IMG/VR virus record: IMGVR_UViG_3300042486_000656
Span: 1-44,808 of that record
Length of the DNA: 44,808 bases
Reading direction: 5' to 3' (one strand)
Origin: a virus
Position 1 is the first letter of the stretch, and every line of letters begins with the position of its first letter. Made by a program: the position numbers and the translations under genes. Positions 1-44,808 of this stretch are shown in pieces. Below the pieces are notes generated by a model, which did no database searches, was not told where the DNA came from, and saw nothing but the letters and a program-made list of their open reading frames with translations.

Positions 1-139
1 GCGCGAAACAGGAGAGCTGACACCCGGTGGCGAGCCGAAGGGCGAAGGCCAGCTCATCTCACCCACAGGCCGCGTGTACGTGTTCCAGGAGCAAGACCCG
101 CCGCCTGGTTTCCGATCGACAGGAGCTTCCTTCAACCCG
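1..139. repeat. Terminal overlap, left copy
   Basis: Bases 1-139 match 44670-44808 at 138 of 139 positions. The single difference is T127 against C44796, the third base of an alanine codon. The DNA polymerase reading frame is continuous from the right end into the left end, so this is most simply the overlap of a circularly closing contig, giving a unit length of about 44,669 bp. A genuine short terminal repeat is less likely because it would sit inside an essential gene. Confidence 0.9.
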
Positions 140-162
140 CCCGAAATCAAGAACTACCCCGT
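2..162 (+). CDS. DNA polymerase C-terminal polypeptide, exon before the intron (continues from the right end of the window)
   Basis: The frame enters at base 2 and continues the polymerase segment that runs off the window at 44808. It ends with the family A polymerase motif PPEIKNYPV, broken after the first two bases of the final Val codon (161-162). Joining T162 to A879 restores PVQGFATGDVM, the conserved stretch of T7-type polymerases that follows the fingers. Read without splicing, the frame would stop at 181-183 after six foreign residues. This piece lies between motif B (right end of the window) and motif C (exon at 879-1182). Confidence 0.9.
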
Positions 163-878
163 TAATCTAGCGGCTTCGCGCTGAAAGGCGCGTCGAACAA
201 CAACGTGAATTCGGGGGAACTCTCACGTAGACAACCCCGAGCCAAGGAGACTGTGTTGCCAGCAAAGCGTAAGTGGTCCAGCGAAGAGTTAGCATTAGCC
301 GAAACCCTGTTCCACTCTGACAAGCCCCAGGCCGCTTGTGCGAGCACCCTGGGTGTGTATCATCAGACGCTCAGGAAGCTGTGGGAAGAGCTGTTCGGCA
401 AGGCAGCTGTTCGAGCACGGTTCGCCAGGATGTGTGCCATCTCCAAGACTGGAGGCAGCAACCCGATGACTGGGCGAACTGGAGCGCTGCACCATAACCA
501 CGTGGACAGCTACGTCAACTCTCAGGGCTACCGCATGGTGGATGCCCCGGACTGGTACGCTGGGCACAAGAAAGCGGGCAAGGCTCCAGAGCACATCATC
601 GTCTACTGCGAAAGCGCAGGCATAGCCAAACTGCCTGCAGGGCACGTAGTCCACCACGTAGACCACGACAGGCTGAACAACAGCCTGGACAACCTGCAGA
701 TGATGAGCGTCGGAGACCACATGCGGCTGCACAATCTCAAGGTGTAACGACTATCCCGAGAGGGAGTAGTCCTCAAGCGAGGACGAAGCGCGTTGGCCCC
801 TTCGGGGGTGTGATATAGTCTGGCCTGCACGGCGACGTGCAGAGGGGCGCCGGAAGCGGGCGCTCCGCAACACAAGCG
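163..878 (+). ncRNA. Group I intron in the DNA polymerase gene
   Basis: The 716-nt insertion shows group I (IA-like) core elements. The P4-Q type segment ACAACCCCGAGCCAAG is at 231-246, the R segment AACGACTATCCC at 746-757, and the S segment GATATAGTC at 812-820. GACTA (749-753) pairs perfectly with TAGTC (816-820) to form P7. A hairpin CCC-gaga-GGG follows P7 5', and a 6-bp stem (825-830/837-842) fits P9. The 5' exon ends in U (T162) and the intron ends in G (G878), as group I splicing requires, and exact ligation restores PVQGFATGD. The HNH gene lies between Q and R, its stop codon overlapping R. Group I introns in phage family A polymerases are known, for example in T7-like phages. Confidence 0.9.
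256..747 (+). CDS. Intron-encoded HNH homing endonuclease
   Basis: The product is about 163 residues, inside the group I intron. The C-terminal HNH core reads HHVDHDRLNNSLDNL followed by a distal HMRLHN, and an upstream segment has the pattern NPM-G...HHN...GYRMV...PDWY typical of phage HNH homing nucleases. I start it at TTG 256, six bases after AAGGAG (244-249). GTG 253 or an in-frame GTG at 205 are alternatives, but 205 has no clear ribosome site and lies in the intron core. The stop TAA overlaps the intron R element. It is clearly related to the HNH protein at 43266-43763, which interrupts the same polymerase gene elsewhere. Expected role: cutting intronless polymerase alleles to drive intron homing. 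Confidence 0.88.
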   Translation: MPAKRKWSSEELALAETLFHSDKPQAACASTLGVYHQTLRKLWEELFGKAAVRARFARMCAISKTGGSNPMTGRTGALHHNHVDSYVNSQGYRMVDAPDWYAGHKKAGKAPEHIIVYCESAGIAKLPAGHVVHHVDHDRLNNSLDNLQMMSVGDHMRLHNLKV

Positions 879-1182
879 ACAAGGGTTCGCGACTGGCGAC
901 GTGATGGCGATTTATCGAGGCATGGTGCTGCGCGACATCATCGCGCTGGGAGAGCTGGACAACATCCTGCCAATCAACACCGTGCACGACTCCGTGATGT
1001 ACGACTGCCGTACACAGGCGCACGTGCGCATCATCCACGACATCCTGAAGGACAACGCGAATGCGCTGATCGACCTGTTGGAAGCCGAGTGGGGCATCGA
1101 GGTGCCCATCCCGTTCAACATCGAAGTCTCACAAGGCCCAACGTGGGCCGACCAAACCCCCATCAAATACGAGGAAGCGTGA
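879..1182 (+). CDS. DNA polymerase C-terminal polypeptide, final exon (motif C)
   Basis: After splicing the frame continues QGFATGDVMAIYRGM and includes the family A motif C sequence NTVHDSVMYDC, whose Asp is a catalytic metal ligand in this family. It ends in TGA at 1180-1182, directly before the ATG of the SSB-like gene. With the segments at 44284-44808 and 2-162 it completes the palm/fingers domain. If the intron failed to splice, this part would be lost from the polymerase, because no start codon with a good ribosome site precedes motif C except the internal ATG 904. Confidence 0.88.
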
Positions 1183-1722
1183 ATGGCACGATACGAGAAA
1201 GTCACTGGCGTCATCGAGAGCATCGGCCGTACCGGCAAGATCATCAAGCTGGACGACGGTGAGTGGTACAGCGCATACAAGCCGGACGACCTGAACGGCG
1301 CCGAGGAAGGCGACGAGGTGGAATTCAACATGGAAGCCCGCGAGAGCGGCGGCAAGACCTACCTGAACATCAAGGGCAAGGTGACGGTGCTCGGCGGCGG
1401 GGGCGGTGGCAGCCGTGAGGCCCCGGCCAGGACTGAGCGCCCCGGCGGCCGTGGCGGCGACCGCCAGGCTCCCCCGCGGGGCCGTGGCAGCAGCCGCGGA
1501 GGCGGCGAGGAGCGCACGGAGCGCTCGTCTGCTGGCCGCGGAGAGGCCGCCCAAGGGGGCGGTAGCGGGGGCCGCAGCCAGGGCGCTGAAGCGCGCGAGA
1601 GGAGCATCCAGCGGCAGGTGGCCCTGAAGGCCGCCGTCGACTTCTACAAGGAATCCGCCGAGGCCACCATCGAGGAAGTGCTCGTGGCAGCCGGCGAGTT
1701 CGCCAAGTTCCTGGAAGAGTGA
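1183..1722 (+). CDS. Candidate single-stranded DNA-binding protein with Gly/Arg-rich linker
   Basis: The product has 179 residues. Residues 1-68 look like a small all-beta OB-type domain, with alternating strands around the segments KVTGVIESIGRTGKIIKL and KTYLNIKGKVTVL. This is followed by a poly-Gly stretch and a long, low-complexity RGG/Arg-Gly-rich region (about residues 70-135). A predicted helical, acidic C-terminus ends in KFLEE. The gene follows DNA polymerase immediately, with GAGGAAG (1171-1177) as ribosome site. An OB domain with a disordered linker and acidic tail is the general plan of phage SSBs, but the RGG-rich linker is unusual and the fold is inferred by eye. It could also be another nucleic-acid-binding replication accessory. 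Confidence 0.55.
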   Translation: MARYEKVTGVIESIGRTGKIIKLDDGEWYSAYKPDDLNGAEEGDEVEFNMEARESGGKTYLNIKGKVTVLGGGGGGSREAPARTERPGGRGGDRQAPPRGRGSSRGGGEERTERSSAGRGEAAQGGGSGGRSQGAEARERSIQRQVALKAAVDFYKESAEATIEEVLVAAGEFAKFLEE

Positions 1723-1735
1723 CGCAGACACGTAC

Positions 1736-1761
1736 GGCGGGGAGGCACATGCCTCCCCGCC
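1736..1761 (+). terminator. GC-rich hairpin between SSB-like and downstream gene
   Basis: An 11-bp perfect inverted repeat (1736-1746 with 1751-1761) has a 4-base ACAT loop and lies just upstream of the ribosome site of the next gene. There is no U-run, so it is more likely an mRNA processing or attenuation structure than a complete intrinsic terminator. Confidence 0.4.
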
Positions 1762-1781
1762 CCCTGGTCAACGGAGGTGAG

Positions 1782-2240
1782 ATGAACACAGACAGACGGA
1801 CGCCGATCGCGTGGGCCGAAGATACGCCGTACGGCCGTGTGTACTCGTTCGCGGAAGAGTTCTTCGAGGCGTTCCCGACGTTCCCGAATCTGCCCGCCGA
1901 TCCCGCCAAGAGCCACGTCGGCGCGCTGGATGTCTCCGATGAAGCGATCGAGCGCGCACTCGAAGCCAAGATCGGGCTCGACAACACGCTGCGCCAGTTG
2001 ATCCGCGGCGACACGGTGGCTGTCGGATACAGCAAGGTCGATGTCGTGCGGGCTCTGCTCGCTGAACTCGGTAGCGCCGCCAGCGCGCAGCAGCCTGACC
2101 ATACTGGTGACGCCAACAAAATGGTTCAGCGGCAGGCCCCGGCCGAGCTGACCGACGACGGGGCGGCACAGCGCCTGTATGAGAACTGGAAGCGTGAGGC
2201 ATGGCGAAGGAAGGCCGCGGGCGAGGGGGTGGGCGAGTGA
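1782..2240 (+). CDS. Hypothetical protein in the replication cluster
   Basis: I do not recognise this 152-residue protein. The start is ATG 1782 behind a strong GGAGGTGA (1773-1780). An upstream in-frame extension lacks a ribosome site and runs through a hairpin. It is rich in Glu and Ala, contains the aromatic segment AEEFFEAFPTFPNLP near the N-terminus, and ends in a charged helix. Its stop overlaps the GTG start of the exonuclease gene (GTGA), so the two are translationally coupled. No catalytic motif is visible. Confidence 0.75.
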   Translation: MNTDRRTPIAWAEDTPYGRVYSFAEEFFEAFPTFPNLPADPAKSHVGALDVSDEAIERALEAKIGLDNTLRQLIRGDTVAVGYSKVDVVRALLAELGSAASAQQPDHTGDANKMVQRQAPAELTDDGAAQRLYENWKREAWRRKAAGEGVGE

Positions 2241-2974
2241 GCAGACTGGCCCTCATTGACGGCGACGTGCTCGTCTATCGAGCAGGCTTCGCCAGCGATG
2301 CCCGCGCCAAGGAGCGCGGGGAGGAACGCGAGCCCATCGAGTTTGCGCTGAACGCCGTGAACACCACGCTGCACGGCATCATGCAGGGGGCTCAGGCGAA
2401 GGACCACCTGATCTACCTGTCGCACCCTGTCAACTACCGAGAGCAGATGTTCCCGGCCTACAAGGCCAATCGCGACGTGACGCACAAGCCGAAGTGGTAC
2501 GACGAAGTCAAGCAGTTTTTGCTGGAGCGGCACAACGCGCTGTACAGCGAGCAGGGGGATGAGGCCGACGACGCGCTCGGCATCCACCAGATGGACGCAC
2601 TGTGGCGCGACGAGGAAACCGTCATCTGCTCCATCGACAAGGACCTGGACATGATTCCTGGTCTCCACTACAACTTCTCCAAGAACCGCGCAGCCAATGG
2701 CGTGTACGACATGGAGGACCCTGAATGCCTTCGCCTGTTCTACAGGCAGATGGTCACTGGCGACAGCACGGACAACATCCCGGGCATCTACAAGACGAAG
2801 GGCCTCAAGGCGCAGGAGCGCATGATGGCCCCGCTCGACGCCATGACCTCCAACCGTGAGATGTACCAGCACGTGCTGGAGCTGTACGGTGAGGAGCACA
2901 GGGACTTCCTGCGCACGAACGGCAAGCTGCTGTGGATCAAGCGAGACGACGAATTTTGGGAGCCCCCGCTTTGA
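2237..2974 (+). CDS. 5'-3' exonuclease, FEN/T7 gp6-like
   Basis: The 245-residue product has the metal-binding acidic motifs of the FEN-1/T7 gp6 family. These are LIDGD near the N-terminus, EADDALG around residue 107, the CSIDKDLDMIPG block, and TGDSTDNIPGI, the helix-hairpin-helix-like DNA-binding segment. It is expected to degrade 5' ends, remove primers and take part in recombination or host DNA breakdown. GTG 2237 overlaps the previous stop as GTGA and is preferred. ATG 2201 would add 12 Gly/Arg-rich residues with no clear ribosome site. It sits with polymerase and the SSB candidate in the replication block. Confidence 0.9.
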   Translation: MSRLALIDGDVLVYRAGFASDARAKERGEEREPIEFALNAVNTTLHGIMQGAQAKDHLIYLSHPVNYREQMFPAYKANRDVTHKPKWYDEVKQFLLERHNALYSEQGDEADDALGIHQMDALWRDEETVICSIDKDLDMIPGLHYNFSKNRAANGVYDMEDPECLRLFYRQMVTGDSTDNIPGIYKTKGLKAQERMMAPLDAMTSNREMYQHVLELYGEEHRDFLRTNGKLLWIKRDDEFWEPPL

Positions 2975-3159
2975 GTGAGGCTTATAGCCCAGTTAAGGTA
3001 ACCGTCACAGCGCCAATCGACGAAGTGAGTCTGATGCGAGCTTTTGAAGACCTGCTCACCCACGCGCTTAGCAGCCACGCTATGTCGCCTTTGTCTAGGG
3101 CAGAGGCCGCCAGAGCGGTCTCGTGGCTACACGCAAAGTACGGTGCCTGCAGTGACTGA
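2971..3159 (+). CDS. Small hypothetical protein
   Basis: The product has 62 residues. It starts at TTG 2971 overlapping the exonuclease stop (TTGA), with GGGAG upstream at a reasonable distance. It is mostly helical, with segments such as EVSLMRAFEDLLTHAL and RAEAARAVSWLHAKYG. No domain is recognised. Tight coupling with both neighbours supports it as a real gene. Confidence 0.6.
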   Translation: MSEAYSPVKVTVTAPIDEVSLMRAFEDLLTHALSSHAMSPLSRAEAARAVSWLHAKYGACSD

Positions 3160-3325
3160 GCGCCTTCCCGTAGTCCACTATCGCGTAGGCCCACAGGCCA
3201 TGAGCGAGCTTGTGCGAACGCTCGCACAGAACGGCGTAACGCAAGTGGCGTGCCTGCTGGTTCCAGACAGCCGAGAGGACGGCCTGTGGGCCGTCTCCCA
3301 TCCACCAATGCCGGAGGACACTTGA
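3152..3325 (+). CDS. Small hypothetical protein
   Basis: The product has 57 residues and starts at GTG 3152, inside the end of the previous gene. Its stop shares one base with the next ATG (TGATG). It contains a plausible alpha/beta mix (VHYRVGPQAMSELVRTLAQ then VACLLVPDSREDG) but no recognised family. Confidence 0.55.
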   Translation: MTERLPVVHYRVGPQAMSELVRTLAQNGVTQVACLLVPDSREDGLWAVSHPPMPEDT

Positions 3326-3699
3326 TGCGTGAGTTCGACACAGGCGCTACGCGCGACACTGACACCAACAAGTTTGATTTCGAGGCGTTCCTGCACCCGG
3401 CTGTGCTGGAGGCGTACGCTGCCTACATGCACAAGAACCGCGGGCAAGCGGACGGCCAGTTGCGCGACGGAGACAACTGGCAGAAGGGCATCCCGAAGGA
3501 CGCCTACATGAAGAGCATGTCGCGCCACTTCATGAGCGTGTGGTCGCGCCATCGTGATCCCGGCAAAGCGGCTGAAGACAGCATCGAAGCAGAGCTGAAC
3601 GCTCTGCTGTTCAACGTGATGGGCTACCTGTACGAGGTGTTGGTGCAGCAGGGCAAGGCAGCGCGTCCTGCCAACGCGCTTGAGCGCGTGGATGTTTAA
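3325..3699 (+). CDS. dATP/dGTP diphosphohydrolase N-terminal-like protein
   Basis: The product has 124 residues. The opening MREFDTGATRDTDTNKFDFE, followed by HPAVLEAYAAYMHKNR, DGDNWQKGIPKDAYMKSMSRH and a C-terminal NALLFNVMGYLYE, matches the small phage protein family annotated as dGTP_diPhyd_N (dATP/dGTP diphosphohydrolase N-terminal, formerly a DUF). I recognise the family from this motif pattern, and its biochemical role in this phage is not established. ATG 3325 follows GGAGGAC (about 3313) and overlaps the previous stop. The context with nrdJ and other nucleotide genes fits a role in nucleotide pool control. Confidence 0.75.
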   Translation: MREFDTGATRDTDTNKFDFEAFLHPAVLEAYAAYMHKNRGQADGQLRDGDNWQKGIPKDAYMKSMSRHFMSVWSRHRDPGKAAEDSIEAELNALLFNVMGYLYEVLVQQGKAARPANALERVDV

Positions 3700-3895
3700 G
3701 CCCGGGGCTGTGGAAGAGTTCCTGGCAGTTACTGCGGCTCTGCGGGAGCACGAGAAGACGTTCGTGAGCGTGTTCGGGTTCGATATTGCCGCCATGGTGG
3801 AAGTGAAGCTCGCGTACGATAAGCTGGGCGGAACCTACCCGATCACGCCAGCGGAGGTGCGGCGTGTCTTCAACTGGGAGGAGCCTTGTGGGTAA
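3692..3895 (+). CDS. Small hypothetical protein
   Basis: The product has 67 residues. I chose ATG 3692, which overlaps the preceding stop (ATGTTTAA); TTG 3680 is possible. It is helical and acidic, with the segment VEEFLAVTAALREHEKTF. Its end overlaps the start of the downstream HNH gene. No recognised family. Confidence 0.6.
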   Translation: MFKPGAVEEFLAVTAALREHEKTFVSVFGFDIAAMVEVKLAYDKLGGTYPITPAEVRRVFNWEEPCG

Positions 3896-4406
3896 GGCGA
3901 GAACGCCTCCATTCGCTGCCTACCCCGAGTGGAGTGAGGCCATGCGCGAGCGTGTCAGGTCGCTGGTGGCGGTGTCCCACACGGGGTGCTGGGAGTTCAC
4001 TGGCCGACCAAGCAGCAACGGCTACGGACAGCTGTCGCACAACGGAAAGATGCGAACGCTGCACAGGTACGCCTATGAGGCGTTCAACGAGCAGCGCATC
4101 CCTCCAGGCATGCTGGTTAGGCACACGTGCGACAACAGACTGTGCGCTAACCCAGAGCACCTTATTTTGGGTACTCACCGCGACAACGCCTTAGACGCCG
4201 TGCAGAGGAACCCTACACGTAAAGGCCCAGGTCACCCCAGCTCCGACAAGTCAATCAGGCGGTTCGTTCACAATTCTGGAGACGTGTTCGTAGGCACCGT
4301 AGTAGAGTTCTACAGCAAGCTGGGTCTGCGCAACTCCAGCGTGTGGCGGATGGTCAAGGGTAAGCGCCCAACCGCTTACGGGTGGAGGCTAGCTGGTGGG
4401 GCGTAA
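3888..4406 (+). CDS. Free-standing HNH endonuclease
   Basis: The 172-residue product has an HNH_3-type core: LHRYAYEAFN, then LVRHTCDNRLCANPEHLILG, then THRDNALDA. The Cys pair and His/Asn residues are those expected for the beta-beta-alpha metal fold. Start GTG 3888 sits behind GGAGGAG and overlaps the previous TAA. The C-terminal part (SKLGLRNSSVWRMVKGKRPTA) resembles the DNA-contacting helix-turn-helix found after such cores. It is inserted between small early genes and is probably a homing-type selfish nuclease. It belongs to a different HNH subgroup from the two nucleases in the polymerase gene. Confidence 0.85.
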   Translation: MGKARTPPFAAYPEWSEAMRERVRSLVAVSHTGCWEFTGRPSSNGYGQLSHNGKMRTLHRYAYEAFNEQRIPPGMLVRHTCDNRLCANPEHLILGTHRDNALDAVQRNPTRKGPGHPSSDKSIRRFVHNSGDVFVGTVVEFYSKLGLRNSSVWRMVKGKRPTAYGWRLAGGA

Positions 4407-4764
4407 GAGCGAGCCGTTTCCGGCGTACCCGGACTGGACAACCGCCAAGTTCTGGGCCTTCCTGCGCAGCGGCCTGCGCGCCAAGTGGACGCGGTGGCCA
4501 CCCAAGTACGAAGTGCTACGCAAAGCCAAGCGCCCCTACGTGGGTGAGAACAAGCGGCAGAAACACGAGTTTCAATGCGCCCATTGCGGGCTATGGCATC
4601 CACAGAAGAACGTGACAGTGGACCACATGATCCCAGCCGGCCAGCTACGCAGCTGGGAAGACTTGCCAGGATTCGCAGAGCGGCTGTTCTGCAGCGCAGA
4701 CAAGTTGCAGGTGCTGTGCGACGTGTGCCACGCTGTCAAAACGAAGGAGGAACGCGCCACATGA
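4396..4764 (+). CDS. HNH endonuclease with Cys pairs
   Basis: The 122-residue product has a classic HNH with zinc-binding cysteines: CAHCGLWH, then VTVDHMIPAGQL, then CSADKLQVLCDVCHAVKTKEE. GTG 4396 follows GGAGG (about 4384) and overlaps the stop of the preceding HNH gene. Small HNH proteins of this layout are common in podophage replication modules and may serve in DNA processing or resolution rather than homing. Sequence alone does not decide this. Confidence 0.85.
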   Translation: MGRKSEPFPAYPDWTTAKFWAFLRSGLRAKWTRWPPKYEVLRKAKRPYVGENKRQKHEFQCAHCGLWHPQKNVTVDHMIPAGQLRSWEDLPGFAERLFCSADKLQVLCDVCHAVKTKEERAT

Positions 4765-4952
4765 TGCAATCTAAGTTCTACGTCGTCTGGTCTCCGCAAG
4801 GCTCGGCGCCTACATTTAGGCATCCTACGAAAGGAGCTGCTGGAGCAGAAGCCGTTCGGCTGGCTGGCACCAATCCTGGACGTGACTTCTACGTGCTGGA
4901 AGCGAAGTCTCACCACTCTACGCAGACAGTCGTGAGCACAGAACTAAAGTGA
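4761..4952 (+). CDS. Small hypothetical protein
   Basis: The product has 63 residues. ATG 4761 is followed at once by ATG 4764, with AAGGAGGAA upstream inside the HNH gene. The pattern KFYVVWSPQGSAPTFRH ... EAVRLAGTNPGRDFYVLEA is a short alpha/beta module often seen as an unnamed phage protein. Coupled to both neighbours. Confidence 0.65.
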   Translation: MMQSKFYVVWSPQGSAPTFRHPTKGAAGAEAVRLAGTNPGRDFYVLEAKSHHSTQTVVSTELK

Positions 4953-5776
4953 CGAAACCTAAGCGCCATCTAATCATCCCAGACACGCAAGTGCGCGACG
5001 GAGTTCCGCTGTCGCACATGCGATGGATTGGGCAGGCCATCAAGGATTACAAGCCTGACGTTGTCATCCACATGGGGGACCATTGGGATTTCAGCAGCGT
5101 GAGCCGGCATTCCGCACCGGGCACGCTGACGAAGGAAGGACAGCGGCTGAAGGCCGACATCGACGCAGGCAACAAGGCCCTGTCGATGATCGACGCGGCC
5201 ATGGGCCGCTTCAAGACGCGCCGCATCCTGCTTCGAGGCAACCACGAGAACAGGCTGTTCCGCTACATCGACGAGCATCCGGAGCTTGCTGGTCTGGTTA
5301 GCGACGAGTTGCTGATCGATCGCAACCTCGGCTGGGAGGTGGTGCCGTACAACAACGGCGCCCCTGACGCCATAGAGCTGGACGGTGTGCAATACGCTCA
5401 CTACTTCACCAACCCGATGACGGGGAAGCCGATCAGCGGCTCCATCCAGAATCGCCTGGCGAAGATTGGCAGCTCGTTCGTGCAGGGCCACCAACAGGGC
5501 CTGCAGCGTGGCAACACGCAATACGCCACAGGCCGGCAGGCGTTCGGCATCGTAGCCGGCAGCGCCTACCTGCACGACGAGGACTACAAGGGCATGGCCA
5601 ACGCGCATTGGCGCGGCATCCTGGTGCTGAACGAAGTGAAGAACGGCCAGTTCGACGAGATGCCGCTGTCGATGGACTACCTGGCCCGCAAGTACGAAGG
5701 CGTGAGCGTGGGGCGCTACCTGCGCCACAACTACAAGAACGCACGCGAGCGATTTACGCTCGCAAGGGGGGAATAA
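4949..5776 (+). CDS. Calcineurin-like metallophosphoesterase
   Basis: The 275-residue product has the metal-binding motifs of the calcineurin-like phosphoesterase fold in order: IPDTQ (Asp12), HMGDHWDF (Asp44, His45), RGNHENR (about residue 92), and later His-containing segments including VQGHQQGLQ. It is predicted to be a metal-dependent phosphatase or phosphodiesterase. Phages with T7-like replication modules often carry one near the exonuclease, but its substrate is unknown. GTG 4949 overlaps the previous stop (GTGA). Confidence 0.85.
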   Translation: MTKPKRHLIIPDTQVRDGVPLSHMRWIGQAIKDYKPDVVIHMGDHWDFSSVSRHSAPGTLTKEGQRLKADIDAGNKALSMIDAAMGRFKTRRILLRGNHENRLFRYIDEHPELAGLVSDELLIDRNLGWEVVPYNNGAPDAIELDGVQYAHYFTNPMTGKPISGSIQNRLAKIGSSFVQGHQQGLQRGNTQYATGRQAFGIVAGSAYLHDEDYKGMANAHWRGILVLNEVKNGQFDEMPLSMDYLARKYEGVSVGRYLRHNYKNARERFTLARGE

Positions 5777-6004
5777 ATGAGGATCATCGATAACGCGTCT
5801 GTTACGGGCCCCGTGGAGCTCCGCCTACTGCATGCGGGGCAGGTGTTCAAATTCGTCGACGAGGATTCGTACGGGAGCATGTACCACATGGTTATCCAAA
5901 ACCGCATCGTAGAACTGGAAGACGCGTACGAGAGCTATGACCGCGACGCCTTCCAGTACGCCTACGTGATTGTGTACGACGCTACGCTGCAGGTGACTCG
6001 ATGA
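5777..6004 (+). CDS. Small beta-rich hypothetical protein
   Basis: The product has 75 residues. ATG 5777 follows AAGGGGG. Segments such as LRLLHAGQVFKFVDEDSYG and MYHMVIQNRIVELEDAY suggest a small beta-barrel reminiscent of the short proteins at 35.8-37.9 kb, but similarity is weak and this is not assigned to that family with confidence. It overlaps the next ATG as ATGA. Confidence 0.65.
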   Translation: MRIIDNASVTGPVELRLLHAGQVFKFVDEDSYGSMYHMVIQNRIVELEDAYESYDRDAFQYAYVIVYDATLQVTR

Positions 6005-6180
6005 CCAAAGAAGAGCTTCGCGAGCGCATCCTCGCGCAATACGACCCCGACCAGCTGGTGGACCTGCTGGGCCTCACGTCCGAGGAGCTGCTGGACGCGT
6101 TCGATGAGCGCGTCACTACTCATCGATTCCCCGAACTCAATCTGGAGGACACTACCACTGATGAAGAAGATTCCGAGTGA
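6001..6180 (+). CDS. Small acidic hypothetical protein
   Basis: The product has 59 residues and starts at ATG 6001, overlapping the preceding stop (ATGA). It is highly acidic and helical, with segments EELRERILAQYDPDQLVDLLG and LTSEELLDAFDERV, and an acidic tail (TDEEDSE). No family recognised. The continuous coupling with neighbours supports it. Confidence 0.65.
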   Translation: MTKEELRERILAQYDPDQLVDLLGLTSEELLDAFDERVTTHRFPELNLEDTTTDEEDSE

Positions 6181-6238
6181 AATTGCGCTGCTGGGCAGCG
6201 TCATCATGCAGGCTGACAAGACGGCGGTGTACGCATGA
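6161..6238 (+). CDS. Possible 25-residue peptide
   Basis: ATG 6161 lies inside the end of the previous gene and the peptide ends at TGA 6236-6238, which overlaps the next ATG (ATGA). GGAGG lies upstream at a slightly long distance. It may act only as a translational bridge linking the two neighbours. Low confidence because it is so short. Confidence 0.35.
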   Translation: MKKIPSEIALLGSVIMQADKTAVYA

Positions 6239-6426
6239 AGCTCGTATCGCTAGCGCTCACTGTCGTAGACGACGAGACCGGCGCAGAGTCGAGCACGCAC
6301 GACGAAACGTTCGACCTGGAAACCCTGATCGGCACCAGCCAGGACGCCGAAGACGGCTGCGATCCGTGCGAGTTCGGCACGGAGCTGCTTGACCTCATCA
6401 TCAACATGTCGAAGGAGCTTGATTGA
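6235..6426 (+). CDS. Small acidic hypothetical protein upstream of nrdJ
   Basis: The product has 63 residues. ATG 6235 overlaps the previous stop, and its own stop overlaps the TTG start of the reductase gene. It is very acidic and carries a CDPCEFG motif, a close Cys pair. The position directly before a ribonucleotide reductase and the CxxC make a small redox helper conceivable, but this is speculation and there is no thioredoxin-like fold signature. Confidence 0.6.
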   Translation: MKLVSLALTVVDDETGAESSTHDETFDLETLIGTSQDAEDGCDPCEFGTELLDLIINMSKELD

Positions 6427-8492
6427 ACGACTATTCCCGTTTTATCGCTATGTCCCGCTACGCTCGCTTCCTGCCTGATGAGGGCAGGCGCGAGACGTGG
6501 GGCGAGACGGTAGACCGCTACATTGATGAGCTGGTGTACCCAGCGCTGCACGGCACTTCCATGCGCGGCGGTGAAGTCGCCGGTTTGGCAGGAGACCTGC
6601 GTTCGGCCATCAAGAACATGGACGTCCTCCCGTCCATGCGGGCGCTGTACACTGCGGGTCCTGCGTTGAACGAAGACGACACGGCGTGCTACAACTGCGC
6701 CTACCTTCCCGTCGACAAGGTGGAAGCGTTCAGTGAAGCGCTCTACATCCTGATGCGGGGCACGGGGGTGGGCTACAGCGTCGAACGCAAGTACGTCGAC
6801 AAGCTGCCCACGGTGCCGAACGCATTCGAGGACATCGGTGCGGTGTACGTCGTGGACGACTCCAAGGAAGGCTGGGCAGGAGCTGTAGGCGACCTGCTGA
6901 AGCTGCTGTACGCCGGCAAGGACGTGCAATTCGACCTGTCGCAGATTCGCCCCAAGGGCGCCATCCTGCGCACGTTCGGTGGGCGTGCGAGCGGCCCGGA
7001 GCCGCTACGCAAGGCCCTCGACTTCATCCGCGAAACTGTGATGAACGCGTCAGGACGCAAGCTGCTGCCCATCGAATGCCATGACATCCTGTGCAGCATC
7101 GGCGATGCAGTGGTGAGCGGCGGGGTCAGGCGCTCTGCGCTGCTCAGCTTGTCCGACCTGGACGACAAGTCCATGGCCCAGGCCAAGAGCACGTTCCTAG
7201 TCGACGAGTACAAGCTGCTCGACGAGAGCGACACGAGCTGGACCTACGCCATCACCATGAAACGTGGGCAGCCTGTTCGTCCCACCTACCGCGTCACACT
7301 GTCGAAGGAGACGCAGCAGGACGACCATCGCCTTCTGGAGCGTGGCAAGAAGGTGGGCTGGTGGGTGGTGGAGCCACAGCGCGCGCTGGCCAACAACAGC
7401 GTCGCGTACGAGAAGAAGCCCGCGTTCGCGGAGTTCCTGGCCGAGATGCACCACCTGCACCAGAGCTACAGCGGGGAACGCGGCATCTTCTTCCGAGGAG
7501 CCGCGGCCAAGGCAGCCGGGCGTTCTGGCCGGCGCGACGTCGATCACGACTGGGGAACCAACCCCTGCTCGGAAATCATCCTGCGCCCCAACCAGTTCTG
7601 CAACCTCACCACTGTCGTGGTGAGGCCGGAGGACACTCTGCAGGACTTGTCGCACAAAGTGCAACTGGCAACTACCCTGGGCACCATCCAAGCAACGCGC
7701 ACCAACTTCCCGAAGCTGTCGGAGGCGTGGACCAAGAACACCGAAGAGGAGCGGCTGCTGGGCGTGAGCCTCACTGGCGTGATGGACCACCCGGTGCTGC
7801 AGGACGGTGAAATTGGCAGGGACGGCTTTGAGTCTGAGGCGTACTCCTGGCTGCGTCACCTGCGCCAGCAGGCCGTTAATCAGAATCGCGTCATGGCCGC
7901 GGCGCTGGGCATTCCGCAAGCCACGGCTGTCACGTGCGTGAAGCCGGAGGGCACGGTGAGTCAGCTCACGGACACGGCCAGCGGCCTGCATCCGCGCTGG
8001 GCGCCGTTCTACATCCGACGTGTGCGTGAGAGCAGCACCAACCAGCTGGCCCAGTTCATGGCCAGCCAGGGCGTTCCGTTCGTGATGGACAAGGACGACT
8101 ACGTGTTCGAGTTCCCGATGAAGTCGCCCGAGGACTCCGTGTTCCGGAACGATCTAACGGCTGTGCAGCAACTGGAGCACTGGCTCATGATTCAGCGCAA
8201 CTGGGCCGAGCACAAGCCCAGCATCACGGTGTACTACAGCGACGACGAGTTCTTCGAGATGGCCCAGTGGCTGTGGGACAACTTCGACGAGCTGAGTGGT
8301 GTGGCCCTGCTTCCGCGCGACAGCGGCACGTACAGGCTGGCCCCGTACGAGGACATCACGGAGGCCGAGTACGAGCGACGTGTCGCCGAGTTCCCTGCCA
8401 TGATTCATTGGGACGCGTTCCGAGAATCCGAAGACAACACTGTCGGCGCGCAGACTCTAGCGTGTATCGGAGCGTCGTGTGAAATTCCGTGA
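6423..8492 (+). CDS. nrdJ: Adenosylcobalamin-dependent (class II) ribonucleoside-triphosphate reductase
   Basis: The product has 689 residues. The active site reads NPCSEI with Cys382 (the thiyl-radical cysteine) and Glu384, followed 11 residues later by Cys393 in QFCNL. The same spacing is seen in the monomeric class II enzyme of Lactobacillus leichmannii. The N-terminal partner cysteines lie in CYNCAYLP (Cys89, Cys92). The C-terminal redox pair is CIGASCE (Cys681, Cys686). It reduces ribonucleotides to deoxyribonucleotides using a B12 cofactor, which must come from the host or its surroundings. It starts at TTG 6423 overlapping the previous stop. Class II reductases are characteristic of cobavirus-type podophages. 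All key residues are present, so it should be active. Confidence 0.95.
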   Translation: MNDYSRFIAMSRYARFLPDEGRRETWGETVDRYIDELVYPALHGTSMRGGEVAGLAGDLRSAIKNMDVLPSMRALYTAGPALNEDDTACYNCAYLPVDKVEAFSEALYILMRGTGVGYSVERKYVDKLPTVPNAFEDIGAVYVVDDSKEGWAGAVGDLLKLLYAGKDVQFDLSQIRPKGAILRTFGGRASGPEPLRKALDFIRETVMNASGRKLLPIECHDILCSIGDAVVSGGVRRSALLSLSDLDDKSMAQAKSTFLVDEYKLLDESDTSWTYAITMKRGQPVRPTYRVTLSKETQQDDHRLLERGKKVGWWVVEPQRALANNSVAYEKKPAFAEFLAEMHHLHQSYSGERGIFFRGAAAKAAGRSGRRDVDHDWGTNPCSEIILRPNQFCNLTTVVVRPEDTLQDLSHKVQLATTLGTIQATRTNFPKLSEAWTKNTEEERLLGVSLTGVMDHPVLQDGEIGRDGFESEAYSWLRHLRQQAVNQNRVMAAALGIPQATAVTCVKPEGTVSQLTDTASGLHPRWAPFYIRRVRESSTNQLAQFMASQGVPFVMDKDDYVFEFPMKSPEDSVFRNDLTAVQQLEHWLMIQRNWAEHKPSITVYYSDDEFFEMAQWLWDNFDELSGVALLPRDSGTYRLAPYEDITEAEYERRVAEFPAMIHWDAFRESEDNTVGAQTLACIGASCEIP

Positions 8493-8823
8493 TTTATCTG
8501 GGAAGCAGTTTGGAGAGCTGACTGTTCTTGGGCTGTCGGAGATGGACAGGAGCAACCGCTCTCGTTGGTCCGTGCAGTGCTCGTGCGGGGTGGAGAAGAC
8601 AGTGCAGGTGCGAGGTGCCCTGATGAAAGTGGAACGTGTGACTCTGACGTACCAGAACGGGAACACCAGGACGTTCCCTCACGCTGAGGTGGAGTTCGAG
8701 AGCCGACCCGCCGCGCAGAAGTCTTCGGAGGTGGACGGAGAGTTCATCACGATCAGATCGTCCAGCGTCGGACCGTTCTCCGAATACCGCTACAACCTTC
8801 GGTCTGTGGAGATCATTCTGTGA
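8479..8823 (+). CDS. Chimeric small protein: homing-nuclease-type N-terminus joined to an unrelated C-terminus
   Basis: The product has 114 residues and starts at GTG 8479 inside the end of nrdJ. Residues 1-45 (DLSGKQFGELTVL ... WSVQCSCG) match the short zinc-ribbon-like module that precedes HNH or AP2 domains in phage homing endonucleases, but no nuclease domain follows. The remaining part, beginning at an internal ATG (8624: MKVERVTLTYQNGNTRTF), is beta-rich and unrelated. I infer that a homing endonuclease gene inserted at the 3' end of nrdJ was deleted down to its first module and fused to the next gene. The second Met could also be the true start of an independent 66-residue protein. Confidence 0.6.
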   Translation: MKFRDLSGKQFGELTVLGLSEMDRSNRSRWSVQCSCGVEKTVQVRGALMKVERVTLTYQNGNTRTFPHAEVEFESRPAAQKSSEVDGEFITIRSSSVGPFSEYRYNLRSVEIIL

Positions 8824-9305
8824 GCGATCGATACAAGCTCACGCAGAGCGTGGGGCGCAGGATCCTGTCCGTGGCGAGCTACAAGGACCTGGCCAGGCAC
8901 CATCCATCGTCCCCGCGGAAGCCAGGTCGTCACTACCAGGTGATCGACGGCAAGGAAGAAGAGGTGCGCTACCGCGACAGGCGCGTCTACGTGAAGAAGG
9001 ACTTCATCATCGCCAACCCAGGAGGTCCGCCCTTCGTGCCGAGTCCTGTCGCCGGGCAAGTGCGTTACCTGGGCGACGCCACCAACACCATCCGTGTTGT
9101 TGGGGATGACGGGCGCATGCTGGCGCAGCTCCTGCACGCCAGCAGCATGCCTGGCCGGCCGCAGACGATCAAGCGGGGCCAGCCTCTCGGAATCATGGAC
9201 GACATCGGCAGCCCCGGCTCCATCCACGTCCACCTGGAGGCCGAGCCCGACACATTCGAGGCGTACATCAATGACATTGTGGCAGGCGTCATTGCCCCGC
9301 CGTGA
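8820..9305 (+). CDS. M23/LytM-like domain protein, catalytic residues uncertain
   Basis: The product has 161 residues. The C-terminal half follows the beta-sheet pattern of LytM/M23 peptidases: PSPVAGQVRYLGD, TIRVVGDDGR, LLHASSM, then KRGQPLGIMDDIGSPGSIHVHLEAE, ending with the HxH motif. The first metal-binding HxxxD motif of true M23 peptidases is not visible, so it may be a non-catalytic relative. It is the penultimate gene of the plus-strand arm. A role in cell-wall handling is possible but not shown. GTG 8820 overlaps the previous stop (GTGA). Confidence 0.5.
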   Translation: MSDRYKLTQSVGRRILSVASYKDLARHHPSSPRKPGRHYQVIDGKEEEVRYRDRRVYVKKDFIIANPGGPPFVPSPVAGQVRYLGDATNTIRVVGDDGRMLAQLLHASSMPGRPQTIKRGQPLGIMDDIGSPGSIHVHLEAEPDTFEAYINDIVAGVIAPP

Positions 9306-9318
9306 GGCTGCCAGGCTG

Positions 9319-9489
9319 ATGTGGAACAGCATGAGCGGTAAGCTGGCTCCTCTCTGCCTGCTCATCCTGTTCGTGAGCCAGTACCACGGCTACAACATGT
9401 TCGGCGTGTACGCCGCAATTGCTCCGGTCATCATAGCTGCCAGCCTTTCGGGGCTGGCAGCCCTCACTGGAAAAGGCCCCACTGTGTAA
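9319..9489 (+). CDS. Small membrane protein
   Basis: The product has 56 residues with two likely membrane segments, about residues 9-22 (APLCLLILFVSQY) and 28-48 (FGVYAAIAPVIIAASLSGLAA). ATG 9319 was chosen. Its ribosome site is weak. It is the last gene before the convergent terminator and follows an M23-like protein, so a holin-like function is possible but not shown. Confidence 0.5.
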   Translation: MWNSMSGKLAPLCLLILFVSQYHGYNMFGVYAAIAPVIIAASLSGLAALTGKGPTV

Positions 9490-9560
9490 CTCTACTGTTT
9501 CGTCTGAGGAGGTGATAGCCACTGTACCCCGGCCCCTTCAAGCCGGGTCTCCCGTAGCGC

Positions 9561-9581
9561 AGCCCCGCCAGATGCGGGGCT
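9561..9581 (+). terminator. Hairpin upstream of the main terminator
   Basis: An 8-bp perfect stem AGCCCCGC/GCGGGGCT has a 5-base loop and no adjacent U-run. It lies between the last plus-strand gene and the strong terminator, and probably adds to transcript end protection. Confidence 0.45.
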
Positions 9582-9592
9582 GACAATCAGGT

Positions 9593-9633
9593 AAAAAGAA
9601 AGCCCCAGGACTTTGCGGTCCTGGGGCTTTTTC
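9593..9633. terminator. Bidirectional intrinsic terminator where the two arms converge
   Basis: An 11-bp perfect stem, AGCCCCAGGAC (9601-9611) with GTCCTGGGGCT (9618-9628), is followed by a T-run on the plus strand and preceded by an A-rich run (9593-9600). It therefore works as a rho-independent terminator in both directions. It separates the end of the plus-strand arm from the end of the minus-strand arm. Confidence 0.92.
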
Positions 9634-9651
9634 GTTTCCGCGTTATCGGCG

Positions 9652-9987
9652 TCAGAGTTCCGGGGGCGTGAGCCCCTGGTGCTTGAGCCACGCCGTCAGC
9701 GTGGCCAGCTTCTCTTCCGCCGCACGCCTCGCGGCGCGTTCGGCTTCCAGCTCATCTTCCAGCTGTTTCAGCTTCTCTTCCAGCTGAATCTGTCGATCGC
9801 GTAGTAGCGCGAAGGTAGTGGACTGCGCGTCGGCCACGCTGGTGGCCGCACGCTCCTCCGCAACTGTGGCCTCAGTGCGCGCCAGAGCAGCGCGCTGTCT
9901 CAGCACCCACGCCCACACGAGCGCGATGATTCCGCCCGCGCTACCAATGGCTCCCGCAACGGATTCCAGGTTCTGCTGCTTCGACAT
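9652..9987 (-). CDS. Membrane-anchored coiled-coil protein
   Basis: The product has 111 residues. The start ATG at 9987 shares a base with the upstream stop (TGATG). It has an N-terminal membrane segment (about residues 15-31, SAGGIIALVWAWVL), then a long charged coiled coil (QIQLEEKLKQLEDELEAERA region) to near the C-terminus. It follows the lytic transglycosylase at the end of the late arm. It might be a holin-type or cell-envelope protein. The phage already has a separate spanin pair at 31.3-31.8 kb, so a spanin role is less likely. Confidence 0.65.
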   Translation of the reverse strand: MSKQQNLESVAGAIGSAGGIIALVWAWVLRQRAALARTEATVAEERAATSVADAQSTTFALLRDRQIQLEEKLKQLEDELEAERAARRAAEEKLATLTAWLKHQGLTPPEL

Positions 9988-10454
9988 CAATTCCCCCCGT
10001 ATTTCTTGTCCATGTACTTGCTGATGCGATCCAGGTAGCCGCGAGTCTCGGCCGCGGGCGGGGGCTTGCCCGCCAACACAGCCTTGCCTGCTCTCCACCC
10101 ACCATTGTAGTGCGCTACAGCCGCCATGACGTTGCCGTCGTATTGCCGTAGCAGCGTCTGCATGTAGCGCCCCGCGGCGTCGATCGACTCAAACGGGTCG
10201 TCGACGTTGTGCGGGTAGTCCTTGCGCGTGCCAGGCATGAACTGCATCACGCCCTGTGCCCCCTTCGGGCTCGTGGCCCAGCCGGTGGCGGCCCGGGGCG
10301 TCCGTTCCCCGGCGTTCTTCAGCGCCTCCACCACCCCGAACGGCAGCCCGTACCTGGCCTCCACCTCGTGGGCGAAGTCGTCCAGGCGAGGATCGTCATG
10401 GGTCAGGGTGGCCCATTGATCGGGGCTCTGAGAGAGCTTCCTCCAGTCACTCAT
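9987..10454 (-). CDS. Lytic transglycosylase (SLT domain)
   Basis: The product has 155 residues. The SLT-fold pattern is visible: RYGLPFGVVEALKNAGE with a likely catalytic Glu, then GAQGVMQFMPGT, DPFESIDAAGRYMQTLL and VMAAVAHYNGG. It cleaves peptidoglycan glycan strands. In T7 this domain forms the N-terminus of gp16. Here it is a separate small gene at the end of the ejection-protein cluster, so it may act either at infection as a virion component or at lysis. ATG 10454 overlaps the preceding TGA. Confidence 0.85.
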   Translation of the reverse strand: MSDWRKLSQSPDQWATLTHDDPRLDDFAHEVEARYGLPFGVVEALKNAGERTPRAATGWATSPKGAQGVMQFMPGTRKDYPHNVDDPFESIDAAGRYMQTLLRQYDGNVMAAVAHYNGGWRAGKAVLAGKPPPAAETRGYLDRISKYMDKKYGGN

Positions 10455-12370
10455 CGGTTTCCTCCAGGAACGTCCCACCAGCGCGCAGGAGCGGTTCTGG
10501 TGGCGGGGGCGCTACCACCCCCTTGGGTGGGCTGTGCGGGGCGCCTGCGCGCCTCCTCCTGCTGTCTGAGAGCCTGTCCGGGGCTGTAGTTCTCGCCCAC
10601 CAGGCGGATGACGTCCGCCCGAGTGCCCCCGGAGTAGGCTTGCAGGGTACGGTAGAGCAGGTCCGCCTGGGCGGCCCGGTTGTACTGGATCAGGCCCGCT
10701 TTCTCCACGGCACTCAGCTGGTCCAGCGTGACGCCGGGCTTGAGCTGAAACACCTGCCCGTTGGGGGCCTGGAAGTCCAGCACCACCTTACCCATCAGGC
10801 CAGGGTACTTGCTGTACAGGCCCTGGTTCAGGACGCGGAAGCTGTTGCCTGTTGCCGCGGCCATCACTGTCGTCAGGTCCCGCTGCTGGTCTTTCGTCAG
10901 CGTGGGCACGATGAGAGTGGCGTGATCGTGTAGGATTTGCATGGTGCCGGGTTTGTCAGTGGTGGGGCTCCTCGTGAACGCGCCAGCCCTGAACTCCTGG
11001 TCTGGCTGCGACACGTAGCTCACCAGGGCTTTCTGCGCCACGCTCACGAAACGCGCCGTAGCGATCGGGTCGTCCTTCCCCTTGCCGCCGTAGATTGCCT
11101 TCACCAGCTGCGGCAGCAGGGCGGGGGCCTGCTTCGCCACCAGCTCCGGCGAGGCGGTGTCCTGCAGGATGTCCGCCGCGAGCAGCACCATGCTCTTCTC
11201 CATCTTCGCTGTGACGAGCTGCTGGACGCTCTGCGGCATGTCACGCATGAACACTTGCATCCGCAAATACTCCTCGTTGTTCAGCATGCCGTTGCGCTCC
11301 GTCGCCAACAGCAGGTCGTTCGCGGCAGTCATGTACTCGGCGTCGTTCTTGATCGCCCGCAGGCCGTCGAACCTGGCCAGCAGCTCATCTCCTCGCTGCC
11401 TGTACACCTGCCGTAGCGAAGGGTCGATGTTGTACTTGACGGCCTCGGCTTCCATCTCGGCGAGGCTTCGGCGGATGCCCTCAGACGCCTGGTCCATGGC
11501 CTGCCGCATGGCCTGCGGGTCGTTCTCCAGTCCATTCATGCGAAGGCTGGAACGCACGTTGTCAGGCAGCGCGGCGGCCTGACTGCGCAGGGCCTCGTGC
11601 TTGGCGATCCACACGGCAGCGTTCTCCGGCGCCCGGTAGTCGTTCTGCAGGTTGCGCAGCTTCACCGTGTTCTCGGCCATGGACACCCTCTGCTCGGCTT
11701 CCATGCGCTGCAGCAGGATAGGCGCAGTGTTCTTCCAGTATTCCTGGAAGTTGGGATCATCAGGCCCCTCGAAGAGGGCGTAACCGCCCAGGCCGTGCTG
11801 CTTCAGCAGCTCGATGCGATCGTCGTACGTCTTCCACTTGTCGTCCCGGGCCTGCTTCGCCTGAGCGGCGGCGTCCTGCGCCATTTGCCGCTCAGCGTCG
11901 GCCAGGTAACGGCTCTCCGCGCCCGTCACGTCGCCGCCCACATACGAGGCGGCTATCTGGCGGAACTCTTGGGCCAGACCGGGGCGTTTTGCGATTGCCT
12001 GGCGCAGCAGGCGCTCCGCGCGCAGCTGGTAGGACGCGTAGTTCATGCGCCCCTGATCGCGCGCATTCACCTGCGTGTTGAGGATGCTCTGAAAATCGCG
12101 CAGAGACCTGTCGTCTTCCGGTGACAGTGGTACCTTGTCGCTCGGGCTATCCTCTTTCAGGGCCTCTGCCGCGGGGGACCCAACGACATACTGCGCTTGG
12201 AGCATCGCCTGCGCTTTATCGAAGCGCCGTTCGGCCAAAGCAGCATCCAGCTGTATGGCCTGCTTCGCCACCCCCTCCAGGGTGGTGGCGAAGCTGGTGT
12301 CCTGCACGGGGCGCCTTTCGTAGTTGAGCGGCTGCACGTCAGGGATGTCACGTCGAATTTCAGTTGCCAT
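10451..12370 (-). CDS. Internal virion (ejection) protein, gp15-like by position
   Basis: The product has 639 residues and is Gln/Ala-rich and predominantly helical, with long charged helical stretches and no membrane segment. Its C-terminus is low-complexity and Pro/Gly/Thr-rich. Order and size (between a very large ejection protein and the transglycosylase) fit the T7 gp15-type inner core protein that helps form the conduit for DNA entry. Sequence motifs specific to gp15 are not recognised, so the call rests on position and composition. It overlaps both neighbours by a few bases. Confidence 0.7.
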   Translation of the reverse strand: MATEIRRDIPDVQPLNYERRPVQDTSFATTLEGVAKQAIQLDAALAERRFDKAQAMLQAQYVVGSPAAEALKEDSPSDKVPLSPEDDRSLRDFQSILNTQVNARDQGRMNYASYQLRAERLLRQAIAKRPGLAQEFRQIAASYVGGDVTGAESRYLADAERQMAQDAAAQAKQARDDKWKTYDDRIELLKQHGLGGYALFEGPDDPNFQEYWKNTAPILLQRMEAEQRVSMAENTVKLRNLQNDYRAPENAAVWIAKHEALRSQAAALPDNVRSSLRMNGLENDPQAMRQAMDQASEGIRRSLAEMEAEAVKYNIDPSLRQVYRQRGDELLARFDGLRAIKNDAEYMTAANDLLLATERNGMLNNEEYLRMQVFMRDMPQSVQQLVTAKMEKSMVLLAADILQDTASPELVAKQAPALLPQLVKAIYGGKGKDDPIATARFVSVAQKALVSYVSQPDQEFRAGAFTRSPTTDKPGTMQILHDHATLIVPTLTKDQQRDLTTVMAAATGNSFRVLNQGLYSKYPGLMGKVVLDFQAPNGQVFQLKPGVTLDQLSAVEKAGLIQYNRAAQADLLYRTLQAYSGGTRADVIRLVGENYSPGQALRQQEEARRRPAQPTQGGGSAPATRTAPARWWDVPGGNR

Positions 12371-15300
12371 AGGTCGTCTCGTTCGTGGTCATGTTCTGCG
12401 GCTCCGGCTCTTCCATGACTTCTCTCCAGGCATCCTCCACCAGAATGGACATAGCCGGGTCATCCTTGACGAACGGCAGGTGGCGAAGGTAGTTGGCCAC
12501 CTTGGGGCCTTCTCCACCGAACCCGCCGTTGGCGAGCTTGCGCGTGATGCGCTCTACGAATGCCTGCTCGGCCGTGGTGCCGTCGCCAGAGGCGACGCGC
12601 TGCAGCTTCGCGTCGATGATTTCGGTGATGGCCTCCTTGTCTCGGCGGTCCAGCGCACTGAGGATCAGGCCCTGGTCGTTGATGTAGTTCTTCAGCAGCT
12701 CGTCGTAGATGTCGTCGCTCGGCGCTTGGGCGCTGAACTTGGTGCTGTTGTCCACCAGCTGCTGCCAGTAGATGTCGGCCAACTCCTGTACGCGGTCCTT
12801 GCGAGCTGCTCCTGCGCCAGACCCCTCGATCGCCTTGCGGGCTTCGTAGTAAGCCAGACGGTCCTTCGTCTCAACGCCTATGGCCACCGAGATGGCCGCC
12901 TCGAAGTCGTTGGTGTAGGCTTCCGCCACACGCCCGCCAGAAGCGAGGCGCATGTCATGGTCTGTGGCCCACCGAGCGGCAAGCCATTTGCCGTACGGAG
13001 CGATGAGCAAAGCCCCACCGCGCTTGACCAACTGCTCCGCTCGCTGCTCGAACGGGGCGTCATCCATGTCTCGGAAGCGGGCCAGGGTGACGTCCGCCAC
13101 CAGGCTGCCGTAGTTCCACAGGTTGCTCGCCGTCTTCACCTGCACGCCGAGCACGGCCTGCGGGTCGAGCGAGAACATCCCAATGATCCGCTCGCTCAAG
13201 GCGTCGTGCCCCGATCCCGGGGCGAAGGTCTTGCTCCAGCGGAAATCCTCCCACTTCTCGTCGGCTTCGCCGAACAGCGCCTGCGCCACCTTGTTGGCGG
13301 AATAGTCGAACACGATGCCGTCCATGAACTGCACGCCCAGATCGCTTCGCCACGCTTGCACAAACGCGTTGGCGTCCCCATCTTCCGTCAGCTCTATCTT
13401 CTCCACCACACGGTCTTCGATCAGCTTGTGCAGAACTGCCGTGACTGCCGACGCCTGCGCGCCGAACAGCAGGTATTGCATGAACACCATGCGCGCTTTC
13501 TCCACGCCGCTGAACATCGACGACCCGCCGATGCTCTTTGGCAGGCCCAGCAGCATCATCTTGTGGCTAAACTGCAGCCACTGGAACAGAGGTTTCACCA
13601 TCGATCGGGTGTACTCCGGTGCTGCCTCTGCGATCATGTTGCCCGTCAGCTCAGCAGCGCGACCGACAAGTTGGTCGCGATACAGGCTGCTCGTGAGGTC
13701 CGCCAAGCCGGCTGCCTTGTCGGCGTTGTACAGGTGGAGGAACGACACGATCTGGTTGACGTTCTCGCCGGCCTGGAAGCCGATGCGAGACAGCTGGTTC
13801 ACCGGCCATCGCACTGCCTCGCCGACACGAGCTGCAGCGCGGCCAGCGGCGCCGAGAGCACCCGTAGTAGCCGACGCCTTGGCCGTCATGGCCTTCGCCG
13901 CGGCTTCGCCGACGGCCTCGCGGATCATGGTGTTGTGACTCACCGCGTCGATCAGGCCCGACTCGACGATGGTGTCTGTGAGCCCCACCACTTCGTCCAC
14001 CGACAGCCCCGTCACCTTCGACATGCCCTGGGCGTACTGACGGAGCATGGCGTCCGTGAACACCTGCTTGCCCCCGTGCAGCCAGCTGATGCGCCCGTAC
14101 ACCGCCGAGGCGATGCCTGGGAACTGCCGCCAGGACTTGGCGGCCTGGGCCGGGAACATGGCCGACGCGACTGAGGTCTGCGCCACGTTCATGACGAACT
14201 GCCGTATCGCAGGGATTGCGATGTACATGGCGTGCATCAGCGACATGTACGCGGACACGACGTTTGCGCTTCTGCGAGACGCGGACAGCGTGGCCTCTTC
14301 GATGCGCCGAGTCGCGCCCTTCAGCCCCAGCTTGGCCACGAACGGCTTCTGCCCCAGCTTGAACGCCGCGTGGGCCATGCGCTGGTAGACAGCGCGTGTG
14401 GCATTGCGCCACCCGTCCGGGGTGGCTTCCATCAGCTCAATCTGCTTCATGTACGCGACAGCCGTGTCGCGCGCCCTGACGCTGCTGAACGTCGTGTTGA
14501 TGTTCTGCATCGACAGCCGTTCGGCCGGCGTGTCTCCACCTACAAACAGGTTCTTGTTCTCGGGCAGACGCAGGAAGTTGTGCAGGCGCTTCTTCATCGT
14601 GCTAACCAGCTCGCCCTTCGTGACGCTCTGCGTCGCGACGTCCCATCCTTGAAGAAGGGCTGCGATCGGATCAAGCTCGATCGCCCCGAAGTCTGGGCTC
14701 AGGTTACCCAGCCGGCCGCCTGAGCGCTGGCCGAACAGAATGCCGCCTCGATTGACGATCATCTCGTCGAGCTTCTTGGCGAACGCCTCCGGCTGCTGCA
14801 GGGAGCCGTCCAGCTCGTAACCGATGCGCTCGAAGCGCGAGCCCTTGCCTCTCGACGCGCGCTGGGCCATGAGCGCCGAGCGGCGGGCCACGTACTCGGC
14901 AGCGTCCGTCTCCGTCGCTGCGAGCTTCAGAGCCACCCGCTCGCCGTTACGCACGCCGTAGACGACGTACGCGCCCTGGCTGGTGTGTGGGTAGTGGCCG
15001 GGGATACGCGGCAGCACGCCGCGCATGGGCACCGGAAGCAGCTTCGAGTTCTTGCCGCTCAGGAGGACATGTCGAGCCAGGCCCTGCGGGCCGTTCACCG
15101 GGTACTCCAGCCGGCCGATCTGTCCGCCCTTGTCGTAGAGCTGAGCCAGCTCGTCTCGCGACATCGTCTTCACCAGCCCGGTCTCGGGGTCAAACACCTT
15201 CGGCGAGTCTTGCCCGAGCGCCGCCAGGCGTTCGTACGGCTTGACAAAGCCGGCTCTGACGCCGTTCACGCGCAGCTCTTGCATTCCGTTACGCAGCTTG

Positions 15301-17498
15301 TCCGTGCGCAGCAGCTCGTCGAGCGTATCGTAGATTCCGTCGTCGACGGCGCGGAAGGCATTGTACGCCTCGATCACGCTGTCGTCGGCTCCCTGAGCCC
15401 CCAGTTCGGCGCGCGTGAGTACGCGGCCTTCGTTCTTCTTGACAATGGCAGCTAGGAGCTGCTTCTTCTCGAACGGAAGGTCTGCCAGCGGCTTGATGAG
15501 GCCCAGGCCGATGGCCTGGGCGCTGCGCGCCTGTCGCGCGCGCGCGCTTACGAACGCCTGAGTGAGGCGGTCGAACACGTTCAGGCCGCGTGTCCAGCGC
15601 GACACGGACGCCCCCAGCTGCAGGTCGGCAACAGCGTCATCCCCAAGCTGCAAAGCCCCCCATGTTTGCCTGGCGCTTGCGTACGAGCGCGAGTCCTGCA
15701 CGCGCAAGAAGTACTCGCCGGATGTTTTCGGCGACGTGCCTTCCGGCACGGCTCTGAACGCGTTGGCAGCAGCGTCCCACTCTACGATTTCCGGCTTGGC
15801 GCCGGCCCCGAACACCTCTTCCACAGCCGTCAGCTGCGCGCGCTGCGCCCCGCCCAGCGTCGAGTAGCCGCGCTGGGCTGTGGCGCCGAACACCACTTCG
15901 ATGTCCGCCCCAGTGCCGTCCGCGCGCGCCGTGACGCTGGACAGGTTGACGTGCGTCTTCGGCAGGCGCTTGGAAGTCAGGATGTCGATGTCGTCTGCGA
16001 TTTCCTGCAGCGCAGCCGCGCGCTCAGCCTCGGTGAGGTTCACCGATCGCCGCTGGCGCTGCAACACCTCTAGCGCGTCGCGCTGCCGCAGCTCCAGCTC
16101 CGTGAGCACGTTGGCGCCGCGTTCCACGCGCCCGGTGTTCGGCAGACCCTGCTCCACGGCATTCGCCGGGGTCATGCCCATCTGCTTAGCGACTTCCGGG
16201 TTTTCCACAGCATCGGCGACGCGTCTGCCGGCGGTTTCCGGGGCGGCGCTGAACATGCGGCGCCAAGCAGCCGGAACGTACTTTGTGCCGAACCTGATTG
16301 TGCCACCAGCCACGCTGCCGAGGCCCGTGAGGTCCAGGGCGTTCAGGATGTCGTCCATGAACTGGCTGCTCGTCATAGACTCCAGACGAGCGTGTATCCT
16401 GTTGCGCTCGCGGATCAGCGCGCGCTTCTTCTGGCTGTAGCCAGGTCCGTACTGTAGGGCTGCACGCTCTTCCGAGATGGCTTCTAGGCGAGCTTCCAGC
16501 TGCTTCCTTTCTGCCTCAGTGGGCTCAATTTCCTGAGTGTATTGGTCAGCGCCCGTTAGCACTTCGCTGAACAGGTTGTCCAGAACGTGGAGCACCACCA
16601 GGTCATTGCTGTCTTGGAACAGCCCAGTGTTGCCTTTCAGCTCGTTCAGCACGACCTTGGCCATGCGAGTGCGCTCAGCCTGAGGGGCCTGTCTGTAGTA
16701 GTTCCGCAGGTTTCTCAGGGCTTCACCCACACGAGCGTAGCTCTGCGGCTTAGAGTAGTCGCCTGTGAACCCCATGGCGAGGTTGATCTGATCCACAACT
16801 GCGTTCAGGGTGGGCAGCGAGCCAACAGGCGTAATCTGCTCGACGAAGTCCAGCACGCCCAGGCTCTCTTCCGCTTGTTCGCGCATCGCGCGCAAGGACT
16901 CCCAGACAGCTTCCTGCTGCTCTTCCGGGGTGCCCATCGCAGGGTCCCATGGGGTCAAAGCGCGCGGGATGCTCTCCACTCGATCTTGGGCCACTTGCGC
17001 CCACTCGTCGGCGTCTTCCTCATCAGACGCGACTGCTTCAGCAATTGCTGCCGCCTCGGCTACTTTTCGTTCGGCGACATTCACGTCGAACACGGGACCT
17101 TCCAGCTCTCTCAGGGCTTCCAGCTGCGCCGCCGGGGACATGCCCCGCATGCGCAAGACCCGGTCTTGCACCAGAGGCCGCAAATCGTCCTCTTCCTCCA
17201 GCATCTGGTCGATGAGTTCGCGCACGGGCGTCTGCGCCCCCGTAGGGGAGCTGAACATCTCTTCGACAGCTTCGGGCGTCACGTTGGTGTCGCGCAAGGC
17301 CACTGCCAAAAGCCCAGCAGCCCCAACCACCTGGGCCTTGCTCGGCTGCAGCCCCATTTCCACTGGGTCTTCCGCCAGAGGATCGATAAACTGCGAAACG
17401 CCGTCGACGGGCAGAGTGCCCTGCCCCACGTCGACCACATCGGGGGCAATGCCCGTGACGTCTTCCGGCCCACGCGCCGGCTGTTCTGCGTTGCTCAT
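12360..17498 (-). CDS. Giant internal virion (ejection) protein, gp16-like by position
   Basis: The product has 1712 residues, larger than T7 gp16 (about 1318). Acidic N-terminal third (EEVxE-rich), then long helical regions, a central more globular region with segments such as GHYPHTSQGAYVVYGVRNGE, and an amphipathic C-terminal part. No transglycosylase motif is seen here, as that domain is a separate gene. It is predicted to be packaged in the capsid core and ejected to extend the tail across the cell envelope. AAGGGGTG precedes the start. It takes up about 11 percent of the genome. Confidence 0.75.
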   Translation of the reverse strand: MSNAEQPARGPEDVTGIAPDVVDVGQGTLPVDGVSQFIDPLAEDPVEMGLQPSKAQVVGAAGLLAVALRDTNVTPEAVEEMFSSPTGAQTPVRELIDQMLEEEDDLRPLVQDRVLRMRGMSPAAQLEALRELEGPVFDVNVAERKVAEAAAIAEAVASDEEDADEWAQVAQDRVESIPRALTPWDPAMGTPEEQQEAVWESLRAMREQAEESLGVLDFVEQITPVGSLPTLNAVVDQINLAMGFTGDYSKPQSYARVGEALRNLRNYYRQAPQAERTRMAKVVLNELKGNTGLFQDSNDLVVLHVLDNLFSEVLTGADQYTQEIEPTEAERKQLEARLEAISEERAALQYGPGYSQKKRALIRERNRIHARLESMTSSQFMDDILNALDLTGLGSVAGGTIRFGTKYVPAAWRRMFSAAPETAGRRVADAVENPEVAKQMGMTPANAVEQGLPNTGRVERGANVLTELELRQRDALEVLQRQRRSVNLTEAERAAALQEIADDIDILTSKRLPKTHVNLSSVTARADGTGADIEVVFGATAQRGYSTLGGAQRAQLTAVEEVFGAGAKPEIVEWDAAANAFRAVPEGTSPKTSGEYFLRVQDSRSYASARQTWGALQLGDDAVADLQLGASVSRWTRGLNVFDRLTQAFVSARARQARSAQAIGLGLIKPLADLPFEKKQLLAAIVKKNEGRVLTRAELGAQGADDSVIEAYNAFRAVDDGIYDTLDELLRTDKLRNGMQELRVNGVRAGFVKPYERLAALGQDSPKVFDPETGLVKTMSRDELAQLYDKGGQIGRLEYPVNGPQGLARHVLLSGKNSKLLPVPMRGVLPRIPGHYPHTSQGAYVVYGVRNGERVALKLAATETDAAEYVARRSALMAQRASRGKGSRFERIGYELDGSLQQPEAFAKKLDEMIVNRGGILFGQRSGGRLGNLSPDFGAIELDPIAALLQGWDVATQSVTKGELVSTMKKRLHNFLRLPENKNLFVGGDTPAERLSMQNINTTFSSVRARDTAVAYMKQIELMEATPDGWRNATRAVYQRMAHAAFKLGQKPFVAKLGLKGATRRIEEATLSASRRSANVVSAYMSLMHAMYIAIPAIRQFVMNVAQTSVASAMFPAQAAKSWRQFPGIASAVYGRISWLHGGKQVFTDAMLRQYAQGMSKVTGLSVDEVVGLTDTIVESGLIDAVSHNTMIREAVGEAAAKAMTAKASATTGALGAAGRAAARVGEAVRWPVNQLSRIGFQAGENVNQIVSFLHLYNADKAAGLADLTSSLYRDQLVGRAAELTGNMIAEAAPEYTRSMVKPLFQWLQFSHKMMLLGLPKSIGGSSMFSGVEKARMVFMQYLLFGAQASAVTAVLHKLIEDRVVEKIELTEDGDANAFVQAWRSDLGVQFMDGIVFDYSANKVAQALFGEADEKWEDFRWSKTFAPGSGHDALSERIIGMFSLDPQAVLGVQVKTASNLWNYGSLVADVTLARFRDMDDAPFEQRAEQLVKRGGALLIAPYGKWLAARWATDHDMRLASGGRVAEAYTNDFEAAISVAIGVETKDRLAYYEARKAIEGSGAGAARKDRVQELADIYWQQLVDNSTKFSAQAPSDDIYDELLKNYINDQGLILSALDRRDKEAITEIIDAKLQRVASGDGTTAEQAFVERITRKLANGGFGGEGPKVANYLRHLPFVKDDPAMSILVEDAWREVMEEPEPQNMTTNETTYGN

Positions 17499-17499
17499 T

Positions 17500-17988
17500 T
17501 CACCCCTTCTGGTTGATTCCTGGAGACTTGCTGCGCCTGTTGATTTCGGTTGCGGTGGTGCTCTCCCCTGACTTACGCGCGCCGTACATCTGGCCGAGGC
17601 CGCCAGCTACGCTGCCAACTGCGTCGCCTAGCGCGCCGCGCTGCATGTACGCGCTGGCGCGCTGCTGCGCCGAGTCGATTTTCCTCGACAGCGCAGCGTT
17701 GCGGTCGAGGAAGCTGAGATTTTCGTTCAGACCAGAAGTCAAGGACGCCATCGCTCCTTCGGCAGAACTCGAACCCGTCAGGCCCGTGTTTGCGGCCTGC
17801 GCTTCGATGCTGGCGCGCTGTACGCGCGCGCTCCGTATGGCCTGCCGCCTCTCGCGCGCGGCGGCCAGCTCAGCCTGTCTCTGCCGAAGGCGTTCCGCAC
17901 GCCTCGTGGCCTGCGCGGCGCGGCGCTGCTGCACGCCGCTGTAGACAGTGGCGGATATGGCGACAACCGCCGTGGTAATCACTGCCAT
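17500..17988 (-). CDS. Internal virion protein with N-terminal membrane segment, gp14-like
   Basis: The product has 162 residues. A hydrophobic N-terminal helix (AVITTAVVAISATVYSG) is followed by a very Arg/Ala/Gln-rich coiled-coil stretch and a Gly/Ser-rich C-terminus. This matches the layout of T7 gp14-type ejection proteins, which insert in the outer membrane. It lies directly before the 1712-residue ejection protein in the same transcript. Confidence 0.75.
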   Translation of the reverse strand: MAVITTAVVAISATVYSGVQQRRAAQATRRAERLRQRQAELAAARERRQAIRSARVQRASIEAQAANTGLTGSSSAEGAMASLTSGLNENLSFLDRNAALSRKIDSAQQRASAYMQRGALGDAVGSVAGGLGQMYGARKSGESTTATEINRRSKSPGINQKG

Positions 17989-17989
17989 T

Positions 17990-18469
17990 TCACAGTTCCC
18001 TCACATAGGCTGTTTCGGTGGGGGTGTAGCCCAGGCTCTGGTACAGGTTGGCGGCGTTAGCTGGGCCAACTGAGAGAGTTTTCATGTAGACGTGCGTCAC
18101 GGCGTCGGCTTTCAGGCCGACGTGGGCAACCGTTAAAGCTTCCATGCCGCGACCCAGCGATCTGTGCTCAGGCTCAATCCAGAACACAGCGTCGACGGCT
18201 GCCTTTACGTTCGCGTTGAACAGCGGGCTGAAATACTGGAACGCCAGCATGCCTACCAGCTTGCCTCCGCTTACGATCGCGATCACCAGGCCAGCAGCGT
18301 CGTCCTCCATCAGGCGGAGGAAAGACAGCGTGGTGGAATCGACGTCGAACGGTACGCGAGTGGCCTCTTCGCCAGCCGCTGTGTGGAAGTGCTTGGCCAT
18401 CACAAGCAGCCCTGGCATGTCCTCTGGCGTGGCCAGGCGGTATTCGACAGAGGGTTCGTTGTCAGACAT
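17990..18469 (-). CDS. GNAT-family N-acetyltransferase-like protein
   Basis: The 159-residue product follows the GNAT pattern: YRLATPEDMPGLLVMAKHF at the N-terminus, GLVIAIVSGGKLVGMLAF as the central beta pair, then AVFWIEPEHRSLGRGMEALT in place of the acetyl-CoA loop (R/Q-x-x-G-x-G/A), and ANLYQSLGYTPTE. T7-like phages carry a GNAT-type protein (gp13) at this same position between tail tube and ejection genes, so a virion assembly role is possible. It overlaps the tail protein gene by 8 bases. Confidence 0.75.
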   Translation of the reverse strand: MSDNEPSVEYRLATPEDMPGLLVMAKHFHTAAGEEATRVPFDVDSTTLSFLRLMEDDAAGLVIAIVSGGKLVGMLAFQYFSPLFNANVKAAVDAVFWIEPEHRSLGRGMEALTVAHVGLKADAVTHVYMKTLSVGPANAANLYQSLGYTPTETAYVREL

Positions 18470-20594
18470 TCTCGTTTCCTGAGTAGTTGATGGCCCAGCC
18501 GAGCAGGTGGAAGTCCTTGTCCCCGTCGCTGTAGAACTTGATCGAGAGCGCCTTCCCGGTGCCTCGCACTTTGTTGCGCGTCGTGACTACGTCGAAGCCT
18601 GGGTCGAAGGGTCCAGCGGACGCCAAAACGTACGGACGCAGGTACCTGTACACCTGCTGCGGTGTCTGCCACTTGTTGGACGCAGAGCTGTCAGACCAGC
18701 CCCAGCGCGCCTGCATTAGCAGACCGCCGGGGTTGTCGAGCACGAGCTGCGTTCCGTTGTCGACCACCTCACGTTCGGTGCGCTTGCTATGCACCACGAC
18801 GAACGGCGCCTGCTTGTTGCGCATGACGTCGTCCAAAAGCTCCCAGCCTGTTATTGCATAGGACTCGTAGGCTGTGCCCATCGCGTCGCTACTCCGCCAG
18901 TCGCGCAAGGCAACGTCTCGGTACCAGCCAAAGGTGAGGCCGACAATAGGGTCTTCGGACGCAACGTCCTGTACAACGAGGTACTTCGTGACGCTCTCCC
19001 CTCGCGTGCGCACGCCGGCCTGGCGCTGCAGGAATTTGGGCATGTCCACGTAACCAGCAATGTACGGCGACGGGTCGCCATACGAACTAACGGAGTTGAA
19101 GGTGAACGCCTGGAGCACCAGGTCCAGCACCACTTCGCGGTTGTACCTGTTGGGGCGGCTCACGCCGTCGTAGTCGTCTTGGTCGTTGTACATCCACATG
19201 ACACGTCTATTGACGCTGTCGAACGCGCCTACGGCGTTCTCTTTCGCTGCCTCGCTCAACGTGTTGAACCATGTCTGCACCCGATCTTGACTCAGGTTAA
19301 CAGCTTGGACGGCGCCGTTCTCGCCAGCCGCGAGTAGGTAGATTCCTCCGCGATTCCAGTAGAGAAGCGCAGACTCTGCATCGATGACGGCCCCGGGGCC
19401 TACCACGCCAAACGAGGTGACTTTAACAGGCTGGTTGGTGGTGGCCGTGAAACCGTTGTCACCACCGACGATTTCCCACACGCCGTTCTGTGCGAGAACA
19501 ATGACACTGCGATCCTTCGCCACAATGCGGTGAATCTTGCCACTGTCCGGGATGATGATGTACCCGCCGTCAGCTTCTGTAAGCTCGGAGTCCACTTCGC
19601 TCGTCGGATCAGCGTCGGAGTGATACTGCTCCAGGTCTTTCTTGTTGCGGATGACGCGGCTGTAGAACAGCATGCCCGTCATGTTGGGGCTCGTGGCCGT
19701 ATCAAGCGGGGTTTCGCTCTCCATCCCTGCCCACCACGCGCGCTGGAACGCGAAAGCCACCGTGCTCGGACGAGACGCCTCCTCGTCACTCGGCGTGGTC
19801 AGGCCAGACGCGGCGTTACGAGACGCCGACCTGGTGAACGGCGAAATGATGTAGTGACCTTTCGGGGCCGGACTGGTGCCGAACTCCAGCTCCTTGAGCT
19901 GGCCAGGGTCGAACGTGTTGTCGTCCTTTCGCCCCAGGAACCACTGCTGCGCATTGGACGGGTAGACGCTGCCTGTGTGGGCCTTGTAAGCCGTGATCTT
20001 GCCAGCTGGCCAGCCCTGGTTGAGCAGATTGTAGTTGTGCGCCGTGGAGAGCGAGGCCGGCTGCTCGTTGACAGCCAGGCCGTCGTCCAGGCCGAAGAAG
20101 TCCCTGATCTTCATCTCCAGCTCCGTTATCGTGAAGCTCACGGTGCCGGGGTTGTACTCGATAATCAGTCCGTCGCTCTGGCCCGTGGCGACGAACAGCA
20201 ACCCGTTGCCGCTGTCAAACTGCAGCCGCTTGTCGCCGTCGATGTACGAAGACAGGTCGCGGGTGTCCAACAGGTTGGCAGACGTGCTGGCGGTGTTACC
20301 GTCGAACATGAGCAGCTGCTGCCCCGCCTGCACGACAATGATCTGGTTCGCCGTGCTGCCACCTGCGCCCGACCACCTGTAGCCGGCGTAGGCGGACGTC
20401 AGCGACGTGTTCACCTCCTGCAGCACGAAGTCCTGCTCGTAGTCCATACCGAGCCGGCGCTGGATGCTGCCATCGCGGTTGAGCACGATGTTCAGGCCAT
20501 CGATCAGCGCGTTCTCGGGGAACGTCAGCGGGCCTGCTTCGGTGATTACGCCACCAACGAAGCGGGTGTAAGTCTTCGTGGTGGATGCCGACAT
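18462..20594 (-). CDS. Tail tubular protein B (nozzle), gp12-like
   Basis: The product has 710 residues with start ATG 20594 behind AGGAG. The first residues read MSASTTKTYTRFVGG, followed by PENALIDGLNIVLNRDGSIQRR, the characteristic opening of podovirus nozzle proteins, then a long beta-propeller-like body. It forms the tip of the short tail below gp11. An in-frame ATG 22 codons upstream overlaps the previous small gene and lacks support. The gene sits between gp11-like and GNAT genes, the T7 order. Confidence 0.88.
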   Translation of the reverse strand: MSASTTKTYTRFVGGVITEAGPLTFPENALIDGLNIVLNRDGSIQRRLGMDYEQDFVLQEVNTSLTSAYAGYRWSGAGGSTANQIIVVQAGQQLLMFDGNTASTSANLLDTRDLSSYIDGDKRLQFDSGNGLLFVATGQSDGLIIEYNPGTVSFTITELEMKIRDFFGLDDGLAVNEQPASLSTAHNYNLLNQGWPAGKITAYKAHTGSVYPSNAQQWFLGRKDDNTFDPGQLKELEFGTSPAPKGHYIISPFTRSASRNAASGLTTPSDEEASRPSTVAFAFQRAWWAGMESETPLDTATSPNMTGMLFYSRVIRNKKDLEQYHSDADPTSEVDSELTEADGGYIIIPDSGKIHRIVAKDRSVIVLAQNGVWEIVGGDNGFTATTNQPVKVTSFGVVGPGAVIDAESALLYWNRGGIYLLAAGENGAVQAVNLSQDRVQTWFNTLSEAAKENAVGAFDSVNRRVMWMYNDQDDYDGVSRPNRYNREVVLDLVLQAFTFNSVSSYGDPSPYIAGYVDMPKFLQRQAGVRTRGESVTKYLVVQDVASEDPIVGLTFGWYRDVALRDWRSSDAMGTAYESYAITGWELLDDVMRNKQAPFVVVHSKRTEREVVDNGTQLVLDNPGGLLMQARWGWSDSSASNKWQTPQQVYRYLRPYVLASAGPFDPGFDVVTTRNKVRGTGKALSIKFYSDGDKDFHLLGWAINYSGNENV

Positions 20595-20596
20595 GG

Positions 20597-20800
20597 TTAC
20601 TTGCGCTCCTTCTGAGGGGCAACACTCACTGCTGGGGTGCGCGAAGTCTGGGATTTCCACCTCGCGATCTGCTCTTCTGCTTTAGCCACAGAGGTGTACT
20701 GCCCCTGCAGGAGGTCTGGAATCTGCCCACCGCCCTCCCACTTGATGCGATAGAGGAGCGAAGACGGGTCACGTTCGATGCGGAGGTTCTTTTCACTCAT
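20597..20800 (-). CDS. Small hypothetical protein between tail tube genes
   Basis: The product has 67 residues. It contains the pattern DPSSLLYRIKWEGGGQIPDLLQGQYTS-AEEQIARW, a small alpha/beta module with a basic C-terminus. It overlaps the gp11-like stop by 4 bases and ends 2 bases before the gp12-like start, and its 3' end carries that gene's ribosome site (AGGAG). No family recognised. Confidence 0.7.
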   Translation of the reverse strand: MSEKNLRIERDPSSLLYRIKWEGGGQIPDLLQGQYTSVAKAEEQIARWKSQTSRTPAVSVAPQKERK

Positions 20801-21555
20801 GGGCGTTTGCGTCCGAAGTTAGCGTAGCCGATGCGATTGCGCTTTGACCTGTGCCGGTTGCGAGCGAGGAAGTTGCGCTGCTTGCGCGACGTGTCTGCGT
20901 CGGCAGCGCTGAACACTTCCTTCACCTTCAGGAACGCGGCGGTCTTGGCTTCGCTCAGCAGGTAGGGGAAGAACTTCGCAGGCATGTCCGGGATGAAGCC
21001 GTTCTCCAGCTCGAACGGAGGTTCGGTGAGAACGAACGCCTGCGACTTGGAAGTCTGCAGAGTCGAGTCGACGTCTATGTCGTAGCTGTCGAACACCACG
21101 CGCTTGTCGTCGAATGACGTGTAGTAGGTTGGGGCTCTGTCAGTGACAATGAGCAGCGGTGTGCCGCCGTAGTCCATCACCGTCAGCACGTTCGGCTCTG
21201 AGGCGTTGCGCGCCATCACGTGCTGCAGGAAATCCTCCGGGGGCATGTACGTAATCGTCTTGTAGTTGATCGCGTCGCCGACTTCACGGCGAACATCGTA
21301 CTTGACCCACTCGACGTTATTCACGTTGTCCGGCAGCAACATGTGCGTTGGCCGCGTGGTGTCGCCAAGACCAGTCAGCGTGGCCAGGCGCTTGGCCCCA
21401 GGCCAGATGCGATCGTTGACGAGGTTGTAGTAGGTGCTGCGCACGATTCGAGCAACCTGCATCGACTCCACCGTATCGGAGATGTCGTTCACGTTGTCCG
21501 AGTTCATGTCGCTGAGGATGTCCTGCACCATGTCCAGCAGAGTTAGCTGTGCCAT
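20797..21555 (-). CDS. Tail tubular protein A (adaptor/gatekeeper), gp11-like
   Basis: The product has 252 residues. The N-terminal helices (LTLLDMVQDILSDMNSD, SMQVARIVRSTYYNLVND) and the segment YNLVNDRIWPGAKRLATLTG match the T7 gp11-type tail tube adaptor that joins portal to nozzle. The basic C-terminus ends in YANFGRKRP. It is the first gene after the capsid-module terminator. Confidence 0.85.
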   Translation of the reverse strand: MAQLTLLDMVQDILSDMNSDNVNDISDTVESMQVARIVRSTYYNLVNDRIWPGAKRLATLTGLGDTTRPTHMLLPDNVNNVEWVKYDVRREVGDAINYKTITYMPPEDFLQHVMARNASEPNVLTVMDYGGTPLLIVTDRAPTYYTSFDDKRVVFDSYDIDVDSTLQTSKSQAFVLTEPPFELENGFIPDMPAKFFPYLLSEAKTAAFLKVKEVFSAADADTSRKQRNFLARNRHRSKRNRIGYANFGRKRP

Positions 21556-21566
21556 GTCTCACCCAA

Positions 21567-21594
21567 GAAAAAGGGGAGCCCTTCCGGGCTCCCC
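21567..21594 (-). terminator. Intrinsic terminator after the capsid module
   Basis: On the minus strand a perfect 9-bp stem (GGGGAGCCC/GGGCTCCCC, 21573-21594, 4-base loop) is followed by a T-run (21572-21567). It lies between the head protein at 21609 and the gp11-like gene, so it would reduce tail and ejection gene expression relative to capsid. Confidence 0.9.
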
Positions 21595-21608
21595 GAAGAG
21601 GACGGTGG

Positions 21609-22064
21609 TTAGATCACGATGCCGCGGAACGTCACTTTCATGCGGCCGACGCCTGCGTTGGTCGGCGTGGTGCCGCCCAGCGCCACGGCGATCGTGGCTG
21701 CCGCAGCGAGCGGCGTATTGATTGCCAGCGTGCCTGCCGGCGCGATCGAGTAGGTGCCAACAGCTTCGGCCTGGGCCTCGCTGATCTGCGCCACACGGTT
21801 GGTGCCTTCCGAGCCGGACACGCCGATGTTGATGACGGGCGTGGTGCCGCCCAGGTTGAAAGCCTGCTGCACTTCCACCGTGGTGTTGCCGGTGGACGTG
21901 AAGCCCGCCGGCAGCGTGAGGGTGGCGGCAGTCAGGTCCTGACCGCCGATGAACATCGTGTAGACGCGCTCGTTGCCGACGCGGCCGTCGGTGCCGGCAG
22001 CGCCTTCGAAGGACGTGCGCGGGCCGTAGTAGTTGGTGACGCCGTTGAGAACCTGACGAGGCAT
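21609..22064 (-). CDS. Head-associated small protein (candidate decoration protein)
   Basis: The product has 151 residues. It is Gly/Thr/Ala-rich and beta-strand-rich, with segments LTLPAGFTSTGNTTVEVQQAF and VGRMKVTFRGIVI at the end. It is encoded 10 bases after the major capsid gene and before the terminator, a usual position for decoration or head-fibre proteins. No named family is recognised. Composition and location are the only support. Confidence 0.55.
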   Translation of the reverse strand: MPRQVLNGVTNYYGPRTSFEGAAGTDGRVGNERVYTMFIGGQDLTAATLTLPAGFTSTGNTTVEVQQAFNLGGTTPVINIGVSGSEGTNRVAQISEAQAEAVGTYSIAPAGTLAINTPLAAAATIAVALGGTTPTNAGVGRMKVTFRGIVI

Positions 22065-22074
22065 GTGGGTCTCC

Positions 22075-23052
22075 TTAGTAGTTGGACGCGCTGGTGATGA
22101 TGACGCCCAGCGACTCGCTGCGCTGACGGCCGAAGCCGAAACGGCAGCGCTGGACGAACTCGTCGCGCGCCAGGTCCTTGTTGCGGCCCGTTTCCACGTT
22201 CGGCTTCTGGCGCCAGGCGCCCATGATCGGGCGGGTCTGGTCGTCGAGGACGCTCATGAAGACGTTGCACACCGAACCCACCGGAGCGGTTTCGGCGGTG
22301 CCGCGGTGGGTGATGGTCTCGGCCGTGGTGATGGTCGGCAGACGGTTGGACGTCCACACGTCGAAGCCGAGGATGTTGAACAGGAACTTGTGCTCCTTCG
22401 CGAAGCCCTCTTCCAGCAGCTTCTGGAACTGCGGGTTGCGGTCGACGGCGAAGGTGGACGCCAGGCTGTTGAGGCGTGCTTCGACCACGGGGTCGACGAG
22501 CGCGATACGGCCGGCCTGGGGCACGTTGGCCTTGTCGAACGCCAGCTTCATGTCGATGAAGTCCTGGAGGCCGATGCGGTAGGTGTTGTCCGCAGCGGAG
22601 TCAGCAACCCAGCGGTGGTCGAAGCCGTTGATGACGTTGGCGTTCGAGGCGGTCTGCGCGGTGATGCCTGCCGTCTGCAGGAAGCGCGACTCGAACACTT
22701 CCTGGATCGCGCGGGTCGATGCCATCGCGCGGGCCTGGTGCAGAGCCTCGACCTGGGCGCCGTCCTGGCGCAGCACGTCCGTGATGTACCAGCCATCGCC
22801 CTTGTAGTCGGTGATGGTCAGGGTGACGGTCGAGCTGTCGATCGGGGTGTAGGTGATGGCGACGTCTTCCTCGACTTCCTGGATGGTCGCGTCACCGACC
22901 ACCTTGATGTTGAGGGTCGAACCGGCCGGGAAGTCGGTCACGTCGCGGTAGAACGTGCCGGGCAGGAGCCCGTCGTCCAGGTTCATCAGGATGAACTGGC
23001 TGTACTGCTGAGCCTCGATGAACGCGGTGGAATTGGCAGTGGTCTGCGACAT
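22075..23052 (-). CDS. Major capsid protein
   Basis: The product has 325 residues. Pattern and position fit a HK97-fold podovirus capsid: the N-terminal arm (IEAQQYSQFILMNLDDGLLP), the long region with TYTPIDSSTVTLTITDYKGDGWYITD, and GIMDPVVEA/LVDPVVEARLNSLAS near a typical E-loop and P-domain arrangement. It follows scaffold and portal and is followed by a terminator. Codon usage is highly regular, as expected for an abundant protein. Confidence 0.88.
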   Translation of the reverse strand: MSQTTANSTAFIEAQQYSQFILMNLDDGLLPGTFYRDVTDFPAGSTLNIKVVGDATIQEVEEDVAITYTPIDSSTVTLTITDYKGDGWYITDVLRQDGAQVEALHQARAMASTRAIQEVFESRFLQTAGITAQTASNANVINGFDHRWVADSAADNTYRIGLQDFIDMKLAFDKANVPQAGRIALVDPVVEARLNSLASTFAVDRNPQFQKLLEEGFAKEHKFLFNILGFDVWTSNRLPTITTAETITHRGTAETAPVGSVCNVFMSVLDDQTRPIMGAWRQKPNVETGRNKDLARDEFVQRCRFGFGRQRSESLGVIITSASNY

Positions 23053-23066
23053 TTATGTCTCCGTGC

Positions 23067-23783
23067 TTACGTGGTGCCCAACTTCTGCTTTGCGAGAGTA
23101 CCGGCGTACTGCCACGATGTGGCAATTTCGCTCGTTGTGGCACCGAACATCACAGGCTTGGGCTGGGTGGGTGCTGCTGGGGTCAGGGTGTTGACGTTGA
23201 CGCTCGACATGAACGGGACTGTGGGGGCAACGGCCTGCGCGTCCAGGCCAAGGGCCTTACGCGCCAGCGCCGGCTTACGCCGCACCAGCTCTCGCATCTC
23301 CTGCGTGGAGAGGCCAAGCTCAGCGGCGGCCTTGTCCACCACTTCGCGCGCCTTCTCGCCGAACTTCTTCGTCAGGTCCGCTTCCACAGCAAGCTCGTTG
23401 GCTTTGAACTCGCGCTCGGCTTCCTTGGCCGTCACCACGCTGTCGACAGCCTTCACGATGACTTCCGGGTCAATCGCGGCGACTACCGGCGGCGTGCCTG
23501 TGCGCTCTGCTTCGAGAAGTTCCTTCACGAGCTTGGCCGTTTCGGACGGATCGACCGTCTTCGTGGCCTGCTCGCGCAACGCTGCGTTTTCCTTCTCGAT
23601 CTTGCTGATGTGCTCCTGGCCGGCGGCCAGGGCCTTCAGCGCGTCTGCCACAGACGCGTACTTCTTCCCCTCACCCACGAGGTCACGTGCAGCTTCAGGG
23701 ATTTCAACCGCGACAGGAGGGGTCGTTCCAGCCGCGGTCTGCTGGCCGTTGCCGCCAGCGGGTTCGTCGAACAATCCAGACAT
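23067..23783 (-). CDS. Scaffolding protein
   Basis: The product has 238 residues, acidic and Ala/Glu/Lys-rich with extended helical stretches (EHISKIEKENAALREQATK and TKLVKELLEAERT regions). The N-terminus is Gly/Pro/Thr-rich and the C-terminus turns hydrophobic and proline-rich. It lies between portal and capsid genes, the usual place for the scaffold in podoviruses. Confidence 0.82.
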   Translation of the reverse strand: MSGLFDEPAGGNGQQTAAGTTPPVAVEIPEAARDLVGEGKKYASVADALKALAAGQEHISKIEKENAALREQATKTVDPSETAKLVKELLEAERTGTPPVVAAIDPEVIVKAVDSVVTAKEAEREFKANELAVEADLTKKFGEKAREVVDKAAAELGLSTQEMRELVRRKPALARKALGLDAQAVAPTVPFMSSVNVNTLTPAAPTQPKPVMFGATTSEIATSWQYAGTLAKQKLGTT

Positions 23784-24040
23784 TCATCATCCTCGGTCAA
23801 GGATAGGAGTTGAAGCAGCTCGCGGTAGACGCGGAGCTGCGCAGTGAGGCCCGCCTGTTCGTAGGGCCAGTTGGGGTTGACGTTGCGGGGCTTTGCTGCG
23901 ATGGCGTCGATCGTGGACGTAATCCTCAGCTTGACGAGGTTGCGAAGGACAGATATTGCTCGTTCGCCCGCCAGAATTTCAGCACGGCGCGCCGCGCGCT
24001 CCTCTTCTGTCTTGGCCCCCTTGTACCAGTCAGGGTGCAT
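23636..24040 (-). CDS. Small protein between portal and scaffold, overlapping both
   Basis: The open frame gives 134 residues. The first 87 or so (EERAARRAEILAGERAISVL through LLQLLSLTEDDE) are helical and charged and look like a real protein. The rest reads through the first 148 bases of the scaffold gene in another frame and is Arg/Leu/Ser-rich, which looks like shadow coding that happens to lack a stop. The start overlaps the portal gene's end. It may be a head-completion or small head protein. Confidence 0.5.
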   Translation of the reverse strand: MHPDWYKGAKTEEERAARRAEILAGERAISVLRNLVKLRITSTIDAIAAKPRNVNPNWPYEQAGLTAQLRVYRELLQLLSLTEDDECLDCSTNPLAATASRPRLERPLLSRLKSLKLHVTSWVRGRSTRLWQTR

Positions 24041-25805
24041 CGATTGGGGCCTCTGCCGGCGTCATGTTGGTGACCGCCACTTCTTCCTCGCCCTGCGCCA
24101 CGAGCTGCGCCGTTTCCGCGGCTTCCGTGATGGCGATGTTCTCTCCGAACAGCTGGAACTGGTCGAGGTTGAGTAGGCGCTCGATGATACGCGCGATGCT
24201 CTTGCCAGAGAAGTGCGCCCTGACTGCCGGGTCGTTCCACAGGCCGCTGTTGACGACAGCCATCAGGTTCTGCACCAGGACAGCGGAAGCAGCAAAGTGA
24301 CGCGCGCCCACGGCGCGCAGCTTGCCTGCCGAAGTGAGGTCTTCCTTTGTGATCGTAAGGAAGCTGACGGCACCCAGATCGTCGTCCATGATCGGAACCA
24401 ACTCGCTGGCCTTCATGTTGCGCCGGCCAATTTCGAGGAACATATTGAGCACGCGCTCCACCACGTCAATCTCGAACTGCCGCAACCGGTGCTGGAAAAT
24501 GCGCGAGGCGGCCTGTTCCAGAGTCTGCATCTCGAACGCCGTCTTCTCACCAGGTGTGCGGATGCCCATCGCTGTCTTCGGCGCACCAGCGAACTCTTCC
24601 ATGCGCTGCTCCAGCCGCTCCTGCTGGCTTTCCACAGCGAGCACGGCGCCAAGGTTCTTGCCCAGCTCCGTGATCTGCCCATCATCGCCGAGCATGATTT
24701 CAGCGCCTGGTTCCCAGTCGAACTCTTCCACCAGCCCGCGGATTGCGAGCGGAGGCTGCACCGCAAGGTCCGTGGCGTCAGCCTTGGCGTTCTCCAGGTG
24801 GTCGAGCTTGTACTGCATACCGACGAGGTTGTCGAGCGGCCCCATGGCGTACAGGTTGTCGGGGCGCCTGCGCCATCCACAGTGCCCGATGGAGCACTTG
24901 CCGTACCAGGACGGCATCGCGCGATCGTCGAGTACCCACAGGCGATCGATGATGGACACTTGCCGATTCTTGTACAGCTTCTGCGCCTGGACATCATAGA
25001 TGCTTCCGTAGAACGTCAGCACCTCGACGTAGCCCGATGCGAGGTAGTTGTGATACTGGCCGAAGCCGTCCACGTCGTAGGCCGTCACCAGGTTGAGGTC
25101 GTCGGTGGATAGGCCGTGGATTCCGTTTCGCAGGTTGGCCGAGCGCGTGATCGCTTCCCGCAGGAAGCCGTTCTCGGTTTCGGCGTCTGCCCGAGCCATC
25201 ACCTCGCCGAATGGCATCACGGCTCGGGTGATCTTCCAAGAGTTGTCGAAGCTCGCAGCGCGCGGATCGGACACGATGTCCTGGTAGCCGTAGCGAATGA
25301 GCTTCGGGCCGTAGTAGCCCTGAGTGACTGTTCCGTCGTCGTTCTCGTGCTGCTCATTGACGTGGATGACGTCGAAGAAGACGTTCCCGTTGTCGATATA
25401 GTCCAGCAGAAGCTCGGAGACGGTGCTTTCAAACCCGCTTTCTCGGGCCTTTGTCAGCACGTACTGGCGTGCTGCGCGCGACTTCTCCACCGCTGCCGCC
25501 CCCTGGTCGCCAGGGTCCCACTGGACGTACTGGTCGTTGGGGAACAGCGCCGACATGTAGTTGGCGTGCAGGTTGTCGCGGATTTGCGTCAGCTTCGGTA
25601 GGGTGGTTGAGTGCTTCCAGGGCAGCACCTTCGCTGTGGTCGTCGACGTGTCAGTCGCGAACAGGAAGTTGCGAAGCTCCAGGCGCTGGTCTTCCCACAC
25701 CTTTCGATCACGGCGTGCCGTGACCCACATTTCAGCGATGGTCTCGGCCAACGCTGCCTTGTCGAGGATGCTGGCGACTTCCGCTACGGATCGTTTGTTG
25801 CTCAT
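24030..25805 (-). CDS. Portal (head-tail connector) protein
   Basis: The product has 591 residues. The N-terminal half (VTARRDRKVWEDQRLELRNF; LPWKHSTTLPKLTQIRDNLHANY; ALFPNDQYVQWDPGD) matches podovirus portals, and its size is typical. It forms the dodecameric ring at the packaging vertex. It starts within the terminase gene's end by a 4-base overlap and is followed by the scaffold module. Confidence 0.88.
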   Translation of the reverse strand: MSNKRSVAEVASILDKAALAETIAEMWVTARRDRKVWEDQRLELRNFLFATDTSTTTAKVLPWKHSTTLPKLTQIRDNLHANYMSALFPNDQYVQWDPGDQGAAAVEKSRAARQYVLTKARESGFESTVSELLLDYIDNGNVFFDVIHVNEQHENDDGTVTQGYYGPKLIRYGYQDIVSDPRAASFDNSWKITRAVMPFGEVMARADAETENGFLREAITRSANLRNGIHGLSTDDLNLVTAYDVDGFGQYHNYLASGYVEVLTFYGSIYDVQAQKLYKNRQVSIIDRLWVLDDRAMPSWYGKCSIGHCGWRRRPDNLYAMGPLDNLVGMQYKLDHLENAKADATDLAVQPPLAIRGLVEEFDWEPGAEIMLGDDGQITELGKNLGAVLAVESQQERLEQRMEEFAGAPKTAMGIRTPGEKTAFEMQTLEQAASRIFQHRLRQFEIDVVERVLNMFLEIGRRNMKASELVPIMDDDLGAVSFLTITKEDLTSAGKLRAVGARHFAASAVLVQNLMAVVNSGLWNDPAVRAHFSGKSIARIIERLLNLDQFQLFGENIAITEAAETAQLVAQGEEEVAVTNMTPAEAPIDAP

Positions 25806-27340
25806 CCTCTAAACTGAACTCCTCCGAAGCGTGGATGGTAGGTGATCTTGTGCTTCTTCTCGACAGTCCTTGCGCGCGCGGAGCGCGGGGGGACAGCGAT
25901 GTCGATAGCAGCAGTCAGGCCGTCCTTGATGTCGTCGTGCGGAGGCCGTGTCATCACCAGCTCGTCTTCCAGGTTGGCGGTTTCGCCGCCCTTGTAGTGC
26001 CACACCTGCATGTTGTCGTACTTCGGCTCCAGCGTGGCGGCGATGCGTTCGTCCTTGGTGCCTTCGTGGCGGGTTGGCGTGTACTCGTCCACTGACAAGG
26101 ACATGCCGTGCGGCACGATGTAGTTCTCCTTCAGGTCTCGCACGATCACCTTCTGCGCTGCCGTGGCCTCTATTCGGATTTTCCTGAACCCCCACTTCTC
26201 GTACCCGTTTCGCACGGCGTCGAAGTAGCGCGCGATCTTGTCCGTCTTGAAGCGCACGATGTCGATGACGTAGACGTGGTTGCGCGGAGTCACACCGATG
26301 ACGACCAGAGCCGAGTAGTCGGCTTTGCGCGTCAGGCTGTACGCCAGGTCGAGCCCCGCGAACAGCGCCATCGGTTCTTCGCCGATGTACCATTTGCCGT
26401 CTTGCTCAACGAGCTTGTTTCGATCGTAATACTGGAACCTGCTGCGATCGATCTTGGCCAGGCCCGGGTTGTTCGGGTCGTTGTAGTACTGCGCGTAGAA
26501 CTGCTCGCGATCCTCGTACGACGCCCTGATCTTGGCCAGCACTGTCGCGTCGAAACCGAAGTATTTGCCGTCGCTCTCGCGACGCTTTCGCGGCCACAGG
26601 AACTTGCCGCCAACTTCGACAACGCGTGTGTAGCTGTCCCACAGGAACACCTCTTCGACCAACTGACCGTCGTCGTCGTACACTTCGTACGACTGGTCGA
26701 GAAACGTGGCGTACTGGTCTTTCGGGTGGTAACGCGTGCCTACAGCATCGATGTGTGCGTCCGGCTCAAGAATGGACGCAAACTGCGAAACGGCGTTGCG
26801 CACGCGAGTGCGCCCATCTTCCGTGTATGCGTTGCCCGGCACCACGATGTCGTCAAGCTTCATGCGTGTGGCGTGAAAGCCGGTGATGTTCTTGCGAAGG
26901 CCCGCGGCTTTCAGCGTGGGATCGCGAACGCCAGACTGTTTGCGTAGCGGGTGGTCGACGGCGATTTCCTCGTCGGTCCACAACTCGCGGAAGCCAGGCT
27001 CTGCGTTCACCATTTCTGGCCAATAGCGTCGGTACACTTCCGACGTCATCAGTTGCTTCACCAGACCTACCTGCTTCTTGGCAAGGTCGATCGTGGCGGA
27101 CACGTACAGGATCGTCTCTGTCGGATCGCGCGTGATTTCCCACGCGGTCTTGAGCGCCACAAGGCGGCTTTTCAGGTGGCCTCGTGGCAGCAGCACGAGG
27201 ACGTTGTTCTTTCTCTGCGAGGACGTCCACCAACGAAGCATCTCTCGGTGCTCGTCTCCCAGCTCCAGGTAAGGAGCCACAAGAGCGACGAACACCTCCA
27301 GGTCTGCTTCTGCTGCGTCGCGGATTTCGTCTGGAGTCAT
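25802..27340 (-). CDS. terL: Terminase large subunit
   Basis: The product has 512 residues. The P-loop variant is LLPRGHLKSRL (Lys57), and the Walker B-type stretch is MKLDDIVVPG. The nuclease domain has AGLDLAYSLTRKADYSAL (first Asp) and a late PPHDDIKDGLTAAIDIA acidic motif. It powers DNA packaging and cuts the genome. Its start overlaps the previous gene as TAATG. The order terminase, portal, scaffold, capsid is standard for such phages. Confidence 0.92.
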   Translation of the reverse strand: MTPDEIRDAAEADLEVFVALVAPYLELGDEHREMLRWWTSSQRKNNVLVLLPRGHLKSRLVALKTAWEITRDPTETILYVSATIDLAKKQVGLVKQLMTSEVYRRYWPEMVNAEPGFRELWTDEEIAVDHPLRKQSGVRDPTLKAAGLRKNITGFHATRMKLDDIVVPGNAYTEDGRTRVRNAVSQFASILEPDAHIDAVGTRYHPKDQYATFLDQSYEVYDDDGQLVEEVFLWDSYTRVVEVGGKFLWPRKRRESDGKYFGFDATVLAKIRASYEDREQFYAQYYNDPNNPGLAKIDRSRFQYYDRNKLVEQDGKWYIGEEPMALFAGLDLAYSLTRKADYSALVVIGVTPRNHVYVIDIVRFKTDKIARYFDAVRNGYEKWGFRKIRIEATAAQKVIVRDLKENYIVPHGMSLSVDEYTPTRHEGTKDERIAATLEPKYDNMQVWHYKGGETANLEDELVMTRPPHDDIKDGLTAAIDIAVPPRSARARTVEKKHKITYHPRFGGVQFRG

Positions 27341-27819
27341 TAGAGGTCCGAGCTGTAGCTGAGGGTTACTGGTACGTCAACCGTCACGCTGGTGACGCCA
27401 CGAGTGATTGTTGCGCGCCAGACCGCCGACGTTTCTCGATCGCGCCCGATGCTGGCGCACCACGACACGGTGAAGGCCGTGGCATTCGAGATGTTGATCC
27501 CTCCGGCTCCGCTTATCTGCGTCCACGAGATGGTAGGTCCAGCTCCACTTCCTCCCGTGGCCGTTACGGTTACGCTGTTGCTGCACACAGAAGTGAACAG
27601 TGGACAGCCAGGACACGAATAGAAGGCGTTGCCGTCGGCGCCACCTGGGCTGACGGTCGCGCTCAATGCGCCGCCACCGCCACCGGGCAGAGGGATGTCG
27701 ACCCACGCGCTGCCGTTCCAACGTTTAGCGATGGTGAGGTCTACCCAGGCAGTCCCGTTCCAGCGCTTGGCTGTGGTGATGTCGACGTACGCGGTTCCGT
27801 TCCAGCGCTTCATCGCCAC
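27340..27819 (-). CDS. Virion-type protein with RWNG repeats and Ig-like domain
   Basis: The product has 159 residues. The N-terminus has three tandem 14-residue repeats of the form KRWNGTAWVDLT (Thr/Ser and Trp/Tyr variants). A poly-Gly linker follows, then a beta-rich domain with Cys pairs (FYSCPGCPLF, SVCSNSVTV) and an Ig-like pattern ending in VTLSYSSDL. RWNG-type repeats and Ig-like domains are common in tail fibres and appendages. It is the last of three tail/receptor-type genes before terminase. Confidence 0.6.
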   Translation of the reverse strand: MAMKRWNGTAYVDITTAKRWNGTAWVDLTIAKRWNGSAWVDIPLPGGGGGALSATVSPGGADGNAFYSCPGCPLFTSVCSNSVTVTATGGSGAGPTISWTQISGAGGINISNATAFTVSWCASIGRDRETSAVWRATITRGVTSVTVDVPVTLSYSSDL

Positions 27820-27823
27820 GGCG

Positions 27824-28537
27824 TCACCAGAACCAGAGTTCGCCCACGCGAGAGGCGGTGGGCGCTGTAACCTGCACGTGGACGCCGCGGGCAGAGTCAG
27901 ACATCGACTCGTTGGTGACGTCGAGTGTCACCTCGTGGGCGAAGTGCCCGTGACCTGCGAGGGACACCGTGGGTTTACCCGTGACTTCCGACCACGCAGG
28001 CCAGCGCGTGGTGTACACGGGGGCGCCTGTGATGTTGGTCCAAGGAACGTTGGGCAGGTCGAAAGTCGTCGTGCCCAGGAACTCGTTCGTGACGGCCATG
28101 ATTTCCGCCGGGCTGCCCCACGGTGGAGTGAACTGGATAGAGCCGCTGTCCAGCTCGATGTACCTAACTCCTGGGGACAGACGCCGCCCGTCTCGATACA
28201 CTGCGAGGTTGTTGGTCCCCACCGTGTAACGCAGATCGCCGAAGCCCAGTACGTCTAGGTCGGCGGGGATGTCGACGATTTCGATCACCTGTCGCATCAC
28301 GCCGCTACTCAACCTATCCAAGGTTCTGAGGTTGACGGCACTCAGAGGCGTGCTTGGGTCCCCCAAGTTCACAATCTCGTTGGAGTCCATGTCCAGGTCG
28401 GAGGCCATGGAGTTCGGAGCGGTGCCGTCTCGCGTCACGACATTGTCGCTGAAGTCCTCAACGGCCGCAAGCGCCTCGTTGATGAGAGCCGCGTCGGCGT
28501 ACCCGCCAGTGAGTTCCGGCAGTGGTAGCTTGGGCAT
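27824..28537 (-). CDS. Tail fibre/appendage protein
   Basis: The product has 237 residues with start ATG 28537. The N-terminal part contains DLDMDSNEIVNLGDP followed by SAVNLRTLDRL, a helical connector pattern of phage tail fibres. Next comes a globular region and a beta-rich segment with LSPGVRYIELDSGSIQFTPP. The C-terminal segment NITGAPVYTTRWPAWSEVTG resembles a fibre or collar sequence. The longer open frame upstream to 29020 is a shadow of the neighbouring genes. It is a candidate for host recognition. Confidence 0.65.
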   Translation of the reverse strand: MPKLPLPELTGGYADAALINEALAAVEDFSDNVVTRDGTAPNSMASDLDMDSNEIVNLGDPSTPLSAVNLRTLDRLSSGVMRQVIEIVDIPADLDVLGFGDLRYTVGTNNLAVYRDGRRLSPGVRYIELDSGSIQFTPPWGSPAEIMAVTNEFLGTTTFDLPNVPWTNITGAPVYTTRWPAWSEVTGKPTVSLAGHGHFAHEVTLDVTNESMSDSARGVHVQVTAPTASRVGELWFW

Positions 28538-28538
28538 G

Positions 28539-29093
28539 TCATTCGTCTCCTGTGGTTTTGCGCCCTCGCAGAATGCTTTCCACGCGGCTGCGATCATTTG
28601 TGGCGTTTTCATCCACGCGCGAGCCAGGCTTCTTCTCGCCAGCCTGCTTGGTTTTCTGAGCAGGCTTGATTCCGTTGTCGGCGAGCCACTTGGCTGCCTG
28701 GAAGCTGGTTGCGCTCTGCGCAATGATGCTGTCGACAGCGCGCGCGCGCAGCAGCACAGCAAGCTCCGCGCGCCACGACGCAATGTGCTCTGCGAACACC
28801 TTGCTTGCGGCAATGCGCTGCCAGTGCTCCCACGAGTAGAAGAAACGGCGCGCGAACTTGTATTCTGTCGGATCGCTCGTCTCCAGGTAGAGTCGGCGAA
28901 TTGACGGGTACCACTTTCCGTTGTATTCGCGATCGTCGTGCTGCAGCGTGTACACAGCCGTGTCCGCGTCGTAGCCGATTTCGAGGAACAGCCCTTGCGT
29001 GTAGAAGGTGCCCCGCTCATCGCGAAAGGCGCCCCTGTCGGGGCGCCAGTCTTTGTCGAATGGGGACGTCTTAGAGTCCTGCTCGTTCTGCAT
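28539..29093 (-). CDS. Candidate terminase small subunit
   Basis: The product has 184 residues with start ATG 29093. It opens DWRPDRGAFRDERGTFYTQGLF, has a helical middle (FARRFFYSWEHWQRIAASK; ASWRAELAVLLRARAVDSI) and a Lys/Arg-rich C-terminus. Small terminases in such phages are usually just upstream of the large subunit. Here two tail-type genes separate it from terL. No helix-turn-helix signature is certain, so this is a placement-based guess. Confidence 0.42.
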   Translation of the reverse strand: MQNEQDSKTSPFDKDWRPDRGAFRDERGTFYTQGLFLEIGYDADTAVYTLQHDDREYNGKWYPSIRRLYLETSDPTEYKFARRFFYSWEHWQRIAASKVFAEHIASWRAELAVLLRARAVDSIIAQSATSFQAAKWLADNGIKPAQKTKQAGEKKPGSRVDENATNDRSRVESILRGRKTTGDE

Positions 29094-30015
29094 AGTAATC
29101 CTCCAGGGCCTGCTGTGTGGTAAGGGGCACGTTGCCCCCGCGCACGACAGCTCCGTAGAACCTGCCCTGCAAGAACAACGACGTACCCGCTCGGGCCGCA
29201 ATGTACACCGCGGCGTTTGCCAGCGAAGTGTTGGTGGGGTTGACGCTTGCAGACAGCTGGAACGCTGTGCCGTTGAGGCGCGCGTTGCGGAACGCGTCTG
29301 CCGCTGTCGCAGCGTTGACGTCCACCAGAGAGGCCGCAACGAACGGGCCAGGCACCGTGCCCGGGGTTGCCGAAGCCGCAGCGTTGGTGGCCGAGCCCCG
29401 TGCCGCAAACGTCACGTTCCCGGCCCCCGTCACGTTTGCCAGCCAGGCGCCAGGAGTCCCGGTGTAGAGTGCAGTTTGCTCCATGAGCACGCCCGCAGCG
29501 TAGGCGTCTCTGTAGAACGCGAAGAGCAGCAGGGCCTGCTGGTGCGCCGACAGGTCGATGGATGGGGTGACGAGGAAGTCGTCCAGGCCGTCGAACTGCA
29601 GATAGCCCTTTCCATTCGCGTCGACCTGGTACGTTGGCATGGATGTGCCGACGTTCTGCGTCGCGTGGTTGCCGCGGCTGGACACGTCGTCCACGCGAGC
29701 CACAGGATCACCGGGCTCGGTGACAGGAATCGTGCCAGCAGTGTCCTGCCACAGCGTGGAGATGTTCGAGATGTCGTAGGCGAAGCCAGGGGCAGCGCTG
29801 ATGAGCGTTTGCGACGGCACCGTGATGTCGCCCGTCCAGACGTCGCTGATGCTCACACCTCGAAGGTTGGCGTGGTAGGCCAGGCGATCGAGCAGCGCCA
29901 TGTACGGGACGCCGTGGGCGTCGAAGTAGGCGTGCCAGGCGTCCAGGATGGTGGTGGCGCCCGGTCGTCCGCTGTACGACTGCAACTGGGAGAGCAGAAC
30001 CTCCGGCTGAACCAT
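29071..30015 (-). CDS. LamG/ConA-like lectin-domain protein (tail or receptor-binding)
   Basis: The product has 314 residues. The first part (LLSQLQSYSGRPGATTILDAWHAYFDAHGV) is helical. The remainder is a jelly-roll pattern: DDVSSRGNHATQNVGTS, GYLQFDGLDDFLVTPSIDLS, TNTSLANAAVYIAARAGTS, LQGRFYGAVV. This is typical for LamG/concanavalin-like lectin domains in phage adsorption proteins. It precedes the candidate small terminase, overlapping its start by 23 bases. Confidence 0.7.
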   Translation of the reverse strand: MVQPEVLLSQLQSYSGRPGATTILDAWHAYFDAHGVPYMALLDRLAYHANLRGVSISDVWTGDITVPSQTLISAAPGFAYDISNISTLWQDTAGTIPVTEPGDPVARVDDVSSRGNHATQNVGTSMPTYQVDANGKGYLQFDGLDDFLVTPSIDLSAHQQALLLFAFYRDAYAAGVLMEQTALYTGTPGAWLANVTGAGNVTFAARGSATNAAASATPGTVPGPFVAASLVDVNAATAADAFRNARLNGTAFQLSASVNPTNTSLANAAVYIAARAGTSLFLQGRFYGAVVRGGNVPLTTQQALEDYYAERAGL

Positions 30016-30191
30016 CAGCGCTTCTTCTTCTTCGGCTTGGGGCTGCGCGTCGAACGTGCGGGGGGCGAGTAGCTGGAATCCCCAGTCAGGTCGCCCAGGG
30101 CGGCGTCCATGCGGCGCTTGCGCTCGGTGCCGCGGAGGGCCCCCTTCTTCGGCCCCAGGGTCATGGAACGGTTCTGCGGTTTCTCTGCCAT
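30015..30191 (-). CDS. Small basic protein
   Basis: The product has 58 residues. ATG 30191, stop TGA 30015-30017 sharing a base with the next ATG. It is Lys/Arg/Pro/Ser-rich (MTLGPKKGALRGTERKRR ... SPKPKKKKR). The strongly basic tail suggests nucleic-acid or membrane binding. No family is recognised. Confidence 0.6.
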   Translation of the reverse strand: MAEKPQNRSMTLGPKKGALRGTERKRRMDAALGDLTGDSSYSPPARSTRSPKPKKKKR

Positions 30192-30201
30192 GCTGTCCTC
30201 G

Positions 30202-30768
30202 TCAGGTGAAGAACGCGACCAGCGTCAGCCGGCCGTCGATCGGGGTGGTGCCGTAGGCCGCAAACGGCCAGCGGCTGTGAAGGAGGCTCGACTCGTAGAT
30301 CGTGCCCACGTTGTAACCCAGGGGCGCGTAGGCCACCTGTTTGAACGCCTCCGGGCTGTCCCAGTCGGGGATGATGGCTTGCGCCAGCTCGAAGTCGGCG
30401 CTGGTGAGGCGCGTGGCGCCCGTCGCCTTGTGCCGCCAGAAGGCCGTGCCACTCTCGGCCGGCGGGCTGGGCTGCAGCCCCACCACCAGGGCGTAGCGGC
30501 CCCAGCCGTCGCCGTCGCTGTGGATCATGGCGTTGGGCAGCTCCCCGCCGTAGTTGAGGCGGAAGGCCGCGGCCACGATCTTGGGCGCGCGGCCCAGGTT
30601 GTCTGTCAGACGATCGACGAGCTGGGCCTGGATGAACGACGGAACCGGGGCGACGCGCTTGTACACCTGCCCGTCGTGGGCCAGCTCGTCCCGCCAGGCG
30701 GCGGACAGCGCGTGGGTGCGGACAGCGGCAGCGTCTTCGAAGACGCGCTCGATGCGCTGGAAGCTCAC
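30202..30768 (-). CDS. 2-oxoglutarate-Fe(II) oxygenase-like protein
   Basis: The product has 188 residues. The HxD motif is in AMIHSDGDGWGRYALVVGL, the second iron His in SSLLHSRWPFAAYG, and the 2OG-binding Arg in DGRLTLVAFF. This is the double-stranded beta-helix pattern. It oxidises an unknown substrate. In phages such proteins occur near tail genes and may modify DNA, proteins or small molecules. All expected ligands are present, so the enzyme should be active. Confidence 0.82.
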   Translation of the reverse strand: MSFQRIERVFEDAAAVRTHALSAAWRDELAHDGQVYKRVAPVPSFIQAQLVDRLTDNLGRAPKIVAAAFRLNYGGELPNAMIHSDGDGWGRYALVVGLQPSPPAESGTAFWRHKATGATRLTSADFELAQAIIPDWDSPEAFKQVAYAPLGYNVGTIYESSLLHSRWPFAAYGTTPIDGRLTLVAFFT

Positions 30769-31025
30769 CGCTTGCCCTTGCCGGCGTGCCGGAGCCGGCC
30801 GCCTTCCCTGTTGGAGGCGCTGCGGCTCTGGCCGCGGGTGGCGCCGTTCTTGGAGCCCCCCTTGCTCAGGGGCTTGACGTGGTTCTCCACGGTGCCGTCC
30901 CCCACCTTGCTGCGGCCCTCGCGGATGGCCCGACGGCGCGCGCGGTTGCGGGCGACGCGCCGGTCGATGCGCTCCTGGCTCTCCTGCGCGTACTCGCGTT
31001 GGTAGTTGCGCTTGCGCTCAGGCAT
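30765..31025 (-). CDS. Small basic HNH-like protein
   Basis: The product has 86 residues. Most is Arg-rich (YAQESQERIDRRVARNRARR), with a motif VGDGTVENHVKPLSKGGSKN resembling the second half of an HNH (DHxxPLSKGGxN) and the C-terminal RSASNREGGR. The first His is replaced by Asn in the ENH context and the final NxxNL part is altered, so activity is doubtful. Similar small proteins are common near T7-like lysis genes. Confidence 0.6.
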   Translation of the reverse strand: MPERKRNYQREYAQESQERIDRRVARNRARRRAIREGRSKVGDGTVENHVKPLSKGGSKNGATRGQSRSASNREGGRLRHAGKGKR

Positions 31026-31131
31026 GGGGGTAGACGGACTTCAGCACGAAGACGAAGGTGCCGAACACCGCTGCGGCGCCCAGGAGGGCGCCGGCAGCCA
31101 GGGCGAGCAGGTTGCGGGTGAGGCGGCTCAC
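31018..31131 (-). CDS. Tiny membrane protein (37 residues)
   Basis: GTG 31131 behind AGGAG. One membrane segment, about residues 7-31 (LLALAAGALLGAAAVFGTF), flanked by Arg and Lys. It is coupled to the 41-residue gene before it and overlaps the next gene by 8 bases. Together with its neighbour it is a candidate for a small holin or pinholin beside the spanins. Confidence 0.5.
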   Translation of the reverse strand: MSRLTRNLLALAAGALLGAAAVFGTFVFVLKSVYPHA

Positions 31132-31253
31132 AGGGGCTCCTGGTCAAGCTCGTCGATGAGGGCGTCCAGCTGGCGGCGAGAGCGCCGGAGCTTGACGACG
31201 TGCCACAGCTGCAGGGCGATCAGCAGGCCCTGGATGACGGCCAGGGCAATCAC
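31128..31253 (-). CDS. Tiny membrane protein (41 residues)
   Basis: GTG 31253 overlapping the Rz1 stop as GTGA. One membrane segment, about residues 1-20 (VIALAVIQGLLIALQLWHVV), followed by a charged tail (LRRSRRQLDALIDELDQE). It could be a holin, antiholin or signal-anchor protein. The position right after Rz/Rz1 suggests a lysis role, but no test of this is possible here. Confidence 0.5.
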   Translation of the reverse strand: MIALAVIQGLLIALQLWHVVKLRRSRRQLDALIDELDQEPL

Positions 31254-31501
31254 GGGCGCTCCACGTAGTCGATGAGGGTGTCGTGGCGAATGGCGCACTG
31301 GCCGTACGCCTCCATCAGGGAGGCCAGGCGGCCGTACGCCTCGTCGTCAGTCTTGATCGGGGACAGCCCGACCACCTGCGCCAGGGGCGGGCAGCGAACC
31401 ACGGCCTCGGCCGGCGGCGAGGACGGCATCGATGCGGGCAGCGTGCTCTTGCAGGCTGCGAGCAACAGGAGCAGGGGTAGGACAGCCAGACGGGTTGTCA
31501 C
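31250..31501 (-). CDS. Rz1: o-spanin lipoprotein (Rz1-like)
   Basis: The product has 83 residues. A signal peptide with the lipobox LLAAC (Cys17) is followed by a short Pro-rich periplasmic segment, typical of an outer-membrane spanin. It overlaps the Rz-like gene by 152 bases in a different frame, the usual nested/overlapping spanin arrangement. Cys17 is the expected lipidation site. Confidence 0.85.
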   Translation of the reverse strand: MTTRLAVLPLLLLLAACKSTLPASMPSSPPAEAVVRCPPLAQVVGLSPIKTDDEAYGRLASLMEAYGQCAIRHDTLIDYVERP

Positions 31502-31766
31502 GGATCACCTCACGGACGATGGTGGACGGCGGCACATCGGCCAGGCTCTCCCGGAGGGAGGCGTTCAGCTCCCTGGCGACCTGAAGGTCGACGGACAGCT
31601 GGTTGATGGCCGACTCGTACTGCGACTTGATCTGCTTGGCGACAGCGGCCTTGCCGTCTGCTTCGCCGGTACTATGGCCTCGGCTGTAGGCATACCAGCC
31701 GAGGCCCACATGGCTCGCAAGCAGCCCGACAGCTGCAGCGAGCCATAGGTATTGCTTCAAGATCAT
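31347..31766 (-). CDS. Rz: i-spanin (Rz-like)
   Basis: The product has 139 residues. The N-terminal membrane anchor is about residues 7-27 (LWLAAAVGLLASHVGLGWYA). It then has a helical periplasmic region (AAVAKQIKSQYESAINQLSV, RELNASLRESLADV) and a Gly/Pro-rich end. Rz and Rz1 link inner and outer membranes at lysis, which requires a Gram-negative host. The start is ATG 31766 with AGGAG at 31776-31772. It is the first gene of the leftward late transcript, about 135 bases after the predicted transcription start. Confidence 0.85.
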   Translation of the reverse strand: MILKQYLWLAAAVGLLASHVGLGWYAYSRGHSTGEADGKAAVAKQIKSQYESAINQLSVDLQVARELNASLRESLADVPPSTIVREVIRDNPSGCPTPAPVARSLQEHAARIDAVLAAGRGRGSLPAPGAGGRAVPDQD

Positions 31767-31778
31767 CTCTTCTCCTAT

Positions 31779-31803
31779 GGGGCGCCTTTTCGAGAGGCGC
31801 CCC
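31779..31803 (-). promoter_or_regulatory. Leader hairpin 1 of the late transcript
   Basis: An 8-bp perfect stem GGGGCGCC (31779-31786) with GGCGCCCC (31796-31803), extendable across the TTTTCGAGA loop. It lies just upstream of the AGGAG for the first late gene, so it may affect ribosome access, and could act as a weak terminator or anti-terminator. Confidence 0.55.
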
Positions 31804-31811
31804 TTGTACTT

Positions 31812-31842
31812 GAGGAAGCTGCTGTACCCCTGCAGCTTCCTC
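31812..31842 (-). promoter_or_regulatory. Leader hairpin 2 of the late transcript
   Basis: An 11-bp perfect stem (GAGGAAGCTGC/GCAGCTTCCTC) with a 9-base loop. It stands in the 5' leader of the leftward transcript. Stable stems in tandem such as this suggest RNA-level control or processing. Confidence 0.55.
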
Positions 31843-31848
31843 TATAAG

Positions 31849-31874
31849 GGCGCTTCACTTTGGGGTGAAGCGCC
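31849..31874 (-). promoter_or_regulatory. Leader hairpin 3 of the late transcript
   Basis: A 10-bp perfect stem (GGCGCTTCAC/GTGAAGCGCC) with a 6-base loop. It lies between hairpins 2 and 4 in the 5' leader of the leftward transcript. Confidence 0.55.
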
Positions 31875-31904
31875 TTAAGAGCAAAGAGCTTAGGAGCTCT
31901 TAAG
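31874..31904 (-). promoter_or_regulatory. Inverted repeat at the late transcript start
   Basis: A 9-bp perfect inverted repeat, CTTAAGAGC (31874-31882) with GCTCTTAAG (31896-31904), and a nested AGAGCT...AGCTCT alternative. It overlaps the predicted transcription start of the leftward promoter, so it could be a binding site for a regulator or the first leader hairpin. Confidence 0.5.
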
Positions 31905-31907
31905 AGT

Positions 31908-31936
31908 ATTGTACCATTTGGGGAAGTGGAAGTCAA
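31908..31936 (-). promoter_or_regulatory. Leftward late promoter, sigma70-like
   Basis: On the minus strand TTGACT (31936-31931), a 17-base spacer, and TACAAT (31913-31908): five of six consensus bases in each element at optimal spacing. It faces the spanin/late arm. A CCCTGTTGAC direct repeat about 19 bp further upstream brings a second possible -35. This use of host RNA polymerase fits the lack of a phage RNA polymerase gene. Confidence 0.78.
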
Positions 31937-32090
31937 CAGGGGTAGTGCGTCAACAGGGTGCTGCCTGAGCAGCGCAAGTGGCCTGGGCCCGGATTGCGAA
32001 TTTTTTTGCGCAGAATCAAGAGGTTAGATTCTCCCGCCCGACCGACCCCCCACTCCCCCGGGTACCCCCTTCCTGAACTACCGTTCAGCA

Positions 32091-32106
32091 TGTTCCACGT
32101 GAAACA
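32091..32106. promoter_or_regulatory. parS-like site 1 (perfect)
   Basis: TGTTCCACGTGAAACA, identical to the chromosomal parS sequence defined for Bacillus subtilis ParB (Spo0J), which is widely conserved in bacteria. ParB binds such 16-bp inverted repeats and spreads along neighbouring DNA. First site of the tandem repeat. Confidence 0.85.
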
Positions 32107-32157
32107 CGCCCTCCCGCGCTGGAGTGCGCGGGCCTGAGCCCGTGGAACGTCGGCCCC

Positions 32158-32173
32158 TGTTCCACGTGAAACA
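32158..32173. promoter_or_regulatory. parS-like site 2 (perfect)
   Basis: TGTTCCACGTGAAACA, exactly 67 bp after site 1. It opens the second tandem unit. Confidence 0.85.
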
Positions 32174-32224
32174 CGCCCTCCCGCGCTGGAGTGCGCGGGC
32201 CTGAGCCCGTGGAACGTCGGCCCC

Positions 32225-32240
32225 TGTTCCACGTGAAACA
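32225..32240. promoter_or_regulatory. parS-like site 3 (perfect)
   Basis: TGTTCCACGTGAAACA, exactly 67 bp after site 2. The sequence beyond this site is no longer the repeat unit. Confidence 0.85.
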
Positions 32241-32303
32241 CTCGTCCCGGGTTGCGCAATGGATCGATGGGAGCGCGCGAGCAGCGCGCCACTGGCGCGC
32301 GCA

Positions 32304-32319
32304 TGTTCCACGTGAAACG
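32304..32319. promoter_or_regulatory. parS-like site 4 (one base different)
   Basis: TGTTCCACGTGAAACG differs from sites 1-3 only in the last base. It is 79 bp after site 3 and outside the tandem repeat. Confidence 0.8.
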
Positions 32320-32352
32320 TGGCGCTGAGGGACGCGAGAGCAGCGCAGCTGA

Positions 32353-32377
32353 ACTGTACTAGGCACAGTAGTACAGT
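32353..32377. promoter_or_regulatory. Operator-like palindrome
   Basis: A perfect 9-bp inverted repeat ACTGTACTA...TAGTACAGT with a 7-base spacer, the size and form of a dimeric repressor or regulator site. It lies between parS-like sites 4 and 5 and upstream of the rightward promoter. Confidence 0.55.
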
Positions 32378-32462
32378 GGGCGTGGCACACCCCGCCCCCT
32401 TCCACACCTGCACGCTTCCCCCTTTCCCCTTGCGCATCAATACCTTGACTCACACCGCAGCA

Positions 32463-32478
32463 TGTTCCACGTGGAACT
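32463..32478. promoter_or_regulatory. parS-like site 5 (symmetrical variant)
   Basis: TGTTCCACGTGGAACT. The inner 14 bases GTTCCACGTGGAAC are a perfect palindrome, the form used as parS in pseudomonads and other Proteobacteria. Confidence 0.78.
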
Positions 32479-32582
32479 GACCAGCACACACGCCATGCCC
32501 GGCGCCGACGCCCACGCAGGCGCCGATGCCTGGCCCTGCGCGGCAGGGCCGACGAACGGTAGCTCTGGACCGACGAACGGCA

Positions 32583-32611
32583 TTGACACCTGCCCGGCAT
32601 CGGCGTAGTCT
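32583..32611 (+). promoter_or_regulatory. Rightward early promoter candidate
   Basis: A perfect -35 TTGACA (32583-32588), a 17-base spacer and a weak -10 TAGTCT (32606-32611). The predicted start would be about 40 bases before the first early gene at 32656. Weak -10 agreement keeps confidence moderate, and it may need activation. Confidence 0.55.
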
Positions 32612-32655
32612 GTACCCATCGAATCCACACCTTCCAATCCGCTGAGGAACGCGCC

Positions 32656-32874
32656 ATGTGTAACGCCCGCCGCCCGTCCTATCGCTTCACGCTCGGGGCC
32701 TTCCGTCCGTCCCGTGTCGTGCTCGACTTCCTGCCCGGCGCAGCCGAGCGGGCCAGGGCGTCCCTGCGCCGCAAAGCGCAAGGCTACGCCATCAAGCGCA
32801 ACACCCACAAGGCACCGGCCCTGTTCACCATCGGCAACGGCGTTGCCACCATGGACCTGCGGGACGCCCGATGA
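32656..32874 (+). CDS. First early gene, small basic protein
   Basis: The product has 72 residues. ATG 32656 follows GAGGAAC. It begins MCN, the same opening as other small early proteins here. Arg-rich, with RPSRVVLDFLPGAAERARASL and KAPALFTIGNGVATMDL. No family recognised. As the first gene expressed rightward it is a host-takeover candidate by position only. Confidence 0.7.
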   Translation: MCNARRPSYRFTLGAFRPSRVVLDFLPGAAERARASLRRKAQGYAIKRNTHKAPALFTIGNGVATMDLRDAR

Positions 32875-33116
32875 CGCCGCGCGCCCTCGACGCCCTCGCT
32901 GCATTTGTCGTGTCCGCGCTGCTCTTGCTGATGACAGCCGCGCTCGTCAATGCGCGGCGCCACGACAAGGCGGAAGTGTTTCACGTGGAACGCATCGACG
33001 CCAACGGCGTGGCGTGCGTTGCCGTCAAGCACGGGGCGAGCGTCGCCTTGTCCTGCAACTGGCCCGCTGCCGCCCCTAAGTGGTGGCAGCCACAACCCGA
33101 GGAAACGAAGCCATGA
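32871..33116 (+). CDS. Small membrane protein with a parS-like site in its gene
   Basis: The product has 81 residues. One membrane segment at about 9-26 (LAAFVVSALLLLMTAALV), then a short soluble tail with two Cys and Trp pairs (SCNWPAAAPKWW). The parS-like site 6 (32977-32992) lies in codons for VFHVER. Start overlaps the preceding stop (ATGA). Confidence 0.65.
   Translation: MTPRALDALAAFVVSALLLLMTAALVNARRHDKAEVFHVERIDANGVACVAVKHGASVALSCNWPAAAPKWWQPQPEETKP
32977..32992. promoter_or_regulatory. parS-like site 6, inside a coding region
   Basis: TGTTTCACGTGGAACG, whose reverse complement core GTTCCACGTGAAAC equals the core of sites 1-3. It lies within the gene at 32871-33116, some 500 bp from site 5. 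Placement in a coding region makes chance or functional selection both possible. Confidence 0.65.
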
Positions 33117-33388
33117 ACGCATCGAACGAATGCCCCGACTGCCCGCCCCTTCGCGACTATCGCGGCTTGCCGCTCGCCGTCGTCTTGCTCGCCATCGTCG
33201 GCGCAGGCATCGCCCTGCCCGAGGGCAGGGCGCCCACGGCCGACACCAAGGCCGGCCTCACGTGCGACGCCATCCGGGCAGCCGATCCAGGGATCGGCGT
33301 CTACTACGATGACACGCGCGACGTGTGCCACGTGTGGGACGGCTGGGCATGGCGTCCGGTCATCACCAACGAGCCCGACAAGCGGTAG
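33113..33388 (+). CDS. Small membrane protein with cysteine-rich flanks
   Basis: The product has 91 residues with start ATG 33113 behind GAGGAAAC. CPDCPP near the N-terminus, a membrane segment (PLAVVLLAIVGAGIALP), then an exported-looking tail with two Cys (LTCDAIRAADPG, DVCHVWDGWAWRPV). No family recognised. Confidence 0.6.
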   Translation: MNASNECPDCPPLRDYRGLPLAVVLLAIVGAGIALPEGRAPTADTKAGLTCDAIRAADPGIGVYYDDTRDVCHVWDGWAWRPVITNEPDKR

Positions 33389-33406
33389 CAATCGCCCGAC
33401 GAACGG

Positions 33407-33436
33407 TCGACACACCTTCCACCAACGTGCTACAAT
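33407..33436 (+). promoter_or_regulatory. Rightward promoter candidate
   Basis: TCGACA (33407-33412), an 18-base spacer and TACAAT (33431-33436). The predicted start is about 20 bases before the ATG at 33465. This is better supported at the -10 than the promoter at 32583. Confidence 0.6.
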
Positions 33437-33464
33437 GCACACACCAACCAACGAGGAAACCATC

Positions 33465-33737
33465 ATGAGCATGCGCATGCAGCAAATGGAAATGGCCCAC
33501 AAGAACGGCTCGCGTAGCGTCGTCACGCTGATCCCGTGGAATGCCCCGGCCCCTCGTCCATGGGGCGCAGCCTATCGTCAGGTGTTCATTCCGTACACCG
33601 ACGCCGAAATGCGCAACCGCAAGGCCGGAAGCACGAGGCGGGGACACGTCGCCGTCGTGCACAGCAAGAAACTGCGCCCGCTCCCGAACACGCTGACGCG
33701 CCACGGGGGCACGCTCGCCCGCATGCTGGCGGGTTGA
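33465..33737 (+). CDS. Small hypothetical early protein
   Basis: The product has 90 residues. ATG 33465 follows GAGGAAAC and the promoter just upstream. It is Met-rich at the N-terminus (MSMRMQQMEMAHKNG), then SVVTLIPWNAPAPRPWG and AYRQVFIPYTDAEMRNRK, and a basic tail. No family recognised. Confidence 0.65.
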   Translation: MSMRMQQMEMAHKNGSRSVVTLIPWNAPAPRPWGAAYRQVFIPYTDAEMRNRKAGSTRRGHVAVVHSKKLRPLPNTLTRHGGTLARMLAG

Positions 33738-33762
33738 CAGCCCGCCGAATACGTGACACCAT
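33734..33762 (+). promoter_or_regulatory. Possible rightward promoter
   Basis: A perfect TTGACA (33734-33739) with CACCAT (33757-33762) at 17-base spacing, a poor -10. It overlaps the previous stop and precedes the gene at 33806 by about 40 bases. Low to moderate confidence. Confidence 0.4.
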
Positions 33763-33805
33763 ACGCCAACACCAAGCCAACACCACATATCAGAGGACCG
33801 CCGAC

Positions 33806-34363
33806 ATGACTGCTTCCGCCATCTCCGCCACCGCTTCCGCCACGCTTTCCGCCCCCGAATCTGCCCCCGAATCTGCCCCCGCGTCTGCGCCCGCGTCTGC
33901 GCCGGACGTGCCGGCCATCATCACGACGAAGCCGGCCCGTGACTTCCGCAAGATGCTGGAAGAAACCGCAGGTTTCGACATGCTGCTTCACAAGGCTCGC
34001 CCGCAACTGCGCGACGCAGCCAAAAAGGTGTTCACGTCGCCCGTAACGGTGGCGTTCGCTGCTGCGTCGCTGGGCATCGATCTGTCCGTCAAGGGTCTGG
34101 ACCGCGAGGACACCGACGCGCGCGCGTGGGTGCAGCGCGTTCGCGTCACCTTACAGCGCGCGCTCAACGATGCGAATCTGCTGAAGACGGACAGCGGCAA
34201 GGGCCGCAAGAAGGCGCCGCCGGCCGCACAGGGCGCCGACGAAAAGGCCCCTGCCGTCGATGTAGTGCTGTCTCTGCTCCCCAACCTGGCCCCGTCGGAG
34301 CTGGACCGCATCGCCGAGACCGTCGCCGAAATGCTCACGGCGCAGTTGCAGGCTGCCGCCTGA
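33806..34363 (+). CDS. Early protein with Ser-Ala-Pro repeats
   Basis: The product has 185 residues. The N-terminal 50 or so residues contain imperfect SAPE/SAPA repeats (PESAPESAPASAPASAPD), a likely flexible linker. Next comes a folded helical domain (FRKMLEETAGFDMLLHKARP; VTVAFAAASLGIDLSVKGLD), a Lys-rich hinge, and a C-terminal helix (ELDRIAETVAEMLTAQLQ). Repeats and codons here look subject to slippage. No family recognised. Confidence 0.7.
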   Translation: MTASAISATASATLSAPESAPESAPASAPASAPDVPAIITTKPARDFRKMLEETAGFDMLLHKARPQLRDAAKKVFTSPVTVAFAAASLGIDLSVKGLDREDTDARAWVQRVRVTLQRALNDANLLKTDSGKGRKKAPPAAQGADEKAPAVDVVLSLLPNLAPSELDRIAETVAEMLTAQLQAAA

Positions 34364-34380
34364 TCCATCAACCCACTAAC

Positions 34381-34402
34381 GAGCGGGCCGTGGGGCCCGC
34401 TC
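34381..34402 (+). terminator. GC-rich hairpin without U-run
   Basis: A 9-bp perfect stem GAGCGGGCC (34381-34389) / GGCCCGCTC (34394-34402) with a 4-base loop. No U-run follows. It may define a processing or partial termination point between early genes. Confidence 0.5.
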
Positions 34403-34413
34403 AGGACGCCACC

Positions 34414-34569
34414 ATGCAAGCCTATGCACGCCACGCAAGACAGGAAGGAAAGCCAGCGCTCAAGCGGTTCAAGCTGGCCCCGAAGTACGCGCACAACCGC
34501 AGTGAAGGACTCACGCATCGCCGCAACAGGGACAGCGTGTTGCAGGAGGGACGTCCGCATGAACGATGA
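34414..34569 (+). CDS. Small basic protein
   Basis: The product has 51 residues. ATG 34414. Lys/Arg/His-rich (MQAYARHARQEGKPALKRFK). Its end overlaps the next gene start by 11 bases, and its tail carries AGGAGG, the ribosome site of that gene. No family recognised. Confidence 0.5.
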   Translation: MQAYARHARQEGKPALKRFKLAPKYAHNRSEGLTHRRNRDSVLQEGRPHER

Positions 34570-35059
34570 GCTTCGCGAAGCGCTGGACTCTCTATGCGAA
34601 GCCGCATGGGAGACATCGGAGCACACGCTAAACAGCGGTGGATGCGCAGGGTTCGCAGCAATCGCGGCTTCCGTGGTGGCCAAGGTTGCGCCCGCTTACT
34701 CCCCGAGGTGTACAGTGTGCCTGCCCTACTGGAGTAACCCTGACGTTTTCCGCATCGAATGGCGCTTGCGCAAAGAAAACCCGCAAACGCTGCAGGTCTG
34801 GCACGTCGTCTGCTCCATCACGTCTGACGATCAGACGCTCGTCGTTGACGCCGAGCATGGCGTTATGGGGCTTGAAGACTACGCATACAAACGGCCCGAG
34901 CTGGTGCTCGTTGAGGACATCGCCATTCCGCCAGTCTACGCATGGAATGCGTACAAGGTTCGCCATTTGTGGAATAGCACGTTCAAGCGCACCAGTATGC
35001 GCCGAATCAGAGACGCCGCGCGCGCTCGATTCGGGCGGTTCTCCATCGCCCGGGATTGA
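34559..35059 (+). CDS. Hypothetical protein with Cys-His-Asp pattern
   Basis: The product has 166 residues. ATG 34559 with AGGAGG upstream. Residues include NSGGCAGFAAIAASVV (Cys about 29), QVWHVVCSI (His about 82) and TLVVDAEHGV (Asp about 97). The ordered Cys-His-Asp suggests a papain-like/NlpC-like hydrolase, but spacing and the surrounding sequence do not match a family I can name. Treat as hypothetical. Confidence 0.65.
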   Translation: MNDELREALDSLCEAAWETSEHTLNSGGCAGFAAIAASVVAKVAPAYSPRCTVCLPYWSNPDVFRIEWRLRKENPQTLQVWHVVCSITSDDQTLVVDAEHGVMGLEDYAYKRPELVLVEDIAIPPVYAWNAYKVRHLWNSTFKRTSMRRIRDAARARFGRFSIARD

Positions 35060-35071
35060 TGACCGGACACT

Positions 35072-35087
35072 ATTAACAGGAGATAAT
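35072..35087 (+). promoter_or_regulatory. Repeated translation leader, copy 1
   Basis: ATTAACAGGAGATAAT, carrying AGGAG, is repeated exactly at 35753-35768. It stands before TTG 35091, and comparison with the second copy (which precedes ATG 35773) supports TTG 35091 as the true start. Confidence 0.65.
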
Positions 35088-35090
35088 TCA

Positions 35091-35405
35091 TTGGTAAGTA
35101 TGACGCGTTACCGCTGGTATGTGGGGCTCAACATCAACGGCGTCCCGATGTCGCCGGAAGACGCAGCCAAGCGCATCAACGAGGCGAGCGCCTATCTCGC
35201 CGCGACGTGGGGCGGCGTGAACCACCACCGCGCCCGGGGCAGGTGGGAATCCGATCACGAGGACACCGAAGTTTTCGAGGTGCTGACCAATCGCGTATCC
35301 CCGCACCACAGGCTGGCCTATGCGGCAGCGGCCGACCTCAAAACGTGGTTCGATCAACAGGCCGTCCTGTGGACGGCTGAACAGGTGGAGGGCAATTTTG
35401 CATGA
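35091..35405 (+). CDS. Hypothetical protein
   Basis: The product has 104 residues, starting at TTG 35091 (see the duplicated leader). Segments [36 protein letters not shown] and [20 protein letters not shown] suggest an alpha/beta fold with an ACT-like or ferredoxin-like layout. No family recognised. Overlaps the following ATG (ATGA). Confidence 0.65.
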
Positions 35406-35584
35406 ACACCAAGTACGACGAAGTTTCCGCCATCATGGCGTATGAACAGGGCGAGCTGGACGACGACGCGACCATCGAGCTGTTCCAGCATCTGGTCGAC
35501 ACGGGGCAGGCGTGGCAGCTGCAGGGCAGCTACGGCCGCATGGCTGCAGCACTGATCGAAGCGGGCCTGGTAGAACGTCAATGA
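35402..35584 (+). CDS. Small conserved phage protein
   Basis: The product has 60 residues. The pattern [20 protein letters not shown], then [18 protein letters not shown], matches a widespread small phage protein family (annotated as hypothetical/DUF in many genomes). Its function is unknown. It lies in the early arm and overlaps the next ATG by 4 bases. Confidence 0.75.
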
Positions 35585-35757
35585 TCGCCGACAAGCTCGC
35601 AGCAGCGCTGCGCGAAACCAAGCGCATGTTCGATGGATTTGAGACCCTAAAGGAGACGCGCCCGGCCGTCTACGCCGTTGTTCGTGAAGCGCTCGCCGAG
35701 TACGATGCCGAGCGCTCCATTGAGCGTGACCCCGACACGTCGTCGACACGGCATTAA
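35581..35757 (+). CDS. Small hypothetical protein
   Basis: The product has 58 residues. Helical and charged ([38 protein letters not shown]). Starts at ATG 35581, overlapping the preceding stop, and ends in the repeated leader. No family recognised. Confidence 0.6.
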
Positions 35758-35768
35758 CAGGAGATAAT
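35753..35768 (+). promoter_or_regulatory. Repeated translation leader, copy 2
   Basis: ATTAACAGGAGATAAT, identical to 35072-35087. AGGAG is followed nine bases later by ATG 35773. Duplicated leaders suggest that genes in this array were copied or exchanged together with their ribosome sites. Confidence 0.65.
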
Positions 35769-35772
35769 ACAC

Positions 35773-36069
35773 ATGATCCAGCAAGGTACCAAGATCAAGA
35801 TCGTCCGCGCCTACTGGACGGGCGGACTGTACAAAAACGGCGACGTGCTTACCGTACACCAACAGGAAGTCCTCGGCGTTCTGGTTAAATTCGACACGGC
35901 GAAGGATTACGGACACGGCCCTGGCCTGCTCTACATCATGCGCCACGAGTTCGAGGTGGCGGACGCCATGATCCGCCTGTTCACCGAAATGAAAGAGCGC
36001 GGCCCGTTCTACACGGAACGGTCTGGCATCATCCGCAACAACAACCCGGAGGTGAATCAACATGTGTGA
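35773..36069 (+). CDS. Chimeric member of the EFEV small-protein family
   Basis: The product has 98 residues. Residues 1-59 look like the SH3/KOW-like small proteins nearby (MIQQGTKIKIVRAYWTGGLY, NGDVLTV, VLVKFDTAKD, ending HEFEV). From residue 60 on (ADAMIRLFTEMKERG ... NNNPEVN) it is the C-terminus of the gene at 36268-36633, carried by the 121-bp repeat. The family normally ends a few residues after EFEV, so this gene is a recombination product. Confidence 0.72.
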   Translation: MIQQGTKIKIVRAYWTGGLYKNGDVLTVHQQEVLGVLVKFDTAKDYGHGPGLLYIMRHEFEVADAMIRLFTEMKERGPFYTERSGIIRNNNPEVNQHV

Positions 36070-36071
36070 AT
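35951..36071 (+). repeat. 121-bp direct repeat, copy 1
   Basis: It matches 36524-36644 with one mismatch (C36058 / T36631). It covers codons from the EFEV end of one gene through the C-terminus shared with the gene at 36268, the intergenic ribosome site, and the ATGTGTGAAT start of the next gene. High identity indicates a recent event. Confidence 0.92.
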
Positions 36072-36271
36072 GTGCAGAGCTGAAGCCTGGAAGCAAGATT
36101 CTGATCGTTAGGCCGTGGTTCACTAACGAACTGTACAGCAAGGGAGACATCCTGGAAGTGGCAAATATTGACGCCCCCGGCGTGAAAGTGCGCTTTCCCG
36201 GTTACGTGGATGGCGGCGACGGATCAGACCTGTTCTATCTGTCGTGCACCGAGTTCGAGGTGATCGAGTGA
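36062..36271 (+). CDS. EFEV family small protein (MCE start)
   Basis: The product has 69 residues: MCECAELKPGSKILIVRPW, then YSKGDILEV, VKVRFPGYVDGGDG, ending SCTEFEVIE. It has the length and pattern of a small beta-barrel (SH3/KOW-like), inferred by eye. It starts at the conserved ATGTGTGAAT and overlaps the next gene's GTG start. Function unknown. Confidence 0.7.
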   Translation: MCECAELKPGSKILIVRPWFTNELYSKGDILEVANIDAPGVKVRFPGYVDGGDGSDLFYLSCTEFEVIE

Positions 36272-36633
36272 GCAACGCAACCACGCCCCTCGCCGAGCAA
36301 CAGGACTACACGTCCGTGTGCGGTGAGGACCCTCGGTATCTGCACCTGAATGACGGGGAGAGGGCAGACTTTGCCCGCAGTGAGGCCGCCAACATAGACC
36401 TTGATTGGCGTGTGCGCTACGCCGACGCGGATAGCTGGCGCTCGCCGCTGTGCCCAGGCTGCGCCGTCACCGTGGCGTTCAACATCATGTCGCACTTCGT
36501 GCAGACGCAGGGCATGGACCACGTCGAGGTGGCGGACGCCATGATCCGCCTGTTCACCGAAATGAAAGAGCGCGGCCCGTTCTACACGGAACGGTCTGGC
36601 ATCATCCGCAACAACAACCCGGAGGTGAATTAA
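36268..36633 (+). CDS. Hypothetical protein, donor of the duplicated C-terminus
   Basis: The product has 121 residues, starting at GTG 36268 in the previous stop (GTGA). Segments DARSEAANIDLDW-like acidic region, then CPGCAVTVAFNIMSHFVQTQG with a Cys pair, and the shared C-terminal stretch VADAMIRLFTEMKERGPFY. As its C-terminus is continuous with the rest, this is probably the original copy of the repeat. Confidence 0.65.
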   Translation: MSNATTPLAEQQDYTSVCGEDPRYLHLNDGERADFARSEAANIDLDWRVRYADADSWRSPLCPGCAVTVAFNIMSHFVQTQGMDHVEVADAMIRLFTEMKERGPFYTERSGIIRNNNPEVN

Positions 36634-36644
36634 CATGTGTGAAT
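36524..36644 (+). repeat. 121-bp direct repeat, copy 2
   Basis: Matches 35951-36071 with one mismatch. Here the repeat starts in the middle of a continuous coding region, which suggests this is the source copy. Confidence 0.92.
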
Positions 36645-36841
36645 CCCAGAAGCGTCGAGTCAAGGTCGGCGACGTCATCGAAGTGATCGACGCCAAGCCG
36701 CTGTACGGCGCCGTATACAAGAACGGCGATCGTATGCGCGTCACGCGCCTGTACTACGGCGGCGTTTCCGCGATACAGCGCCGCGGCGAAGAAATCGTCG
36801 GCCTCTACCTGCTTGACACCGAATTCGAGGTGGTGGAATGA
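36635..36841 (+). CDS. EFEV family small protein (MCE start)
   Basis: The product has 68 residues: MCESQKRRVKVGDVIEV, then VYKNGDRMRVTRLYYGG, ending DTEFEVVE. Same layout as the 36062 product. ATG 36635 is in the repeated ATGTGTGAAT context and it overlaps the next ATG by 4 bases. Confidence 0.7.
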   Translation: MCESQKRRVKVGDVIEVIDAKPLYGAVYKNGDRMRVTRLYYGGVSAIQRRGEEIVGLYLLDTEFEVVE

Positions 36842-37086
36842 AGATCACAGTCACGACCGCGCCGCAGCCTTCGTCAGTAACGCCGAAGCCCGGACACCTA
36901 TACAGGCACAGGGATGGGGGTATCTACCTGGCGGCTAAGGTCCGCGGATTGGGTACGCCGTTGGTGTACCTCGGCGGGTTCTCCACTGGCAGCGAAATTG
37001 GCGAGTTCTATGCTGGCCTTGACGGATGGAGGGAGATGGCGCACCGGTTCACCGACCTGGGTCCGGCGCAGGTGACCATCGAATGA
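36838..37086 (+). CDS. Small hypothetical protein
   Basis: The product has 82 residues. Beta-rich pattern (KITVTTAPQPSSVTPKPGHLY, DGGIYLAAKVRG, PLVYLGGFSTG) and a short C-terminal region. Starts and ends overlap neighbouring genes by 4 bases. It may be another small barrel protein, but it lacks the EFEV ending. Confidence 0.6.
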   Translation: MKITVTTAPQPSSVTPKPGHLYRHRDGGIYLAAKVRGLGTPLVYLGGFSTGSEIGEFYAGLDGWREMAHRFTDLGPAQVTIE

Positions 37087-37190
37087 CCTGGAAATACGAC
37101 CTCGCGCTGGCCCTGATGCAATACGCGCTGGGCATCTACTTCTTCGTCAGCGGCTGCCGCAAGTGCTGGTCCCCGTCACAGCTCCGGTGA
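37083..37190 (+). CDS. Tiny membrane protein (35 residues)
   Basis: ATG 37083 overlapping the preceding stop. Membrane segment DLALALMQYALGIYFFVSG, then CRKC and a short tail. It overlaps the next GTG start by 4 bases. An early tiny membrane protein, function unknown. Confidence 0.5.
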   Translation: MTWKYDLALALMQYALGIYFFVSGCRKCWSPSQLR

Positions 37191-37333
37191 TCCGTGACAT
37201 GTTCGATCGCCTGCAGCTCGGGAAGGCGCAGCTGTTCCTGGTGACGTACGGCCAGGTGCTGGGCGGCGCTGCCTTGCTCACCGGCCTGCTGATGCTCGTG
37301 CTGCTCGACACGAGTGGATGGACGCTGCTGTAA
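37187..37333 (+). CDS. Tiny membrane protein (48 residues)
   Basis: GTG 37187 in the GTGA overlap. An amphipathic start (VIRDMFDRLQLGKAQLFLV) precedes a membrane segment (VLGGAALLTGLLMLVLLD). Its coupling to the 35-residue membrane gene suggests that they work together. Confidence 0.5.
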   Translation: MIRDMFDRLQLGKAQLFLVTYGQVLGGAALLTGLLMLVLLDTSGWTLL

Positions 37334-37361
37334 CCTTCTCTGGATATGGGAGTGAATTAAC

Positions 37362-37583
37362 ATGTGTGAATCGAAACAGAATCGTGTGAACGCTTCCTGC
37401 TCCATCCGCAGCGTCAGGCCGGGCGACAAGATTCGCATCGTCACCAAGTGGACGCGCTACGAACCCTACGAGGTTGGCGACATCCTGCACGTCGATTCCG
37501 TGGAGCGCGACGGCGTGCGGGGGTACGGCCTGGTCGCCAATGAGGCGACGTTCATTCACAACAACGAATTCGAGGTGATCTGA
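37362..37583 (+). CDS. EFEV family small protein (MCE start)
   Basis: The product has 73 residues: MCESKQNRVNASCSIRSVRP, GDKIRIVTKWTRYEPYEVG, DILHVDSVERDGVRG, ending NNEFEVI. Third clear family member, again at ATGTGTGAAT. The next gene begins one base after its stop. Confidence 0.7.
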   Translation: MCESKQNRVNASCSIRSVRPGDKIRIVTKWTRYEPYEVGDILHVDSVERDGVRGYGLVANEATFIHNNEFEVI

Positions 37584-37584
37584 C

Positions 37585-37872
37585 ATGTGTAACAATATCG
37601 AAAACGCCGCCGGTTTCAAGGTGGGAGACACCGTCTACCTGACCGACGACACCCGCTCCAAACGCCCCATGCGCGTCACTGCTCACGGCCATGACTATGT
37701 CGATCTGGAGGACGAGTCCACGGGTGCCTGGGAAGCAGCATGGAACAGCGAAGTGCGCCGCGCCTCGCTCGAAAACGTAGTCAAGGCCGCGAACGGTATC
37801 GGCCCTGGTGCTGGCCCTGGCGCGCGCCTGGCCGCAACGCTTCGCGCCCTCGGCAAGAAGCTGAAGTCCTGA
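37585..37872 (+). CDS. Related small protein (MCN start) with extended C-terminus
   Basis: The product has 95 residues. MCNNIENAAGFKVGDTVYLT, RPMRVTAHGHDYVDLEDEST resembles the same barrel pattern, then a basic Gly/Ala-rich tail (GPGAGPGARLAATLRALGKK). It lacks the EFEV ending. The stop overlaps the next ATG (TGATG). Confidence 0.65.
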   Translation: MCNNIENAAGFKVGDTVYLTDDTRSKRPMRVTAHGHDYVDLEDESTGAWEAAWNSEVRRASLENVVKAANGIGPGAGPGARLAATLRALGKKLKS

Positions 37873-38231
37873 TGCTCACGCTACAAGAGGTGTTCGATAA
37901 GGCGGCCACGCACCTGCTGAAACAGGGCGTCCGTAGCTACAAAAACGGAGTAACGTGTCTCTACCGCGGTCCGAACGGAACGATGTGCGCAGTAGGGGCG
38001 CTGATCGACGACGCGCACTACGTCCCGTCCCTAGAAAGGAAGCCCGCTGACAACCTTTACGTCATGGAGGCGCTGCGGCTGTCGGGCGTACCCGCCGATG
38101 CCGCAGCCGAGCTGCTAATCGAACTACAGCGCCTCCACGACAAGTTGGAACCTGCCGCGTGGAACGCGGAGCTGCGTTACATTGCTGCCGAGCACGGCCT
38201 CGACGACAGCGTGGTGAAGCGTGCGCTGTAG
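37872..38231 (+). CDS. Conserved hypothetical phage protein
   Basis: The product has 119 residues. MLTLQEVFDKAATHLLKQG, CLYRGPNGTMCAVGALIDD and ELLIELQRLHDKLEPAAWN make a pattern found in many podophages as an unnamed protein. Two conserved Cys frame the GPNGTMCAVG loop. ATG 37872 shares one base with the previous stop. Confidence 0.75.
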   Translation: MLTLQEVFDKAATHLLKQGVRSYKNGVTCLYRGPNGTMCAVGALIDDAHYVPSLERKPADNLYVMEALRLSGVPADAAAELLIELQRLHDKLEPAAWNAELRYIAAEHGLDDSVVKRAL

Positions 38232-38421
38232 GGCGTGCGACGCAGCCCTCACTTCTGTTCGCGATAGGGAAGTGGCCCCAGGTGTCATCATCACAGAGGA
38301 CCTGTGCCCGAAGTGCCTGCGCATTGCTCTGGAAGCGGCCGGCGAAGCCGACGACAGCGAGCTGGAGGTGATGGAAGTTCTGGGGGTGTTGGGTGTCTCG
38401 CCCCAAGCTGCGCCGCGATGA
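38221..38421 (+). CDS. Small zinc-finger protein before the primase
   Basis: The product has 66 residues, starting at GTG 38221. It has CRACD and, after about 25 residues, CPKC, a CxxC/CxxC zinc-binding pattern often seen in a small protein near phage primases. It overlaps the primase start by 29 bases. Likely DNA-binding or partner of the replisome, not proved. Confidence 0.72.
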   Translation: MRCRACDAALTSVRDREVAPGVIITEDLCPKCLRIALEAAGEADDSELEVMEVLGVLGVSPQAAPR

Positions 38422-39262
38422 GTTCCTGCCATTCGCCCCGGATGCGCCTGGGTTCGTGCGTGTCAAGCACGAGTCCCCTACGTGCCAGGGAGACAGCAAG
38501 AGCATGCGCGTCGTCCGCAAGCCGGACGGTGCGATCGCAGCCGACTGCTACCGGTGTGGGGCCACGGGCTACGTGCCCCCCGCCGGCCACTACAGGCGGC
38601 CGGAGGCCAGGCACACGGACGATGTGGTGGAGGTGGACGGCTACGACATGCCGGCCGACATCACAGACGACGCGCGCCGCTGGCCGGCGGCAGCCGGCGC
38701 CTGGCTGGCCAAGGCTGGCCTGGGGCCGGAGGACGTAGCCCGGGACGGGGCTGTGTGGTCGGACACCAAACAGGCGCTCTACCTGCCCGTGCTGCAGGAG
38801 ACGAGCGCCTTCGGCCAGAAGCTCGTAGGATGGGTTCTGAGGGGCTTCGATCCGAAGAGCTACCTCACCCTCACTGACCAGCCCGCGAGCCTGTGGGGGC
38901 TCAGGAGAGGCCCTGCTGGGCGGTCTGGCCCCGGGGGCACGCTCGTCCTCGTCGAGGACGTCCTGTCGGCCCGACGTGTGGCCGACGTGGCCGACGCACT
39001 GGCCCTGCTGTCCGTCGACATCAAGCCGACGGCCCTGGGCTGGGTGGCCAGGGAGCGCTACAAGGAGGCCGTCGTGTTCCTGGACGGCGACAACAGCCAG
39101 GTGAAGCTGGCTGCCCGGAGGCTGGCGCAGCAGCTCTCGTTCATCCCCGTCCGCGTCGTCGAGACGGGGCAAGACCCGAAGGCCCTGCCGAAGGCAGAGC
39201 TTGACAAACTCATCAGGCCAGTGTATACTGGTTCTATGCACCCGGAGGAAACACAATCATGA
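38393..39262 (+). CDS. DNA primase
   Basis: The product has 289 residues. An N-terminal zinc-type region contains ESPTCQGDS and CYRCGATGY, and the TOPRIM catalytic motifs are LVLVEDVLSARRVAD (Glu) and AVVFLDGDNSQVK (Asp-x-Asp). It makes RNA primers for replication. Unlike T7 gp4 it is not fused to the helicase, which is a separate gene 1 kb downstream. GTG 38393 starts it inside the zinc-finger gene. A strong promoter lies in its 3' end. Confidence 0.88.
   Translation: MSRPKLRRDEFLPFAPDAPGFVRVKHESPTCQGDSKSMRVVRKPDGAIAADCYRCGATGYVPPAGHYRRPEARHTDDVVEVDGYDMPADITDDARRWPAAAGAWLAKAGLGPEDVARDGAVWSDTKQALYLPVLQETSAFGQKLVGWVLRGFDPKSYLTLTDQPASLWGLRRGPAGRSGPGGTLVLVEDVLSARRVADVADALALLSVDIKPTALGWVARERYKEAVVFLDGDNSQVKLAARRLAQQLSFIPVRVVETGQDPKALPKAELDKLIRPVYTGSMHPEETQS
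39201..39229 (+). promoter_or_regulatory. Strong internal promoter
   Basis: TTGACA (39201-39206), 17-base spacer, TATACT (39224-39229): a near-consensus sigma70 promoter in the end of the primase gene. It would start transcription some 20 bases before the ATG at 39259, and allow helicase and polymerase expression independent of upstream genes. Confidence 0.78.
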
Positions 39263-39486
39263 GCAACGAACAACTGAACATGGGCGATCGTGTGGAGCTG
39301 CTGGACCTGGACCTCTACGTCGAAGAGGCGTCTCAGGGACTCGTAGTCGGAAACACAGCCACTGTGTTGGGCAGGCACGGCGGCGAATACCTGCTTCGTA
39401 CTGACAACGCGCGCGATGAGGAAGAGGCTACTTGCGGCGGAATCGGATGGATGTTCCCCGCCACCAGCCTGCGGAAGCTGCCGTAA
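39259..39486 (+). CDS. Small SH3/KOW-like protein
   Basis: The product has 75 residues. NMGDRVELLDLDLYVEEASQ, VGNTATVLGRHGGEYLL and WMFPATSLRKLP fit a small beta-barrel. Different in sequence from the EFEV proteins but similar in plan. It is the first gene after the internal promoter. Confidence 0.65.
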   Translation: MSNEQLNMGDRVELLDLDLYVEEASQGLVVGNTATVLGRHGGEYLLRTDNARDEEEATCGGIGWMFPATSLRKLP

Positions 39487-39709
39487 TGAAGCTGCCCGAG
39501 GGCTTCACGCGCAACCCTGGCGCGCGCGCGTGCCTGACGACATCGACAGCTTCACGTGCGCCACCGTGATCTACCGAGACGGCCAGGTCGCCACTGACTG
39601 GGACTGGGCCAACGTTGCCTATTGGCACATTGACGAGAGCTGCGTGGCATCCACAGACATCATCGGCTACAAGATCGAGGACGACAGCGCCTGTGGTGTT
39701 AACAACTGA
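39486..39709 (+). pseudogene. Small gene broken by a frameshift at a GC dinucleotide run
   Basis: ATG 39486 opens MKLPEGFTRNPGARA, a start typical of a small phage family. Reading then stops early because the remaining part (VPDDIDSFTCATVIYRDGQV ... GYKIEDDSACGVNN) is in another frame, joined at the run GGCGCGCGCGCG (about 39519-39530). A two-base gain or a one-base loss there would restore a 74-75 residue protein. It could be a sequencing error, variation in the population, or true inactivation. The second part could be read from GTG 39530 as 59 residues. Confidence 0.6.
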
Positions 39710-40292
39710 TAATGCCGAGGCACTACGCCAGGCGTTCCTCAGCATGCCGCTTCGAGTAGCTGAACGCGCCATCCTTGCAGGAGGAGCGCTTCGGTCCATG
39801 TTCGATGGTACGAAAGTGAAGGACTATGACCTGTTCTTCCGCAACGCGGAGGACGCAGCTGTTGCAGTCACTGCCTTCATGAGTGCAGCACTGGCTGGGA
39901 GTTGCGCGTTACGTAACGATTTGAGCTATCCGACAGCGCTCACGTTCCAGTGTGGAGACCGCCAGTTCAACCTGGTGACCTTCGGCTATGGCGATCCTGG
40001 CACGATCATCGACGGATTCGACTTCCGTTGCGTGCAGATTGCCGCTGTGTGGGACGGCGCAGAGGTGACGCTCATCAGCAACCCAGGCGCCATCGAGGGC
40101 GCGCAACGCAAACACCTGGAGCTGGTGAACAACAACGGGGACGAGCGCACGGCCAAGCGCATCGAGCACTACGAGGTGGATCATGGCTACAGTCTCGCTG
40201 CTGTCCCTTTGGCTTCTGCTATCGAAGAACGACGAGCCGCCATCCGGCTATACGTGAAGACCAAGCCCCGCTCAGGTAGAGGAGGGTATTGA
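39693..40292 (+). CDS. Nucleotidyltransferase-fold protein
   Basis: The product has 199 residues with start GTG 39693 or 39696. ILAGGALRSMFDG (Gly-Gly loop), then VKDYDLFF (Asp-x-Asp), is the core of the nucleotidyltransferase fold, as used by CCA-adding enzymes and by some toxins/antitoxins. A second related enzyme lies at 43763. Substrate unknown. It may modify a tRNA or a protein. It ends just before the helicase. Confidence 0.7.
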   Translation: MVLTTDNAEALRQAFLSMPLRVAERAILAGGALRSMFDGTKVKDYDLFFRNAEDAAVAVTAFMSAALAGSCALRNDLSYPTALTFQCGDRQFNLVTFGYGDPGTIIDGFDFRCVQIAAVWDGAEVTLISNPGAIEGAQRKHLELVNNNGDERTAKRIEHYEVDHGYSLAAVPLASAIEERRAAIRLYVKTKPRSGRGGY

Positions 40293-40301
40293 TGGAGGTG
40301 C

Positions 40302-41555
40302 GTGATTGACTACGATGTAATCGCAGCCATGTCGGAGCGCGAGACGTACGAGCGCTTCAGCCAATTTGTCACCAAGGCCGCCATGACGGAAGACGCATAC
40401 ACCATCTTCACGTCCATGGGGGAATGGTTCAAGAACAACCCGCTAGACACCAGCATTCCGTGGCCGCAGTTCACGGCGTGGTTCCTCCTCGTGAGGCACG
40501 CCAAGCTGCCGAAGCAGAAGCTGGGGGCCATGCGGGAAATACTCGGCGTGATCGCCGAAAAGGACGACGAAGATGCAAGAGTGTCCGCTCTGCCCCTCAT
40601 TCAGGGTCTTACAAGACGAGAGTACGCTGCGAAAGTGGCTGACCTCGCCCTTCGCATCACTGACGGCGATCATTCGATCGACTTCGGAGCAATCGGAAAG
40701 CTGCTCGCTGAATACGACGCAGCCACAGGGCGTTTCAGCGCAGTAGAGCGCTTCATCGGCGAGTTCAGCGCCGACACGCTGGAGTCGACGAGCGGCCCTG
40801 GTTTGCACTGGCGCCTGAGCGAGAGCCTGGGCAAAGGCGCCGGCCCCATTCGCCAAGGCGACCTCACTGTGTTCGGCAAGCGGCCCGACGCTGGCGGTAC
40901 CACGTTCCTGGCCAGCGAGGCCACGTGGATGGTGGACGAGCTGGAGCCATACGAGAGCATCCTGTGGTTCAACAATGAAGAGGCCGGCGACAAGGTGAGG
41001 ACGCGCGTGATGCAGGCGCGTCTCGGCTGGACTACGCCGGAGATGGATGAGGACCCCAAGGCCACGTTCAAGGCGTACGCCGACAGTCTGCCAGACCCGC
41101 AGATGATTAAGGTGTACGACAAGGCGTCGCTGACGACGAGCGAGATGGAAGACGCGCTCGCCAAGTTCCGCCCGCGTCTCATCATCATCGATCAGCTGTG
41201 GAAGGTGAAAGGATTCGAGCGGGCAGGCGAGGACCACGACAGGCTCATGGGCCTGTTCGGCTGGGCGCGTGAGATGGCGAAGACGTTCGCGCCTGTCGTC
41301 GCCGTGCACCAGCTCGGCGAGAAAGCCGAGGGGATCAAGTGGGTGGGGTACGAGCACCTGTACGGATCGAAAACTGGCATCCAGGGCGAAGCCGACCTCA
41401 TCATCACCATGTCCCGCCTGTGGGACAACGGCAACAGGCGCTACCTCTTCCTGCCGAAGAACAAGCTGAAGACGCCTGGCGACGAAGCCTCGCGAAACGG
41501 CAAGTTTACGGTGGAAATAGAACCTACTATTGCACGCTACCGTGACGTCACGTAA
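40302..41555 (+). CDS. DnaB-type replicative helicase with altered P-loop
   Basis: The product has 417 residues. An N-terminal helical region of about 190 residues precedes the RecA-like domain. The P-loop reads FGKRPDAGGTTFLASE, with Gly where the invariant Walker A Lys should be. Other motifs are intact: Walker B LIIIDQLWKV, the His motif AVHQLGEKAEG, and the C-terminal LFLPKNKLKTPG. It would unwind DNA ahead of the polymerase. GTG 40302 follows GGAGG. The P-loop change is a real oddity, or a family trait I do not know. Confidence 0.85.
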   Translation: MIDYDVIAAMSERETYERFSQFVTKAAMTEDAYTIFTSMGEWFKNNPLDTSIPWPQFTAWFLLVRHAKLPKQKLGAMREILGVIAEKDDEDARVSALPLIQGLTRREYAAKVADLALRITDGDHSIDFGAIGKLLAEYDAATGRFSAVERFIGEFSADTLESTSGPGLHWRLSESLGKGAGPIRQGDLTVFGKRPDAGGTTFLASEATWMVDELEPYESILWFNNEEAGDKVRTRVMQARLGWTTPEMDEDPKATFKAYADSLPDPQMIKVYDKASLTTSEMEDALAKFRPRLIIIDQLWKVKGFERAGEDHDRLMGLFGWAREMAKTFAPVVAVHQLGEKAEGIKWVGYEHLYGSKTGIQGEADLIITMSRLWDNGNRRYLFLPKNKLKTPGDEASRNGKFTVEIEPTIARYRDVT

Positions 41556-41595
41556 GCTGTGCCCAACAGAGCGCTGTGCGCTCGAAGGAGATGAG

Positions 41596-41805
41596 ATGAA
41601 TATGAAAGGTGTAGACAGCGACGCCGTGGCCACCATCATCGCGCTTGTTCGCAGCCAGGGCGGAGAGGTGTTTGTTCCGTCCCACATCATGGAGGACATG
41701 GTAGACGGCTGGGAGTTGCAAGTGGAAATCGGTCTTGGAGAGCGCACCATGACGCTCCGCGCTGTCAAAGTGGATATGGCAGAAGAGACCTCGCTATGCA
41801 TCTGA
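41596..41805 (+). CDS. Small hypothetical protein
   Basis: The product has 69 residues. ATG 41596 follows AAGGAGATGAG. Beta-rich middle (GWELQVEIGLGERTMTLRAV) and short helical start. It overlaps the next gene by 10 bases. No family recognised. Confidence 0.6.
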   Translation: MNMKGVDSDAVATIIALVRSQGGEVFVPSHIMEDMVDGWELQVEIGLGERTMTLRAVKVDMAEETSLCI

Positions 41806-42059
41806 CGAAAGATGGCGGAACCTACACGCTGAGCGGCCTGACCGCCCGGCAGGTTGGCCTGCTCGGGTGGATGGCCGACACTGTGCTAATCGCTGCCGAC
41901 GAGGACTCTGGAATCGTGGACGACGCCAGTGCGTTCTACACTTCCGTGTTTGAAGGCCCCGCCTCTATCCGCGCCAGGGAGGTAGCAGCAGGCATCGACG
42001 CGAGTTCCGAGCTTTCTGAGCTGGACAACCCTGTCCGTTACGCACCGAAGGACGAATGA
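41796..42059 (+). CDS. Small hypothetical protein
   Basis: The product has 87 residues: HLTKDGGTYTLSGLTARQVG, TVLIAADEDSGIVDDASAFY, and a charged end. It overlaps the polymerase start by 4 bases (ATGA), so it is coupled to it. No family recognised. Confidence 0.6.
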   Translation: MHLTKDGGTYTLSGLTARQVGLLGWMADTVLIAADEDSGIVDDASAFYTSVFEGPASIRAREVAAGIDASSELSELDNPVRYAPKDE

Positions 42060-43273
42060 GCTTCCCAGACAAAGCCTACGCCTACGACGGCGAGACGACG
42101 ATACGTAATCGAGGTGAGGGCGCTGTAGGCAGCCGCCAGGCCAGCCCGTTCTTTCCAGGCAACTTCCTGGTGAGCTGGGGGGAGTCACGCTCAGACGCAG
42201 CAGCTGCAATCGGGCGAGACTACATCGATGAGTACCGTTCGTCTGAAGATCGGCACATGCTGCCGCCGTCATGGCTGCAGCTGGCAGCGATGGGACAGAG
42301 TGTCACTGTTGCGGCGCACAACGCCACGTTCGATCTGCTGTACGTCATGAAGACGTGGCCTGACGTGTGGAAGAAAGCGCTGCCAACGTTGCGCATCTGG
42401 TGCACGATGCAGGCTGCCTACATGCTCAGCGGGCAGACGCTGCAGATGCCGTCGCTCGATCTGCTGGCTGAGCAGCAGGGCCTGCCCCTGAAGGACAGCC
42501 GCATCGCAGACTACTGGGCGCAGGGCATCGACACACCGCTCATCCCGAAGGACGAGCTGCTGGAATACCAGAAGCAGGACGTGCTCAACACGCTGGAGCT
42601 GTTCGAGGCGCAGTGGGAAGAGGCCGAAGCACGAGGCATGCTGCCGCTCATGCTGTACAAGATGGACGACATCCTAGCGTCGGCGATTCAGACGTGGAAC
42701 GGGATGATGTTCAGCCTGGCCAAGGCCGACGAGCTGGCGCAGCAGGTGGAGGCCGAGCTGCAGGTGGCCGAGGCAGCGATCATCGAGGTTGCCGCACGTG
42801 GGCATTTCGCAGACGACTTCGAGTTCATGCCGTCGTCTGCGGCCCACCTGTCCGCCTTGCTGTTCGGGGGCGAGTACAAGGTGGTGCGTGACGTCGAGGT
42901 GCGAGACGAAGCCGGCGAGCTGGTGCGCTACAAGGGCGGGGCCAAGGCTGGCCAGGTGAAGACGCGCAAGGAGACAGTCGTCCTCAAGACGAAGGGCCTG
43001 GGCCTAAAGCCGCCTGCTGGCGTCAAGGCCACCATCCATGGCTACAGCACAGCCGACAACGTGCTGGAGCTGCTGGACCCCCCTGTGGTGGAGCAGCTGC
43101 GTGCATGGCGTGGCCTGAGCAAGGACCTGGAGACGTACTATCGCGGCTATGCCGCGCTGGTGTTCCCGGATGGGTGCCTGCACCCCAATTACAACAACGA
43201 GATTGCAGCAACGGGCAGGCAGTCGTGCTCTGCGCCGAATCTGCAGAACACGGCCAAGGACCCTGATGCGTAA
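42056..43273 (+). CDS. DNA polymerase N-terminal polypeptide (3'-5' exonuclease and thumb)
   Basis: The product has 405 residues. All three proofreading motifs are present: Exo I DGE (Asp11, Glu13), Exo II AHNATFD (Asn89, Asp93), Exo III YQKQD (Tyr171, Asp175). The thumb and start of the palm follow, ending with the family A motif AATGRQS...PNLQNTAKDPDA. The frame then stops where the HNH gene begins, and the remaining palm/fingers are encoded from 44284. A split polymerase of this kind must assemble from two polypeptides to work. Confidence 0.9.
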   Translation: MSFPDKAYAYDGETTIRNRGEGAVGSRQASPFFPGNFLVSWGESRSDAAAAIGRDYIDEYRSSEDRHMLPPSWLQLAAMGQSVTVAAHNATFDLLYVMKTWPDVWKKALPTLRIWCTMQAAYMLSGQTLQMPSLDLLAEQQGLPLKDSRIADYWAQGIDTPLIPKDELLEYQKQDVLNTLELFEAQWEEAEARGMLPLMLYKMDDILASAIQTWNGMMFSLAKADELAQQVEAELQVAEAAIIEVAARGHFADDFEFMPSSAAHLSALLFGGEYKVVRDVEVRDEAGELVRYKGGAKAGQVKTRKETVVLKTKGLGLKPPAGVKATIHGYSTADNVLELLDPPVVEQLRAWRGLSKDLETYYRGYAALVFPDGCLHPNYNNEIAATGRQSCSAPNLQNTAKDPDA

Positions 43274-43763
43274 GCGCTCGTTCGACGTGGAGTTAGCTAT
43301 GTGGCTGGTTGAGCGTACGGGCATGCCCCTGCGAGAAATCGCTGAGCACGTCGGAACCAGCTATGGGGCACTGCGGCTCTGGTACTCTAAGGCGTACCCG
43401 GCGGACATGCGCAATAAGCGCAAAATACCCAACTACAGAGCATCAAAGTTAGGCGACAAGAACCCGATGCACGGCAAGCGGGGACCTGAACACCACAACT
43501 ACGTTGGCAGGGCGTCCGACCACAAAGGGTATTTCACTGTGGTCCGCCCGGACTGGTGGACGGGGGAAACTCGCGGCAAGCGTGTGTTTGAGCACCACGT
43601 TGCGTACGCTATGGCTCACGGTCTCACAGAGATACCGAAGGGCATGCACGTGCACCACGTGGATCACGATCCAAGCAACAATGATCCGAGCAATCTGCTC
43701 CTAGTGACGCCGGCTGAGCATGCGGCGCTACACAGGCAGAACGTCTCGAAGGGAGAAGACTAA
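43266..43763 (+). CDS. HNH homing endonuclease splitting the DNA polymerase gene
   Basis: The product has 165 residues, starting at ATG 43266 within the last codons of the polymerase N-terminal frame. An N-terminal helix-turn-helix (REIAEHVGTSYGALRLWY) is followed by the nuclease segment NPMHGKRGPEHHNYV, GYFTVVRPDWW and HVHHVDHDPSNNDPSNLLL with a distal EHAALH. It is closely similar in plan to the intron-borne HNH at 256-747. There are no group I core elements around it, so it is free-standing. Ends in TAATG with the next gene. Confidence 0.88.
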   Translation: MRKRSFDVELAMWLVERTGMPLREIAEHVGTSYGALRLWYSKAYPADMRNKRKIPNYRASKLGDKNPMHGKRGPEHHNYVGRASDHKGYFTVVRPDWWTGETRGKRVFEHHVAYAMAHGLTEIPKGMHVHHVDHDPSNNDPSNLLLVTPAEHAALHRQNVSKGED

Positions 43764-44287
43764 TGTGCGAAGCAAGTGTGCTGCCGCAATCCGGCGTTAC
43801 ATTCCCCGATTTCGAGAAGGTGTTCAACGCGGAAGCAGACGAGCTTACGACTGCTGAGGTGATGGAAGCTGTGGACCTGGCCATCGTGCAGGCGACGGGT
43901 TTCCTGTCGCGCACGTCGCGAATGGCTGACATGACAGGCAGCTTCGTCATCAACGAAGGCAGCGACGACTTCAAGGACGTGGACTTCATCGTCCTTGTGG
44001 AGAACCTGGGCGACTTCCAAGACGTAGCGGCGGAGTTCGGTTATTTCGTTACGTCTGGCGACGGCTACCTGCATGACGCCAAGTTTGGCAACTTCTCGAC
44101 GCTGCGGCGTCCGATCCATCCGCGCCTCGGCAAGGACATCAACCTCATCGTCACCACCGACGTGCCGTTCTACGGCCGTTGGGTGGAAGCGACGGAGCTT
44201 GCCTGGCAGATGGTGCTGAAGGAGAAGGACCAGCGCGTCAAGCTGTTCCAATACGTGCTGTACGGCTATGTGGAGAAGCTCGACTGA
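43763..44287 (+). CDS. Nucleotidyltransferase-like protein in the polymerase split (MCE start)
   Basis: The product has 174 residues. GSFVINEGSDDFKDVDFIVLV has the Gly-Ser and Asp-x-Asp pattern of the nucleotidyltransferase fold, followed by DINLIVTTDVPF as the third acidic strand. The C-terminal half is helical (ATELAWQMVLKEKDQRVKLF). It starts MCE like the small early proteins. It is carried with the HNH as a two-gene cassette in the polymerase gene. Stop TGA overlaps the CTG where the second polymerase half begins. Confidence 0.65.
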   Translation: MCEASVLPQSGVTFPDFEKVFNAEADELTTAEVMEAVDLAIVQATGFLSRTSRMADMTGSFVINEGSDDFKDVDFIVLVENLGDFQDVAAEFGYFVTSGDGYLHDAKFGNFSTLRRPIHPRLGKDINLIVTTDVPFYGRWVEATELAWQMVLKEKDQRVKLFQYVLYGYVEKLD

Positions 44288-44808
44288 GCCGCATCAAAGA
44301 GTGCTTCATCACGCGCTTCCCTGAAGGCGCGTTGGTGGAGGCAGACTTCAGCCAGCTGGAGGTGATCGGCCTGGCCGCCCTCACCCAGGACCCGCAGCTC
44401 ATCGAAGACCTGCGCGCTGGGCGTGACATGCACAGGTTCTTCGCCGCGCAGCTCTACAACAAGCCCGAAGAGGAGGTGACCAAGGCCGAGCGAACGCTCA
44501 CCAAGCGCTTCACGTTCCAGCTGCAATACGGAGGCGGTGCGCAGGGCCTGGCCAAGAAGAACCATGTGTCGGTGGAAATCGCCAAGCGCTTCATCGAAAC
44601 GTACTACGGCCGCTACTACGTCGTCAAGGACTGGCAGGACGACAACGTGGAGCGTGTAGCGCGCAGCAGGCGCGAAACAGGAGAGCTGACACCCGGTGGC
44701 GAGCCGAAGGGCGAAGGCCAGCTCATCTCACCCACAGGCCGCGTGTACGTGTTCCAGGAGCAAGACCCGCCGCCTGGTTTCCGATCGACAGGAGCCTCCT
44801 TCAACCCG
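44284..44808 (+). CDS. DNA polymerase C-terminal polypeptide (palm/fingers), 5' part, runs off the window
   Basis: The frame from CTG 44284 reads LSRIKECFITRFPEG, then motif A VEADFSQLEVIGLAAL, DMHRFFAAQLY, and motif B KRFTFQLQYGGG. It continues across the contig joint to bases 2-162 and, after intron removal, 879-1182 (motif C). The start is inferred. CTG overlaps the previous stop as CTGA, the same style as the ATGA/GTGA/TTGA overlaps used throughout, with GGAG (44272-44275) eight bases before it. The nearest conventional alternative is TTG 44179, which would add 35 unlikely residues, or TTG/GTG at about 44331-44336, which would cut into motif A. Confidence 0.85.
   Translation, partial: MSRIKECFITRFPEGALVEADFSQLEVIGLAALTQDPQLIEDLRAGRDMHRFFAAQLYNKPEEEVTKAERTLTKRFTFQLQYGGGAQGLAKKNHVSVEIAKRFIETYYGRYYVVKDWQDDNVERVARSRRETGELTPGGEPKGEGQLISPTGRVYVFQEQDPPPGFRSTGASFNP
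44670..44808. repeat. Terminal overlap, right copy
   Basis: Matches bases 1-139 with one synonymous mismatch (C44796 against T127). See the left copy. It marks the point where the circular genome was opened. Confidence 0.9.

Follow-up and report, generated by a model that had tools for sequence, protein, structure and literature searches.

The divergent hub of a closed phage genome

The window, by which we mean the whole stretch of 44,808 nucleotides analysed, starts and ends with the same 139-bp repeat. The contig thus closes on itself to a genome of approximately 44.67 kb, which agrees with the earlier note's view that it is apparently complete. The left arm, on the minus strand, contains the terminase, portal, capsid, tail and internal virion genes, and the right arm, on the plus strand, contains the genes for primase, helicase, DNA polymerase, exonuclease, HNH nucleases and ribonucleotide reductase. 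The terminase is 51-55% identical to those of ctOsX528 (a Manatee Spring podovirus), Methylophilales phage MEP401, and ICP2 and its relatives, and based on these matches we conclude that the phage is a Zobellviridae-like podovirus. Terminase, portal and capsid of the ICP2/PA11 type are all present, as is the two-arm gene order. The host is probably Gram-negative; a search for it through genome contigs gave no match. The neighbouring ORFs at 35773-36069 and 36268-36633 have an identical C-terminus of approximately 35 amino acids (..VADAMIRLFTEMKERGPFYTERSGIIRNNNPEVN), a recent partial duplication. The features to which we refer below are the following.

1-139, plus strand: terminal repeat, 99.3% identical to 44670-44808 (one mismatch)
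25802-27340, minus strand: terminase large subunit, which places the phage near Zobellviridae
31347-31766, minus strand: first left-arm ORF, by appearance a spanin (Rz)-like membrane protein
31908-31936, minus strand: sigma70-like promoter TTGACT-17-TACAAT with extended -10, from the promoter scan, directed towards the left arm (lysis and structural genes)
32091-32106, plus strand: parS site 1, exact TGTTCCACGTGAAACA
32158-32173, plus strand: parS site 2, exact TGTTCCACGTGAAACA
32225-32240, plus strand: parS site 3, exact TGTTCCACGTGAAACA
32091-32224, plus strand: two exact 67-bp tandem units, each with a parS site, an inverted repeat CCCGCGC-TGGAGT-GCGCGGG (hairpin read from the sequence) and a half-site GTGGAAC
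32304-32319, plus strand: parS site 4, variant TGTTCCACGTGAAACG
32353-32377, no strand: inverted repeat ACTGTACTA-GGCACAG-TAGTACAGT with perfect 9-bp arms, located between sites 4 and 5 and present once in the genome
32463-32478, plus strand: parS site 5, variant TGTTCCACGTGGAACT, core a perfect palindrome
32583-32611, plus strand: possible right-arm promoter TTGACA-17-TAGTCT with a weak -10, read from the sequence and absent from the promoter-scan output
32656-32874, plus strand: first conserved right-arm ORF, phrog_15315, of unknown function, with a relative in contig L251
32977-32992, plus strand: parS site 6, TGTTTCACGTGGAACG, within ORF 32871-33116 (reading ..EVFHVER..), not kept in L251

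Sites 1 to 5 are intergenic. They occupy the divergent hub, with the left promoter on one side and the ORF at 32656 on the other, which confirms the placement between the two arms that had been described earlier. A coding reading of these sites (MFHVK..) was rejected, as no convincing ORF was found. The Pfam search of the window ORFs returned an Rz1-like match, which we infer to belong to ORF 31347-31766. The leader that connects the left promoter to this ORF contains two strong hairpins, at 31779-31803 and 31842-31881. No RNA families or tRNA genes were found in the window, and the GC skew displayed no clear origin at the hub. The inverted repeat between sites 4 and 5 is a possible operator.

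The core GTTYCACGTGRAAC is intact in all six sites, and the differences between them are confined to positions 4, 13 and 16 of the 16-mer, which are places where parS is known to vary. The sites have the form of chromosomal parS, a 16-bp near-palindrome TGTTNCACGTGNAACA with variation only at tolerated positions, as had been proposed in the earlier note. A scan of the whole window at up to two mismatches to the core identified no sites beyond the six. Under a second-order Markov model, 0.0015 perfect cores are expected in the window, as compared to the six present. In 100 shuffles, the average was 0.16-0.20 matches when up to three mismatches were allowed, and the observed counts were never reached. 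Judged by sequence, the sites are genuine parS and not chance occurrences, consistent with the earlier argument from the repeated 16-bp word. The three perfect and two variant copies that the note had reported within 32091-32478 are all present, and the sixth site at 32977 had been overlooked.

The three perfect copies cannot be counted as independent, since two of them result from an exact 67-bp tandem duplication, in which positions 32091-32157 are identical to positions 32158-32224 and are followed by the third parS. The half-site GTGGAAC recurs at 32142 and 32209, once per unit. After discounting the duplication, at least four independent sequence contexts remain among the window sites. 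The duplication is what an origin of the cluster by chance tandem expansion, or as host contamination, would draw upon, but such an origin is extremely unlikely: the number of contexts speaks against expansion, the cluster is located inside a closed phage genome, the viral contigs L125 and L251 align to the phage arms on either side of it, and no hub-length match to plasmids or other phages was found.

Partition genes and relatives of the phage

Searching the whole genome with the ParB_N, HTH_ParB and AAA_31 (ParA) profiles yielded no candidate, and most of the control genomes were positive. Nor were ParA, ParB, an integrase or a phage repressor present among the 14 Pfam families identified from 59 further predicted ORFs; nor did this search, which was general rather than dedicated, return a family of plasmid replication initiators. 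The linked parA and parB genes of a complete ParABS system were thus not found in the closed genome. As the genome has neither ParA nor ParB, which had been noticed before, the sites are orphan, and the combination of perfect host-type parS without a phage ParA or ParB is that of phage phi29. The match to parS, taken together with the lack of a phage homologue, points to host ParB as the natural ligand and supports the earlier suggestion that the phage probably uses the host protein. Binding of host ParB to the window sites is predicted with high confidence, assuming that the ParB of the host has the matching specificity.

No site was found at zero or one mismatch in 71 related loci covering 894 kb, and at two mismatches the same loci gave 8 matches versus 10 for the reversed control. 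The complete genomes of ICP2, MEP401 and ctOsX528, and eight more related viral records, also contained no sites. Since the wider family lacks the sites, the feature is lineage-specific and not a core function of Zobellviridae. In protein-based viral scans and a scan with hub genes for same-genus relatives, only L125 and L251 were found, and the cluster is outside both contigs. Judged by collinearity, L125 (terminase 71%) stops approximately 80 bp short of site 1, and L251 (helicase 83%) begins to the right of the hub, with site 6 absent. Both contigs break near the hub, and repeats at the hub may break assemblies. The search of related phages for the 16-bp site, which the earlier note had recommended, thus shows that it is absent from distant Zobellviridae, and the nearest relatives do not span the cluster.

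We also considered that the palindrome may be bound by a phage protein, such as a replication initiator or a repressor, and resemble parS by convergence. The repeats and GC-rich hairpins at the hub do resemble origin or operator arrays, and many of the small ORFs have no family to which they can be assigned. However, the sites match the exact parS consensus and depart from it only as parS is allowed to, phages of unrelated families conserve the identical 16-mer, no ParB-type HTH was found in the genome and the motif is not kept in the Zobellviridae relatives. We therefore regard a phage-encoded ligand as very unlikely.

Orphan parS in other phages and in viral DNA

Phage phi29 contains four perfect copies of the window 16-mer, as the reverse complement TGTTTCACGTGGAACA, and phage B103 contains two parS sites. 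Two of the parS places are homologous between these genomes, which are 68-69% identical. A search of phi29 did not identify a ParA gene, and no ParB is annotated. Spo0J, which is the host ParB, reportedly traps the phi29 chromosome in spores (PMC9437464, citing Meijer et al. 2005). The earlier view that such a phage system had not been described must thus be abandoned. The two cases are alike in that the virulent phi29 also has no ParA or ParB that could be found, that the 16-mer is the same and perfect, and that host ParB is implicated (PMC9437464). They differ in that the sites of phi29 are scattered across 8 kb and partly located in genes, whereas five window sites are packed into 390 bp of an intergenic hub. 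Furthermore, those of phi29 are tied to spore entrapment in a sporulating host, whereas the window phage belongs to an unrelated family and probably infects a Gram-negative host. The window is a case of phi29-type orphan parS with a new arrangement, a dense intergenic cluster at a divergent hub.

Among the GenBank phages, the best match to the hub was a parS-containing piece of Pseudomonas phage ventosus. Perfect cores were found in ventosus (four), UAVern (four), Bitten (three) and vB_PF_Y1-MI (one), and no ParB_N was found in any of these four phages. In alignments that are 70-81% identical, several of their parS sites have been conserved as islands while the surrounding intergenic DNA has diverged; one site alternates between GTGGAAC and GTGAAAC, both of which are compatible with parS, and one intragenic site has been lost between the compared genomes. 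Like those of the window, the sites are orphan and mostly intergenic, and several are conserved between diverged genomes. However, these phages are 93-101 kb in size and unrelated to the window phage, and their sites are spread over several kb. A limited literature search found no paper that points them out. A match to the Mycobacterium prophage prophiGD11-3 was rejected, as it has no parS core.

Phages P1 and N15 and the parABS-carrying mycobacteriophages have centromere sites on phage DNA, and in this they resemble the window; in contrast, they encode their own ParA and ParB, which act on sites of their own type. The chromosomal ParABS clusters of B. subtilis, P. aeruginosa and Caulobacter have the same consensus and several sites close together, whereas the window sites have no linked parA or parB and are located on a 44.7-kb phage.

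In IMG/VR, at least 120 stretches contain TGTTYCACGTGRAACA versus two for the reversed control. The control scan was complete; the former figure, and with it the enrichment, is a lower bound. In 210 fetched loci, 100 of the 253 sites were noncoding as compared to 31.5 expected (p=1.5e-27, simple ORF caller). ParB_N was identified in 1 of 17 multi-site viral contigs and in 1 of 50 others (2 of 67 in all). We searched one long ORF from each of ten multi-site loci, two of which are from contig G015; several matched terminase, portal or phage polymerase families, and contamination is therefore unlikely to explain the excess of parS. Some of the parS-bearing viral contigs are short. From these sequence comparisons, parS looks to be a general but little noticed feature of phage genomes.

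Two of the multi-site contigs have a distinctive layout. The 116,662-bp contig G015 (IMGVR_UViG_3300037518_000322; loci L174, L299 and L300) has 24 perfect cores at 91.7-112.4 kb, mostly TGTTTCACGTGGAACA. They adjoin a strong ParA gene (90915-91454) and a D5-like primase; a 139-aa ORF follows parA and no ParB_N was found. With ParA beside its 24 sites, it was rejected as an orphan case. The 18-kb contig L305 (IMGVR_UViG_3300029906_000047) encodes a viral type-B DNA polymerase, and its six parS sites form three close pairs, all of them intergenic.

The commonest pattern is a single site, found in 187 of the 210 viral loci. This fits poorly with a decoy, in which replicating genomes with six sites each would strip the host chromosome of ParB and thereby disturb segregation or SMC loading. 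The many sites per genome in the window, with a dose raised by the tandem duplication, are in line with a decoy, but segregation defects would be worth little given lytic killing. Altogether, we consider a decoy improbable.

Probable binding of host ParB at the hub: possible retention or promoter control

At parS, ParB is loaded onto DNA as a CTP clamp, which then slides (PMC12704722). Our preferred reading, which the sequence makes reasonably likely, is that the orphan set of genuine parS sites nucleates clamp loading of host ParB-CTP on the phage DNA and links it to host partition. Clamps would nucleate at the five sites between the divergent promoters and at the one just inside the early arm, and would slide across the flanking kilobases. 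The phage genome would thereby be attached to the host ParA/SMC system and positioned with the nucleoid, and would be kept in the cell during a slow or paused lytic cycle, as proposed for phi29 and Spo0J. The spreading ParB would probably also damp both flanking promoters.

If host ParB binds, retention or positioning of the phage genome is the likeliest use, although we put it at slightly less than an even chance. Two points speak against our preferred reading as a whole: the wider Zobellviridae, including the complete genomes named above, do not have the sites, and partition is of little gain to a fast lytic phage. Local promoter control, again given binding, is a distinctly weaker candidate, and titration of ParB and other uses are, to equal degrees, unlikely.

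Control of transcription is nevertheless the leading rival to linkage with host partition, because the sites lie between promoters and because P. aeruginosa ParB, when bound at the intergenic parS3 and parS4, represses the adjoining promoters (PMC5521831). It would mean that ParB between the divergent promoters represses one or both arms, that expression reads the ParB level or cell-cycle state of the host, and that partition is not the point. The sites are placed between a good left promoter (31936-31908) and the right arm, and an operator-like inverted repeat is interleaved among them. Other phages also borrow host cell-cycle regulators, by way of CtrA boxes in phages of Alphaproteobacteria and of Spo0A in phi29 (PMC9437464). 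The CtrA boxes, which are discussed there in connection with lytic deferment, resemble the window sites in that they, too, are bound by a host cell-cycle protein and occupy a large intergenic stretch of phage DNA; they differ in protein and motif, and CtrA is a transcription factor. However, in phi29 and many viral contigs the parS sites are scattered, some of them intragenic, and not at promoters, and silencing by chromosomal ParB is usually limited (PMC5521831). We thus consider a pure promoter switch unlikely, though less so than a decoy.

More tentatively, capture of host ParB by orphan parS may be a widespread phage strategy that has arisen repeatedly, rather than a peculiarity of phi29 sporulation, and the hub cluster of this phage would then be a hold that depends on ParB and ties genome retention to repression of the flanking arms; we regard this wider proposal as possible but doubtful. 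Few bacterial DNA-binding proteins are as conserved as ParB, which is loaded as a CTP clamp wherever parS occurs. If orphan parS sites are present in many phage families, host chromosome segregation would be a shared target or tool of phages, and the trapping of phi29 in spores would, if the proposal is true, be one case of a broader rule.
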